This document shows, piece after piece, positions 1 to 64,000 of a stretch of DNA of 64,000 nucleotides (the stretch's first letter is position 1; every line of letters begins with the position of its first letter). The notes under the pieces were generated by a model. The model ran no database searches. It was not told the origin of the DNA and saw only the letters and a program-made list of their open reading frames with translations. The stretch is taken from the NCBI GenBank assembly GCA_016931615.1, contig JAFGEL010000052.1, positions 19,834 to 83,833 of the forward strand. The letters run 5' to 3'. The translations under genes and the position numbers were made by a program. Origin of the DNA: Desulfuromonadales bacterium (lineage in GTDB: Bacteria > Desulfobacterota > Desulfuromonadia > Desulfuromonadales > Geopsychrobacteraceae).

Positions 1-689
1 CTGAAAATGCCAATAAAGCAAATCAGTTGAGTGCGACGGTGGAACAGGCGGCAAGTGAGGGGAATCAACAGATGCAGACGATGGTGCAGGCGATGCAGGA
101 TATCAATGAAGCCGGCCGGGACATCTCCAAAATCATCAAGACGATCGACGAGATTGCCTTTCAGACGAACCTTCTCGCACTTAATGCTGCTGTCGAAGCG
201 GCCCGCGCCGGTCAGCACGGTAAAGGCTTTGCCGTCGTCGCTGAAGAAGTCAGGAATCTTGCCGCCAGAAGTGCCAGAGCGGCACAAGAAACGACTGCCC
301 TGATTGATGGTTCGATCGAAAAAACAACCCGCGGATCTCAAATTGCCGATGAAACCTCAAAATCATTCGGCAACATTGTAGAACAAATAAATGAAATGAC
401 CCATGTCATTGCCGAAATTGCCGAGTCAAGCAATGAACAGGCAAAAGGCATCAGTGAGATTAATATCGGAATTTCCCAGGTCGACCAGGTCACCCAGCAG
501 AACACGGCCAATTCAGAGGAGAGTGCTGCCATAGCGGAACAGCTTTATGCGCAGACTGAAGTCCTGGAACAGATGCTGAGCCGGTTTATCCTTGAACACA
601 ATGACCTGGCAGCCCCTGCTGTTGTAAATCCGGTCAAAAGGAATATTCAGCTGGTGACAGCTCATCGCCCACGAGCGGTCAATGCCTGA
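1..689 (+). CDS. Methyl-accepting chemotaxis protein, C-terminal signalling domain (5' truncated by window edge)
   Basis: Frame is open to the window start; hairpin-tip motif [40 protein letters not shown] is diagnostic of MCPs. Confidence 0.95.
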
Positions 690-696
690 AAGATTT

Positions 697-743
697 TTCA
701 AGGGCAGGATACTGACGGGTGATGCCGCAGTCCTGCCCTTGAA
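697..743. terminator. Long perfect inverted repeat after MCP gene (terminator-like)
   Basis: TTCAAGGGCAGGA (697-709) pairs with TCCTGCCCTTGAA (731-743); 13 bp arms, no strong T tract, lies between convergent genes. Confidence 0.5.
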
Positions 744-788
744 GCAGAACCGCTCTGCGGCCGGTCCTCAATGGCTATGAACTTGAGC

Positions 789-1988
789 TCAGAGTTCACT
801 TTTGACGCTGATCACGAACTTCAAATAACGTCCTTCGGGAAAACCGACGGAGCAGGGGAAATCTTCCCCCTGACCGGAAATGAAAATCGTCTTCAGATCG
901 ACCCTTGCGGTCATAGCACCTTTCCTTAACTCTTTCAGGTAATCGTCCATGGGAACCTTCTGGTGATTCGATGAGCTGATCAGCAGCCCGCCGGGTTGCA
1001 ACAGAGGCAACACTGCCTCCGTCAATTTAGCTGTTCCTCCCTGGGTGGAAAAACGGCTTTTTTTCGTCGTCGAGAACGAAGGCGGGTCGAAAATAATCAC
1101 ATCAAACAGGCGCCTTCCGCTCTCCATGCGTGTCAGTTCCGCAAATACATCGCCGATAATAAATTCATGCTGTTTAGGATTAAGGCGGTTCTCTGAAAAA
1201 TTATCTCTGGCGATCTGGAGATATTTTTCCGAGACGTCGACGCTGGTCACTTGTTTTGCCCCCGCGGCCGCTGCGGCAACGGAAAACGCCCCGGTAAAAG
1301 CAAACAGATTGAGCACGCTTTTGCCCTTGACACGGGCCATGACTTCTCGACGGTTACGGCGCTGGTCAGGGAAAAGTCCGGTGTTCAGCCCGGCGCGCAA
1401 ATCGACCAGATAGCTCAAACCGTTTTCCCGCACCTTGAGCGGCACCGGGGCTGCACTTCCAGCAAGCAGACGGCTGAATTCCTTATGCCGGTGTTTTGCC
1501 GCCAGTGCACGGGTCTCCTGAGGGCGGGGCTTACCGTAGACCCCCCGAGGCTGAAAAACCTGTTGGATGGCAGAGATCAAGGGGTCGATGTGCAGCTCCC
1601 AGGCAGGGGTGTAAAATTGCAGCATCAGATAATCCCCGTAACGATCCAGGGTTATTCCTGGCAGCCCGTCACCCTCGCCATTGACCCAGCGGTGAGCGTT
1701 GGTTTCTTCCAACTGGGCATGATTCCTCAGGCTCACAGCCTGCCTGAGGCGACTTTCAAACCAGGCGGACGACAGCTTTATCGGCCGCTGGTCAAGAATT
1801 CGGGCGACAATCCGACTCGCTGGATCATAGAGCGCTGTTGCCTGATGTTGCAGCTGCTTATCGACCAGGGAGATCAGCTCGCCGGCCACTCCCTGAGGCC
1901 ACTTTTTAGTGTACTGGTCGGCAATCACCCAGGGATGTCCCAAATCGATCATCCTCAAGGTCTCCGGCCCGACTGGACATTTTTTCAT
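789..1988 (-). CDS. Class I SAM-dependent rRNA methyltransferase, RlmI-like (COG1092 type)
   Basis: PUA-like N-terminus, SVLNLFAFTGAFSVAAAAAGA and IIFDPPSFS motifs; strong GAGGAG RBS before the 1988 start. Confidence 0.85.
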   Translation of the reverse strand: MKKCPVGPETLRMIDLGHPWVIADQYTKKWPQGVAGELISLVDKQLQHQATALYDPASRIVARILDQRPIKLSSAWFESRLRQAVSLRNHAQLEETNAHRWVNGEGDGLPGITLDRYGDYLMLQFYTPAWELHIDPLISAIQQVFQPRGVYGKPRPQETRALAAKHRHKEFSRLLAGSAAPVPLKVRENGLSYLVDLRAGLNTGLFPDQRRNRREVMARVKGKSVLNLFAFTGAFSVAAAAAGAKQVTSVDVSEKYLQIARDNFSENRLNPKQHEFIIGDVFAELTRMESGRRLFDVIIFDPPSFSTTKKSRFSTQGGTAKLTEAVLPLLQPGGLLISSSNHQKVPMDDYLKELRKGAMTARVDLKTIFISGQGEDFPCSVGFPEGRYLKFVISVKSEL

Positions 1989-2165
1989 ATCATCTCCTCG
2001 AATGGGCAATTGTAACCGACTCATGGAGGAAGTCCAAGTTCCGGTTTTTTAGCCTCTCCCCTTGACATTCCCTGGTCGCGACAAAATACTGTAACAAGAA
2101 ATATTCGCTAAATATTTTGAAATTCAATGCTATACTACCGGGAATTATTCACGGGAGGAGCCTGA

Positions 2166-2960
2166 ATGGATAGTAAATTTAAAAATCGGGTTCGCGAACA
2201 GTTCGGCAAAACCGCAACGGCTTACGTCGAGGCCAAACATTTTTCCGGCGGTCAGGACCTTGAAGAAGCTGCCCGACTGCTGCAGCCGACTCACGACGAC
2301 AACATGCTTGACGTCGCCTGCGGTGGTGGCCACATGGCCCTGTATTTTTCTCCCCTGGTCCGACAGGTGGTTGCTTCTGATCTGACCATGCAGATGCTGA
2401 AAAAAGCCCAGGAGCACATCGCCGAAGAGGGTCGTGTCGACAATGTCATTTTTCGTGAAGCCGATGCCGAGGATCTTCCCTTTCCGGCCGGGTCATTCAC
2501 CCTGCTGACCTGCCGTATCGCCCCCCACCATTTTCCTGACGTCCCCCGTGCCTTGAGAGAATTTCACAGAGTCCTCAGGCGTGGCGGCCGAATGGTCATT
2601 ATCGACACCCTGATGCCGGCAGACCCCGAGATTGCCGATTTTTTCCAGACCATGGAAAAAATGCGCAATCCGACTCATATTCGGGCATTCAGCGAAGATG
2701 AATGGCGTGCCATGATCCAGGATGCTGAGCTCATCCTGCAGGAGACTTTAATCATTTCCAAAACGCACGATTTTCAGGAATGGGTTAAAACTGCCGGTCT
2801 AAACCGCTCACAGATTCAGGAGCTGAATAAATTTTTCATGGATGCGTCACCCAAAATCCACGATTTTTTCAAAATAGAGTCCTTTGCCGGTGAGGTCGAA
2901 ACCTATACCGACAAAAAGCTGCTTATTTATGCCACCAGGAAAGAGAAAGAAAAAAAATAG
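2166..2960 (+). CDS. Class I SAM-dependent methyltransferase (UbiE/type 11-like)
   Basis: MLDVACGGGHMALYFSPLVRQVVASDLTMQML and FREADAEDLPFPAGSFTLLTCRIAPHHFPD motifs. Confidence 0.85.
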   Translation: MDSKFKNRVREQFGKTATAYVEAKHFSGGQDLEEAARLLQPTHDDNMLDVACGGGHMALYFSPLVRQVVASDLTMQMLKKAQEHIAEEGRVDNVIFREADAEDLPFPAGSFTLLTCRIAPHHFPDVPRALREFHRVLRRGGRMVIIDTLMPADPEIADFFQTMEKMRNPTHIRAFSEDEWRAMIQDAELILQETLIISKTHDFQEWVKTAGLNRSQIQELNKFFMDASPKIHDFFKIESFAGEVETYTDKKLLIYATRKEKEKK

Positions 2961-3020
2961 CTTGCCCGGCTTTTGCCACCTGCAGCTATTCTGCCCCAAT
3001 TATCGTCCATTGCTCTTCTT

Positions 3021-3785
3021 ATGTGCCTGATTCTTTTCAGTTTCAAGAGCCATTCTCAATACCCTCTGGTCATCGCGGCAAACCGCGACGAATATTTTCA
3101 TCGTCCAACTCAAGAGCTTCACTGGTGGGCAGAGCACCCCGAGATTCTTGCCGGAAGGGATCTTGACGGTGGTGGCCTGTGGATGGGGATATCCCGCCAG
3201 GGGCGCTTTGCAGCCGTGACTAATATACGCGAAGGATCAGCAGCAACCGGAAATTATCTGTCTCGAGGGCAGCTCGCTCTTCAATACCTGACGACAGAGA
3301 TGAGCGATCATCAATTTCACCTGTTTCTTCAGCGCAGCAGAGACCGCTTTCGCGGCTACAATCTGCTCTTCGGCAACAGTCATCAACTGCAGCATTTTTC
3401 CAATCGCGGCCAATCGGTAAACCTGTTATCACCCGGCATTTACGGCCTGAGCAACGCCTCGTTAGACAGTCCATGGCCGAAAGTTGAGAAAGGCAAAGCA
3501 GCACTTTCTCAGCTGATGAAGTCAACCGCGATCAACCTTGAGGATCTACTGGAGACTTTAAACGACAGATCAATTGCGGCAGATGCAGACCTGCCGGACA
3601 CCGGAATCGGCCTTGAAGCGGAACGACAACTTTCTGCGATCTGTATTCGGGGTGATCGTTACGGAACACGCAGTTCCAGTGTGCTGACCGTCGATGATCA
3701 GGGCAAGGTCGTTTTTCATGAACAAAAACGGGCCCCTGAATGGGGCCCACCAATAAAACATACTTTTCGGCTTATGACTGATTAG
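3021..3785 (+). CDS. NRDE (TANGO2-like) family protein
   Basis: MCLILFSFKSHSQYPLVIAANRDEYFHRPTQELHWW; the canonical MCLI start is internal to the ORF listed at 2973. Confidence 0.85.
   Translation: MCLILFSFKSHSQYPLVIAANRDEYFHRPTQELHWWAEHPEILAGRDLDGGGLWMGISRQGRFAAVTNIREGSAATGNYLSRGQLALQYLTTEMSDHQFHLFLQRSRDRFRGYNLLFGNSHQLQHFSNRGQSVNLLSPGIYGLSNASLDSPWPKVEKGKAALSQLMKSTAINLEDLLETLNDRSIAADADLPDTGIGLEAERQLSAICIRGDRYGTRSSSVLTVDDQGKVVFHEQKRAPEWGPPIKHTFRLMTD
3722..3748 (-). terminator. Rho-independent terminator of the ompA-like gene, inside the 3' end of the NRDE CDS
   Basis: Minus strand reads GGGCCCC-ATTCA-GGGGCCC-GTTTTTGTT. Confidence 0.7.
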
Positions 3786-4471
3786 TATTGTCCGGCGTTG
3801 GCTTCCGGTACGACGAAAATCTCAACGCGGCGGTTCTGAGCCCGCCCTTCAGCCGTCCCATTGTCCGCGATCGGTTCCAGCTCACCCCGTCCTTCGGTCC
3901 CCAGGCGCGATCTTGCCACACCGCGCATCATCAGATAATCAGCGACGGCGTTTGCTCTACGCAACGACAACTCCAGGTTGTACTGCTCAGAACCGACACT
4001 GTCGGTGTGACCAACCACGGTAATCTGAGTCGCCGGATAGCGGCTCATGATGTCGGCAATCTTATTGAGCGACGACTGAAAGGTTGATTTGATCTTCGCC
4101 GAATTAAAATCGAACGAAACTTCACTGTTCATGGTGAGCTTGAGAATTTCATTCTGCTGGCGTTCGATCTCAATCTGGTGCTGCGCCTGTTCGGTGGCCA
4201 GCTGCTGCTCAAATTCCGTCTGTTGCTTGTCCATGTAGGCGCCAGCGCCGGCACCCAGTGCACCACCTGCTGCACCCCCAATCAGCGCTCCCCTGAGGGC
4301 ACCACCGGAATGATCGTTCTGGTAACCGATGATCGCTCCAGACACGGCACCCACCAGGGCACCGATCCCCGCACCTTTTTTGGTGTTCTCGTGGGTTGTG
4401 TTGGTCGCGCAGCCCGCCAGGGTCAAGGCCAGGACACAAGCGCAAATAAAAACAAGTCTTCCATATTTCAT
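3782..4471 (-). CDS. OmpA-family lipoprotein with glycine-zipper domain
   Basis: Lipobox LAGC, glycine-zipper repeats (GAGIGALVGAVSGAIIG), OmpA C-terminal motif VVGHTDSVGSEQYNLELSLRRANAVADYL. Confidence 0.9.
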   Translation of the reverse strand: MKYGRLVFICACVLALTLAGCATNTTHENTKKGAGIGALVGAVSGAIIGYQNDHSGGALRGALIGGAAGGALGAGAGAYMDKQQTEFEQQLATEQAQHQIEIERQQNEILKLTMNSEVSFDFNSAKIKSTFQSSLNKIADIMSRYPATQITVVGHTDSVGSEQYNLELSLRRANAVADYLMMRGVARSRLGTEGRGELEPIADNGTAEGRAQNRRVEIFVVPEANAGQY

Positions 4472-4547
4472 CGTCTTCCTCTCCTTTTCAATCAGCTGGA
4501 AACTGTGATGATTATACTCGGGTGGACGAAAAAGGCAAAGTAACAGA

Positions 4548-4577
4548 CAAAAAAAGGGAGGTTCCGAAGAACCTCCC
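4548..4577 (-). terminator. Rho-independent terminator of gltA
   Basis: GGGAGGTTC/GAACCTCCC hairpin with an A tract on the + strand (T tract on - strand) just after the gltA stop. Confidence 0.85.
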
Positions 4578-4609
4578 GTGAATACATCTCAGTATGAACT
4601 GTTAAATGA

Positions 4610-5923
4610 TTACTTGATACCGGCAGCAGCTTCGAGCATCGCGGTAGTCACCGACTTAGGACGCTCGATAGCATAACCAAGAGCGCGGTCCCAGGTAATG
4701 TTGGCCAGGCAACCAAGGGCGCGGCCGATACCGAACAGAACCGTATAGAATTCGTACTGGGTTACGCCGTAGTACCACTGGATAACGCCGGACTGGGCGT
4801 CAACATTCGGCCATGGGTTTTTGGCTTTACCATGCTCAAGCAGAATGTCCGGAGCGGTTTCAAAGATCATGCTGACCAGTTTGAACAGCGGGTAGTCTTT
4901 GAGCCCTTCGGTCTTGAGGCAGAATTCACGCTGTGAGGTGTAGCGTGGGTCGGTCTTGCGCAGAACGGCATGGCCGTAACCGGGGATGACCTGACCGCTG
5001 TTGAGGGTATCCCAGAGAGCTTCTTTGAGCTGCTCTTTAGTGGGCAGTTCGCCACCCAGTTTCTGCATGAAGTTTTGCGTCCAGCGCAGAACTTCTTCGT
5101 TTGCCAGACCGTGCAACGGGCCGGCCAGACCGTTGATACCGGCACTGTAGGCATAGTAGGCATCGGACAGAGCGGAAGCAACCAGGTGAGTCGTATGGGC
5201 GGAAACGTTGCCGGACTCGTGGTCAGAGTGAAGGATGAAGTACATCCGAGCGACGTCTTTGTAGGTGTCGCTTTGACCGATCATATGAGCGAACTGACCA
5301 CCCATGTCCAGTTCAGGATCAGGAGCAATATGAACATCGCCTTTGTACTTCATGCGATAGATGTAAGCACCAATCGGGCCCAATTTGGCCATCAGGTTGG
5401 TGGAATCTTCGTACATGTCTTCCCAGCAGGTCATCTTGTTGAACTTGCCGGCCGCATAATTGCTTGAGAAAATCGAATCACGCTGCATGGCAACGATAGC
5501 TGCGGAGAACATGGCCATCGGATGGCTGTCACGCGGCAGGGCGCGCAGAACGTCGATGACATATGCGGGAACCTGTGAACGGCTCTTCCAGTCTTCAACA
5601 ACTTCCAGGGTCTGCTCCATGGTCGGAACGTCACCGGTCAGCAGCAGGTACCAGAAACCTTCGACATAAGGATAGTCACTGCCGGGAACTTTGGGCAGAG
5701 CAGCAAAAGTTTCCGGAATGGTCATACCACGGAAACGGATACCTTCCATAGGATCGAGATAAGAAATATCAGTAACTAAGCACTTGATACCACGAGCACC
5801 ACCGATAGCCTGACCGATTGTTGCTTCGCCGAGGCTCACATCGCCGAATTCCTTGACCAGTCTGGTCGTGCGGGGACGATGTTCTGCAATCTTTTGCGCT
5901 AAGACTTCTTTCAATGTAGACAT
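4610..5923 (-). CDS. gltA: Citrate synthase, eukaryotic-like (mitochondrial type)
   Basis: 437 aa; SALSDAYYAYSAGINGLAGPLHGLANEEVLRW, PGYGHAVLRKTDPRY, ERPKSVTT; closest in character to eukaryotic citrate synthases. Confidence 0.93.
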   Translation of the reverse strand: MSTLKEVLAQKIAEHRPRTTRLVKEFGDVSLGEATIGQAIGGARGIKCLVTDISYLDPMEGIRFRGMTIPETFAALPKVPGSDYPYVEGFWYLLLTGDVPTMEQTLEVVEDWKSRSQVPAYVIDVLRALPRDSHPMAMFSAAIVAMQRDSIFSSNYAAGKFNKMTCWEDMYEDSTNLMAKLGPIGAYIYRMKYKGDVHIAPDPELDMGGQFAHMIGQSDTYKDVARMYFILHSDHESGNVSAHTTHLVASALSDAYYAYSAGINGLAGPLHGLANEEVLRWTQNFMQKLGGELPTKEQLKEALWDTLNSGQVIPGYGHAVLRKTDPRYTSQREFCLKTEGLKDYPLFKLVSMIFETAPDILLEHGKAKNPWPNVDAQSGVIQWYYGVTQYEFYTVLFGIGRALGCLANITWDRALGYAIERPKSVTTAMLEAAAGIK

Positions 5924-6281
5924 ACTCTCTCTCCTTTGTGGTTGTTAAAAAACAGTTTGATGCCCAGTCGGGCCAAGAGGGAAAAGCTCCGCAGCGCGGA
6001 AAAAAACATTAACTGCGCGTAAAACGCCCGCTTGACGGTTTATTTGCAGTATTAAATGTGGAATTATTGCATTCGAAGATCTGTCCACAGGGACGTTCAA
6101 AAAAACCTTCTTTCGCCTAAAATTCCAAATATTGTTCTAACAACATGCTTTCCCCTTGTCAAGGCGTAAATTGTATACAGTATTCAAAAAAGTTCTCCCA
6201 TAAGCTGTCGGATTTTATGACCTGTAAGGTTATTTTTGGGGTTGCGCTAAAATCCCTGACCCAATAAAATGCCTAATTATT

Positions 6282-7262
6282 ATGCAGACATCTCATCCTC
6301 AAATTCGCTCGCTGATTCTGGATACCCCAATCATTCTTGCGCCCATGGCCGGAATCACCAATCTGCCGTACCGCAGGATTATGAAGACTTTCGGTGCCGG
6401 ACTGGTCTTCAGCGAAATGGTCAGTGCCAACGGTCTGATTCGTGACGGCGGCAAGACCCGGCTGCTTCTGGCCTCTCACCCCGATGAATTTCCCTTTGGG
6501 ATTCAGCTCTTTGGAGATGATCCACAGGTCTTATCCAAAGCTGCTGAGATGGTCGGCAACGCCGGGCAACTGCTCGACATCAACATGGGCTGCCCGGTTA
6601 AAAAAGTCGTGCGCAGCGGCGCGGGAAGCGCCCTGTTAAAAAATACCGGGCTGGTCGGCAGAATCATCAGTGCTGTACGCAAAGCCTATTCCGGCCCTCT
6701 GACCATAAAAATACGCTCCGGTTGGGAAGAGTCGACAAGCAACTATCTTGAAGTCGGTCGAATCGCCGAAAACGAGGGGATTGACGCCGTCACGCTGCAT
6801 CCCAGAACGCGCAGTCAGGGTTTTTCCGGCAGCGCCGACTGGAATCAGATTGCCGAGCTCAAGAACGTTCTGAATATACCAGTGTTTGGAAGTGGTGATA
6901 TCTTCACCCCGATCGACGGCATGAGGATGTTTGAACAGACCGGCTGCGACGCCATCATGATCGGTCGGGGTGGTTATGGTAATCCCTGGCTGATCAGCCA
7001 GACTCTCGATCTGATGAACGGCCGGCCGGTCGTCGCCCCTGAGCCGGAAGAAATTTACCGTACCGCCGTCACCCACATCGACCTGCATCAACAGCAGTTT
7101 GGTGAGCGCAAAACCCTCCTGGAAATGCGCAAACATCTATGCTGGTATGCCCGCGGCCTCTCAGGTTCCAGCCATTTTCGCGCGGCCCTGCAGAAAACCG
7201 ACACTCTCCCTCAACTCCGCCAGTTGACACGAGCTTTTTTCACGCAAAGTCAGGCTGCATGA
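6282..7262 (+). CDS. dusB: tRNA dihydrouridine synthase (DusB/NifR3 family)
   Basis: ILAPMAGITNLPYRRIMKTFGAGLVFSEMVSANGL, DINMGCPVKKVVRSGAGSALLKN, IMIGRGGYGNPWL. Confidence 0.93.
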   Translation: MQTSHPQIRSLILDTPIILAPMAGITNLPYRRIMKTFGAGLVFSEMVSANGLIRDGGKTRLLLASHPDEFPFGIQLFGDDPQVLSKAAEMVGNAGQLLDINMGCPVKKVVRSGAGSALLKNTGLVGRIISAVRKAYSGPLTIKIRSGWEESTSNYLEVGRIAENEGIDAVTLHPRTRSQGFSGSADWNQIAELKNVLNIPVFGSGDIFTPIDGMRMFEQTGCDAIMIGRGGYGNPWLISQTLDLMNGRPVVAPEPEEIYRTAVTHIDLHQQQFGERKTLLEMRKHLCWYARGLSGSSHFRAALQKTDTLPQLRQLTRAFFTQSQAA

Positions 7263-8377
7263 ACACGACCCCTGCCACCGCCCTGAACTACGCCATGATC
7301 CTCGACAATTTTGACGACGCGGTCATTGCCATAGACCAACAGGGCATTATCAATCTTTTCAATCCGGCCGCCCAACACTTTACCGGACGCTCTGAAAAGC
7401 AGAGTCTGGGGCAATCCTTTTTCAGCTGTTTTCAACACCAGAAAACACTCTGTTTTCTGACCCGAACCGTACTGGATGAAGGACGTTCGATCTCGGACCA
7501 CGAGACAGTCAACCTGCAGGGGCGCGCGTCAAAACGCAAAAGGCCGGTAAGCGTGACGGTCTCACCCATATTTTCAACTGAAGGCCCGCAACAGGGAGCC
7601 GTCATCATCCTCCACGATCTGACCCAGGTCCGCTCCCTTGAAGAAGCGATCAGGCATGCCGATCGCCTGAGCATGGTCGGCACCATGGCCGCCGGACTGG
7701 CTCATGAAATCAAAAACCCACTCAGTGGCATTAAAGGCTCTGCGCAACTGCTGGCCATGGAGTTTGACAGCCACAGCGAACTTCAGGAGCATACTCAATT
7801 GATCGTTCGTGAAGTCGAACGGATCAACCGCATCATTGAAGAACTGCTGAACCTGTCACGTCCGCGCACAGTCGAATCGGAACGGGTCAATCTGAGCAGG
7901 CTGCTGGATGAAATCGTCAGGTTGCAGAAACACGCGGTCATGGAGCGGGGCGTGCAGATTCGTTTACAGCTTGACCCGAGCATTCCTGAGATCCCAGGGG
8001 ATCATGATCTTCTGGTCAGATTATTTCTCAACCTGATTAAAAACGCCTGCGAGGCCACTGCCGACAACTCCAAAGTTCTGGTTGAGAGTCGCATTGAAGC
8101 CGAGTATCATCTGAGCCTTCCGGGCAACGCCCCTACGCCTATGGTGCAGGTCAACATCTATGATCAGGGGCCGGGAATCCCCAAAGCGGAGCTACAGAAA
8201 GTCTTTACCCCGTTTTACACAACCAAGATCGGCGGAAGCGGTCTCGGCCTGGCTATTTGCCAAAAAATCGTCACGGACCACGATGGGTTGCTGCATTTCA
8301 ACGAGCGTTCCGAAGGGGGTACCCTGACCAGAGTTTCTCTTCCCCTGCGCCATCACAATCAACCAACGGCACAATAA
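7259..8377 (+). CDS. PAS sensor histidine kinase, NtrB/GlnL-like
   Basis: ATG overlaps dusB stop (ATGA). PAS domain, H-box GLAHEIKNPLSGIKGSAQLL, HATPase motifs GSGLGLAI. Confidence 0.9.
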   Translation: MNTTPATALNYAMILDNFDDAVIAIDQQGIINLFNPAAQHFTGRSEKQSLGQSFFSCFQHQKTLCFLTRTVLDEGRSISDHETVNLQGRASKRKRPVSVTVSPIFSTEGPQQGAVIILHDLTQVRSLEEAIRHADRLSMVGTMAAGLAHEIKNPLSGIKGSAQLLAMEFDSHSELQEHTQLIVREVERINRIIEELLNLSRPRTVESERVNLSRLLDEIVRLQKHAVMERGVQIRLQLDPSIPEIPGDHDLLVRLFLNLIKNACEATADNSKVLVESRIEAEYHLSLPGNAPTPMVQVNIYDQGPGIPKAELQKVFTPFYTTKIGGSGLGLAICQKIVTDHDGLLHFNERSEGGTLTRVSLPLRHHNQPTAQ

Positions 8378-8395
8378 ATAGAAGGATTCCGAAGT

Positions 8396-9838
8396 ATGTC
8401 CATACAACGCATTCTTGTTGCTGACGATGAAGAAAGCATCCGTTGGGTTCTCTCCAAGGCCCTCAAAAAACAGGGATTTCATGTCGATCTTGCTGAAGAC
8501 GGTGCACAGGCCAAGCATCTCGCCGGCAAGAACCATTATGATCTCGCCGTGCTGGACATCAAAATGCCGGGGATCCACGGGCTGGACCTGTTAAAGGATT
8601 TTCGTACCAACTTTCCCGACACGCTGGTGGTCATTATGACCGCAGAGGCCACCATGGAACATGCCGTCAGCGCAATGAAACATGGTGCCTACGACTACCT
8701 CACCAAACCTTTTGACCTGACGGCTCTTGATGCCATTATTCTCAAAGCCCAAAAAGCGGCGGAAATCACTGAGCAGATCGACCAGCTGAAAGAAGAGTTG
8801 CAGGATCAATACAGTTTCGGTCGCTCAATTATCGGCAACAGTCAACCGATGCAGGAAGTTTACAAAACCCTGGGTCGGGTGGCCGGTTCCGATGTCACCG
8901 TGCTGGTCACCGGCGAAAGCGGCACCGGCAAAGAGCTGGTTGCCAGAGCCATCCACATCAACAGCCCGCGTCTGGGGAAACCCTTTATCGCCCTCAATTG
9001 TGCGGCAATTCCGCACGAACTGCTTGAGAGTGAGCTCTTCGGTCACGAACGGGGTGCTTTTACCGGGGCCTCCGAGCGCAAAATCGGAAAATTTGAACAG
9101 GCCGATCAGGGCACCCTGTTTCTCGATGAAATCGGTGACATGCCCCTGGAACTTCAGGCCAAACTGCTCAGGGTTTTGCAGGAAAAGGAGATCACCAGAA
9201 CCGGCGGCAGCCAATCCCTGAAAGTCGATGTGCGGATTGTCGCGGCAACCAATCAGGATATCGCTGAGCGGGTCAAGGAAAAGCATTTTCGGGAAGACCT
9301 GTATTACCGCCTTAATGTCATTCCGATCAATCTGCCCGCCCTGCGTCAGCGGCGCGAAGATATTCCGATGCTGGTTGATTTCTTCCTGCAGCGGGCCAGG
9401 CAGGATCTCGGTATCGAACACATGGAGTGTACCACCGATGCGCTCGATCATCTCATGGCCCATGACTGGCCGGGCAATGTTCGGGAGCTGGAAAATGTCA
9501 TTAAACGTGCGGCCCTGCTGTCTCCCAACAACATTCTGACCCCGGCCGATTTTCCCGGGCTGAGTGACGGCGGAAAAGTCCGCAGTCAGGATGAATCGCT
9601 CGAAGCCCTGGTTGCCCGCAAGTTGCAGAACTCGCTGGCTCAGATGAACCTTCTGGAAATGAACAATCTCTACGAGATGGTCCTGCACCAGGTCGAACGG
9701 CCGCTGATCAATATTGTCCTGAATAAAGCCCGGGGCAACCAGGTACGCACCGCGGAGATCCTGGGGATTAATCGCAATACCCTGAGAAAGAAAATCAAGA
9801 CGCTGGACATTGAGATCAAGCGTGGCCAGGGGGACTGA
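8396..9838 (+). CDS. Sigma-54-dependent response regulator, NtrC family
   Basis: REC (DDEE, LAVLDIKMPG), AAA+ GESGTGKE, GAFTGA loop, C-terminal Fis-type HTH (RTAEILGINRNTLRKKI). Confidence 0.95.
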   Translation: MSIQRILVADDEESIRWVLSKALKKQGFHVDLAEDGAQAKHLAGKNHYDLAVLDIKMPGIHGLDLLKDFRTNFPDTLVVIMTAEATMEHAVSAMKHGAYDYLTKPFDLTALDAIILKAQKAAEITEQIDQLKEELQDQYSFGRSIIGNSQPMQEVYKTLGRVAGSDVTVLVTGESGTGKELVARAIHINSPRLGKPFIALNCAAIPHELLESELFGHERGAFTGASERKIGKFEQADQGTLFLDEIGDMPLELQAKLLRVLQEKEITRTGGSQSLKVDVRIVAATNQDIAERVKEKHFREDLYYRLNVIPINLPALRQRREDIPMLVDFFLQRARQDLGIEHMECTTDALDHLMAHDWPGNVRELENVIKRAALLSPNNILTPADFPGLSDGGKVRSQDESLEALVARKLQNSLAQMNLLEMNNLYEMVLHQVERPLINIVLNKARGNQVRTAEILGINRNTLRKKIKTLDIEIKRGQGD

Positions 9839-9882
9839 GAGGGCCCCTGCCGCGAGAATCACGATTTCAAACGAGGGAAACC

Positions 9883-11253
9883 TTAATAGCCCTCTTCTCT
9901 CCGGGCCTGATTCTCGAAACGGGTGAATTCGCCCCTGAAGGTCAGGTGCACCGTACCGATCGGGCCATTACGCTGCTTGCCGATAATAATCTCGGCATCC
10001 TTGTCGTGACCCTTCTCGCAGGTCTTTTCACGGCTTCTGCAATCTTCGCAGTAGACCGCTTCACGGTAGACAAACATAATCACATCGGCGTCCTGCTCAA
10101 TCGCCCCGGATTCGCGTAAATCCGCCATCATCGGACGTTTATCAGTACGGCTTTCGAGAGAACGGTTCAACTGCGACAGGGCAACGACCGGAACCTCCAG
10201 CTCTTTGGCCAAAGCTTTCAATGAGCGGGAAATTTCCGAGATTTCCTGCTGACGACTTTCAGGATTACTGCCGCGCATCAACTGCAGGTAATCGACAATA
10301 ATCAGCCCCAAACCGTGTTCGGCTTTCAGTCGCCGTGCCTTGGAGCGCAGTTCAAGCACGGAAATCGCCGGGGTATCATCGATGTAGAGTTCCGTCTCGT
10401 TGAGCTGACCGGCGGCCATGGTCAGTTTCGGCCAGTCCGACTCGCCAAGATGGCCGGTGCGCAGCCGACCGGCATCAACCTTGGCCAGCGAGCAGAGCAT
10501 CCTTTGAACCAGCTGTTCCTTGCTCATCTCCAGAGAGAAAATCACCGCCGGGACGGGATTATCGGCATGTGCCGTGGCATACTCGATCAGATTCAGGGCA
10601 AAAGCCGTTTTTCCCATCGACGGCCGCCCGGCGACGATAATCAGGTCACTCGGCTGTAAACCGGCGGTCATTTTATCCAGGTCATGGTAACCGGTAGGCA
10701 CCCCGGTAATCAGTTCCTTGCGTTCATAAAGCTTTTCGATCGACTTGAAGGTATCTTTGAGAATGTCACGAACAGGAAAATAAGAAGGCCGGGTGCGGTT
10801 TTGGGAAATTTCAAAGATCGACTTCTCTGCCCGATCGAGAATCTCTTCCATATCGCCGCCGTCGTAACCGCTGGTGGCGATATCGGTGGAAACTTCTATC
10901 AACTTGCGCGCAATCGACTTTTCCTTAACCAGCTTACAATAGTAGGTAATATTGGCTGCCGTCGGAACGTAATCAACCAGTGTTGCAAGGTAGGTACTGC
11001 CACCGACATCTTCCAACTCCCCGCGACTTTTCAATTGCGCCGTCAAGGTCACCAGGTCGGCCGGCTCACTTTTATCCGCGAGAGCCAGCAGCGCGTTGAA
11101 TATTTTACGGTGACTTTCGCGATAAAAATCGCTGGTCGTCAGGTATTCAAGAGTCCGGTTGAGGGCTTCATTTTCCAACAGAACCCCGCCGAGAACCGAC
11201 ATTTCAGCTTCCAGATTCTGCGGTGGCAGGCGATGTGTTTGGACGTCGTGCAT
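9883..11253 (-). CDS. dnaB: Replicative DNA helicase
   Basis: LPPQNLEAEMSVLGGVLLEN, GRPSMGKTAFALNL, DYLQLMRG, LRESGAIEQDADVI. Confidence 0.97.
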   Translation of the reverse strand: MHDVQTHRLPPQNLEAEMSVLGGVLLENEALNRTLEYLTTSDFYRESHRKIFNALLALADKSEPADLVTLTAQLKSRGELEDVGGSTYLATLVDYVPTAANITYYCKLVKEKSIARKLIEVSTDIATSGYDGGDMEEILDRAEKSIFEISQNRTRPSYFPVRDILKDTFKSIEKLYERKELITGVPTGYHDLDKMTAGLQPSDLIIVAGRPSMGKTAFALNLIEYATAHADNPVPAVIFSLEMSKEQLVQRMLCSLAKVDAGRLRTGHLGESDWPKLTMAAGQLNETELYIDDTPAISVLELRSKARRLKAEHGLGLIIVDYLQLMRGSNPESRQQEISEISRSLKALAKELEVPVVALSQLNRSLESRTDKRPMMADLRESGAIEQDADVIMFVYREAVYCEDCRSREKTCEKGHDKDAEIIIGKQRNGPIGTVHLTFRGEFTRFENQARREEGY

Positions 11254-11344
11254 AAAGAGTCTTTCCTGAGAGGGTAAAATAAAAACGAAGGATAGCAGAG
11301 TTCTCTGTCAACGTGAACAAAAAGCCCCGGTCAGATTATTTTAG

Positions 11345-11507
11345 ATCTGGTTATCGACATGACTCGCGTTAAGCGGGAAATGAGTTCGCGAATTCAATGA
11401 TCAGGGTAGCTGACGCCTGGATGGCGTCAGCTAAGCCCCAGGACGGGTTCACGCGTCCCTGAACAGGGAATTTGCGAACGCAACCTGAGTGAAATGAATA
11501 TCCAGAA
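11345..11507 (+). repeat. Structured intergenic element, copy 1
   Basis: Alignable with 50526-50676; identical 21-nt hairpin CTGACGCCTGGATGGCGTCAG (11410-11430); 5' ATCTGGTTATC pairs imperfectly with 3' GAATATCCAGAAT. Confidence 0.7.
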
Positions 11508-11647
11508 TTTTAAATCAGGCAAAACGTTGCCGCCTAAGGGCTGAAATCCCGGGAAACCACTCTTTCCAAAGACAAAAATAATGGTTGCAGAAATCACTGA
11601 ATCAGCATATAAACGCGCGCTGAAAAAATGACGAGGGACAAAAAATC

Positions 11648-12229
11648 ATGACACTGTTGAGCAATTCAAGCTACGCCATATTTCTGCTGCCGTTACTGGT
11701 TTTTCTGGCCAGGGTAACGGATGTTTCCATCGGCACCCTGCGCATTATTTTTGTCGCCAAAGGGCTGAAATACCTGGCTGCCCTGCTCGGGTTCTTTGAA
11801 TCACTGATCTGGCTCCTGGCGGTCGTCCAGGTGATGCAGAACCTGACCTCATGGCAGACCTACATCGCTTTTGCTCTCGGCTTTGCCGCAGGAAATTTCG
11901 TTGGTGTGGCCATTGAAGAAAGACTGGCTCTCGGCAATCTGTTGATCAGGGTCATCACCCGCCAGGAAGCGGACGATCTGGTTCATGTTCTCTGGGACGC
12001 CGGCTATGGTGTCACCAGCGTCGATGCCCAGGGGGAAACCGGCCCGGTTAAACTGATTTTCACCATTGCCAAGCGCAAAAACCTGGCAAAAATCCTCTCG
12101 ATCATCAAAAAGTATAACCCGAATGCTTTTTATACGATTGAAGACATGCGTTATGTCAAGGAGACACAGTTGCCACCAATGAACAAGCGCAGCCTGTTTC
12201 CACGTAAAGTCGTCATGAACAAAAAATAG
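11648..12229 (+). CDS. DUF2179/UPF0316-family membrane protein
   Basis: FLARVTDVSIGTLRIIFVAKG, AGNFVGVAIEERLALG and C-terminal DUF2179-like region. Confidence 0.85.
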   Translation: MTLLSNSSYAIFLLPLLVFLARVTDVSIGTLRIIFVAKGLKYLAALLGFFESLIWLLAVVQVMQNLTSWQTYIAFALGFAAGNFVGVAIEERLALGNLLIRVITRQEADDLVHVLWDAGYGVTSVDAQGETGPVKLIFTIAKRKNLAKILSIIKKYNPNAFYTIEDMRYVKETQLPPMNKRSLFPRKVVMNKK

Positions 12230-12394
12230 CCGACTATTCGGCCAGCCCATCCGCAGCCTCACAGCGCTGGTGACCTGCCGTCTTCACCTCAAGCAGGACC
12301 GGCGATAGAAAAACAGGGCTTGACAGAAGGGTGAAGGTTGTTGCATGCAGAACAGAATCATTCTTCTGAGCCTATTGCAAACGACACAAGGTCT

Positions 12395-13717
12395 ATGAAC
12401 GCAACCTGGAAACCAACCGTTGAGCAATTGAAAAGAAAGCGTCGTCGACGGCTGCTGCTCTGCGTTGTCCTGCTGGTCGCCGCCGGCCTGGCGGCCATGC
12501 TCTCCTGTAGTTTGCCCTCAGACGGGAAAACCTCATTAACAGCAACGCAGACACCTGCATCACAACCTGCAGCGGAGCAATCAAACCCGGTTGCTCTCGA
12601 TCAGCCGACGCCATCACCCGACTCCAGTGGACACACCATATTAAGCCGGACGATTGCCGAAGGGGACAATTTAAGTGCGATATTCGACAGCTGTCACATC
12701 GACCAGACCACCTTATTCGCAATCCTCGCCGCCGACGAATCTCTGCTTGCCCTGGATATCCTCAGGCCGGGCAACCGGCTCACCTTCAAGGTCGAGGAGA
12801 GCAGCGGACAACTAGCGGAAATGGCGCTCTACATCAACCCCGCTCACCAGGTTGTTTACCGCCGCACGGATGACACAAGCTTTGAAAGTGAAGAAGTTGT
12901 CATACCCGGGACCTGGGAAAATCAGATCATCGAAGCCGAGATCGATGCCAGCTTCTACCTCTCCGCCATGGCCGCCGGCCTGAGTGAACAGGAGGCCGGA
13001 AACATTACCCACCTGTTCAAAAACAAGTTGAATTTTTCCCGCGATATTCACCCCGGAGACCGTTTTCAGATCATTCGCAGTCTGCAGTTGGTCGACGACA
13101 CCCTGACCGGCCAGAGTCACATTGAAGCGATCAGGATTTTTGCACGTAATCACAGCTATGCCGCTTTTCTGTTTTCGGATGGAAACTACTATGATGAGAA
13201 GGGTGAAAGTCTCGCTCGGGCCTTCCGCCGCTATCCTTTTAATGGCCGACACCGCATCAGTTCAGCGTTCAACCCGAAACGCCGGCACCCGGTCACAGGA
13301 CGTATTGCTCCGCACCGCGGGGTTGACTTCGCCATGCCGACCGGCACGCCGATTCTGGCCGCTGCCGACGGTGAAATCACCCGGGTCAAAAACCATCCTT
13401 ATGCCGGGAAATACGTGGAGATCAAGCATGACGGCCAATACCTGAGCCGTTACATGCATTTAAGCCGCGTCAGCGTCTATCGCGGGCAAAAGGTCAAACG
13501 TGGCGAGGTCATCGCCCGGTCGGGCAACACGGGGCGCTCCACCGGCCCCCATCTGCACTACGAACTGCACATCAAGGGACGGGCCGTAAATCCACTGACT
13601 GCTGCGATACCAACAGCGACGAAAGTCCCAAAAAACCAGCTTGCTGAATTCAAGCAGCATGTCCAGCGCTTCATGGCCCTGCTGGATAACGGCGACCGGG
13701 ACTTTGTCGGCGCCTAA
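12395..13717 (+). CDS. M23-family murein metallopeptidase (MepM-like), with OapA/LysM-type N-terminal region
   Basis: N-terminal TM; HRGVDFAMPTGTPILAAADGEI ... GPHLHYELHIKGRAVNPL Zn-peptidase motifs. Confidence 0.92.
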   Translation: MNATWKPTVEQLKRKRRRRLLLCVVLLVAAGLAAMLSCSLPSDGKTSLTATQTPASQPAAEQSNPVALDQPTPSPDSSGHTILSRTIAEGDNLSAIFDSCHIDQTTLFAILAADESLLALDILRPGNRLTFKVEESSGQLAEMALYINPAHQVVYRRTDDTSFESEEVVIPGTWENQIIEAEIDASFYLSAMAAGLSEQEAGNITHLFKNKLNFSRDIHPGDRFQIIRSLQLVDDTLTGQSHIEAIRIFARNHSYAAFLFSDGNYYDEKGESLARAFRRYPFNGRHRISSAFNPKRRHPVTGRIAPHRGVDFAMPTGTPILAAADGEITRVKNHPYAGKYVEIKHDGQYLSRYMHLSRVSVYRGQKVKRGEVIARSGNTGRSTGPHLHYELHIKGRAVNPLTAAIPTATKVPKNQLAEFKQHVQRFMALLDNGDRDFVGA

Positions 13718-13747
13718 TATCCGCCCCGGTATTCAGCCGTCATCACC

Positions 13748-14155
13748 TTACTTCAGCTGGTGCAGTGCTTGAGTCTCGAGATCAGCCCGGCGGTAAAAAC
13801 AGGTCGCGCGGGTTTTTCCGGTTTGCGGATCTTTGGTATGACAGGCCCCCCCACCCTGCGGCTCAACCCGGTAAACCAGGGCATCCTGGTCACAGTCGGT
13901 GAGAATTTCGACGATTTTGAGATAATCTCCGGAGGTCTCACCCTTGGTCCACAGCTCGTTGCGCGAAGTCGACCAGAAGGTTGCCATGCCCTTTTCAAAA
14001 GTCGTATCCAGAGCAAGTTTATTCACATAAGCAACCATCAGGATCCGTCCATCGGCGACGTCCTGAACAACGGCCGGAACCAGCCCGCCGCGTTTGTCGA
14101 AATCGATCAGCAGTTCGTTACCTTCTTCGAGAATTTTTTTATCCATTACGGTCAT
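13748..14155 (-). CDS. hisI: Phosphoribosyl-AMP cyclohydrolase
   Basis: LVPAVVQDVADGRILMVAYVN, FWSTSRNELWTKGETSGD, DCDQDALVYRVEPQGGGACHT. Confidence 0.96.
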   Translation of the reverse strand: MTVMDKKILEEGNELLIDFDKRGGLVPAVVQDVADGRILMVAYVNKLALDTTFEKGMATFWSTSRNELWTKGETSGDYLKIVEILTDCDQDALVYRVEPQGGGACHTKDPQTGKTRATCFYRRADLETQALHQLK

Positions 14156-14196
14156 CTCCTATCAGCAGAGCATGGCTCAGAGGGGGTCATGACACT

Positions 14197-15135
14197 TTAA
14201 AAGTGTCTGGCGTTAACCATGTCCTGGGTAAAGACTTTCGGCGCCGGAATCGGGACAATGCCGTCAACGCCCAGACGCAACAGTTTCGGCGCCAGAATGT
14301 TTAATTGCGACTCGCGAATAACAACCGCCACGCTGCGCCAGGCCTCATCGACCACGGGACTGACCGTCGGGGAGATCACCGAGGGCAGCATTTTCTCAAC
14401 TTCGGGCAGCACCGCAGCAGGCACATCCATGAAAACCATGAAGACCGGTTCACGCTCGGCCTGCAACACGGCATCAATACAAATGCGGATATCTTCCATC
14501 TTCTCCAGCTTTGCCGAGTCCCTGATCGCTTCGCGATTGGCGATCAACTGGGGGTTGGAGGTAAACAGTTCCGCGATAATAATATTGCCGTTGGCCTTGA
14601 GAGTCGCACCGGTCTCGGTAATATCGGTAAATGCGTCACATTCACCCATATTGACCTTGGCTTCGGTTTTGCCCTCACTGTGAAGAATTTGAATATCCTC
14701 AAGACCATAAAGCTCAGCCATCCTCCTTCTCGTCAGGTTGGGCAGTTCGGTGGCAATAATCCTGCCGCGACAGTCTTCGGGATTTGCGATACCGAGTTCT
14801 GGCCGAGTGGCCAGCACCAGGCGTGAAGGTTGGTTGGTATATTTGGAGAAGATGAAATCCCCCATCACCTCAACGTCTTGCTCCAACCCGGCTTCAAAAA
14901 CATAATCCTTACCGGTAATCCCGCAATCGACGATACCGTCACGGACTTTCTGGGCCATTTCCTTGCGGTCGAGAACCCGAAAAACCACGTCTTTGTCGTA
15001 GGGTCCCATCAGTTCATACTGACGTCCCGGTTTAAGCGGCCGCCCTGATTTGGCCAGCAGCCGCAGAACCTGCTCATTCAAGCTTCCGGAAGGAATTCCA
15101 AAATAGAGTTTTCCGTCCTCTTTTCCATATGGCAT
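14197..15135 (-). CDS. hisG: ATP phosphoribosyltransferase, long form
   Basis: KLYFGIPSGSLNEQVLRLLAKSGR, DCGITGKDYVFE, C-terminal ACT-like region; start set at MPYGKEDGK. Confidence 0.95.
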   Translation of the reverse strand: MPYGKEDGKLYFGIPSGSLNEQVLRLLAKSGRPLKPGRQYELMGPYDKDVVFRVLDRKEMAQKVRDGIVDCGITGKDYVFEAGLEQDVEVMGDFIFSKYTNQPSRLVLATRPELGIANPEDCRGRIIATELPNLTRRRMAELYGLEDIQILHSEGKTEAKVNMGECDAFTDITETGATLKANGNIIIAELFTSNPQLIANREAIRDSAKLEKMEDIRICIDAVLQAEREPVFMVFMDVPAAVLPEVEKMLPSVISPTVSPVVDEAWRSVAVVIRESQLNILAPKLLRLGVDGIVPIPAPKVFTQDMVNARHF

Positions 15136-15230
15136 GACAGTTTTCTCCTCAACAATGATTGTCATTCGATAATTCGCCGCATTCTGCCAATAAGAGAAAA
15201 AAACATCAATGCCCGTTTGCCTCATCAACA

Positions 15231-15265
15231 AAAAAGCGGGCAACCCGAAAGTTACCCGCCCGTTT
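15231..15265. terminator. Bidirectional-type terminator between hcp and hisG
   Basis: GCGGGCAAC/GTTACCCGC stem with A tract on the left and T tract on the right; downstream of the hcp stop on the - strand. Confidence 0.75.
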
Positions 15266-15285
15266 TTCTCGCTATGCTTTTCTGC

Positions 15286-16914
15286 TCAGTTTCCGGCCAT
15301 AATCGCCGCGACATCAGCCTGAACTTCACCGATCGGCTTGATGTCAAAGTTCTCGACCAGGACTTTGGCAACATTGGGCGACAGGAAGGCCGGCAGTGTC
15401 GGGCCAAGGCGGATATGCTTGACTCCCAGCGACAACAGGGCCAGCAGAACAATCACCGCTTTCTGCTCATACCAGGCGATATCGTAGGAGATCGGCAGGT
15501 CGTTGATATCGTCTAGGCCAAAGACCTCTTTCAGTTGCAGGGCGATGTACGCCAGAGAATAGGAATCGTTACACTGACCGGCATCGAGAACCCGTGGGAT
15601 GCCGCCGATATCACCCAGGTCAAGTTTATTGTAACGATATTTGGCGCAGCCTGCGGTAAGAATCACCGTATCCTGAGGCAAAGCTTCAGCTACATCGGTA
15701 AAATAACTGCGCTCTTTATGACGTCCGTCACAACCGGCCATGACCACAAAACGCTTGATGGCGCCCGATTTGACGGCATCTATGACCTTATCGGCCAGTG
15801 CCATGACCTGGGTATGAGCAAAACCACCGACGATTTCACCGCTTTCAAGTTCAACCGGCGGAGCACAGGTTTTGGCCTGCTCGATAAGCGCGGAAAAATC
15901 TTTGCTGCCCCCCTCGACACGCTCGGGGATATGCTTTGCGCCAGGCCAACCCGCCATACCGGTGGTGTAGATGCGGTCACGGTAGGCGTCTTTGACCGGG
16001 GTGATGCAATTGGTCGTCATCAGGATCGGACCGTTGAATGAGGCAAATTCCTTATCCTGCAACCACCAGGCGTTACCATAGTTTCCGACGAAATGATCAT
16101 ACTTCTTAAACGCCGGGTAATAGTTTGCCGGCAGCATTTCGCTGTGGGTGTAGACATCGACACCGGTTCCCTCGGTCTGCTTCAGCAGTTCTTCCATATC
16201 CTTAAGATCATGGCCCGAAATCAGGATTCCCGGGTTGTTGCGTACCCCGAGATTCACGGTGGTGATTTCAGGGTTACCATAAGTCGAGGTATTGGCCTCA
16301 TCAAGCAGAGCCATGGCGGTTACGGCAACCTCACCGCACTTCAGAACCTGGCCGACCATTTCATCAACGCTCAATTCGCGGGTGGTATTGGCCAGGGCAG
16401 AAATCATGAAACTGTAGATTTCACCTTTCTGGTAACCGAGAACCGCAGCATGATCGGTATAGGCGGCCATGCCTTTGAGACCGTAAATCAACAACTCACG
16501 CAGAGAACGAACATCTTCATTCGGCTGGGACAACACCCCGACTTCGGCAGCCTTGACGGCATATTCAGCCGCACTGCCGTTCCAGTTGACGACATCGGCG
16601 TCACTGCTGAACCCGATGGCCAGCTTCAGACCGTCACGTTTGGCGATGGTCTCCTTGATCAGGGCCACGAACCGCTCGTTGTCAAAATTGGCATTGGTGA
16701 TCGTCGCAAACAGGGCCTCACAGATAAAACGACCCACGGCATCATCCAACTTCCCCTGTTTATCAGCTTCCTCGGCGACCACGGCGAGACCTTTAAGGGT
16801 ATAAACCAGAAGATCCTGTAACCCGGCGGTATCCTCTTTTTTGCCGCAGACCCCGGCGATGGTACACCCGGTTCCTTTGGCCGCTTCCTGACACTGAAAA
16901 CAAAACATGCTCAT
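15286..16914 (-). CDS. hcp: Hydroxylamine reductase / hybrid cluster protein
   Basis: [26 protein letters not shown]-terminal cluster; [73 protein letters not shown]. Confidence 0.97.
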
Positions 16915-16991
16915 GTTCCAATCTCCTTTTTTTAGATTGTGATTGATTTCATCTTGTGGCCAGACAATGGCACAGCCGGCAGGCAAAAAAA

Positions 16992-17005
16992 TTGATCTAG
17001 GTCAA
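16992..17005. promoter_or_regulatory. CRP/FNR-family-type palindrome
   Basis: TTGATctagGTCAA, one mismatch from the FNR consensus TTGATnnnnATCAA; between divergent hcp and the 17170 gene. Confidence 0.7.
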
Positions 17006-17009
17006 ATCT

Positions 17010-17024
17010 AGACAAAAATTGTCT
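17010..17024. promoter_or_regulatory. Inverted repeat AGACAA-AAA-TTGTCT between the two FNR-type sites
   Basis: Perfect 6 bp arms; second operator type or coincidence. Confidence 0.35.
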
Positions 17025-17038
17025 TAATTTATTTCTTT

Positions 17039-17052
17039 TTGATCTGCATCAA
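17039..17052. promoter_or_regulatory. Perfect FNR-type box
   Basis: TTGATctgcATCAA matches the consensus exactly. TAAACT at 17075-17080 is where a -10 element would lie for a class II (-41.5) site driving the + strand gene. Confidence 0.75.
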
Positions 17053-17169
17053 TTTAAAATCATCTGACCTGACTTAAACTGCCGTCATGACAAAACACAA
17101 ACCAGGTCAGATGTGTACCAACAACTGCTTCAACAGGACCTATTTTCAACTCAAGCGGGAGAGCCGGTA

Positions 17170-18402
17170 ATGTCAAGCGTGACACTGCATAAAGATATGA
17201 CCATCAAAACTATTCTGGAACATTGGCCGGAAACGCTTGACGTATTCGTCGCCAACGGATTTGAAAATTTTCGTGACAAAAAACAGCGCAATGCCGTAGC
17301 TGCTTATTTAAAGTTGGAGCGTGCCGCCAAAACCAAGAATTACGATCTTGATAACTTCATGGGTTTGTTACAGGAAAAAATCGACGAACAGCTGAACCTG
17401 GCTGACGTCACCATGAAAAAAACTCGCAATAACGGCTCTGACGTCACGGTCACCGGGCTGCTCCCCTGCCCGGTTCGGCTGCCGCTGTTGGAGGGGTTTG
17501 ATAAATTTATTGAAAGCTATACACAAAAAACCGGTAACACGGTCAGCTACAAGCTGGAAGCCGCGTCCGTAGGGGCCGACTGGATCGAAGAAAACATAAA
17601 AAACATTGAAAACCCGGCGGAACTGCCCGACATATTTTTATCTGCCGGTTTCGAAACTTTTTTTGACCAGAAGACTATCGGCCGGTTCAAGGAAATGTCT
17701 GTTTTCACCGACTTGACTGGAGACACTGTCAACAGCGATTTTTCCGCCATCGATATCAGGGACCCTAAAAAGGACTATTCCATTATCGCCGCTGTCCCGG
17801 CTGTCTTCATGGTCAATCATGATGTCCGTGGCGATTTGCCGGTTCCACGCCGCTGGGCCGATCTGCTTGAACCGGAATTTGAACAAAAAGTCGCCCTGCC
17901 GGTGGGTGATTTCGACCTGTTCAATGCCATCCTGCTGGCTCTCCACCAGGAACATGGGAACGAGGGCATTGAAAAACTCGGGCGGTGCATGCTGAAGTCG
18001 ATGCATCCGTCACAAATGGTCAAGAATGCGAAACGGGTCGCCGAAGAAAAACCCTATGTCACGATCATGCCCTATTTCTTCACCAAAATGGCACGCATGG
18101 TCAAGAGTCTGGAAATTGTCTGGCCGGATGATGGCGCCATCGTCAGCCCGATCTTCATGCTCACCAAACATGTCAGCGTTGACAGGACTGCGCCGATTGC
18201 CGAATTCCTTTCAGGCAAAGCTGTCGGCGAGATTCTGGCTCAAAAAGGCCTGTTCCCGTCGCTTCATCCTGAGGTGGACAATCAACTTAATTTTGCCCAC
18301 CCGTGGAAGTGGATCGGCTGGGATTATATTTATCAGAACGACATCGGAGAGTTAATCAGACAGACCAACCAGGTGTTTGAAAACTCAATGAATGCAGCTT
18401 AA
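17170..18402 (+). CDS. DUF1858-like N-terminal domain fused to a periplasmic-binding-protein-like domain, no signal peptide
   Basis: KDMTIKTILEHWPETLDVFVANGFENF resembles DUF1858; then GLLPCPVRLPLLEGFDKFIESYTQKTG...PDIFLSAGFETFF... resembles a solute-binding fold. No hydrophobic leader. Confidence 0.65.
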   Translation: MSSVTLHKDMTIKTILEHWPETLDVFVANGFENFRDKKQRNAVAAYLKLERAAKTKNYDLDNFMGLLQEKIDEQLNLADVTMKKTRNNGSDVTVTGLLPCPVRLPLLEGFDKFIESYTQKTGNTVSYKLEAASVGADWIEENIKNIENPAELPDIFLSAGFETFFDQKTIGRFKEMSVFTDLTGDTVNSDFSAIDIRDPKKDYSIIAAVPAVFMVNHDVRGDLPVPRRWADLLEPEFEQKVALPVGDFDLFNAILLALHQEHGNEGIEKLGRCMLKSMHPSQMVKNAKRVAEEKPYVTIMPYFFTKMARMVKSLEIVWPDDGAIVSPIFMLTKHVSVDRTAPIAEFLSGKAVGEILAQKGLFPSLHPEVDNQLNFAHPWKWIGWDYIYQNDIGELIRQTNQVFENSMNAA

Positions 18403-18413
18403 AGGATCAAACC

Positions 18414-19097
18414 ATGCGATTCCTGACCATTTCCGGCCCACCGTCGTCCGGCAAAACATCCGTTATTCTACGGGTCATCGAAGCATTACAGTTGCGTGAA
18501 AAGAAAATTGGCGTCATAAAATTCGACTGCCTGCTGACAGATGACGACAAACGCTATGCCGAAAAAGGAGTGCTGGTCCAGAAAGGGTTGTCCGGCGCGC
18601 TCTGTCCTGACCACTACTTTGTCAGCAACATCGAATCATGTGTCACCTGGGGGCACGAAAACGGCTGCGAATACCTGATCAGCGAAAGTGCCGGACTCTG
18701 CAACCGCTGTTCACCGCACATCAATGAAATCACCGCCGTCTGTGTGATTGATAACCTCAGCGGCATCAACACGCCACGTAAAATCGGACCGATGCTGAAA
18801 TCGGCGGATATTGTCGTCATCACCAAAGGCGATATTGTTTCCCAAGCCGAACGCGAAGTCTTTGCTTCACGGGTGAAACAGGTGAATCCAGGCGCGATCA
18901 TTATGCATGTCAACGGAATTACCGGGCAGGGCGCCTTTGAGCTGACCAGCCTTTTCGAAGAGGCCTCGGACATTGAAACGCTGAAAGGCAAAACCCTGCG
19001 TTTCTCCATGCCTTCGGCACTCTGCTCCTACTGCCTGGGAGAAACCCGCATCGGTGAAGAACACCAGACCGGTAACATCAGAAAGATGGATATCTGA
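18414..19097 (+). CDS. P-loop GTPase of HypB/UreG/CooC-like metallochaperone type with CxxC motifs
   Basis: FLTISGPPSSGKTSVILRVIEAL Walker A; VVITKGDIV as NKxD-like; CNRCSPH and CSYCLGE cysteine pairs. Confidence 0.7.
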   Translation: MRFLTISGPPSSGKTSVILRVIEALQLREKKIGVIKFDCLLTDDDKRYAEKGVLVQKGLSGALCPDHYFVSNIESCVTWGHENGCEYLISESAGLCNRCSPHINEITAVCVIDNLSGINTPRKIGPMLKSADIVVITKGDIVSQAEREVFASRVKQVNPGAIIMHVNGITGQGAFELTSLFEEASDIETLKGKTLRFSMPSALCSYCLGETRIGEEHQTGNIRKMDI

Positions 19098-19100
19098 ACG

Positions 19101-20099
19101 ATGAAAGCGACATCTCTTTATCATAAACCGCTGGCTGTCACCCTTGAAGAGCACCCTTATATTGAAGATTTTCTGTCTTCTTTCGGCCTCGAAATTCAGC
19201 CGACAACGACAAGTCTGGAAGAGTATCTGGACACACTTGATCCTGATCTGCTGGAAGATCTCGGAATCAGTTCTGAACAGCTGCGCAAGTCTCTCGACGA
19301 TTTCCTTGCAGGTATGCTGGCGTTGCAGAGCCCACTGGATAAAGTCGAGTCATTGACCATCATCGGTGGTCGGGATAAGACGGGACGTCCGGAGCACATT
19401 GAACTGACCCTGAGACCGGGGGAAGTGGTCTGCATCGTCGGCCCGACCGGCTCCGGCAAAAGCCGTCTTTTGGCAGACATTGAGTGGGTGGCACAGGGGG
19501 ACACACCTACCGGTCGAAAAATTCTCATCAATGATCAGGTCCCGGACAGCAAATGGCGTTTTTCCACTGAGCATAAGCTGGTGGCCCAGCTTTCACAGAA
19601 CATGAACTTTGTCATGGATCTGTCGGCAGAAGAATTCATCCGCATGCATGCTGAAAGCCGCCTGGTTACGAACCCGGAAGAGAAAATCGCCCAGATCCTG
19701 GAACAGGCTAACGAGCTGGCCGGAGAGAGGTTCAGCCCGAACACGCCGGTAACCTCCTTAAGCGGTGGACAGTCGCGTGCACTGATGATTGCCGACATGG
19801 CCATCTTAAGCAAATCCCCGATCGCCCTGATCGATGAAATAGAGAATGCCGGCATCGATCGCAAAAAAGCGCTGGACCTCCTGGTAAAAGAAGAAAAGAT
19901 CATCCTTATGGCTACCCATGATCCGATTCTGGCCTTGATGGGTGACCGGCGTCTGGTTATTCGCAACGGCGGTATCGACAAGATCATAGAATCGAGTCCA
20001 GCTGAGCGGAAAAACCTGATCGCCCTGGAAGAACTCGACAATAAACTGCTCGCGCTGCGAAATCGTATTCGCGGCGGAGAAACCCTGGAAAATATTTAA
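19101..20099 (+). CDS. ABC-type ATPase with N-terminal extension; no permease partner in the cluster
   Basis: GPTGSGKS Walker A, LSGGQ signature, ALIDEIENAG Walker B, ATHD switch; ~100 aa N-terminal extension including HPYIEDFLSSFGLEI. Confidence 0.85.
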   Translation: MKATSLYHKPLAVTLEEHPYIEDFLSSFGLEIQPTTTSLEEYLDTLDPDLLEDLGISSEQLRKSLDDFLAGMLALQSPLDKVESLTIIGGRDKTGRPEHIELTLRPGEVVCIVGPTGSGKSRLLADIEWVAQGDTPTGRKILINDQVPDSKWRFSTEHKLVAQLSQNMNFVMDLSAEEFIRMHAESRLVTNPEEKIAQILEQANELAGERFSPNTPVTSLSGGQSRALMIADMAILSKSPIALIDEIENAGIDRKKALDLLVKEEKIILMATHDPILALMGDRRLVIRNGGIDKIIESSPAERKNLIALEELDNKLLALRNRIRGGETLENI

Positions 20100-20110
20100 G
20101 GAGTGATAAA

Positions 20111-20353
20111 ATGCACGATGGTTGCAACGGACGTTTTGAAAATGGAAGTCTGATCGTCAATAAGTTAAGACAGATGGGCTTCAGCAGCATGTTGATGCCG
20201 ACCCCCCTGAAACTGACTTGTGAAGCTTGCGAGGCAACTTTTACCATGCATACCATGGAAAGCAGCTGCAGCAACTGCGGCATGGTCTATGGAGTGACCC
20301 CCTGCCATGCAACCGATCCGGCAAGTATTCAGCCGGCAGGGGTGGGTTACTAA
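20111..20353 (+). CDS. Small zinc-ribbon-like protein
   Basis: 80 aa; CEAC...CSNC pattern; close spacing (11 bp) after the ABC ATPase and GGAG RBS (taaggagtgataaaATG). Confidence 0.7.
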   Translation: MHDGCNGRFENGSLIVNKLRQMGFSSMLMPTPLKLTCEACEATFTMHTMESSCSNCGMVYGVTPCHATDPASIQPAGVGY

Positions 20354-20409
20354 ACGATTGGTATATCTGCCTCAATAAATAAAGTCAACCAACGGGTGGC
20401 GGAGGCGCG

Positions 20410-21060
20410 TTATCGGGGGACCTGGGTGGCCAGCCCGGAAATAAAACTCCAAAGAATGTCTTTCAGGTCGCTTCCGAAGTCATTAAATTTTATCCCGACA
20501 CTGTGTTTGCCACCTACCGGGTCTTTACCCTTCTGAGTCCAGCAGACGGTTCCATCCAGGGTAAAAATATCATCCTGATCAGGCAGCGAAAACTCAACGG
20601 CAATCCCCCCCCCAACCCGTGGCAGAGAATAGGAAGAGGCAATTTCCAAACAGGCTCCTTCCATACTCAGGTTAATAAAGCTTCCGTGGCATTGCACTTT
20701 GTTGTAAAGAATCCGGGTGACAACCTGAGACTCAAACTGATAACGAAAATGATCACGGGCCCCGGTCATCATCCCCTGTAGAATCGCCAGAAACTGCTCA
20801 ATGCTGCGTTTACTCTCATTTGAAGCTGAGGCATTGGCAAATAAAGCGTTGCGCTCATCAATCACCTCGTCAAGCAGTTTACGATAACGAAAAAAACGTT
20901 TCAGTAAATCACTTCTATCGAAGGTGAAACCGTTGGACGAAACCAGGACATTCTTAACCCGAACCTGTGCTGAACAGTGCTCGCATTGAATCGTATCGAT
21001 TTCCGCAAGCAGAGCTGAGCTGATATATTTGTCACATTCCGGGCATTTCATAATCAACAT
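20410..21060 (-). CDS. PilZ-domain protein with N-terminal zinc ribbon
   Basis: CPEC...CEHC ribbon; HFRYQFESQVVTRI ... FINLSMEGACLEI (N/DxSxxG) PilZ signature. Confidence 0.75.
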   Translation of the reverse strand: MLIMKCPECDKYISSALLAEIDTIQCEHCSAQVRVKNVLVSSNGFTFDRSDLLKRFFRYRKLLDEVIDERNALFANASASNESKRSIEQFLAILQGMMTGARDHFRYQFESQVVTRILYNKVQCHGSFINLSMEGACLEIASSYSLPRVGGGIAVEFSLPDQDDIFTLDGTVCWTQKGKDPVGGKHSVGIKFNDFGSDLKDILWSFISGLATQVPR

Positions 21061-21090
21061 AATTATTCCCCAAGTGAAATCTCTGACAGG

Positions 21091-22230
21091 TTAGCGTCCT
21101 GCCTCCAGGCCGAAATCGTTGTGAAAAACCTCCTGATCCCGATAACGATCTCTGATCTTGAGAATATCGTCCAGATGCTCTACAAACAATTCGACCATCA
21201 GCGGCTCAAAATGTTGGCCGGATTCCTCCTTCAAGATCGCGACCGCTTTATCCACCGGCCAGGCCTGTTTGTAAGGACGTTCCGAGGTCAAAGCGTCAAA
21301 AACATCGCTGATTGCCGCGATACGTGCCGCAATCGGAATTGCATCACCGACCAAACCATGCGGATAACCGCTACCATCCCATTTTTCGTGATGGTAGAGT
21401 GCTGTTTCCCGTGCCAGGGTGATCAGCCTGGAATCATGATCGCCGATAATTTTTGCCCCGATTTTCGGATGCTGTTTCATAACATCCCACTCTTCGCGGC
21501 TGAGCTTACCCGGTTTTAACAGGATGCTGTCAGGAATGCCGATTTTTCCGACGTCGTGCATAGTACTGGCATACAGCAACAATTCGGAAAATTCCGTCCC
21601 CAGACCACGTTTTTCCGCCAGAAGCTGACAAACATGACTCATTCTTTTGACATGCGCCCCGGTCTCATTGTCTCTCAACTCTCCGGCAGCGCCCAGCCTC
21701 TGAACTATTTCAAATTGGGTTTCCCGAATTTCTTTGGTCCGTTTCAGAACCTCGGATTCCATGAGATCGGCCCTCAGGACCTGGCGCGTATAGAACATGC
21801 GCGTATTGAGAGTATTTTCGATACGCAGGAGTACTTCCCAGTCCTCAAAAGGTTTGGTCAGGAAATCTTTGGCCCCGGCCGCCAAAGCCTGCTGCCGCGT
21901 ATCCTGATCGGTTTGCGCAGTCAGCACAATCACCGGCAGGAAATCATCTAAAATGATTTTTTCCAGCAGCTTGAGAACATCAATGCCCGACAGGCCCGGC
22001 ATGCGGATATCCAGCAGGACAAGATCGAAGTCGTGTTCCCGACAAAGCGGCATAACCTGTGTGGGATCGGTTGTGGAATAGATGTTGGAGTAATCTTCTT
22101 CTTCGAGGACAGCTTCCAACAAAGCAACATTCGCGGGGTTGTCATCGACAATCAGAATCTTGGCGTCATGAATATCGGCAAGTGCCGCGTGCACAACCAG
22201 ATCATCGAGATCGAACGCAGTGTTTATCAT
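21091..22230 (-). CDS. Response regulator with HD-GYP phosphodiesterase output domain
   Basis: REC (ILIVDDN, LVLLDIRMPG); HDVGKIGIPDSILLKPGKLSREEWDVMKQHP; HHEKWDGSGYPHGL. Confidence 0.95.
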   Translation of the reverse strand: MINTAFDLDDLVVHAALADIHDAKILIVDDNPANVALLEAVLEEEDYSNIYSTTDPTQVMPLCREHDFDLVLLDIRMPGLSGIDVLKLLEKIILDDFLPVIVLTAQTDQDTRQQALAAGAKDFLTKPFEDWEVLLRIENTLNTRMFYTRQVLRADLMESEVLKRTKEIRETQFEIVQRLGAAGELRDNETGAHVKRMSHVCQLLAEKRGLGTEFSELLLYASTMHDVGKIGIPDSILLKPGKLSREEWDVMKQHPKIGAKIIGDHDSRLITLARETALYHHEKWDGSGYPHGLVGDAIPIAARIAAISDVFDALTSERPYKQAWPVDKAVAILKEESGQHFEPLMVELFVEHLDDILKIRDRYRDQEVFHNDFGLEAGR

Positions 22231-25200
22231 TCTACCCCCAAAGTCTCTGTTAAAGTTTTCTTCAGCAGGTCAATCTTGACCGGCTTGGATAAATAACCAT
22301 TGAAACCGAATTTTTCTATTTTTTTCACAGTCTTTTCCATCGCATCCGCACTGACCACCACAACGGGAACAAATTCCGTCTCAGGCTGCGCTTTCAACTG
22401 TCGATAAACCTGAAATCCGTCTATGCCCGGCAAATTCAGATCAAGAAGAATAAGATCCGGAGTCCTGTTTATCGCTGCTTGAATTCCCGCTTCTCCACTG
22501 TCGGCGATTTCCAGGGTGAAACCACCGATATCATCGACAACTTCACGCATAAAACTGATATTTGTCGGGTTATCTTCGATATACAAGAGATGTTTCAAAT
22601 GTTCATCACTGCTTTCCGCTTTTTCAATCTCAGCGCCATTGTTCAGACTCGCCTCGACTTGCTCAAGAGGAACCTTTTTAGTACACAACGGCAAAACAAA
22701 CCAGAAACGACTCCCCTCTCCCAGCCGACTTTCAAAACCGATTTCTCCTCCCATATGCTCAACCAGCTGCTTCGTAATCGTCATGCCGATCCCCGTACCT
22801 TCAATCGCGTCGGGGTTATCCACCATCCTGGTAAAGGGCATAAAGACATCTTTATGCTTGTCTTCAGCAATGCCCAGGCCGTTGTCTGAAACAGCAAAAC
22901 GTAAGAATCCGGCATCTTCCAATGCGGTTGAAATCTCAACGGTACCGCCCTGATGGTTGTATTTGACCGCGTTGGACAACAGGTTGAGCAAAACCTGTTT
23001 GGTCCTCGTCTGATCAGCTCTGATGAAGGGAAAGTGATGGCCGGAACAACGATTGATAAGAGTAATCGATTTGTTGTCCGCCAAAGGTTGGGCGAGAGAA
23101 AGGCATTCCCTCAGAATCTGCTGAGGATCAACGGGCTCGAGGGAAAGAGTAAATTCCCCCGACTCGATACGTGCCAGGTCCAGAACTTCATTAATCAGCT
23201 GCAACAGGTGATCGCCTGCCGACAAGATCTGCTCCGCCATGTGGCGCTGTTTCTCCGTCAACGGATGTTTTTTACTCTTCAACATCAACTGCGAAAATCC
23301 GTTGATCGCATTAAGCGGAGTTCTCAGTTCATGGCTCATCCGTGACAGAAAGATTGATTTTGCCTGATTGGCGCTGACAGCCTGTTTCTGTGCTCTGCGT
23401 AATTCAGTAATATTCTCTTTGACGGCTGCGTAATTGGTAATCTCTCCATGCAGATTTTTGATCGGCACAATCAGCACATTCTCTTCGTAATGTTCGCCAT
23501 TTTTCTTTTTATTGACAAATTCGCCCTGCCAAACTTTACCGCGGCTAATCGTTTTCCATAATTGCGTAAATCTGGCGGCAGGGGTTTTTCCTGATTGCAG
23601 AATGCGTGGATTTTTACCGATAACTTCAGCAGAACGATAACCGGTGGTTTCTTCAAAGGCCGCATTGACGAATTCAATACGCCCTTCAGTATCCGTTATA
23701 ACGATACTATCGGGTGACTGCTCAATCACCAGTCTTAACTTACGGGTTTCTTCTTCAGCCTCCACCCGCGTCGTCACATCACGTGAATTGAGAATGTATG
23801 CTTCCGATCCGTCGTCCTGCTCAAATTTACGGATCAATGATTCCAATACGCGATACGACCCGTCAGGGGTGACAACCCTGTACCTCATCAAATCCATTGC
23901 TTGATATTTCGCGTAAAGCTCATGCATATCGAGATAGGTCATATCTTCCGGTTTGATCAGGTTACGAACATCCTGACCGATGACATCCGACGGGGAAAAC
24001 CCCAGAATACTCTCCGCCGAAGGGCTGGTGTAGGTGATCATTCCGGCAGCATCGACAATGGTGATGATATCGGAAATATTTTCGATCAGTCTGCGGAAAT
24101 GGCGCTCACTTTTGATCAGTGTCAACTGCGCTTTTTTACGCTTAAAAATCTGTTCTTCAAGTGCAGATGTCCGTTCTTTGACCTTATCTTCGAGCTGTTC
24201 CTTGGCCTCCAGAAGAGCTTTCTCAGCTTTCTTCTTTGCGGTCATATCGAGTGTATACTCAATCATCTGAATCAGCTTACCGGATGGATCAAAAACCGGA
24301 TAACCATGAACTTCAACAGTAATTTTTTCACCGTGGGAATTCGTATGCACATGTTCAAGAACAACCGGTTTTCCGGTTTTTTTAACGATCTGTAAATGAC
24401 ATGGATGTTCCTGTCTTGAGCAGGGCAGCAACTGGTGATGACTCAATGCATGACAGGTCATGGTCTCTTTTCCAACCGTCAGACCTGCAGCCGTATTGGC
24501 AAGCACAATTTCGTAATTGTCTGCATTGATGACGCAAAACGGGTGTCCCAGCGATTCAATGATATTGAGCAGAAAAGCCGCCTGATCCGCGACATGATCT
24601 TCAGCCTGTTTACGCTCGGCCACTTCTTTCTCCAGTTCCAGGGTACGAACCTGAACTTTTTTCTCCAGATTTTCGTTGGCAGCCACAAGTTCCAGCTGAT
24701 AGCCGTCCCTTTCATTCAGAATGCGGCGACTTGAGCGCAGAACGAAACTCCCCAGCAGCAGAATTAAACCGGCCATGACTATTCCTGAAGTGTTTTCCAC
24801 GCTGTTAAATCTGCGCACAAACCCGGCATGAATAGCATGAATACGCTCCATTTCCTGCTGACTCTCAAAATGTAACCGGTACGAATTTTCCAGAATCCGC
24901 ACGAAAAACGGCTCTATGCCTTTGTAATGCTGGCTGACTCTATTCACGGCTTCCGCAACAAGCTGTGCATCGCGTTTTTCAAACGCCTTGATTTTTAATT
25001 TTATCACTGCGGAAAATTGTTCAACGATCTGATCAAGGTCGGTTAATTTGGCCGTGAGCTCGATCAGCTGCAAATCTATTTTTTGGATTTGATAATTCTT
25101 GTAAGTCAGCTGCCGAGTAATGATCTCTTCACCGCCGAAGTTTACCGGATAAGATTCAACCCATTCGCCACCCTGATGTAAAACCTCCAGGGTACGATCA

Positions 25201-25487
25201 ACGTCATGTCTCAGCGTTTCAAAGCGTCTGAAAATTCGGTTCATTTCCGATGCACTGTTGACATTCGCCAGATCATGTATCTTGACGTTGATCTCAAACA
25301 GTTTCTTCTGCAGAACATGAGATATTTCGACTTTGATTTGTTCGTTTTTGACCAGGCCCTGCAAATAATTTTGGCGCTGTTCTAGCAAAATATTGCCGGC
25401 TTTCAAACCGGCCAAACTGAACAGAACAAAACCGACCAGTACGGTTATCTGTGCAATGATTGGTTGCTTGAGGTGTTTTAGAATCAT
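22227..25487 (-). CDS. Multi-PAS hybrid sensor histidine kinase
   Basis: Predicted membrane N-terminus, three PAS regions, MSHELRTPLNAINGFSQLML, HATPase, C-terminal REC (LILLDLNLPGIDGF); 4 bp ATGA overlap with the HD-GYP gene. Confidence 0.93.
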   Translation of the reverse strand: MILKHLKQPIIAQITVLVGFVLFSLAGLKAGNILLEQRQNYLQGLVKNEQIKVEISHVLQKKLFEINVKIHDLANVNSASEMNRIFRRFETLRHDVDRTLEVLHQGGEWVESYPVNFGGEEIITRQLTYKNYQIQKIDLQLIELTAKLTDLDQIVEQFSAVIKLKIKAFEKRDAQLVAEAVNRVSQHYKGIEPFFVRILENSYRLHFESQQEMERIHAIHAGFVRRFNSVENTSGIVMAGLILLLGSFVLRSSRRILNERDGYQLELVAANENLEKKVQVRTLELEKEVAERKQAEDHVADQAAFLLNIIESLGHPFCVINADNYEIVLANTAAGLTVGKETMTCHALSHHQLLPCSRQEHPCHLQIVKKTGKPVVLEHVHTNSHGEKITVEVHGYPVFDPSGKLIQMIEYTLDMTAKKKAEKALLEAKEQLEDKVKERTSALEEQIFKRKKAQLTLIKSERHFRRLIENISDIITIVDAAGMITYTSPSAESILGFSPSDVIGQDVRNLIKPEDMTYLDMHELYAKYQAMDLMRYRVVTPDGSYRVLESLIRKFEQDDGSEAYILNSRDVTTRVEAEEETRKLRLVIEQSPDSIVITDTEGRIEFVNAAFEETTGYRSAEVIGKNPRILQSGKTPAARFTQLWKTISRGKVWQGEFVNKKKNGEHYEENVLIVPIKNLHGEITNYAAVKENITELRRAQKQAVSANQAKSIFLSRMSHELRTPLNAINGFSQLMLKSKKHPLTEKQRHMAEQILSAGDHLLQLINEVLDLARIESGEFTLSLEPVDPQQILRECLSLAQPLADNKSITLINRCSGHHFPFIRADQTRTKQVLLNLLSNAVKYNHQGGTVEISTALEDAGFLRFAVSDNGLGIAEDKHKDVFMPFTRMVDNPDAIEGTGIGMTITKQLVEHMGGEIGFESRLGEGSRFWFVLPLCTKKVPLEQVEASLNNGAEIEKAESSDEHLKHLLYIEDNPTNISFMREVVDDIGGFTLEIADSGEAGIQAAINRTPDLILLDLNLPGIDGFQVYRQLKAQPETEFVPVVVVSADAMEKTVKKIEKFGFNGYLSKPVKIDLLKKTLTETLGVE

Positions 25488-25490
25488 GAT

Positions 25491-26285
25491 TTAATCTCTA
25501 AAACCGTAACGCTGAAAAATCTTCCGACCCGTTTCAGAGACAGAGAAATCCATAAACTTTGCCGCCAGTTCAGGATGCTGACTGTACTTCAACACGCTCA
25601 TCACCAGAGGCACCTTTTCCGCGGCGTCTTCAGTTAAGGGAATCAGATACATCTGATCGCGGTTTTCCGGGATAAAACCGACAGCTTTCCAGTTGACAAC
25701 CAGGTCGGCGTCTTTGTCCTTCAGCGCTTTGACCAGGCCTTTTGAATCGGTGGTCAGGTACAGAGCATTTTGCATCACGGCCTGGTAAATTCCGGCTTTC
25801 TCGAGTATTTTTTTTGTTTCGCGCCCAACAGCTCCTGACTTTTCGTTTCCGACAACAACATGAAGACTTTTGTCCACAAGCTGACTCAAATTCGCCTCAA
25901 GACCCTTGGGATTCCCCGGCTGAGAGAAAAAAGCGATCTGGTTATAACCGACTTCAACCTGGTCAAAAATCAAGCCCTGTTTCTCCAGGTTCCGGACATA
26001 ACTCTGGTCACCGGGAAAAAACAGGTCGCCGATTTTATTGACCCCGACCGAGCGCAACAGATGGCCCGAGCCGCCATAACTTATTTTTACCGTACAGTGT
26101 TCCCTCTCCTCGAACAGAGTCTTGATTTCAAGCAACGGCTTGATCATCGTCATACCGCTGTAAATCAGAATTTCCCTGCGGTCAGATCCCTGAGGATAGG
26201 GGTATTGCCGCATATCGCAACCTGAGAAGATGAAAAATGCTAAAAGAGCCGAAACCAAGCGCGCACAAAACATAAATATATCCAT
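25491..26285 (-). CDS. Substrate-binding lipoprotein (ModA/PstS-like)
   Basis: Lipobox FSGC; YGGSGHLLRSVGVNKIGDLFFPGDQSYV and KVPLVMSVLKYSQHPELAAKFMDF typical of molybdate/phosphate-type binding proteins. Confidence 0.8.
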   Translation of the reverse strand: MDIFMFCARLVSALLAFFIFSGCDMRQYPYPQGSDRREILIYSGMTMIKPLLEIKTLFEEREHCTVKISYGGSGHLLRSVGVNKIGDLFFPGDQSYVRNLEKQGLIFDQVEVGYNQIAFFSQPGNPKGLEANLSQLVDKSLHVVVGNEKSGAVGRETKKILEKAGIYQAVMQNALYLTTDSKGLVKALKDKDADLVVNWKAVGFIPENRDQMYLIPLTEDAAEKVPLVMSVLKYSQHPELAAKFMDFSVSETGRKIFQRYGFRD

Positions 26286-26422
26286 ATTAAATTTTACAAA
26301 TTATATTACAGACATTTCATGGGAAAAACAAGAAATAAACTCTGGATATAAGATCGATTCGAAACGATAAATTGCCGATGGAGGCAAGTGTGGCAAGTGA
26401 CTGCTAAGCAGGCTGAAGAGGA

Positions 26423-29119
26423 CTAAATGGCAGGCGACTTCATCTTTTCTGAAAGGTTTTTGCGTGACATCTCAAGGAGGGAGAAGAGTTGCGTCCTGGT
26501 GACCGGTTTTTCCAGCGGCAGAATAGTATCCGGAAGTTTTTTCTCGAGCAGTCCTGCACGATCACACAGGCAGATGATGACACATGAACCAGGCTCATAA
26601 CTGTTGAGAATTCTCTCGTAAAGCAGTTCCCCATTTTCCAGCCGCGCTTTGGCTTCAACGATCAGGATGTCGTAGGCGCACTCCAGCTGCCGTTCGGACG
26701 GATTCAATCTCGACCAGAACTTTTCGCCATCAGAAACCACGCTCAGGTCGGCCTCAACACTCCGCAGCATGTTCTCCAGTGCTTCGCGCACCTGAGGCTG
26801 CTCAACCTGGAGGAGAATCCGACCCCGACCCGCGAAAGAATGGTCATGCCGGTTTTGTGGCGCAACCAGTTGCAGAGGCAAAGTCACCGTAAAAGCACTC
26901 CCCTCCCCCTGCCGGCTGGAGACGTGGATGGTTCCGTTCATCATCATCACAAGCTTCTGCACGATCGCCAAACCCAGGCCGGTCCCGCCGTATTCACGAG
27001 TCTCCGAGTTATCAACCTGAACAAAAGCCTCAAAAATTTTATTCAGCGACTCCTCACTCATACCGATACCGCTATCCCTGACCTGTAAAATCAGCGTCCC
27101 GGTCTGCGGGTCTGCGGCCTCCAAAGCCACATCGACAATCACCTGACCGGCCACGGTAAACTTCACAGCATTGCTGACCAGATTCAAAAGAATCTGACGC
27201 AATCTTGCTTCGTCTCCCCTGACCGTCCAGAGTGCGTCATCAGCAATCTGCACGACTAATTCAAGACTTTTTTCCGCAGCTGTTCCGCTGAGCAGAAGAA
27301 CCACATCCTCAACTGCGGAGGCCAGGTCAAAAACATGAGATTCAAGCTCGAAAGCCCCCGATTCAAGCTTGGAAAAATCGAGAATACTGTTGACCATAGA
27401 GAGCAGATCATGACCCGAGCTTTGCACCGAGTCGACCAGAACGTGCTGTTGGGCATCCAGATCTGTCCGCAGCAGTAGTTCATTCATACCGAGCACCCCG
27501 ATCAGGGGCGTCCTTAACTCGTGGGTGATGTTTGAAAGAAACTGTGACTTGGCCAGGTTTGCCGCATCAGCCTGATGTTTCGACTGAATCAGCTCTTTTT
27601 CGACTGATTTCCGTCGCAAAATATCTTTTTCCAATTCGGCTTTCTGTAATTGCAGCTCATAGGTTTGCTCTCTAACGGTCTTTTCGAGATGCTCAGCATG
27701 ATCATGTTCACGCTCTTTACTCTCTTTTAAAGTTGAGACCATATCTTCAAAAGAGTTCATGAGCATACCGATTTCATCGACTCGTCGCGATTTCAAGTCC
27801 TGCTCAAGGTCTCCGTCACGGACACTGCGCACTGCGGTTGTCAGAGTTTTCAACGGGCGGAGAAAGGCCGTATTGAGAAATACGACAATAATAATAATCG
27901 ACCCGACAATAAAGAATATGGCCATCAGATAAAATTGATACTGCAATGAACTGAGCTTTCCAGCCAGCAGCTCACCGAGTTTAAGCGAAGGCGCCAGAAA
28001 AATCTGTTCAGGCAGGGTCGTCACCAGGTACCACCCGTTTGATACCAGGCGTTGAGACGAAACCAGGTAAGGTTCTTCGCCCAACAGAAACACCGATGTC
28101 TGTTTTTCCGTGGTCAGAATTCGCTCACCAACGTCTCTGACACTAGCGATTCTCGAATCTGCCAGTCCCCGCTCCAACAGGTCGAAGGAATTTTCAAACC
28201 GCTCAGTGGGGACATCGATCCCGAACTCAGTGAGCTTTTCCACTGGAAAAGAGATCAACTGCCCACGATCATCCAGCAGAAAAGTAAAGAACCCTTTTGA
28301 CTTAAGATCGACATCGACATCGGTCGCCGTCAGTATCTGGCGTTGGATATTCTGGATCGGCAGGTCCAACCCGGCAACCCCCATAAAGCGTCCTTCAGGA
28401 CCGAATATCGGGGTTGAGGCCGTCGTCATCAATCCGTTACCGACATCGTCGAAATAGACAGGCACCCAAATCGTTGATTTTTTTGGATTACGCTCGGGAA
28501 GAGCCAGAACATAATTGTTGGTGTCTCTCAGGTCGAGTTCTGTCAGTGGCGGGAGGGTGTAAAGAAAATCGCTGTTAGGGTAATAATGCGCCCAACCGGA
28601 AGTCATAATCAGGTGGCTGGCGACAACTGCCGGATTCTGCTCTTTGGCGTCACGCAGAACGGTCAGAAAAGGCGCCAACCGGCCAATTTCCTCAAGCACC
28701 GCTTCGGGGACCTGCTCGCTCCCCCAATAGATGGTCGCCAGGGGGGAAAAAAACCGGTTGTAAAAAATGCCGTTCTGAGGATAGCGTTGCATATTCTCAG
28801 CGGCGGGACTTCCAGACTGAGGGTGGTCTGTCGATTGAAACTTGATCTCAGCCTGTTTGGCAATGAGATAGGAATAGGCCGCGATCTTCTGAAAGGCTGC
28901 GTCGTATTTCTGAGCCCGCTCCTGAGTAATGGCATCAAGAAAATTGGCCGCCTGCTTTTTCAGTTGCTGCTCGTTTTCGCTGATGGCAAAGCTGCCGAAA
29001 TCCTGAAAGATCAGCCCGCTGATAAAAATAACCAAAGCCAGCGCAACCCCCAGAACAGAAGAAAATGCCAGAAGAATTTTGATGCCAATGTGTTTTTTTA
29101 TGAATTGGATCAGCGTCAT
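26423..29119 (-). CDS. Cache-domain sensor histidine kinase with C-terminal degenerate receiver
   Basis: TM-flanked periplasmic domain (TTASTPIFGPEGRFMGVAGLDLPI), HAMP, ITHELRTPLIGVLGMNELLL, HATPase, C-terminal YDILIVEAKARL. Confidence 0.9.
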   Translation of the reverse strand: MTLIQFIKKHIGIKILLAFSSVLGVALALVIFISGLIFQDFGSFAISENEQQLKKQAANFLDAITQERAQKYDAAFQKIAAYSYLIAKQAEIKFQSTDHPQSGSPAAENMQRYPQNGIFYNRFFSPLATIYWGSEQVPEAVLEEIGRLAPFLTVLRDAKEQNPAVVASHLIMTSGWAHYYPNSDFLYTLPPLTELDLRDTNNYVLALPERNPKKSTIWVPVYFDDVGNGLMTTASTPIFGPEGRFMGVAGLDLPIQNIQRQILTATDVDVDLKSKGFFTFLLDDRGQLISFPVEKLTEFGIDVPTERFENSFDLLERGLADSRIASVRDVGERILTTEKQTSVFLLGEEPYLVSSQRLVSNGWYLVTTLPEQIFLAPSLKLGELLAGKLSSLQYQFYLMAIFFIVGSIIIIVVFLNTAFLRPLKTLTTAVRSVRDGDLEQDLKSRRVDEIGMLMNSFEDMVSTLKESKEREHDHAEHLEKTVREQTYELQLQKAELEKDILRRKSVEKELIQSKHQADAANLAKSQFLSNITHELRTPLIGVLGMNELLLRTDLDAQQHVLVDSVQSSGHDLLSMVNSILDFSKLESGAFELESHVFDLASAVEDVVLLLSGTAAEKSLELVVQIADDALWTVRGDEARLRQILLNLVSNAVKFTVAGQVIVDVALEAADPQTGTLILQVRDSGIGMSEESLNKIFEAFVQVDNSETREYGGTGLGLAIVQKLVMMMNGTIHVSSRQGEGSAFTVTLPLQLVAPQNRHDHSFAGRGRILLQVEQPQVREALENMLRSVEADLSVVSDGEKFWSRLNPSERQLECAYDILIVEAKARLENGELLYERILNSYEPGSCVIICLCDRAGLLEKKLPDTILPLEKPVTRTQLFSLLEMSRKNLSEKMKSPAI

Positions 29120-29412
29120 TTGACCTTCAAATCAGCCTTTTTACCGGGACATGTGGGGCGTACACTGCGATATATTGAATATTTTTGTCAATTCTTTTAA
29201 TGGTTATTGTCTTTTTGCTATATAATCGAAATCGTATCTATTGTCCGGCTATCAACTTCACCCAAGTTGTGTCCGAAGATTCCATTTCCAGGGTCGTATA
29301 ATCCCCACCAGGCGCATGACACCCTTCTGATGAAATCTCTGAACATGTTAGTTCTTCAACTTGAGTAAGAGAGATAAACGGATTTGATTTTAACTCATCC
29401 AAGGAGTCAGCT

Positions 29413-30591
29413 ATGAGTATCTCATCATTCCACCCCCCGCAGAGAACCCTGATGGGCCCAGGACCCTCCGATGTCAATCCGCGCATCCTGGAAGCCATGT
29501 CACGACCCACGATCGGGCATCTTGATCCGCAGTTCGTCCAGATGATGGATGAAATGAAAGAATTGCTGCAGTATGCTTTTCAGACCAAAAACAGAATGAC
29601 TATGCCGGTTTCCGCACCTGGTTCAGCGGGGATGGAGTGCTGTTTTGTCAACCTGGTCGAGCCTGGCGACAAAGTTGTCGTCTGCCAGAATGGTGTTTTT
29701 GGCGGGCGGATGAAAGAGAATGTGACCCGAAGTGGCGGAATCGTCATCGCTGTTGACGATGAATGGGGCCAGGCCGTCGATCCGGATAAACTTGAAGAGG
29801 CGCTTAAGTCCAACCCTGATACCAAAATCGTTGCTTTCGTCCACGCCGAAACTTCGACTGGAGCACTTTCAGATGCCAAAAAACTGGCGGAAATTGCCCA
29901 CCGCTATAATTGCCTGACCATCGTCGACACTGTAACTTCTCTGGGTGGCCTTCCGGTGCTGGTCGATGAATGGGATATCGACGCCATTTACTCCGGCTCG
30001 CAGAAGTGTCTCTCCTGCACTCCCGGCTTGTCACCGGTCAGTTTCAACGCTGCCGCTGTGGAAAAAATTTCTTCGCGGAAAACTCCCGTACAGAGCTGGT
30101 TTCTCGATCTGAATCTGGTCATGGGCTATTGGGGTGAGGGCACCAAACGTGCTTATCATCACACCGCACCGATCAACGCCTTGTACGCTCTGCATGAAGC
30201 CCTGGTTATTCTTCAGGAAGAGGGTTTGCAAGCCGCCTGGGACAGACACTGGAAGAATCATCTTGCATTACGAGCCGGAATCGAAGCGATGGGCCTGAAA
30301 TTTATCGCCAAAGAAGGAGAGCGCCTGCCGCAGCTCAACACCGTCACCATTCCTGACGGGATCGACGATGCTGTCGTGCGTTCAAAACTGCTTCAGGACT
30401 ACAATCTGGAGATCGGTGCCGGACTGGGAGCTCTGGCAGGAAAAGCCTGGAGAATCGGGCTGATGGGGCATGCCAGCAATAAAACCAACGTCCTGCTCTG
30501 CCTGGGCGCATTGGACGCCATTCTCACTGAGCTGGGAGCGAATATTACCGGCGGAGTCGCAGTAAAAGCGGCAAATGCGGTTTACGCTTAA
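29413..30591 (+). CDS. Alanine-glyoxylate/serine-pyruvate aminotransferase family protein
   Basis: TLMGPGPSDVNPRILEAMSRPTIGHLDPQF, SGSQKCLSCTPGLSPVSF, AYHHTAPINALYAL. Confidence 0.93.
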   Translation: MSISSFHPPQRTLMGPGPSDVNPRILEAMSRPTIGHLDPQFVQMMDEMKELLQYAFQTKNRMTMPVSAPGSAGMECCFVNLVEPGDKVVVCQNGVFGGRMKENVTRSGGIVIAVDDEWGQAVDPDKLEEALKSNPDTKIVAFVHAETSTGALSDAKKLAEIAHRYNCLTIVDTVTSLGGLPVLVDEWDIDAIYSGSQKCLSCTPGLSPVSFNAAAVEKISSRKTPVQSWFLDLNLVMGYWGEGTKRAYHHTAPINALYALHEALVILQEEGLQAAWDRHWKNHLALRAGIEAMGLKFIAKEGERLPQLNTVTIPDGIDDAVVRSKLLQDYNLEIGAGLGALAGKAWRIGLMGHASNKTNVLLCLGALDAILTELGANITGGVAVKAANAVYA

Positions 30592-30604
30592 AGCTTAAAA
30601 CACC

Positions 30605-30645
30605 ACTCACCCCTGGCGGCCGCACAGCTGTCGCCAGGGGTGAGT
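30605..30645. terminator. Bidirectional terminator between convergent aminotransferase and rplI
   Basis: ACTCACCCCTGGCG (30605-30618) pairs perfectly with CGCCAGGGGTGAGT (30632-30645). Confidence 0.75.
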
Positions 30646-30668
30646 AATAATTCCAACCGGGAAGAGAA

Positions 30669-31127
30669 TCAGGCCTCTTCTTCGGCGTTGACGACAACCT
30701 TCAGCTCAGCGACGACACCGGCGTCCAGTTTAACCGGGACGACATGCTCACCCAGCGACTTAATCGACTCGCCCAACTGGATTTTTTTCCGGTCAATGTC
30801 GATCCCGGCATCCTGGAGCTTGCTTTCCAGATCCATGGATGTCACCGAACCGAACAGCTTACCCTCTTCGCTGGCACGCTGAGTAAATTCGCAGGTAACC
30901 TTTTCAATCCTCGCCTTGATCGCCTCGGCATCCTTGGTGACTTTTTCCAGTTTGCGGGCGAGTTGACGCTTCTGGTGTTCAAGCTCCTTGACATTGCGCT
31001 GATCGGCGATGCTGGCAAAGCCCTGTGGGATAAGGTAGTTTCGAGCGTAGCCGGCTTTAACGCTGACGACATCGCCGATAGTCCCCAGCCCATCGACATT
31101 TTCTCTTAAAATAACGTTGGTATTCAT
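30669..31127 (-). CDS. rplI: 50S ribosomal protein L9
   Basis: VILRENVDGLGTIGDVVSVKAGYARNYLIPQGFA. Confidence 0.98.
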   Translation of the reverse strand: MNTNVILRENVDGLGTIGDVVSVKAGYARNYLIPQGFASIADQRNVKELEHQKRQLARKLEKVTKDAEAIKARIEKVTCEFTQRASEEGKLFGSVTSMDLESKLQDAGIDIDRKKIQLGESIKSLGEHVVPVKLDAGVVAELKVVVNAEEEA

Positions 31128-31152
31128 TTATCTCCTCCGTTTGAATCGGGTT

Positions 31153-32082
31153 TTAAATTTTCTTTTGTCGCGGCCGGCGAAAATCGATCCACAGATCAAA
31201 AACACCGACACTGGTCACAACTATTGGCAGCGGATTAAGCGCCAATAGCAGGAAATAAATCAGCCCCTTGATAACCGGGGGATAGGTCTTGCGCTGCAAG
31301 AAACTGTTTACCACCGCCATGCCCTGTAAAAAGTAGAGTGGCAGAAGCACCACGAGCAGGCTACGCCCTACCAGAACAACAGCATCAAGCGGCACAAACA
31401 GCGAAAATCCGGCTGCAATCAGTCCCCAGATCAGACCTGCGGGCAAACGCCACTGACCAAAGGGCGTCCCGGAAATCCTGTACCAGCGACCCTTTAACCT
31501 GAACAAAATCAGCAGACACAACGCCTGAACTGCCATAACGGCGGCCACATACAAACCATAAAAGCTGCCGGAGATAAAGTCCGCTAGCTTAGCGGTGACC
31601 GCTTGCATATCCTGCAATTGGGCACCGGTCAAGCCCGCATCACGGTAAACCTGCATGGCCTGATCAACTTCAGCCTGAATGACTTGATCAATCAATGTTG
31701 TCAGGCCTGTGCCAGTGGTCGCCAGGGTCACAAGAACCATCATCCCGGTCACGATAGCCGACCCGAGCGAAACATAAAGCAGGGTCCGGTCCCAGGGGAT
31801 GTTCCGGCGTAAAAACCACGGCAGCAGTAAAGAACCGATGCCGAAAACCCCGAGGTAGGCGACCAGGGTATAAGTCGTCGCCAGCTGCAACAACAGTAAA
31901 CTGGTGACCGCGACAACCACAACCGCACTGCGCAGGCCGAAGCGCATTCCCATGTAAGCTGCCGCCACAGGAGTCAGCAGGTTAAGAAAAGCGCCGGCAG
32001 GACCGACCCAGCTTATTCCAAGCAGGCACAGCAGAGTGATCCCGATACCTGCTGCAGTGAAAAGAACCGCCTGGATTTTCAT
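31153..32082 (-). CDS. DUF2232 (YybS-like) membrane protein
   Basis: Polytopic protein between rplI and rpsR; C-terminal FLQGMAVVNSFLQRKTYPPVIKGLIYFLLLALNPLPIVVTSVGVFDLWIDFR. Confidence 0.85.
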   Translation of the reverse strand: MKIQAVLFTAAGIGITLLCLLGISWVGPAGAFLNLLTPVAAAYMGMRFGLRSAVVVVAVTSLLLLQLATTYTLVAYLGVFGIGSLLLPWFLRRNIPWDRTLLYVSLGSAIVTGMMVLVTLATTGTGLTTLIDQVIQAEVDQAMQVYRDAGLTGAQLQDMQAVTAKLADFISGSFYGLYVAAVMAVQALCLLILFRLKGRWYRISGTPFGQWRLPAGLIWGLIAAGFSLFVPLDAVVLVGRSLLVVLLPLYFLQGMAVVNSFLQRKTYPPVIKGLIYFLLLALNPLPIVVTSVGVFDLWIDFRRPRQKKI

Positions 32083-32106
32083 TTTATTAATTAACGAAAT
32101 CGCTAT

Positions 32107-32376
32107 TTAAAGGGAATGCGAAGCCGTATAAGGCAACAGTGCAATCTGCCGCGCATTTTTAATCGCCTCCGCAATCTGGCGCTGATGGAGTGCGCAGGTC
32201 CCTGAAATTCTCCGCGGCACAATCTTGCCACGCTCGGTCAGGTAGTAACGAAGGTTATCAATGTCCTTGTAATCGATCTTATGATTTTTGTCCGCACAGT
32301 AGCGACAGATCTTACGCCGACCAAAGCGTCGCCGCGGTGCCGGCGATGAAGGGCGACCTGAATTTTCGTATGCCAT
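32107..32376 (-). CDS. rpsR: 30S ribosomal protein S18
   Basis: [65 protein letters not shown]. Confidence 0.98.
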
Positions 32377-32403
32377 GATATATTCTCCCGAATAATTGTA
32401 TAT

Positions 32404-32763
32404 TTACTCTTCTTCTTCTTCGCTGATGTCCTCAACGACGTGGGGTTCTTCTGCAACAGCTTCTGTCGCAGGAAATTCTCCCTCAAGCCGGATCGTCAGG
32501 AAGCGCAACACATTCTCATCCAAACGCAGACGGCGCTCAAACTCAGTGATGATTTGCGGATCTGCCTGAAAATAAGTCTGCACGTAGCAGCCGCGCTCGA
32601 CTTTTTTGATCGGGTACGCCAACTTCCTGACGCCCCAGTTATCCAGCTTGTGAATCTCTGCCCCCTGGTCAGTGAGCACACCCTGGAATTTCTCCACCAT
32701 CGCCGTCAGTTCGTCTCCGACGACATCAGGATGGATGATGTAGAGTGATTCATAATTTCTCAT
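32404..32763 (-). CDS. rpsF: 30S ribosomal protein S6
   Basis: MRNYESLYIIHPDVVGDELTAMVEKFQGVL; start trimmed from the 32862 ORF start. Confidence 0.97.
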   Translation of the reverse strand: MRNYESLYIIHPDVVGDELTAMVEKFQGVLTDQGAEIHKLDNWGVRKLAYPIKKVERGCYVQTYFQADPQIITEFERRLRLDENVLRFLTIRLEGEFPATEAVAEEPHVVEDISEEEEE

Positions 32764-33120
32764 CAATGTTTCTCCTCTCGGATTAGCAGCCCCGAAATTT
32801 CTTCGGAGCAAGGAAGCACCTGAACTCACCATGAGAGCAGGCGAAACACAGACTTTTAGCACAAAGCCCTCACCAATTCAACAGATTTAAGATTTCTCTA
32901 TGGGATATTTTTGATCTCAACAGCCATAAAAAACCACCATGGCTGCATCCGGACTGCTCAGGAAAACGGATTTGATGACATGTCGCCAAAATCGAAATCT
33001 TCTCAAGTTTTATTCCGCATTAACTTTACACAGCGGAGTAACAGCTTGAAAACAGCTGCCGGAGCTGTTATCGGCTGGCTTCAATACCGACTTACAGCAT
33101 CCAAACTGATACAATCTTTC

Positions 33121-33951
33121 CTAAACGCCTCCTGAATTGAGCAGGATAATTTCGATCTCTTCAATGATTTCTTCCTGGCGTAACAGGTTGTAGCGTCTGG
33201 CAATATTATCCAGCTTGTCATCAAGATGCTTCACCGCGCCTTCCAGGTGAAGCATCCGGTGGTGATTTTCACTCATTAAAGACACGTAAAGCACCTCGTG
33301 CAACACGGCAAAAAGATATTGTTCCGCTAAGCCGAGCATGAAAGTTTCAGGGATCAGATTTAATGCCGGCGGATGGAGAATATTTGTGTCGCCGTGCAGA
33401 CAGTCCTGAAAAGGCGGAATCAGCTGCCTTTCAAGAATTCCTTCATTGCCGTAATAAATGGCATAGACCGGAAACACACTGTTCTGCTGCTGTAAAACAG
33501 CCAACTGTTGAACGATTCTGCCGAGAACATCCGGAACTTCCTCAACAATATTGGCTCCGTCCATCAGAATGTTGACCAGATCGTTTTCGGCCACCAGCCC
33601 GTGAAGCTTTCTCCCTACGGTCATCAGCATGGTTTTATCCGCAGACTGATTTTTCAGCACCGCTTCAACATGGCGGATCAGCGTCTGATTCAGATCCCCA
33701 CAGAAACCTCGCTCGCTACCGACAATCAGGTAAAGGCTGGACAGCGCCTCCATTTCCGAGAGTGCTTCAGGATAAAAGCTCAGAAAGTCGCTTGCCACTC
33801 TTTCGAGGGTTGCAACGACATTGTGCTGAGCATCGATAAAACGGGAGAGCTTTCGGGTTTCCATGTAGGCCAGGGTTTTCATGGAATTCATGATTTCGCG
33901 AATTTCACCCAGACTGTGACGGAAGTGTTTGAGATCCTGTCGGCGGGTCAT
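33121..33951 (-). CDS. atpG: N-ATPase gamma subunit
   Basis: [36 protein letters not shown]-terminal [23 protein letters not shown]; last gene of the F-ATPase operon. Confidence 0.9.
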
Positions 33952-35444
33952 GGCTGAACAGTCGTGGTGCCACCATCCAGCCATGCTGCGACCAAACGGC
34001 TCCAGTCCTCTCTCGGACTGTCAAGAGTCAAGTGGGTAGCCTGTACCTGCTGCAGCAATGTATCCAGCATTAAATGAACTCTTTCAATGTCGACATCAGT
34101 AAAATGTTGATCATTGAAAGCGATCAGCCAGGCCATCTGGAAAGCGGCGGGCAATGGCGTCAAACGGTCCTGTTTCAGGATTTCGCGAAGAATCCTGCCC
34201 CGTTGAATGGCGACATCCATCGAAGCTTCCAGTTTTGCTCCAAAACGGGTAAAAACCTCCAACTCGAGAAACTGAAGGTAATCGAGCTTCATGCGCCCGG
34301 CTTCCTCTTTAATCCGCGGGTGCTGAGCCTGTCCGCCAATCCTTGAAACCGAGCGAGCGATGTCGATAGCGGGGCGGAAGCCTCCGGCAAAGAGTCCGCG
34401 ATCAAGATAAATCTGCCCGTCGGTAATGGAAATCAAGTTGGTGGGGATGTAGGCAGCAATTTCCCCCAGCTGGGTCTCTACGATCGGCAGCGCTGTCATA
34501 CTGCCGCCGCCATGGGCGGCATTCAGGCAGGTGGCACGTTCCAACAGTCGGGCATGGACTGAGAAGATATCTCCCGGGTAAGCTTCGCGTCCGGGCGGGC
34601 GCCGCAACAACAGAGACAGCTCCCGGTAGGTTTTGGCGTGGGTCGCCAAATCATCATAGACCACCAGAGTATCATGCCCCTGCTGCATCCAGAACTCGGC
34701 CACGGCACAGCCGCAAAAGGGGGCAAGGTGCTGCAAACCGGGCATACTGCTGGACTCAGCAACCACAACAGTCGTATGCTCCAAGGCCCCATAATCGCGC
34801 AGGGTCTCAATAACATTCACCACGGTTGAGCGTTTCTGGCCAATCAACACATAGACACAAAAAACATCCTTCCCGTTCTGATTGATGACGGCATCAAGCG
34901 CTAGAGCGCTGCGGCCAAGGCCATCGTCACCGACCAGCAACTGGCGCTGACCCTTGCCGACAGGAACCAGAGTATCAATAATTTTGACGCCCGTATAAAG
35001 GGGAGCATGCACAAAATCACGGTGAACAATAGGTGGCGCAGGAGTTTCCAGTCGCTGCCAGGCCGTGGGGGTAAGCTCTGGGCCGCCGTCGAGAGGGGCA
35101 GCCAGGGGATCGATGACTCTGCCGAGTAAATTGTTTCCAACCGGAATACTCAAACGCCGACCGGCAAGACGGACCGGGGTTCCCGAGGTCAGATCACTCG
35201 TTTCACGCAGGAGGATGGCACCGATGCGGGTTTCATTCAGGTCGAAAACCAGGGCCCGGCTACCATCCTCAAAATCCAGGATGTCATCCATAGCCGCTGA
35301 GGGAAGGCCGGTGACCCAGGTGATCCCGTCACCAACGGAGAGAACTTTGCCCCGCTCGGCAATCCGCAATGCCGGTTGATAACTTTCAAGCCAAGCGGCC
35401 TGTTGCGCCAAAGGACCGAGAGGCTCCGTGTTAGTAGGCCACAT
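33948..35444 (-). CDS. atpA: N-ATPase alpha subunit (degenerate P-loop)
   Basis: [77 protein letters not shown]. Confidence 0.92.
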
Positions 35445-36180
35445 GGGCAAACTCCGCAAACCCACTCAAATCGTCTTTGATACTTGCATACAGAACCCAT
35501 GATCCGATGGTAACACGTAAGCCCGCCAGGAGTTCAGCATCCTCTTCAAAATGAACTCTGGTCTCAAGTCCGCTGACCTTGATGAGAGCCTCTTTCAACG
35601 CCTGTCGTTGAGCGGCTGACAAGCGATAGGCACTGACGACTGAAATCACCTCAGGACCTTCTCCCCTTTGGTTTTTCAAGGCCAGAGCCTGATCATCTGA
35701 AAGTGCTGACAAGCCGTGCAGCAAGAGCGTTAACAGACGCGCTTCCAGCTCCGGCCCTGCTGCCTGGGAAAGCAGCCGCGTCGCAAATTGTGCCCCCTGC
35801 AACAAGGCACGATGTTCAAGCTCGTGTTGCGCCTTGGTTCGCTGACGCGACTCCTTGGCCTGAGTTTTTTCACGTTCCTGAGCCAAGGCGGACGTCAATG
35901 CTTCCAGCCGTCGCAATCGTTCTTCATTAAGCTCCTGCGCCAGAACTTCTCTGGCTTGCTGACGCTCCTGATCCCAGACGGCGAGACGGTTTTCATATTC
36001 GGACCTCAGCTGTTCGGCCTCTTCATTCATGTGTCTGGCAGCACTGATTTTCTCCTCAACAGCGGCGCGACGACGGGCCAGTACATCCAGAACCGGTTGG
36101 TAAAGAAAGTGCTTTAAAATCCACACCAGGATGAGGAAATTAATGATCTCCAGCAAAAAAGTGGACCAGCTCAGTTCCAA
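35431..36180 (-). CDS. atpF: N-ATPase b subunit with extended C-terminal delta-like region
   Basis: [38 protein letters not shown]-terminal [30 protein letters not shown] resembles the delta subunit C-terminus. Confidence 0.88.
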
Positions 36181-36232
36181 AACAATGATCCTTTACAGCT
36201 ATGTGATCGTTTGCTACCCGTGCAATTCCCAC

Positions 36233-37190
<958 letters not shown>

Positions 37191-37468
37191 GAGTCATTCT
37201 CTCAGGAAAAGATAGACATTCAAGGCGCCACAGATCAATCCGGCGACAATAAAACCCATTGTCCAGCGCACCGAATAGCCATCCGCTAAAGAGTCCAGCC
37301 AGAGCCCCAGATAGGCCCCACCAATCAGCGGCAGAACAAACAACAGCCCCAACGTTCCGATATAAACCGTCTGGCTGAAAATATTCGCCCGCCTGTTTTT
37401 GGCATCCTCTATGCGCCGCGTCTGCTTTTTAATCTGCTTCTGCAGATCATCCAGCTGCGGCATCCGGT

Positions 37469-39273
<1,805 letters not shown>

Positions 39274-39382
39274 TTAAATTATACAACCAAATGTCAACAT
39301 TCATATTCGAACAGCAGATATTTTCAGGATGTCCCACGGTCATAATTAAGAATCCGCAGGTAAAATCAGGCAGACGTGACAA

Positions 39383-39414
39383 ATCGCCCTGGCCGGCTCA
39401 GCGGCCAGGGCGAT
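39383..39414 (-). terminator. Terminator-like hairpin downstream of ychF
   Basis: ATCGCCCTGGCCG (39383-39395) pairs with CGGCCAGGGCGAT (39402-39414). Confidence 0.65.
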
Positions 39415-39433
39415 CATTGCCTAAAGGAGGAAT

Positions 39434-40528
39434 TCACACATTAAAGCGGAAATGCATCACATCTCCGTCAACAACCCGGTAGTCTTTGCCTTCCAGCCTG
39501 AGCAGGCCTTTTTCTTTGGCCCCAACCTCGCCGCCGGAATTGACGTAATCATCATAAGCGGTCACTTCAGCGCGAATAAATCCTTTTTCAAAGTCGCTAT
39601 GAATAACACCGGCCGCTTTGGGAGCCAGAGCGCCGTCACTGACTGTCCAGGCCCGTACCTCTTTGGGACCCGCGGTGAAGTAGGTGATGAGCCCGAGCAA
39701 GCGATAGCCGGCCTGAATCATGCGATCAAGCCCTGACTCACCAAGCCCGAGTTCCTTGAGAAAGTCCTGTTTTTCATCACTGTCCAGTTCGGCGACTTCC
39801 GCTTCAATTTTACCGCAGATTGTGACCATCTCCGCCCCCTCTGCCAAGGCATGATCACGAACCTTCTGAACAAAGGGATGCTGCCCGTCAAGGTCGTCTT
39901 CGGCAACATTGGCCACATAAAGGATCGGCTTCATGGTGATTAAATGCAGTTCAGCGATAGCTTTGCGTTCCTCAGGCTCAAGTTGAGCAGCCCGTGCCGG
40001 CTGACCTTCGTTCAACAAGGCGGTAATTTTTTCGAGCACCTGCAATTCCAGCTGAAGCTTCTTATCGCCGCTTTTAGCCTGTTTTTTCCCGCGCAGAATG
40101 CGTTTTTCGACACTCTCCAGGTCAGCCAGATTCAATTCCGTCTGGATCACTTCGATGTCGCGCAGTGGATCAACGTCACCATCCACATGCACGACATTGT
40201 CATCTTCAAAACAACGAACGATATGCGCTATGGCATCAACCTGGCGGATATGTCCGAGAAACTGATTTCCGAGCCCTTCGCCTTGACTGGCACCGCGCAC
40301 TAATCCGGCAATATCGACAAACTCCATCGTCGTCGGGACAATTTCCTTCGGATTAACAATTTCCGCCAGTTTATCCAGCCGCGCATCGGGAACAGCGACA
40401 ACCCCGACATTTGGCTCAATCGTGCAGAAAGGATAATTGGCAGATTCCGCACCGGCCGACGTAATGGCATTAAAAATTGTCGATTTACCGACATTCGGCA
40501 GGCCGACGATACCGCACTTAAAACCCAT
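39434..40528 (-). CDS. ychF: Redox-regulated/ribosome-binding ATPase YchF
   Basis: [43 protein letters not shown]-terminal TGS ([44 protein letters not shown]). Confidence 0.97.
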
Positions 40529-40546
40529 GACAAGTCCCTCTAAAAA

Positions 40547-40578
40547 CTGATAGCCGGGCCTCGAGGCCCGGCTATCAG
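40547..40578. terminator. 32 bp perfect palindrome between hppA stop and ychF start
   Basis: CTGATAGCCGGGCCTCGAGGCCCGGCTATCAG, fully self-complementary. Confidence 0.6.
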
Positions 40579-40603
40579 ATGATTCACTGTCGTAAAAGCG
40601 TTC

Positions 40604-42619
40604 TTAAACAAGCAGCGGCGCAATAACCAGCGAGACAACGCTCATCAACTTGATGAGAATATTCATCGCGGGCCCCGAAGTATCTTTGAAGGGATCGCCG
40701 ACCGTATCACCGATAACCGCTGCAGCATGAGCTTCACCGCCCTTGCCTTCGCCCTCGAGCTGTCCGCTCTCGATGTATTTTTTGGCGTTGTCCCAGGCAC
40801 CGCCACCATTAGACATCATCAGTGCCAGAAGCACACCGGCCAGAGTCGCACCGGCCAGCATACCACCGAGGGCTTCCTTGCCCAGCAGAAACCCGATCAG
40901 AACCGGAGCGACAACGGCAACAACACCGGGCAGAATCATTTCCCTCAAAGCCGCCTTTGCCGAAATATCGACACAGCGCTGCGAATCCGGCTTGACCCCT
41001 TCTTTACCTTCAAGCAGCCCCGGAGTCTCGCGGAACTGGCGACGGATTTCATCAACCATAGCTCCGGCGGCACGACCAACGCTGGTCATGGTCAAAGCGC
41101 CGATAAAGAACGGCAATGCCCCACCGATCAACAGGCCGATGACAACCATCGGGTTGATCAGGTTAATGCTTTCAAGACCGACGGTTGTGGCATAAGCGGA
41201 GAACAACGCCAGGGCAGTCAGAGCCGCGGAGCCGATCGCAAAACCTTTGCCGATGGCAGCCGTGGTGTTACCGATAGCGTCGAGTCCGTCGGTAATTTTC
41301 CGCACATCCGGACCAAGACCGGCCATTTCCGAAATTCCGCCGGCGTTATCAGCGATCGGACCGTAGGCGTCAACGGTCATGGTGACACCAACAGTGGCCA
41401 GCATTCCGACGGCCGCAATGCCGATGCCGTAGAGACCGGCAAAATAATTGGCGATAAAAATCCCGACAGCAATGATGATAATCGGCAAGGCAGTGGATTC
41501 CAGGCCTACGGCTAAACCGGTAATAATATTGGTCGCCGGACCTGTTTTACTGGCTTCGGCAATCCGTGCAACCGGAGCATGGGCCGTGTAATATTCCGTC
41601 ACCTGACCGATGGCGATTCCAGCCAGAGTACCGGCAAGAATAGCCCAGAAAATCCCCGTGTTCAGACCGGCAATCTTGATGTAAATGAATGCGGCCACAA
41701 GGAAACCGGCAGCAGCAACAAAAGTCGTATAATGCAGCGCTTTAGCCGGATCCATACCTTTAAGAACCTTCATGGAAGCGATACCAAGCACAGAGAAGAC
41801 CAACCCGATCATGGCCAGAGCCAGTGGCAGGAGCATTGCGCTCGATTGTACTGCAGCGCCGACACCCAGTTTACCAAGCAACTCGGGACCAGCCGCGGCG
41901 GCAATCGCCATAGTCGCAATAATGGAACCGACATAGGATTCGAAAATATCCGCGCCCATACCGGCAGTATCACCGACACAGTCACCGACGTTATCGGCAA
42001 TGACACCCGGGTTACGTGGATCATCTTCCGGGATACCGGCTTCAACCTTACCGACCAGGTCAGCACCGACATCAGCGGCTTTCGTATAAATGCCGCCACC
42101 GACGCGGGCAAACAGGGCGATCGATGAAGCTCCCATGGCAAAACCATTAATATATTTTGCCGTTTCCGGGCTGCCGCCAAAAAACACGTAGGCAATGCCG
42201 ACGCCGACCAGGCCCAGAGAAGCAACAGCGAGGCCCATGACCGCGCCACCATTAAAGGAGACCTCCAGAGCTTTAGCCTGACCATGGGCGCGAGCAGCTT
42301 CAGACGTTCTGACATTGGCCCGGGTCGCTGCTTTCATGCCGATAAAGCCGCAGGTCATTGAACAGACAGCACCGCCAAGAAAAGCCAGGGCGGTCTGAAA
42401 ACTCATTGCTATCGAGATCAGAATAAAAACCACAACAATGAAAATTGCCAGGACACGATATTCCCGCCCGAGAAATGCCATGGCACCAGCATGGATATCA
42501 TCAGAAATCTCATGCATTCTTTCATCACCAACCGGCTGCGCCTTAACAATATTGTAAAGCACAATCGCGATCACAAATCCGACTACTCCCAGGATAGGAG
42601 CCCACATTTGCAGTTGCAT
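40604..42619 (-). CDS. hppA: Membrane-bound (K+-dependent type) pyrophosphatase
   Basis: [77 protein letters not shown]. Confidence 0.95.
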
Positions 42620-42651
42620 CTGTTTTTGCCTCTCTTCGTTTGTGTTTAAAG

Positions 42652-43224
42652 TTAATCGTACAGGTTATAACTGTTGTATGAATTCATCGCAGCAACGACT
42701 CCGTCAACCAGAATCTTTTCTGCAGCTTCGGCAGCGACATCAAGAAGTGTCGACAACCCTTTTTGTTCATCGGGAGCAAAGCGACTCAGCACATGGCCGG
42801 TAATATTGCCGTGCTCGGGCCTGCCGATGCCGATGCGCAGACGAACAAAGTTGTCAATACCAAGCTTGGCGACAATGTCTCTGAGGCCATTGTGCCCCCC
42901 GTGCCCACCACCGGGTTTAATTCTTATACGGCCGAAAGACAGATCCAGATCGTCATAAATCACAATCAAATCCCCCGGAGTCAATCCGAGGGACTGGTAA
43001 GCAGCATTTACACTGGAACCACTGCAATTCATGAAAGTCTGGGGTAGAAGGACCGTAGTCTCCTGGACAACTAGGCGGCCGACTCCGTAAATCCCCTGGT
43101 AACCTTTTTTTTTCAGAGCAATCCGGTGGCGCTGGGCAACCTGTTCCGCAACCATAAAGCCGACATTGTGCCGGGTCGCCTGATATTTTTCTCCGGGGTT
43201 TCCCAGTCCGACCAGTAATTTCAC
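42652..43224 (-). CDS. pth: Peptidyl-tRNA hydrolase
   Basis: [44 protein letters not shown]. Confidence 0.97.
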
Positions 43225-43245
43225 CGCTCAACCAGACAGAAGTGA

Positions 43246-43878
43246 TTAATTACTCTCTTCATCCTCGGCAGCAGCAGCCTCTTCACCCTCACCGCCATCT
43301 TCGGTTGCGACAACTTCTTCCTTATGACCGACAACGGTAATGACGGTAAAGTTGACATCATGAACCAGCTCAACCGCCTCCGGGACCTGCACCTCTTCGA
43401 TGTGGACCGTGTCGCCAATCTCAAGGGCTTCAACATTGATATCAATAGCCTGGGGGACTTCCGTCGGCAGACACAGGACTTCAAGTTCCTTACGAATCAG
43501 CTGCAGTGAACCACCCATTTTCTGTCCGGCCGAAGTACCGACAACGTTCACAGGCACCATAAAAGTCGACTTCTGCTGCAGGTTGATAGCGTGAAAATCG
43601 GCACTGATCATTTCCCTGCGAAGCGGATGGAAATCTGCATCTTTAAGCACGACAACCTTGCCGTCAATTGCCGGTGCCCCTTTCAGGGTCATCAGGGTAT
43701 TCCAACCAGCCTCACCTGAAAGAGCATTTTCAAGCTCCTTGGGATCGACGACAATCGCCTGAGCATCAAGATTTTTACCATAGACAACAGCCGGCAGCTT
43801 ACCGTCCGCGCGTAATTTACGCGCAACGCCCTTACCGCTTGCCTCACGAATTTCTACATTCAGTTCTACCTGGGCCAT
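43246..43878 (-). CDS. rplY: 50S ribosomal protein L25/general stress protein Ctc
   Basis: REASGKGVARKLRADGKLPAVVYGK; C-terminal TL5-like domain and acidic tail. Confidence 0.95.
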   Translation of the reverse strand: MAQVELNVEIREASGKGVARKLRADGKLPAVVYGKNLDAQAIVVDPKELENALSGEAGWNTLMTLKGAPAIDGKVVVLKDADFHPLRREMISADFHAINLQQKSTFMVPVNVVGTSAGQKMGGSLQLIRKELEVLCLPTEVPQAIDINVEALEIGDTVHIEEVQVPEAVELVHDVNFTVITVVGHKEEVVATEDGGEGEEAAAAEDEESN

Positions 43879-43927
43879 CTAATTTATCCTCCCTTAACTT
43901 GGGTCGTGTCCTGATGATACTTATCAA

Positions 43928-44860
43928 CTAAACAAACAGCGAACTGACCGATTCAGCGTTATTGATTCTGCGTATCGCTTCAGCCAGAAGGTGGCTGACG
44001 GACAGAGGCTGCAACCGGTCACATTGTTCGACCTTACTTTGAACCGGAATGGTATCGGTAATAAACACTTTCTCCAGCGGACTCGCGATAATCCTGTCGA
44101 GTGCCGGGCCGGATAAAACACCGTGAGTCGCACAGGCGTAAACGGCAACAGCGCCCTTATCCTGTAACGCCTGAGCCGCGGTACAGAGAGTGCCTGCCGT
44201 ATCGATCATGTCATCGATGATGACACAGGTCTTATCTTTGACATCGCCGATAATATGCATTACCTCTGAGACATTGGGCCCGCTGCGGCGTTTATCAATG
44301 ATCGCCAGGCCCGCATTCAGGCGTTTGGCAAAAGCACGCGCACGCTCAGTCCCCCCCGCATCAGGGGAAACCACGACCAATTCACCGAAACCCTGCTGAC
44401 GGATTTCATCGAGCATAACCGGAGCGGCGTAAATATGATCAACCGGAATATCGAAAAAACCCTGAATCTGCCCGGCATGAAGATCCATGGTCAGCAGACG
44501 ATCAATTCCGGCAACCGACATCAGATCAGCAACCAGCTTAGCCGTGATCGGAGCCCGCGGAGCCACCTTCCGATCCTGCCTGGCATAGCCGAAATAAGGG
44601 ACAACAGCATTAATTCGCGAGGCCGAAGCCCTTTTCAGAGCATCCACCATGACCAGCAGTTCCATCAGGTTATTATTTGCAGGAGAGCAGGTTGACTGGA
44701 TCACGTAAACGTCGCGGCCGCGAACATTCTCCCCAATTTCGACCATCACTTCACCATCGGAAAAAGTTCTGACTTTGGCATTTCCCAAAGGCACGGCAAG
44801 ATGATGACAGATAGCCCTGGCGAGTGGCTCATTCGCATTGCCGGTAAAAATTTTAAACAT
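43928..44860 (-). CDS. prs: Ribose-phosphate pyrophosphokinase
   Basis: [92 protein letters not shown]. Confidence 0.97.
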
Positions 44861-44955
44861 TCCCACGATCCTCTGTCCGTTCTGGTTGAAAAATATAAAA
44901 ATGGCTGGATCGTGCCGACAGAATCCAACCAAACCGTTTTATGGACACAAGTAAA

Positions 44956-45030
44956 TGGCTGGGGCGCCAGGATTCGAACCTGGGAATGCCGGAATCAAAA
45001 TCCGGTGCCTTACCGCTTGGCGACGCCCCA
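44956..45030 (-). tRNA. tRNA-Gln (anticodon TTG), CCA encoded
   Basis: Minus strand TGGGGCGTCGCCAAGCGGTAAGGCACCGGATTTTGATTCCGGCATTCCCAGGTTCGAATCCTGGCGCCCCAGCCA; 7 bp acceptor stem, TTCGAATC T loop. Confidence 0.97.
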
Positions 45031-45128
45031 ATAATTTGACAACCCCCGACCTCAGCCGGTCAGGACCGGCAGTTTCTACCTGAGTTCATCTCGCTTGTCA
45101 AGTCTGAGCGGACAAAGCGCATTCAAAT

Positions 45129-45980
45129 TCACAGCGGTTCAACGGGAAAAACCGACCAGTCTGAGCAGCCCTTCAGGGCTTCCCCAGCTTCAGCCGCTGC
45201 CGCAAAATCGTCGAACACAGCAAAAACGGTCGAACCGCTACCTGACATCAGGGCCCCTGCAGCACCGAGATCCAGAAGCGCCTGTTTGACGGTCTCAATA
45301 ACAGGGTAGCGGGCTAAAGTGACCGGCTCCAGGTCGTTCTTCAAAGCCCGGCATAAATCTGACCTGGTCAGAATAGAAAACCTTGGAAGGTTAGCTAGTT
45401 CCCCTCCTCTTGTCAACTGCAAACTTTGATAAACCTCGGCCGTAGAAACTGCAATGCCGGGGTTAACCAGCAGATAGGCAACCCGGGGCAACGGAGGAAT
45501 TTCTTCCAGTTGTATTCCTGTCCCTGTGGCCCAGGCCGCAGAGCCAAAAACAAAAAAAGGCACATCAGCCCCCAGTCGGCTACCGAACTCCTGCAACTCC
45601 CCACGGCTGTAGCCCAGGTTCAGCATCTCATTCAGAGCGAGTAAAACGGTTGCCGCGTTGGAAGAACCGCCGCCCAGACCCGCAGCAACCGGGATATGCT
45701 TTTCAATTTCAATATCCACTCCAGGAGGACTGACGACCCCGTTCAACAGTAATCGTGCAGCCTTTTCGGCGATGTTTGCTTCCCCCTGCGGGAGCAGGAC
45801 TCCGGAACAGGAAACCCTGATCCCCGGCTGACCACCACAACGAATACGCACCACATCATAGAGGCTGACAGCCTGCATGATCATAGCCACTTCATGATAG
45901 CCGTCCATACGTCGCCCCAGAACATGGAGACATAGATTTATTTTGGCTGGAGCCCGGTACACTTTAAACTCTGCATTCAT
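45129..45980 (-). CDS. ispE: 4-diphosphocytidyl-2-C-methyl-D-erythritol kinase
   Basis: APAKINLCLHVLGRRMDGYHEV; HIPVAAGLGGGSSNAATVLLALN; ALMSGSGSTVFAVFD. Confidence 0.97.
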   Translation of the reverse strand: MNAEFKVYRAPAKINLCLHVLGRRMDGYHEVAMIMQAVSLYDVVRIRCGGQPGIRVSCSGVLLPQGEANIAEKAARLLLNGVVSPPGVDIEIEKHIPVAAGLGGGSSNAATVLLALNEMLNLGYSRGELQEFGSRLGADVPFFVFGSAAWATGTGIQLEEIPPLPRVAYLLVNPGIAVSTAEVYQSLQLTRGGELANLPRFSILTRSDLCRALKNDLEPVTLARYPVIETVKQALLDLGAAGALMSGSGSTVFAVFDDFAAAAEAGEALKGCSDWSVFPVEPL

Positions 45981-46145
45981 CCACAAAATCTCCCATCAAA
46001 TCAGTTCTCTACTCTCACTCAGGGGAGTCAGCCTGTCAAGCCGCCCGAAAGACAAAACAGCGACCCAGTCCACTGGCAGTCGGAACCCCTGAATAAATCG
46101 GTAAAAAACAAAACCGGGTTATATCTGTAAAGGGTCCTGGACCGA

Positions 46146-46187
46146 TAATGGCCAATTTCAGCCACAGCGGGCCAAGCCTGGCCATTA
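46146..46187. promoter_or_regulatory. Inverted repeat, candidate upstream activator site
   Basis: TAATGGCCA (46146-46154) and TGGCCATTA (46179-46187), about 100 bp upstream of the sigma-54-type promoter. Confidence 0.45.
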
Positions 46188-46281
46188 GACAATCCTATGA
46201 AAGCCCGAAAAGACCGGTCACCCTGTCAATAAGTCGCTGTAAATACAGAATCGATTAAAAAAAATAACACGATTATAAAAA

Positions 46282-46297
46282 TGGCATCATCTTTGCC
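46282..46297 (+). promoter_or_regulatory. Sigma-54-type (-24/-12) promoter
   Basis: TGGCATCATCTTTGCC: GG-N10-GC spacing with TGGCAY and TTGC boxes, upstream of 46385. Confidence 0.7.
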
Positions 46298-46384
46298 AAA
46301 GCATAGACCGTCAAAGAAATAGAAACCTATTTTGCCAGAGTCCGGACTTGGGTAAGTTCAGAACCTGAAAGACCTGTTTTTGTC

Positions 46385-47350
46385 ATGTATTTTAAGTTGA
46401 TCGCTCTGATTTGTGTCTTGTTTTGCCTGACCTCTGTTGCCGGGGCAAGCGCGATCAGCATTAAAATTAACGCCGGCGCAGAGTCCGGGTCATCAAAAGC
46501 GCTGGTGACCGCGTACCTGACAAAACTACTGGAAGAGCGCTCGCATGGCCGAATCAAGGTGGCCATCGATGAACACTCAAGGCGTACGGTCCGGGAGCTT
46601 ATCGAGGATCTGGAACAGAACAAGACCCAGATTATCATCCCCGAGATTGGAAGTCTGCTGGGCGAGGAACCACGGCTGAAAATATTTGAGCTGCCGTTTC
46701 TATTTCGCGATCGGGATCATCTGCACCAGATCCTCGACGATCATTTCAAAGAAGCGCTGATCATGGACCATCTGGAACAGAAACTTAAAGTCTTGGGAAT
46801 CTGGGAAAAGGCTGCGAAACATCTTCAGGCGGAGAGCGCCCTGCCTGAGCCGGCCAGCGTCGCCGACAAAATTTACCACGGCCGGGACGACCAGGTATCA
46901 ACTTTTTTCTTCAAAGCGCTGTCGGCCTGTCCTCCACCTGACCAGGCGAAAAATCGACAGCTTAAAAGCTGGCAGGAGGTCACTTTACCCCAGCTTGTTG
47001 CTCAGCGGGACGTTTCAGCAGGGCGCCATGTTACCCTCACGTACCACAGCTTTTCGGGTTGTGTCCTGCTCATGAACAAAGCTTTCTGGAGCCATTTACC
47101 TGACGATCTGAAGATTATTGTCAACGATGCCGTCAAGGATGCGACGCAATATTCGCGGGAGCTGGCTCAGCAGATAGACGATAAAGCCCTGATACAGTTG
47201 CAGAAGCAGGGAACGATACAGATATCCAGAATCAGCCGGGATCGTCGACAGAGCTGGCGCGACAATCTGTTGGAGCTTTACTCCAAGACCAGTCTTGGAG
47301 TAGAAAAGGAATTGATAGAACAGGTCGCAAACTATCACCATATCAACTAA
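46385..47350 (+). CDS. Divergent TRAP-type solute-binding protein paralogue
   Basis: Signal peptide; SIKINAGAESGSSKALVTAYLTKLLEERSHGRIKVAIDEHSRR; LKIFELPFLFRDRDHLHQIL resembles DctP fold. Confidence 0.75.
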   Translation: MYFKLIALICVLFCLTSVAGASAISIKINAGAESGSSKALVTAYLTKLLEERSHGRIKVAIDEHSRRTVRELIEDLEQNKTQIIIPEIGSLLGEEPRLKIFELPFLFRDRDHLHQILDDHFKEALIMDHLEQKLKVLGIWEKAAKHLQAESALPEPASVADKIYHGRDDQVSTFFFKALSACPPPDQAKNRQLKSWQEVTLPQLVAQRDVSAGRHVTLTYHSFSGCVLLMNKAFWSHLPDDLKIIVNDAVKDATQYSRELAQQIDDKALIQLQKQGTIQISRISRDRRQSWRDNLLELYSKTSLGVEKELIEQVANYHHIN

Positions 47351-47371
47351 AAACCTGTTTTAATGTCATCA

Positions 47372-47387
47372 TGGTGGTGACATTGCA
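47372..47387 (+). promoter_or_regulatory. Possible second sigma-54-type promoter before dctP
   Basis: TGGTGGTGACATTGCA has GG-N10-GC and a TTGCA box but a weak -24 box. Confidence 0.4.
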
Positions 47388-47393
47388 TACTAA

Positions 47394-48410
<1,017 letters not shown>

Positions 48411-48424
48411 TTGCTGCAACTTTT

Positions 48425-48450
48425 TACGGGCCTCGGCAACGGGGCCCGTA
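48425..48450 (+). terminator. Intercistronic hairpin between dctP and dctQ
   Basis: TACGGGCC (48425-48432) pairs with GGCCCGTA (48443-48450); likely mRNA-stability/attenuation element. Confidence 0.6.
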
Positions 48451-48485
48451 ACTCTTTAATTTTATGGTTTAGATGAGGTTTGAAT

Positions 48486-49043
48486 ATGTTTAGCCGGATA
48501 ATTAACAGCATAGAGGAAGCGATCATCGCGTTTCTGCTGGCTGCAATGACCCTGCTGGTCTTTGTTGAAGTTGTTCTGCGCTTCGGCTTTGGTCAGGGGA
48601 TTATGTGGGCCCAGGAGGTGACGTTACATCTGTCAGCCTGGCTGGTCCTTTTTGGTGTGTCCTACGGTATCAAGGTCGGTTCACACATCGGGGTGGACGC
48701 CCTGGTCAAGATCATGCCGACCGGGGTACGTCGTGTGGTCAGCGGTATCGCCGTCATCGCCTGCTTGAGCTATTGCGGTCTGTTCATGAAAGGCTCCTGG
48801 GTTTACCTTTCAAAAATTCAGATGATCGGGATTGAAATGGAAGACCTGCCGATCCCTAAATGGATTGCCCACAGCATCCTGTTCATCGGTATGGTGTTGA
48901 TGGCCATCCGGTTGTTGATTCTCCTGGTGAACATATTTATCGGCAAAGCTGATGGCTTCAAACTTGCCGATGAGGCCAAGGAAAGTATGCACCTGGCTCA
49001 GGAAACAAAATCTCAAGTCGCTGAGGGAGGTGAATCGGCATGA
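48486..49043 (+). CDS. dctQ: TRAP transporter small permease DctQ
   Basis: Four-TM protein; EVVLRFGFGQGIMWAQEVTLHLSAWLVLFGVSYGIKVGSHIGVDAL. Confidence 0.92.
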   Translation: MFSRIINSIEEAIIAFLLAAMTLLVFVEVVLRFGFGQGIMWAQEVTLHLSAWLVLFGVSYGIKVGSHIGVDALVKIMPTGVRRVVSGIAVIACLSYCGLFMKGSWVYLSKIQMIGIEMEDLPIPKWIAHSILFIGMVLMAIRLLILLVNIFIGKADGFKLADEAKESMHLAQETKSQVAEGGESA

Positions 49044-50440
49044 CAACCGCTGCCCTGTTTATTATTCTACTGCTGTGTCTGCTGACCGGCATGCCGATCG
49101 CCTTTGCGCTTGGCCTATCAAGTATCACCACCATCCTGATGTTCTCCAACGACTCACTGGCCTCCATCGCCCTGAAACTGTTCGAGGCTGAGTCGGAGCA
49201 TTATACCCTGCTGGCGATTCCGTTTTTCATTCTCTCGTCAACCTTCCTGTCGACAGGTGGGGTTGCCAACCGGATCATTAACTTCGCTATTGACTGTGTC
49301 GGCTGGATTCGTGGCGGTCTGGCCATGGCGTCAGTTATGGCCTGTATGATCTTTGCCGCAGTTTCCGGTTCGTCTCCGGCAACTGTTGCCGCCATCGGCT
49401 CCATCGTCATCGTCGGCATGGTCAAAGCCGGCTATCCGGAAGAGATGGCTGCTGGGGTTATTACCAACGCCGGCACCCTGGGCATCCTGATTCCACCATC
49501 CATCGTCATGCTGGTTTATGCCGCGGCGACCGAAGAATCAGCTGCCCGCCTGTTCATGGCCGGTCTTATCCCGGGCCTGATGATGGGCACCATGCTGATG
49601 ATCATCATCTATTTTGTGGCCCGCATTAAAGGCCTGCCGGCACAACCCTGGGTCGGCTTTAAAAATCTTGCCCGCTCCAGCGTGAGCGCCGGTTGGGGCC
49701 TGATGATGATCGTTATCGTCCTCGGCTCCATCTACGGTGGTATTGCCAGCCCGACCGAGGCGGCGGCTGTTTCAGCGGTTTATGCCTATTTCATCGCAAT
49801 CTTTATCTACCGCGACATGGGACCTCTCAAAGGGGTGCCATGGAAAGAACACGATAACGATTCGATGGCCAAAATCATCTCACGTAATATCATGTTAACC
49901 CTGGTGGCGATCCCCAAATCGGTTTTCAACTCGGATGTCCACAAGGTTTTTCGCGATGCCTCTAAAGTCTCCATCATGTTGCTGTTCATCATCGGTAACG
50001 CGATGCTCTTTGCCCATGTGCTGACCACCGAACGGATCCCGCACCATATCGCTGAGATCATTGTCGGCTGGGGCCTGCCGGCCTGGGGCTTCCTGATCGT
50101 CGTGAACATCCTGCTGCTGATGGCCGGTAACTTCATGGAGCCCTCGGCCATCCTGCTGATCATGGCCCCGATCCTCTTCCCGATTGCTCTCAAGCTGGGC
50201 ATCGATCCGATTCACCTTGGGATTATCATGGTCGTCAACATGGAAATCGGGATGATTACCCCACCGGTCGGGTTGAACCTGTTCGTTACGGCGGGCATCA
50301 CCGGGCATAATATCACCTGGGTTCTCAGGGCCGCGTTGCCATGGCTGCTGGTGCTTCTGGTCTTCCTGGTGATGATCACCTACATTCCGCAGATTTCGCT
50401 GTGGCTGCCTGAATACATCGATTACCTCCGAGGATATTGA
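49040..50440 (+). CDS. dctM: TRAP transporter large permease DctM
   Basis: LLTGMPIAFALGLSSI, AAVSGSSPATVAAIGSI, GTLGILIPPSIVMLVYA, GMITPPVGLNLFV. Confidence 0.96.
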   Translation: MTTAALFIILLLCLLTGMPIAFALGLSSITTILMFSNDSLASIALKLFEAESEHYTLLAIPFFILSSTFLSTGGVANRIINFAIDCVGWIRGGLAMASVMACMIFAAVSGSSPATVAAIGSIVIVGMVKAGYPEEMAAGVITNAGTLGILIPPSIVMLVYAAATEESAARLFMAGLIPGLMMGTMLMIIIYFVARIKGLPAQPWVGFKNLARSSVSAGWGLMMIVIVLGSIYGGIASPTEAAAVSAVYAYFIAIFIYRDMGPLKGVPWKEHDNDSMAKIISRNIMLTLVAIPKSVFNSDVHKVFRDASKVSIMLLFIIGNAMLFAHVLTTERIPHHIAEIIVGWGLPAWGFLIVVNILLLMAGNFMEPSAILLIMAPILFPIALKLGIDPIHLGIIMVVNMEIGMITPPVGLNLFVTAGITGHNITWVLRAALPWLLVLLVFLVMITYIPQISLWLPEYIDYLRGY

Positions 50441-50488
50441 ATAAACAAGGACCAAAACAGGTCCATATTCACAGGACTTAATCATCAA

Positions 50489-50517
50489 GCGGGTTGCCAT
50501 GGCAGCCCGCTTTTTTT
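50489..50517 (+). terminator. Rho-independent terminator of the TRAP operon
   Basis: GCGGGTTGCCATGGCAGCCCGC followed by TTTTTTT. Confidence 0.9.
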
Positions 50518-50525
50518 ATTCTGTT

Positions 50526-50676
50526 ATATGGTTATCTACTTTACTCCATTTAAGCCGTAGAAGGGTTCGGTGAATTCCATTTGATGGATATCTGACGCCT
50601 GGATGGCGTCAGTTAAGCCCCAAGGAATGGTTCATGCGACCTCCGAACACAGCTTGAGTGAAAAGGATAACCAGAT
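50526..50676 (+). repeat. Structured intergenic element, copy 2
   Basis: Alignable with 11345-11507; same 21-nt hairpin at 50592-50612; ends ATATGGTTATC and GATAACCAGAT are inverted repeats. Confidence 0.7.
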
Positions 50677-50728
50677 TCTGTTTTAAGAACGGGCGAAGAT
50701 AACGCCGAAGAAAAATCACGCTATCCTG

Positions 50729-51106
50729 ATGCGGAGAAATGCCATGCTGCTGAAAACGACCAGAACTATCCTGCTGATGCTGTTTTTGAGTATTTTCTTG
50801 GGCGCCTGTGCGAACCACGCAACCCAAACCAGGGAGCTATTGGCCGTCGACTATGCAACTTTGAGCGACGATCAATTGACCCTCCATTACTACGCTTTGG
50901 AAGATCAGATAGAACGTGTCGAACGCAGCAGTGTCAGTCCCCGGATCAACCTGGGCTTCGGCTTGAGCCGTTACGGTCTGAGCAGCGGAACATCTGGCGG
51001 TGTGGGAGTTTCTTCCGGGGTGGGTAAAAAAACTACGGCGGACGACTTAAGGGAACGCAGGAATCAGGTTAAACTCGAGCTGCTGAAACGGGGTATTTCT
51101 CCATAA
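50729..51106 (+). CDS. Hypothetical lipoprotein
   Basis: Leader with lipobox LGAC (LLMLFLSIFLGACANHATQ); no recognised domain. Confidence 0.65.
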   Translation: MRRNAMLLKTTRTILLMLFLSIFLGACANHATQTRELLAVDYATLSDDQLTLHYYALEDQIERVERSSVSPRINLGFGLSRYGLSSGTSGGVGVSSGVGKKTTADDLRERRNQVKLELLKRGISP

Positions 51107-51115
51107 CCTGGTTAT

Positions 51116-52000
51116 TTATTCCCTGACCAACATCACCGGGGCTTCAAGATAACACTTGATGGTGTCGAGAAATTCAGCGGCATCGGCCCCGTCAAGAACC
51201 CGGTGATCAGCAGATAGTGTCAGGCGCATCATCAGCGCGACATCAGGCTGCCCCTGATCGTCAACCACAACTTCCCCTTTGACGCTGCCGACAGATAGCA
51301 CCGCAGCTTGCGGAGGAGTAATAATCGCGCCGCAGGATTCAACTCCGAACATTCCCATATTGGTGATGGTGAACGTCGCTCCAGCTGTTTCCTGCTCCGT
51401 AAAATCTTGACCATTCTCCGCTTCTTCAGCCAGCTGTTGTGCTTTGTCACTGAGTTGTTCCAGGCTCAGCTGCCGGCATTGATGAACAACCGGATAATAC
51501 AGGCCACGGTCGGTCGCAGTCGCTATGGCGATGTTGATGTCGGGCATTTCAATCCCCTGCTCGCCATTCCAAGAGGCATTGACCCAGGGGTGCTGGGCAA
51601 GAGCGCGGGCTGTAGCGGCGACAATAAAATCATTGACAGTCAGCGCATGGTCATGGCGAATGCGCACCACGTCGGTCATATCGACCGCAACGGTGACATA
51701 AAAATGGGGGATCGTTCGCCAGGCTTCCTCCATTTTCCGCGCTAGAAGATGACGGATTTTAACTGCCTGAGGTTTCCCCTTTCGGTCCGACAACGAAACC
51801 TTGCGGCTTTAGCGCGTTAACCGGTCAGCGTCTCCCCGATTCTGTGTCTCCGCTCCTGCCTGTTCAACGTCAGTGACCAGAATACGGCCCTGTGATCCGC
51901 TCCCCCGCAGAGATCCCAGGTCAATCCCCAATTCTTCAGCCAGCTCACGTGCTGCAGGAGAAACTTCAGCATTTAATTTGAAATCATCCTGATCAGTCAT
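51116..52000 (-). pseudogene. 2-oxo acid dehydrogenase E2-like acyltransferase, lipoyl-less, interrupted by an in-frame stop
   Basis: E3/E1-binding-like domain ([33 protein letters not shown]) then TAA at 51811-51809, then catalytic domain in the same frame (IRHLLARKMEEAWRTIPHFY ... SADHRVLDGADAAEFL). Confidence 0.65.
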
Positions 52001-52330
52001 AGAAAACCATCTCCCCTCACATCACACCCAGTATCATAACCAACAATGACTTTTCAGTAAATTCTATTTCCCGCGGTCCCCCGCATCTGCTCCAGCCGTA
52101 TAACAGGAAGAAGTGAAGAGGCCTTTACGCCCGTTTAAATATGCCAGACAAAGAGAGTCCGGGATTTTCATCCGAATCGACAATCTCCCAGTGAAAGCAG
52201 ATTAGGCTCCTGCTCCTGCGGCACCAATGAGATATGCCGACACTGCTGTTTCCTGCTTCTATCGCTGACGATTTTACTCACCAGATGGCTCGGCATTCAG
52301 CTATTGAACCGTGGCGACAAACCTGATTAC

Positions 52331-52362
52331 GGCAAAAAGAAAAGGGGCCACAAAGTGGCCCC
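52331..52362 (-). terminator. Rho-independent terminator of the dcw/ftsZ operon
   Basis: Minus strand GGGGCCAC-TTT-GTGGCCCC-TTTTCTTTTTG. Confidence 0.85.
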
Positions 52363-52489
52363 AGTGACGAGGGAGTCGTCGGGATCGTATCTCAATATAC
52401 AGTACGCTGTACATCTGCCGGGCGGAGAACCGGCTTTCATCACAAAACAATCATTTCCACCTGCTAAGCAAATAAGCAAACAGCCGCTA

Positions 52490-53671
52490 TCAATCTACCC
52501 GGCGGCGTAAAAAAGTCGGAATATCAAACTGCTCATCATCAACAAACAGATCGCGTGTCTGGCTGGGAAGGTCGCGAGTTCTGCGTCCGTAAGGCATGGC
52601 CTGCTGCTGATCACGGATAAATTTGGGGACATCCAGATCGACCTTGGCGCTGACAGACGATAAGCTCTGCGAGCGCTGTTCAATCACTTCGGTAACTTTC
52701 CGCTTTTCTTCATAAACTTCGCCAAACCCCGTAGCAATAGCAGTAATCTTGATTTTGTCACCCAGTTCTTCATCGATGACCAGACCAACAATGATATTGG
52801 CATCCTCATGGACCTTTTCATGAATGATCGTCGATGCCTCTTCAAATTCTTCCATGGTCATACTGGAAGATCCGGAAATATTCACCAGAACCCCCATAGC
52901 CCCGGAAATGTCAACCTCTTCCAGGAGCGGACTGCTGATGGCATTGTGCGCCGCCTCAGCGGCACGGCGCTCACCTTCGGCCACGCCAATCCCCATCATC
53001 GCCATACCGCGGTTGCTCATCACGGTCCGCACATCAGCAAAGTCGACGTTGATCAGACCTTCGGTCGTTATCAGATCGGAAATCCCCTGAACCGCCTGGC
53101 GCAGCACATCATCTGCCGGCTTAAAGGCATCGAGGATACTCATATTTTTACCCGCCAGCCCAAGCAGCCGGTCGTTCGGCACAACAATCAACGAATCGAC
53201 AACTTCACGCAGTTCGGCGATCCCCTGATCTGCCCTCTGCATCCGTTGACGACCTTCACGGGTGAACGGCTTGGTCACGACCCCGACGGTCAGGGCCCCA
53301 GATTCTTTTGCTGCTGCAGCAATGACCGGTGCTGCACCGGTTCCGGTTCCACCCCCCATTCCAGCAGCGACGAACACCATATCCGCACCTGAAAACAATT
53401 CAACCAGCCGCTGGCGATCTTCCTTGGCAGCCTGTTTGCCGATCTCCGGATTCGCCCCGGCTCCCAGACCTTTGGTCAGATGTCCCCCGAGCTGGATTTT
53501 CATCGACGCTTCACTACGCCTTAGCGCCTGAGCATCGGTATTGGCGGTCAAAAACTCAACCCCATCGACCTGACAACGAATCATGGTATTCACGGCATTG
53601 CCACCACCACCCCCGACACCGATGACCTTGATCCTTGCCGCCTGGTCTAAATTTTCCTCAAACTGAAACAT
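52490..53671 (-). CDS. ftsZ: Cell division protein FtsZ
   Basis: [34 protein letters not shown]-terminal peptide [10 protein letters not shown]. Confidence 0.98.
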
Positions 53672-53815
53672 GACTCCCTCTTGATTAGGCATAACGCCCT
53701 CCCCTGTGTGCTGCGTTTTCGATTTCTCCGCGATCTCGAAAACTAGTTATATTTAAGTAACTTAAATTTAGCAAAATTTATTTAATTTGACAAGTAATTA
53801 TATGATAATTATTGA

Positions 53816-55045
53816 TCAGAAAAACTCGCCAAACCATTCCTTCATTCTCTTGGTCACACGCTCAAATACGTTCGCCTCACCGATCTTGAAATTCTGCGCC
53901 TGGGTGTTCAGGCTGCCGTACTTCACCAGTCCGACTCCCGTCGCATAGATCGGTGAATTCACGACGTCCGTCAGCCCACCGATATTCAATGGGTTTCCGC
54001 GCCGCACCGGAAGATTAAAGACCTGTTCAGCCAGTTCGGGCATTCCGGGCAGGATGGCACTCCCACCGGTGAGGACGATCCCCGAGGCGATCAGCTCTTC
54101 GTAACCACTCTTGATGATTTCCCGGTTCACCAGGGAGAAAATCTCTTCGACTCTCGGCTCCAGTATTTCTGCCAGCAATTGACGAGACAGGATCCGCGGC
54201 TCCCGTCCTCCGACGGACGGAACCTCGATGGTTTCATCCTTGCCGACCATTGATGTCAGACAGCAACCGTAAGCCTGTTTGATTTTCTCCGCCTCCGCCG
54301 TTGGGGTCCGCAGGCCAACGGCAATATCGCTGGTGAGGTGATCGCCGCCAATCGACAGCACTGAAGTATGCTTGATCGCCCCCTCTGAAAAAATCGCGAT
54401 ATCGGCAGTACCGCCACCGATATCGACCAGCGCCACACCCAGTTCTTTTTCATCCGGAGATAAAACCGCTTCGCTGCTGGCCAATTGTTCCAGGACAATA
54501 TCGGCGACATCGGCCCCGGCCCGGTTACAACTTTTAATGATATTCTGTGCGCTTGCGACGGCCCCGGTAACAATATGGACTTTGGCTTCGAGGCGCACAC
54601 CGCTCATACCCAGGGGTTCGCGAATGCCGTCCTGGTCATCAATAATGAATTCCTGCGGCAGGATATGGAGCACCTCCCGATCCATCGGAATAGCGATCGC
54701 CTTGGCGGCATCGATAACCCGCTGAAGATCGTCATTGGTCACTTCACGGTTTTTAATCGCGATCACGCCCTGAGAATTCAGCCCTTTGATATGGCCGCCG
54801 GCGATCCCGGCAAAAACCGACTTGATTTCACAGCCGGCCATCAGCTCCGCTTCACGAATCGCTCTTTGAATCGCCGCGACGGTGCTCTCGATATTGATCA
54901 CGACCCCCTTACGCAAGCCCTTGGATGGACTGGTGCCGATACCGACAACTTCCAGCCCCTCCTCAGTCATATGACCGACAATACAGCAGATTTTCGTTGT
55001 TCCGATATCAAGCCCAACAATCAGATTATCCGTCTTTTTACTCAT
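53816..55045 (-). CDS. ftsA: Cell division protein FtsA
   Basis: LIVGLDIGTTKICCIVG, VALVDIGGGTADIAIF, IVLTGGSAILPGMPELAEQVF; C-terminal amphipathic RMKEWFGEFF. Confidence 0.97.
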   Translation of the reverse strand: MSKKTDNLIVGLDIGTTKICCIVGHMTEEGLEVVGIGTSPSKGLRKGVVINIESTVAAIQRAIREAELMAGCEIKSVFAGIAGGHIKGLNSQGVIAIKNREVTNDDLQRVIDAAKAIAIPMDREVLHILPQEFIIDDQDGIREPLGMSGVRLEAKVHIVTGAVASAQNIIKSCNRAGADVADIVLEQLASSEAVLSPDEKELGVALVDIGGGTADIAIFSEGAIKHTSVLSIGGDHLTSDIAVGLRTPTAEAEKIKQAYGCCLTSMVGKDETIEVPSVGGREPRILSRQLLAEILEPRVEEIFSLVNREIIKSGYEELIASGIVLTGGSAILPGMPELAEQVFNLPVRRGNPLNIGGLTDVVNSPIYATGVGLVKYGSLNTQAQNFKIGEANVFERVTKRMKEWFGEFF

Positions 55046-55060
55046 GACACCCCCTTGGTA

Positions 55061-55909
55061 TCAGCTTTTGGCCAGTTTTTTAGGCCGTTCAATTCGTACA
55101 ATGATTTTTTCGTTCACATTCAGATCAATGTAATCGAGCATCTTCAACTGTGGTTGTAATTGACTGTAGACGCGCTCAAGACGGTCAAGTTTACGACTGT
55201 AGTCGCCATCACCGAGCTTGATTTTCACGCTTCCGTCAAAAGTAAACAGGGACAGATCCCCATTGGCTTCATGGTGAATTTCCGAAACCTGGTTAATATC
55301 GAACAGCGGCCTTGCCTGCAGGTCTGACAGCAGCGCGACGATCCGTTTTAACTGTTGCGCATAACCCTCGTCATGCTCCTGGGCCTTTGCGTAGTCGAAC
55401 CCGGTAATAATCGGGAAATCAAGTTTATCCTTGGAATCAAGGACCTTGAAAATCTCACCGGCTTCGTCAAGGTAATAAAGATAGCCCATATTCATAATGG
55501 CGACCGGATTGCGCTCGACAATGCTGATCACCACCTGACGTGGGAAGATACGCTGCACACGAGCTTTCCTGACCCACGGATTTTCTTCTATTTTGCGGCC
55601 GATCAGCCCAAGATCCAGACTGAAGGTGTTCAACCCCAGTTCAATATCAGACAGCGCGACGACCTGTTGCTGATCCAGGCGCTGTTGCCCCTCGACCGTC
55701 ACCTGTGCGACCCGAAAAAGGTCTGATGCCATCATCAGCTGCACACAGAAAAACCCGCCGACGACAATCAGCGAAGCGCTGAAAACCGCCACCCCCAGAC
55801 GAAAAAAACGCTTCAGAAACTTACGCAGGTTGAGCGGTTTTTTCTCCTGTTTGCGCCGATTGCGGCGAACCTTGGTGGTTTTCTGGTGAGTTTTCTTCAA
55901 ATCACGCAT
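55061..55909 (-). CDS. ftsQ: Cell division protein FtsQ
   Basis: Basic N-terminus, single TM, POTRA-like VTVEGQQRLDQQQV, IERNPVAIMNMGYLYYLDEAGEIF. Confidence 0.93.
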   Translation of the reverse strand: MRDLKKTHQKTTKVRRNRRKQEKKPLNLRKFLKRFFRLGVAVFSASLIVVGGFFCVQLMMASDLFRVAQVTVEGQQRLDQQQVVALSDIELGLNTFSLDLGLIGRKIEENPWVRKARVQRIFPRQVVISIVERNPVAIMNMGYLYYLDEAGEIFKVLDSKDKLDFPIITGFDYAKAQEHDEGYAQQLKRIVALLSDLQARPLFDINQVSEIHHEANGDLSLFTFDGSVKIKLGDGDYSRKLDRLERVYSQLQPQLKMLDYIDLNVNEKIIVRIERPKKLAKS

Positions 55910-55917
55910 AGGGTCTC

Positions 55918-56853
55918 TTATTTATCCAGCCCGGCATCGCACAACATCATTTCTACCAAATCAACAAAATCAATTCCGGCGTGCTTTGCCGCTTTCGGCA
56001 GCAGACTGGTTTCCGTCATTCCCGGAACCGTATTCACTTCAATGCAATAGAATTCACGTTCTCGGAACATGAAATCGATACGCGCCGCCCCTCTGCAACC
56101 AAGAACCTGATAGGCTTTGACTGCGGCCCCCTGGACCTGCTGGTAACTGACCGGATCAATGGGCGCGGGGACCAGGTAATCAGTGTCGCCGGAAACATAT
56201 TTGGCCTGGTAATCATAGAAACCGCTCTTCGGCACAATCTGAATGATCGGCAACGCTTCAGCGTTGATCACTGCAACGGTCAGCTCATCCCCGGCGATAA
56301 AATCTTCAACCAGAACGGTTCCATCCAGCTGTGCTGCCGCATCAATCCCCTCCTTCAAAACTTCTCTTGTGCGGGCGATGGTGATGCCGATCGTTGACCC
56401 TTCACGCGAGGGCTTGACGACCAATGGCAGATGGTGACAGCGTTCAAACAATGCCTCCGGCGAGTCTCCTGGCCGAATAAAATCATATCCGGGCGTCGGC
56501 AACTCGTGATACAGCAGCAGCTGTTTGGTCATCACCTTATCGATCGCCACGCTGGACGCCATGACACCACTGCCGGTATAAGGAATCCTCATCATCTCGA
56601 GCAATCCCTGAATACGGCCATCTTCTCCGAAACGCCCATGCAGGGCGACAAATGCGACCTCTATCTGTTCGCTTTTCAGCTGTTCGGCAATATCATGTCC
56701 GACATCGATGGCCTGGGCCCGGTATCCCGCTGTCTGTAACGCCGCGAGAACTGCTTTACCGGTTTTCAGCGAAACCTCCCGCTCAGCCGACAGACCGCCC
56801 ATCAGGACAGCGATTTTCTTGTTCAACAGCTCATCACGAGTCATCATTCCCAT
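55918..56853 (-). CDS. ddl: D-alanine--D-alanine ligase
   Basis: VLMGGLSAEREVSLKTG, FVALHGRFGEDGRIQGLLEMMRIPYTGSGVMASSVAIDK, EVNTVPGMTETSLLPKAA. Confidence 0.97.
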   Translation of the reverse strand: MGMMTRDELLNKKIAVLMGGLSAEREVSLKTGKAVLAALQTAGYRAQAIDVGHDIAEQLKSEQIEVAFVALHGRFGEDGRIQGLLEMMRIPYTGSGVMASSVAIDKVMTKQLLLYHELPTPGYDFIRPGDSPEALFERCHHLPLVVKPSREGSTIGITIARTREVLKEGIDAAAQLDGTVLVEDFIAGDELTVAVINAEALPIIQIVPKSGFYDYQAKYVSGDTDYLVPAPIDPVSYQQVQGAAVKAYQVLGCRGAARIDFMFREREFYCIEVNTVPGMTETSLLPKAAKHAGIDFVDLVEMMLCDAGLDK

Positions 56854-56859
56854 AGTGCT

Positions 56860-58236
56860 TTAACCCTTATGCTTTAACGACTCAGCGACCAGACCACACA
56901 CCTGATTGACGTTCCCGGCCCCCAGGGTGATGACCATATCTCCGGGCTCAGCGATCTCTGCAACGTAGGCGCTGACCTCTTCCAGAGTAGCTCGATAGAC
57001 CACCGCTTTATGTCCATGCTCCAGCACCCCCTGTGCCAGGGCCTCCCCTGTAGCTCCGTCAACGGGATCTTCTCCGGCGGCGTAGACGTCAGTAACAACC
57101 AGAATATCGGCCTGGTAGAATGCGGTCTGAAAATCTTCAAACAGGGCAGCCGTGCGGGTGTAGCGATGGGGCTGAAAAACCGCGATCACCCGTTTGTTCC
57201 AACCGCTTTTGGCCGCACCGAGGGTTGCTTTGATTTCTGCCGGGTGATGCCCGTAATCGTCAACCAGCATAATGCCGTCCACCTCTTCGCGGACTTGAAA
57301 ACGTCTTTGCAGTCCACCGAAATTTCTGAAACCGCCGATTACGGTCTGAAAGGGGATCTCCAGCTCGTGGGCCACGGCAATCACCGACAGAGCGTTCAAA
57401 ACGTTATGGCGACCCGGCATCCGGAATGAAATCCGCCCCAACTCCTGGCCACGATAAAAAGCATTAAAACTCGTTCTTCCCTGGCGTTGCTTGACATCCT
57501 CAGCATAAAAATCCGCCTGGCTGCTGAAGCCGTAGGTGGTAAAGCGCTTTTTGACCGCAGGCAGGATATCCTGGACATTCTTGTCCTCCAGGCAGAGAAC
57601 CGCGCGGCCGTAAAAGGGTACCTTGTTGATAAAATCAACAAATATCTGCTTGATCTCTTCGATCCCCGAATAATAATCAAGATGGTCGGCATCAATGTTC
57701 GTTACCACCGCGATGGTCGGTGACAGATGCATAAAGGAACCATCCGACTCATCAGCTTCGGCAACCAGGAATTTTCCTCTCCCCAGTTTGGCGTTTGAGC
57801 CGAAAACATCCAGACGGCCACCGATGACCGCTGTCGGGTCGATCCCGGCATGATGCAAAACGACCGACATCATGCTCGTCGTGGTCGTTTTGCCATGCGT
57901 TCCGGCGATGGCAATGCCGTATTTCATACGCATCAGTTCGGCAAGCATTTCAGCCCGGGGGATCACCGCAATATGCTGCCGTTGTGCTTCGACAACTTCG
58001 GGATTGTTTGCCTTGACCGCCGTCGAAGTCACAACCACATCGACATCGGTAATATTCTCAGCCTGATGACCGATTTTTATTTCGCCCCCCAATTCAACCA
58101 GTCGCCGAATGGCATCGCTGTCATGCAGGTCTGAGCCGGACACCAGATAGCCCTGATTAAGCAGCAGTTCGGCGATTCCGCTCATACCGATTCCGCCGAT
58201 TCCGACAAAATGGATTTTTTTGATTCGCCCGTACAT
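56860..58236 (-). CDS. murC: UDP-N-acetylmuramate--L-alanine ligase
   Basis: [54 protein letters not shown]. Confidence 0.97.
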
Positions 58237-59327
58237 CAGTGCTCCTTCCGACTGGGGGTTGCCACCAGCGCACGACACTCAGCGAGAATTTTTTCCGCCG
58301 CTCCCGGCCTTCCGAGTGAGCGGGCATTTGCACTCATCTGTCGCAGCAGCGCTTCATCGTTCATCAGGTTGCCGATTTCTTTAGCCAGCACCTCTGTACT
58401 CAACTGCTGTTGTTTGATCATCCGGGCAGCCCCTGCCTTTTCCAACATTTCGGCGTTAGCGGTCTGATGGTCTGCTGCAGCATAAGGGTACGGAATCAGA
58501 ATCGCCGGGCGGCCACACACGGTCAGCTCCGCCAGGGTTGTCGCCCCCGCACGACAGACAACCAGCGAGGCCTCCTGGTAAGCCTGAGCCATATTGTCGA
58601 TAAACGGCACGACCCTGGCCAAAGGATAACCGGCGTCACGGTAAGCCTGTTCCACCATTGCAAAATCCTCGTCGCCGGTTTGATGTAAAATGCTCGGCGG
58701 CTGTTCCCAGCTCTTGAGTATCGGCAACAGATCGATCAGCGCCTCATTGATGGCCCGGGCCCCGCGGCTGCCGCCAAAAACCAGCAGACTGTTCGGCTCC
58801 GCTACACTGTCGGCAATTTCGTCGAAACCGCTCCTCAGAGGGTTACCGGTGACCAGGCTTTTCTTTACCGCGAATCCCGGTCCGCTCTGGGGAAAAGACA
58901 GGCAGACCAGCTGGGCCCACCGGGCCAGCAGACGATTACTCAAACCGGCGAAAGCGTTCTGCTCATGAATGACGTAAGGGATGTGCAACCACTTGGCAGC
59001 CAGCAATACGGGCACCGAGACATAGCCCCCCACCCCGACAACGATTTCAGGAGCGAATTGTTTTAAAATATTCCTGGCCTGAATCAGACTCCTCAGCAGT
59101 TTCGGGAGCAGTTCCAGGCGTCCGCGCCAACCGCGGCCAACAACTCCGACCATATCGACAGTGGCCAGAGGCAGGCCGAGCTTCGGCAACATCCGTCGTT
59201 CAAGTCCCTTGTCCGTTCCCACGAACAAAACCGCTGCATGCCGGTCCTGATGAAGTAACAGCTGCGCCAGGGCGACCGCCGGGAAAAGATGACCGCCGGT
59301 TCCACCCCCGGCCAGCAGCAGTCTCAT
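58236..59327 (-). CDS. murG: UDP-GlcNAc:undecaprenyl-PP-MurNAc-pentapeptide transferase
   Basis: [52 protein letters not shown]; 1 bp overlap with murC (TGATG). Confidence 0.97.
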
Positions 59328-60427
59328 GTCTGGCTCCCGACGGAATGGGAAATATTCAACAGAATGCCGACCGCGACCAGGCTGACCACCAGGCTGGTTC
59401 CCCCGTAGGAAATAAACGGCAGGGCCAGCCCCTTTGTCGGCAGCAGCCCCATACAGACGGCCAGATTGACGAACGCTTCAAGGCCGAGAAGCAGACTCAG
59501 ACCAAACGCCAGATTGCGGCCAAACGGATCCTGGCACAGCAGAGCGACGCGGATACCACACAGCACCAGGAGCAGAAACAGCGCTGCAACGACCAGCACT
59601 CCGATCAGTCCGAGCTCTTCCCCGATAACCGAAAAAATAAAATCGGTATGTGCTTCCGGAAGATAAAACAGTTTCTGCTCGCCGATCCCCAATCCCTGTC
59701 CCAGAACTCCGCCCTTCCCAAAGGCGACCAGGCTCTGGATGATCTGGAATCCGGTATCGAACGGATCATCCCAGGGGTCAAGAAAGGCCATGATCCGCCG
59801 GCGGCGATAATCGACCTGCATAACCAGAAAGTAGAGCACCGGCAGGGTCATCAGAATCGTCGGCAGGATGTAGAGCCAGCGAACACCAGCGACGATCAGC
59901 ATGGCCAGGGCTACTCCGGCGATAATCATGGCACTGCCGAGATCCGGCTGTTTCAACAGCATTCCGAGCAGCAGGCCGAGAACGACCATATAAGGCAGGT
60001 AGCCTTTGCTCAGCGAGCGCACTTTTTCTTTCTTCCGCGTCAATGAGTGGGCCAGATAGAGAACCAGAGCCAATTTAACCAGTTCAGCCGGCTGCAGCGT
60101 CAAACCGGGCAGTCGCAACCAACGCATGGCACCGCCGACCCGAACACCCAAACCGGGAATAAAAACCAACGACAATAAAACAATGCTGGCCAGCAGACTG
60201 AACACGGCAATTTTTCGCCAATTCTGGTATTTGAAATATGCAGCTCCGATCATCAGCAGACAGCCGGTCAGGGCATAGGCCAGTTGACGTTTCAGAAAAT
60301 AAAACCCATCATTAAATCTTTCCGCAGCCATAATTGCCGACGAGGAATAGACCATCACTACCCCGATGCAGGTCAGGGTTGCAGTAATCAGCAGCAGAGT
60401 TGCATCCACATCGCGACGAAACGTCAT
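59324..60427 (-). CDS. ftsW: Peptidoglycan glycosyltransferase FtsW
   Basis: SED family: LQPAELVKLALVLYLA, PEAHTDFIFSVIGEELGLIG, GLALPFISYGGTSLV. Confidence 0.96.
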   Translation of the reverse strand: MTFRRDVDATLLLITATLTCIGVVMVYSSSAIMAAERFNDGFYFLKRQLAYALTGCLLMIGAAYFKYQNWRKIAVFSLLASIVLLSLVFIPGLGVRVGGAMRWLRLPGLTLQPAELVKLALVLYLAHSLTRKKEKVRSLSKGYLPYMVVLGLLLGMLLKQPDLGSAMIIAGVALAMLIVAGVRWLYILPTILMTLPVLYFLVMQVDYRRRRIMAFLDPWDDPFDTGFQIIQSLVAFGKGGVLGQGLGIGEQKLFYLPEAHTDFIFSVIGEELGLIGVLVVAALFLLLVLCGIRVALLCQDPFGRNLAFGLSLLLGLEAFVNLAVCMGLLPTKGLALPFISYGGTSLVVSLVAVGILLNISHSVGSQT

Positions 60428-61782
60428 GAGGCCTCCTGTCGTTCTGGAAGTGCCTCGACCAGGCGCTCAAAGACTGAACCCCGTTCCTCGAAGTTGGCAA
60501 ACATATCGAAACTGGAACAGGCCGGCGAAAGCAGTACGGCCCCTCCGACCAATGTAATTTCGTAGGCCTGACGGACGGCTTCTGCCATCCCTGAAACAAT
60601 GCGGATTTCACTCACTCCTGAAAGTTCGGCGGCCATCCGCTGAGCCGCTTCACCGATCAGGATGAGATGTTTGACTTTTTTCTCCAGCAGCGGTCGCAAT
60701 GGTGTGAAGTCTCCACCCTTATCCTTACCGCCGGCAATCAGCGTGACCTTATCCCCGAGCCCGGACAGACTTTTGATCACACTCCCGACATTGGTTCCTT
60801 TCGAATCGTTATACCAGTCAACGCCGCCAAGCCTGCGGACGAGCTGCATCCGGTGATCCAATCCGGCAAAACTCCCTATCGCCTTCCACGCCAGTTCAGC
60901 TGGACAGCCCAGCAACAGGCCACAGCTCAGTGCCGCCATAGCGTTTTCGATATTGTGCTCTCCGGCCAGTTGCAAAGTCTCAAGCGGCAGATGAAGTTCT
61001 GTCTCCTGCCAATTCCAAACCAGCTTATCACCCAGACGCATCATGCCTTTAACCAGACGGCCGTGGGATGAAAACCACACCTTGGTTCCCTGAACAGTTT
61101 CACTGAGTCGGCAGATGTTGGCATCATCGGCATTGAGCACGGCATAATCTTCGGCGGTCATATTGCGGAACAGGTTCAGTTTAGACCGATAATAGCTTTC
61201 CACATCCGGATAACGGTCCAGGTGGTCTTCACTCAGATTCAGCAACACCCCCACGCGGGGGTGAAACTGGTCGATCGTGTCGAGTTGAAAGGATGACAGT
61301 TCAACCACGACAACATCCAGATCCCGGCCACAGGCGTCGATGAGGGGTGTCCCTAAATTTCCCCCGGCAAAGCATTTTTTATTCCAGCTTGTCATCAACC
61401 GTTCGATCAGACTGGTGGTCGTTGATTTACCATTTGTACCGGTCACGGCAATCATCGGAGCGGTGATCTCGCGGGCAGCCAGTTCGACTTCAGCGAGGAG
61501 CGGAATATTACAGGACCTGGCCCGATGCAGCGGTTCACAATCGAGAGGGACCCCTGGGCTCACGGCAACCATATCCGCCTGCTCAAACAGCTCCAGGCTG
61601 TGCCCTCCCAGATCGAACCTCACCGGCAAGCCCTGGAGTGAACCAAGCTCAAGTTCAGCGGCCTGACGTTTGTCCGACAGCGCCACGGACGCTCCACGCT
61701 CAACCAGGTAGCGGACCAGTGCCTGGCCGCTTTTTCCCGCCCCGATAACGACGATTTTCTGGTTCTGGTAATCCTGTTTCAT
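60424..61782 (-). CDS. murD: UDP-N-acetylmuramoylalanine--D-glutamate ligase
   Basis: [51 protein letters not shown]. Confidence 0.97.
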
Positions 61783-62855
61783 CGCAGCTTCAGTGTTGAT
61801 AAGGCAATCAGTGCCAGCACAATGCTGATAATCCAGAAACGCACGATAATTTTCGGTTCAGGCCAGCCTTTGAGCTCGAAATGATGATGAATCGGCGCCA
61901 TGCGAAAGACCCTGCGCCCCCAGTAGCGAAAAGAAATAACCTGAACAATCACCGAAAGCGCTTCAATAACGAAAATTCCCCCGACAATCACCAGCACAAA
62001 TTCATTTTTGGTAATAACCGCCACCGCTCCCAGCGATCCACCCAGTGACAGGCTGCCGACATCCCCCATGAAGACCTGGGCCGGATAGCTGTTAAACCAC
62101 AGAAAACCGAGGCCGGCGCCAACCATGGCACCGCAGAGGATTGACAACTCACCGGCACCCTGAATGCCGGTGATCTGCAGATATCCCGAAAGCTTCGCAT
62201 TGCCGGCCAGATAGGCCAACAGCAAAAAAGTTGCCGCCGCGATAATCATCGGGCCTATGGCCAGACCATCGAGGCCATCGGTCAGATTCACCGCATTACT
62301 CGCACCGACCATGACCAAAACGGCAAAGGGGATATAGAAGACGCCCAGATCGGGGTTGACGTTCTTGAAAAAAGGCAGACTTAAGTGGGTTTCAAAGTTG
62401 CCGCTGAAATAAAGCAGCACTGCTGCGAGAGTGGCGATGAGAATCTGCCAGAACAGCTTCTGGCGCGCTGATATGCCATCGCTGTTCTTACGCACGACTT
62501 TCAGATAGTCATCGATAAACCCGATAGCACCGTAACCTGCTGTCACCATCAAGGTAACCCAGATAAACAAGTTGGTCAGATCAGCCCAGAGCAGGGTCGG
62601 GACAATGATCGCCAGCAGGATCAGGGAACCTCCCATCGTCGGGGTTCCTTCCTTGACAAAGTGCGATTCCGGTCCGACTTTACGGATCGTCTGGCCGATC
62701 TGCATGCGTTGCAGTGTGGCGATCAGCCAGGGGCCGAGGATGAAAGATATCAACAGCGCAGTAATGGTCGCGTAAATCGTCCGGAACGTGATATAGCGGA
62801 ACACGTATAAAACCGAGTATTCCGTATGCAGAGGGTATAAAAGGTGATACAGCAC
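61779..62855 (-). CDS. mraY: Phospho-N-acetylmuramoyl-pentapeptide transferase
   Basis: [71 protein letters not shown]. Confidence 0.98.
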
Positions 62856-62858
62856 CTG

Positions 62859-64000
62859 TCAGCTCCCTTGTCCCGGGCGGGTTTGCGGGTTTGTCCGTTT
62901 AATAGCTTCGACCACCTGTTCCAGTTTGACACCACGCGAGCCCTTGATAAGAATCCTGTCTCCGGAACGTTGCTCATTCTGCAGATAGCTGACGGCTTCA
63001 ACGGCATCAGCCAGCTGAACTGTCTGTTCAGCAGCCAGTCCAGCTTCGTTGGCGGCCTTGCACAGAACCGCTGCAAACGTTCCGACCCCGATCAACAGGT
63101 CAACAATTGTTGCCGCCCTGGCCCCCAACTCCTGATGAAAAGCCACTGCGTTCGGCCCCAGCTCCAGCATGTCACCGAGAACCGCCAGGCGCCGCCCCTG
63201 CCCTTTGAGTTCAGCCAGGGCATCCAGAGCCGCCGCCGCCGACAGAGGATTTGAATTGTAGCTGTCATCAAGCAAAACCCCTCCACAGGGCAGAGGGAAA
63301 AGGCTCATCCTCCCGGGAACCGGGATAAAAGCCTGCAAACTGGTCACTATTTCCGCTACCGGAACATTCAGCTCCACGGCTGCGGCGGCAGCAGCAAGTG
63401 CATTGGCGATATTGTGACGGCCGGAAAGTGCGAGCTTAACCCTGTGGCGCTCTCCGCCAACCAGCAGGTCAAAACTCGGCCGGCTGTTGTCACCGCTGAT
63501 GTTTTCAGCTCGAACAGCTGCTTCAGGAGCGAGGCCATAGGTGAGTTTCTTCACTCCGTTGGCAACGGGCAGACTGGCGACCCGCGGATCGTCGAGATTC
63601 ACGATCGCCACTCCTCCCCGCAAACCGGCAAACAGCTCCCCTTTAGCCCGGGAGACGCCATCCAGGCCCTGCAGGGTTTCCAGGTGAGCCGCAGCGATAT
63701 TGGTAATAACACCGATAGTCGGCTGGGCGATTTCGGTCAGGCGGGTGATTTCGCCCAAAGCACTGGTTCCCATCTCCACAACCGCCCACTGGTGATTTTG
63801 CTCCAGCTTTAACAGGGTTAGCGGCAAACCGATCAGGTTATTGAAGTTTCCAGCGGTTTTCAACCCCGGGCCGACGCGTTCAAGGATATTGGCCAGCATC
63901 TCTTTCGTGGTCGTTTTTCCTGCTGATCCGGTTACAGCGACGAGGGGACCTTTTAACTGCAAACGATAGGCGGCAGCTATATCGCCCAAAGCCCTAAGGG
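62859..64000 (-). CDS. murF: UDP-N-acetylmuramoyl-tripeptide--D-alanyl-D-alanine ligase (5' part beyond window)
   Basis: VAVTGSAGKTTTKEMLANIL, GTSALGEITRLTEIAQPTIGVITNIAAAHLE, DDSYNSNPLSAAAALDAL; frame appears open to the right edge. Confidence 0.95.
   Translation of the reverse strand, partial: LRALGDIAAAYRLQLKGPLVAVTGSAGKTTTKEMLANILERVGPGLKTAGNFNNLIGLPLTLLKLEQNHQWAVVEMGTSALGEITRLTEIAQPTIGVITNIAAAHLETLQGLDGVSRAKGELFAGLRGGVAIVNLDDPRVASLPVANGVKKLTYGLAPEAAVRAENISGDNSRPSFDLLVGGERHRVKLALSGRHNIANALAAAAAAVELNVPVAEIVTSLQAFIPVPGRMSLFPLPCGGVLLDDSYNSNPLSAAAALDALAELKGQGRRLAVLGDMLELGPNAVAFHQELGARAATIVDLLIGVGTFAAVLCKAANEAGLAAEQTVQLADAVEAVSYLQNEQRSGDRILIKGSRGVKLEQVVEAIKRTNPQTRPGQGS

Follow-up and report, generated by a model that had tools for sequence, protein, structure and literature searches.

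A conserved operon next to hcp in a Desulfuromonadales bacterium encodes a candidate cytosolic machine for metal or Fe-S handling under nitrosative stress

Introduction

What do four tightly packed genes encoded divergently from hcp in a Desulfuromonadales genome do, and do they serve Hcp? The hybrid cluster protein Hcp and the response of strict anaerobes to nitric oxide (NO) are well known. For the stretch of 64,000 nucleotides that was analysed here (the window), an earlier interpretation of the letters (the sequence-only reading) had proposed that the four genes might encode a soluble machine for the maturation or repair of a metallocluster, possibly that of Hcp. Here we examine the four proteins, the spread and genomic surroundings of their genes and the explanations that might account for them.

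Results and Discussion

Operon structure and gene identities

Coordinates, gaps and gene identities agreed with the sequence-only reading: four genes are packed on the plus strand with gaps of 11, 3 and 11 bp, and direct reading showed a Shine-Dalgarno-like sequence upstream of three of them (Table 1). The hcp gene starts with ATG at 16911, ends at 15286 on the minus strand and shares its intergenic region with the first gene of the operon. Its product matched the NCBIfam hydroxylamine reductase family (852 bits). Pfam domains were found in the solute-binding protein (SBP; DUF1858, E=4e-15, and SBP_bac_6, E=1.6e-77), the GTPase (cobW/HypB/UreG, E=6e-13) and the ABC ATPase (ABC_tran, E=1e-16).

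Table 1. Features of the operon and of the adjacent hcp region, with positions in the window.
Feature	Position	Strand	Basis
hcp (hybrid cluster protein), divergent, possible client	15286..16911	-	NCBIfam PRK05290 852 bits, Prismane 1.8e-180
Candidate HcpR/FNR-type site TTGATCTAGGTCAA	16992..17005	+	hcp-SBP intergenic region; consensus in PMC1274295
Candidate HcpR/FNR-type site TTGATCTGCATCAA	17039..17052	+	hcp-SBP intergenic region; motif match
SBP gene (gene 1), 410 aa	17170..18402	+	DUF1858 and SBP_bac_6 (Pfam), alignments, AlphaFold2, PDB fold search
DUF1858 domain of SBP, residues 7-64	17188..17361	+	PF08984, E=4e-15
GTPase gene (gene 2), HypB/UreG-like SIMIBI, 227 aa	18414..19097	+	Pfam cobW, UreG/HypB profile matches, motifs
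ABC ATPase gene (gene 3), soluble, 332 aa	19101..20099	+	ABC_tran, alignment, neighbourhood
N-terminal extension of ABC ATPase, residues 1-85, second DUF1858-like domain	19101..19355	+	hhalign, helical model, weak fold match
Zinc-ribbon gene (gene 4), HypA-like, 80 aa	20111..20353	+	Conservation, sub-threshold HypA match

A solute-binding fold in the cytosol

Pfam, fold search and hydropathy agreed with the proposal that the first protein combines DUF1858 with a solute-binding fold and lacks a signal peptide. Peak hydropathy within its first 45 aa was 0.67, compared to 2.54 for a periplasmic SBP encoded in the same window. Among 31 aligned SBPs no export signal was found, and hydropathy stayed below that of periplasmic controls with one borderline case at 1.82. 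The AlphaFold2 model (mean pLDDT 84.9) had its nearest PDB folds in P5PA and in the ferric-binding proteins FbpA, SfuA and FutA. The DUF1858 profile significantly matched 2fi0 and weakly matched ScdA and 2k53, and in some relatives the DUF1858-SBP unit is fused to hemerythrin and PAS domains.

Alignments showed Cys100, HPxQMxK (279-285), FF304, WPxxG and WxGWD to be invariant. In the model, Cys100 directly follows the first strand, which is the ligand-binding place in such proteins, and HP280xxM283xK285 lies at the start of a helix in the opposite lobe. Cys100, His279 and Met283 are therefore candidate soft metal ligands that would meet in the cleft; Cys100 and HPxQMxK are retained in both types of the cassette described below. 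The two iron-binding tyrosines of Campylobacter FbpA aligned with Phe303-Phe304, of which Phe304 is invariant in one SBP alignment (A3) and both are invariant in another (A4). The protein thus shares its fold with FbpA, FutA and SfuA but carries invariant phenylalanine in place of their tandem tyrosines. They are also periplasmic and lack DUF1858, whereas the SBP is cytosolic, possesses DUF1858 together with invariant Cys100 and HPxQMxK, and has no permease. ScdA/YtfE (RIC) proteins resemble it in a related N-terminal helical domain (weak profile match), in their NO-stress setting and through the DUF1858-SBP-hemerythrin fusions among SBP relatives. Their hemerythrin di-iron domain was absent by Pfam from the SBP and from the operon, which instead encodes two NTPases and a solute-binding fold.

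A GTPase resembling metal-insertion GTPases

The second protein was assigned to the HypB/UreG-type superfamily on the basis of its Pfam match above cut-off, Walker A, [N/T]KxD and a Cys/His motif at the position of CPH. The two CxxC motifs noted before (C96xxC99 and C204xxC207) and TKxD (137-140) were recovered, and an invariant CPDH (64-67), missed earlier, has to be added. All 138 homologues compared, the most distant at about 36% identity, kept CPDH, both CxxC motifs, Walker A and T/S-KxD unchanged. In a profile alignment, CPDH coincided with CPH, the metal motif in UreG. An assignment to HypB itself was rejected (52 bits against the NCBIfam cut-off of 121 bits for TIGR00073).

The nickel-insertion systems HypA/HypB and UreG thus share with the cassette the GTPase superfamily and the CPDH/CPH position, and HypA/HypB additionally a small zinc-ribbon partner, which in the cassette is most often matched by the HypA profile. 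The cassette GTPase differs in scores that fall well short of the cut-offs for HypB and UreG, in its extra CxxC pairs, in having an ABC ATPase and an SBP as partners, and in genomic ties to NO stress or nif instead of hydrogenase or urease.

The ABC ATPase and the zinc ribbon

All ATPase motifs of the third protein were intact in the alignment. Its N-terminal extension had been recognized before; profile comparison now identifies it as a second DUF1858-like domain, matching the SBP DUF1858 profile in hhalign with 91% probability (E=1.1e-6; controls at most 0.33%). The modelled domain is helical, and its top fold match was again 2k53, weak and not significant by itself, which the DUF1858 part of the SBP profile also weakly matches. 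A search of its sequence profile against PDB returned nothing useful. On these profile data, SBP and ABC ATPase share a DUF1858-like domain. A recurrent permease, expected to be conserved and co-encoded in an importer, was not found in the hcp-type neighbourhoods. SufBCD is a known case of a soluble ABC ATPase that works without membrane domains in Fe-S assembly. The cassette resembles it in such an ATPase within a metallocluster setting but lacks a SufB/SufD-like partner and differs in its third and fourth components.

The 80 aa zinc ribbon was confirmed by sequence and conservation, with HDGC5, CxxC 37/40, CxxC 53/56 and PC65 in the window protein; HxGC, both CxxC motifs and PC65 are nearly invariant among homologues. 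HypA was the Pfam family most often matched (weakly, 23 of 25 members). The window protein itself was not accepted as HypA (16.7 bits against a gathering cut-off of 28.9 bits), and a HypA-like N-terminal Met-His was dismissed as a feature of the family since at least one homologue (L110) starts otherwise. The gene follows the ABC gene in most loci. It went undetected in 23 of 80, many of them from Bacillota, and is therefore not essential. Zinc ribbon, GTPase and ABC genes hidden by antisense ORFs were re-checked with tblastn.

Distribution of the cassette

A scan of 84,980 species genomes yielded at least 564 confirmed stretches. The SBP-GTPase-ABC cassette occurs in anaerobic bacteria of at least ten phyla; among the loci fetched, its three genes adjoin one another in phyla including Bacillota, Spirochaetota, Bacteroidota, Thermodesulfobacteriota, Deferribacterota, Cloacimonadota and Fusobacteriota. 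GTPase identity was 63-96% in the close group within the order and usually about 70% across phyla. The neighbourhood survey that had been suggested as a check placed hcp within 9.5 kb of the cassette in 23 of 52 fully flanked type-1 (hcp-type) loci; we estimate a frequency below 1% for a random position. Because of this proximity and the conservation across phyla, the arrangement is not a product of chance.

By criteria of family membership the cassette lies outside HypB, HypA, ABC importers, FbpA and ScdA/YtfE. No description of it was found in open-access literature on DUF1858 with Hcp, nitrogenase or ABC transporters or on Hcp maturation, nor by key terms in papers on C. difficile, A. acetoxydans, P. 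carbinolicus and D. desulfuricans. To our knowledge, no described system unites a metallochaperone-class GTPase with a solute-binding fold in the cytosol and an ABC ATPase that lacks a permease. We regard the cassette as new as a system, made from known domain types; it could be counted as a variant if metallochaperone GTPase systems are regarded as one kind. Some distant relatives adjoin, on sequence reading, NRAMP and hypE genes or genes for FecBCD- or TauABC-like importers. In a Bacillota variant read in the same way, a 4Fe-4S protein replaces the SBP, once beside Mrp/NBP35-like ATPases and NifX-like and NifU-like genes.

Link to nitrosative stress

Other neighbours of type-1 cassettes were nrfHA, fprA, ygbA, hemerythrin-PAS and cupin genes (Pfam identity was checked for representatives), and many cassettes have nrfHA, fprA or ygbA beside them and not hcp. 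Regulator genes were also found next to the cassette: Spirochaetota and Cloacimonadota had Rrf2 genes whose products carry NsrR/IscR-like cysteines, and Crp/Fnr genes occurred in Halanaerobium, Tepidibacter and others. An NO-type neighbour or site was present in 73 of 94 non-duplicate type-1 loci, many of the others being short contigs.

We screened for the published HcpR motif TTGAC-N4-GTCAA (PMC1274295), relaxed to TTGAY-N4-RTCAA, and for the published HcpR2 motif GTAAC-N4-GTTAC with at most one mismatch; expected counts were taken from the remainder of the same loci. Upstream of the SBP gene the relaxed HcpR motif occurred 40 times versus 0.38 expected and the HcpR2 motif 29 times versus 1.9, observed counts that are inflated by close relatives. 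Yet two different motifs in different phyla gave the same answer, and both were likewise present ahead of SBP genes that have no neighbouring hcp. In the 64-kb window the relaxed motif matched three times versus 0.43 expected, with two of the matches between hcp and the SBP gene. The window operon thus has an HcpR-type site upstream, as expected for a member of this regulon. In several phyla, neighbouring genes, regulator genes beside the cassette and HcpR sites support the nitrosative-stress connection proposed before. Judging from these sites and neighbours, the operon is apparently switched on by NO as part of an HcpR/NsrR-type regulon.

Paralogues in nif clusters

Inside nif clusters, genomes of the same order and class carry a diverged form of the cassette, with 61-65% identity in the GTPase and around 30% in the SBP, which the sequence-only reading had missed. 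One such locus (L032) has the order nifE, nifN, nifX, a ferredoxin gene, nifB, modABC, cassette and nifV; variants of this arrangement occur in L033, L034, L038, L136 and L138, and L036 has modABC only. Names of the genes around the cassette derive from sequence reading, together with tblastn searches in which those sequences served as markers. In the GTPase tree, the nif-type sequences form separate clades (five rows, SH-aLRT 99; two rows, SH-aLRT 98) outside the clade of 98 rows that holds every hcp-linked copy, and one genome (G009) carries both types.

Among 60 relatives, 35 encode nifB and five of these 35 carry the nif-type cassette. NifQ is also present in four of the five carriers, and replacement of NifQ by the cassette was therefore rejected. 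The nif-type cassette is an optional accessory and no NifQ substitute. The likeness to the nitrogenase cofactor pathway (NifB, NifEN, NifQ) lies in the paralogous cassette embedded among its genes in relatives; the cassette has no homology to these proteins, is optional in nif genomes and, in the window, is linked to hcp instead. The location inside nif clusters points to a metallocluster or to metal supply.

Possible functions

The explanation we favour, to which we give about an even chance, is that the four genes form an NO-regulon operon encoding a cytosolic, permease-less and NTP-driven machine for metal or Fe-S handling. Delivery or repair is the simplest account that suits a metal-type GTPase, a remodelled cleft and the occurrence of cassettes in both NO and nif settings. 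It has to be reconciled with several observations: most hcp genomes lack the cassette and hcp was not detected in 4 of 41 carriers (several of them drafts), the zinc ribbon was undetected in 23 of 80 loci, and only 5 of 35 nifB-bearing relatives have the nif-type cassette. Moreover, in the PDB fold search some solute-binding folds of this class had organic compounds as ligands (P5PA, polyamines, sugar phosphates), which would speak against a metal. A narrower version, in which the operon is dedicated to maturation or repair of the hybrid Fe-S-O cluster of Hcp, appears unlikely to us. It would explain why hcp is divergent or co-directional in many phyla and why two HcpR-type sites lie in the shared intergenic region. 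All 12 GTPase carriers among 237 sampled genomes of the phylum also encode hcp, which is weak evidence of dependence because hcp is frequent there (169 genomes). The remaining 157 of these 169 hcp genomes lack the GTPase, hence Hcp can generally do without the cassette and an obligate role in Hcp maturation is disfavoured; outside the phylum, 37 of 41 cassette carriers have hcp. Location of many cassettes away from hcp, near other NO genes, and the paralogue inside nif clusters also argue against a dedicated system. From the original proposal, the metallocluster theme is supported, through the nif/mod paralogues, the GTPase motifs and the candidate SBP ligands, and a specific action on Hcp is not supported; Hcp may be one client.

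Cytosolic capture of iron or dinitrosyl-iron products from NO-damaged proteins, as sequestration or salvage with no insertion into a client, is less probable still. NO regulation (sites and neighbours), an FbpA-type fold with remodelled ligands and the relation of DUF1858 to Fe-S repair proteins, with hemerythrin fusions in relatives, would all suit such a role, yet two NTPases exceed the needs of a buffer, and paralogues in nif/mod clusters hint that an assembly pathway is being supplied. We regard as improbable a regulatory module with the SBP as sensor of a small molecule and the NTPases as relays of the signal: a cytosolic SBP without permease and strong co-regulation with stress genes might indicate sensing, but the conserved core has neither an output domain nor a DNA-binding protein and the GTPase retains invariant metal-type motifs. 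An ordinary ABC importer with its permease encoded elsewhere is highly improbable, despite the SBP and ABC folds and the importer operons adjoining some distant relatives. Those neighbouring importers have a periplasmic SBP, permease and ATPase of their own, type-1 loci show no recurrent permease, and the 31 aligned SBPs, one of them borderline (1.82), have no export signal. Classical import was rejected on the absent signal peptide and the lack of a recurrent permease, and a soluble nature, as proposed before, is supported for the hcp-type clade. None of the three counter-indications named in the sequence-only reading (a conserved permease, an SBP export signal, characterised homologues) was encountered for the hcp-type cassette.

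For the favoured delivery or repair machine, we infer that the ligand is a metal, and likewise the mechanism of transfer and the client. The SBP would hold a metal species (iron, a small Fe-S or a metal-thiolate fragment) in its cleft via Cys100, His279 and Met283, and the GTPase, through its CPDH and CxxC sites, would transfer it under GTP control together with the HypA-like zinc ribbon. The ABC ATPase might dock through its own DUF1858-like domain and, at the expense of ATP, open up or reshape the SBP or its client. The load would then reach an enzyme that NO has damaged or that is synthesised during NO exposure, with Hcp as one possible recipient, and the paralogous cassette could do an analogous job in nif/mod clusters. 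More tentatively, as a possibility to which we give less than an even chance, the cassettes may belong to a superfamily of permease-less cytosolic ABC and GTPase machines that load metalloclusters, in which these two components stay constant and a solute-binding-fold or 4Fe-4S protein is the third partner. Its nif/mod branch would feed nitrogenase cofactor assembly, and the branch in the window would rebuild NO-damaged clusters, the SBP holding an Fe-S or metal intermediate through the same three residues.

Conclusions

The operon occurs in HcpR/NsrR-type regulons of many phyla and no description of it was found in the open-access literature. If the favoured explanation is true, a soluble machine that joins a metallochaperone-type GTPase to a solute-binding fold and to an ABC ATPase lacking a permease would represent a new intracellular route for metals or clusters. 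The paralogues embedded in nif clusters would link nitrosative-stress defence to nitrogenase cofactor biology and provide two independent genetic read-outs of the same biochemistry.

Genes around the cassette and a second copy

Downstream of the cassette, the PilZ gene was kept beside it in ten Desulfuromonadia loci. The conserved block (see table) encoded an SBP_bac_11 protein that is exported but lacks an adjacent permease gene, a PAS hybrid kinase of 1086 aa and a response regulator, by its sequence of HD-GYP type; the block might represent a sensor fed by the binding protein. The third HcpR/FNR-type match is probably due to chance.

Coordinates of additional features
Feature	Location	Strand	Remark
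PilZ protein	window 20410-21060	-	zinc-ribbon-like N-terminal part
Conserved block	window 21091-26285	-	SBP_bac_11 protein, PAS hybrid kinase, response regulator
Third HcpR/FNR-type match	window 24112-24125		within kinase gene
Fusion protein, relative 1	L043:8175-10898		DUF1858, SBP, DUF2249, hemerythrin, PAS
Fusion protein, relative 2	L044:1965-4691		DUF1858, SBP, DUF2249, hemerythrin, PAS

Another hcp and cassette locus was found in the window's own assembly (L031, G000:C67:15000-34000; identity to the window copy: SBP 80%, GTPase 96%, Hcp 89%), which also contained two nifB genes, both on other contigs. This second locus and the two nifB genes reflect either a true duplication or a mixed assembly.

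Cassette variants and relatives

A separate variant (loci L132-L134, L143 and L148-L153; GTPase 45-53% identical) consisted of a shorter SBP, the GTPase and an ABC ATPase without N-terminal domain. Judged from sequence, its neighbours were methyltransferase and radical-SAM genes as well as genes for FecBCD- or TauABC-like importers, with a Crp-like gene and a weak ygbA match additionally in L152 and L153. A more distant variant (L135 and L155-L168; GTPase 36-41%) combined ABC ATPase and GTPase with a ~220-aa protein bearing a 4Fe-4S-like CGLCGxxSCKxFL motif and had no SBP; in L155 it adjoined predicted Mrp/NBP35-like, NifX-like and NifU-like genes. Cassette relatives in L128-L130 adjoined an NRAMP-type metal transporter gene and a putative hypE.

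In two relatives, DUF1858 and SBP were part of one fusion protein of 907-908 aa (see table), which ties the cassette SBP to an Fe-S-repair-type architecture.
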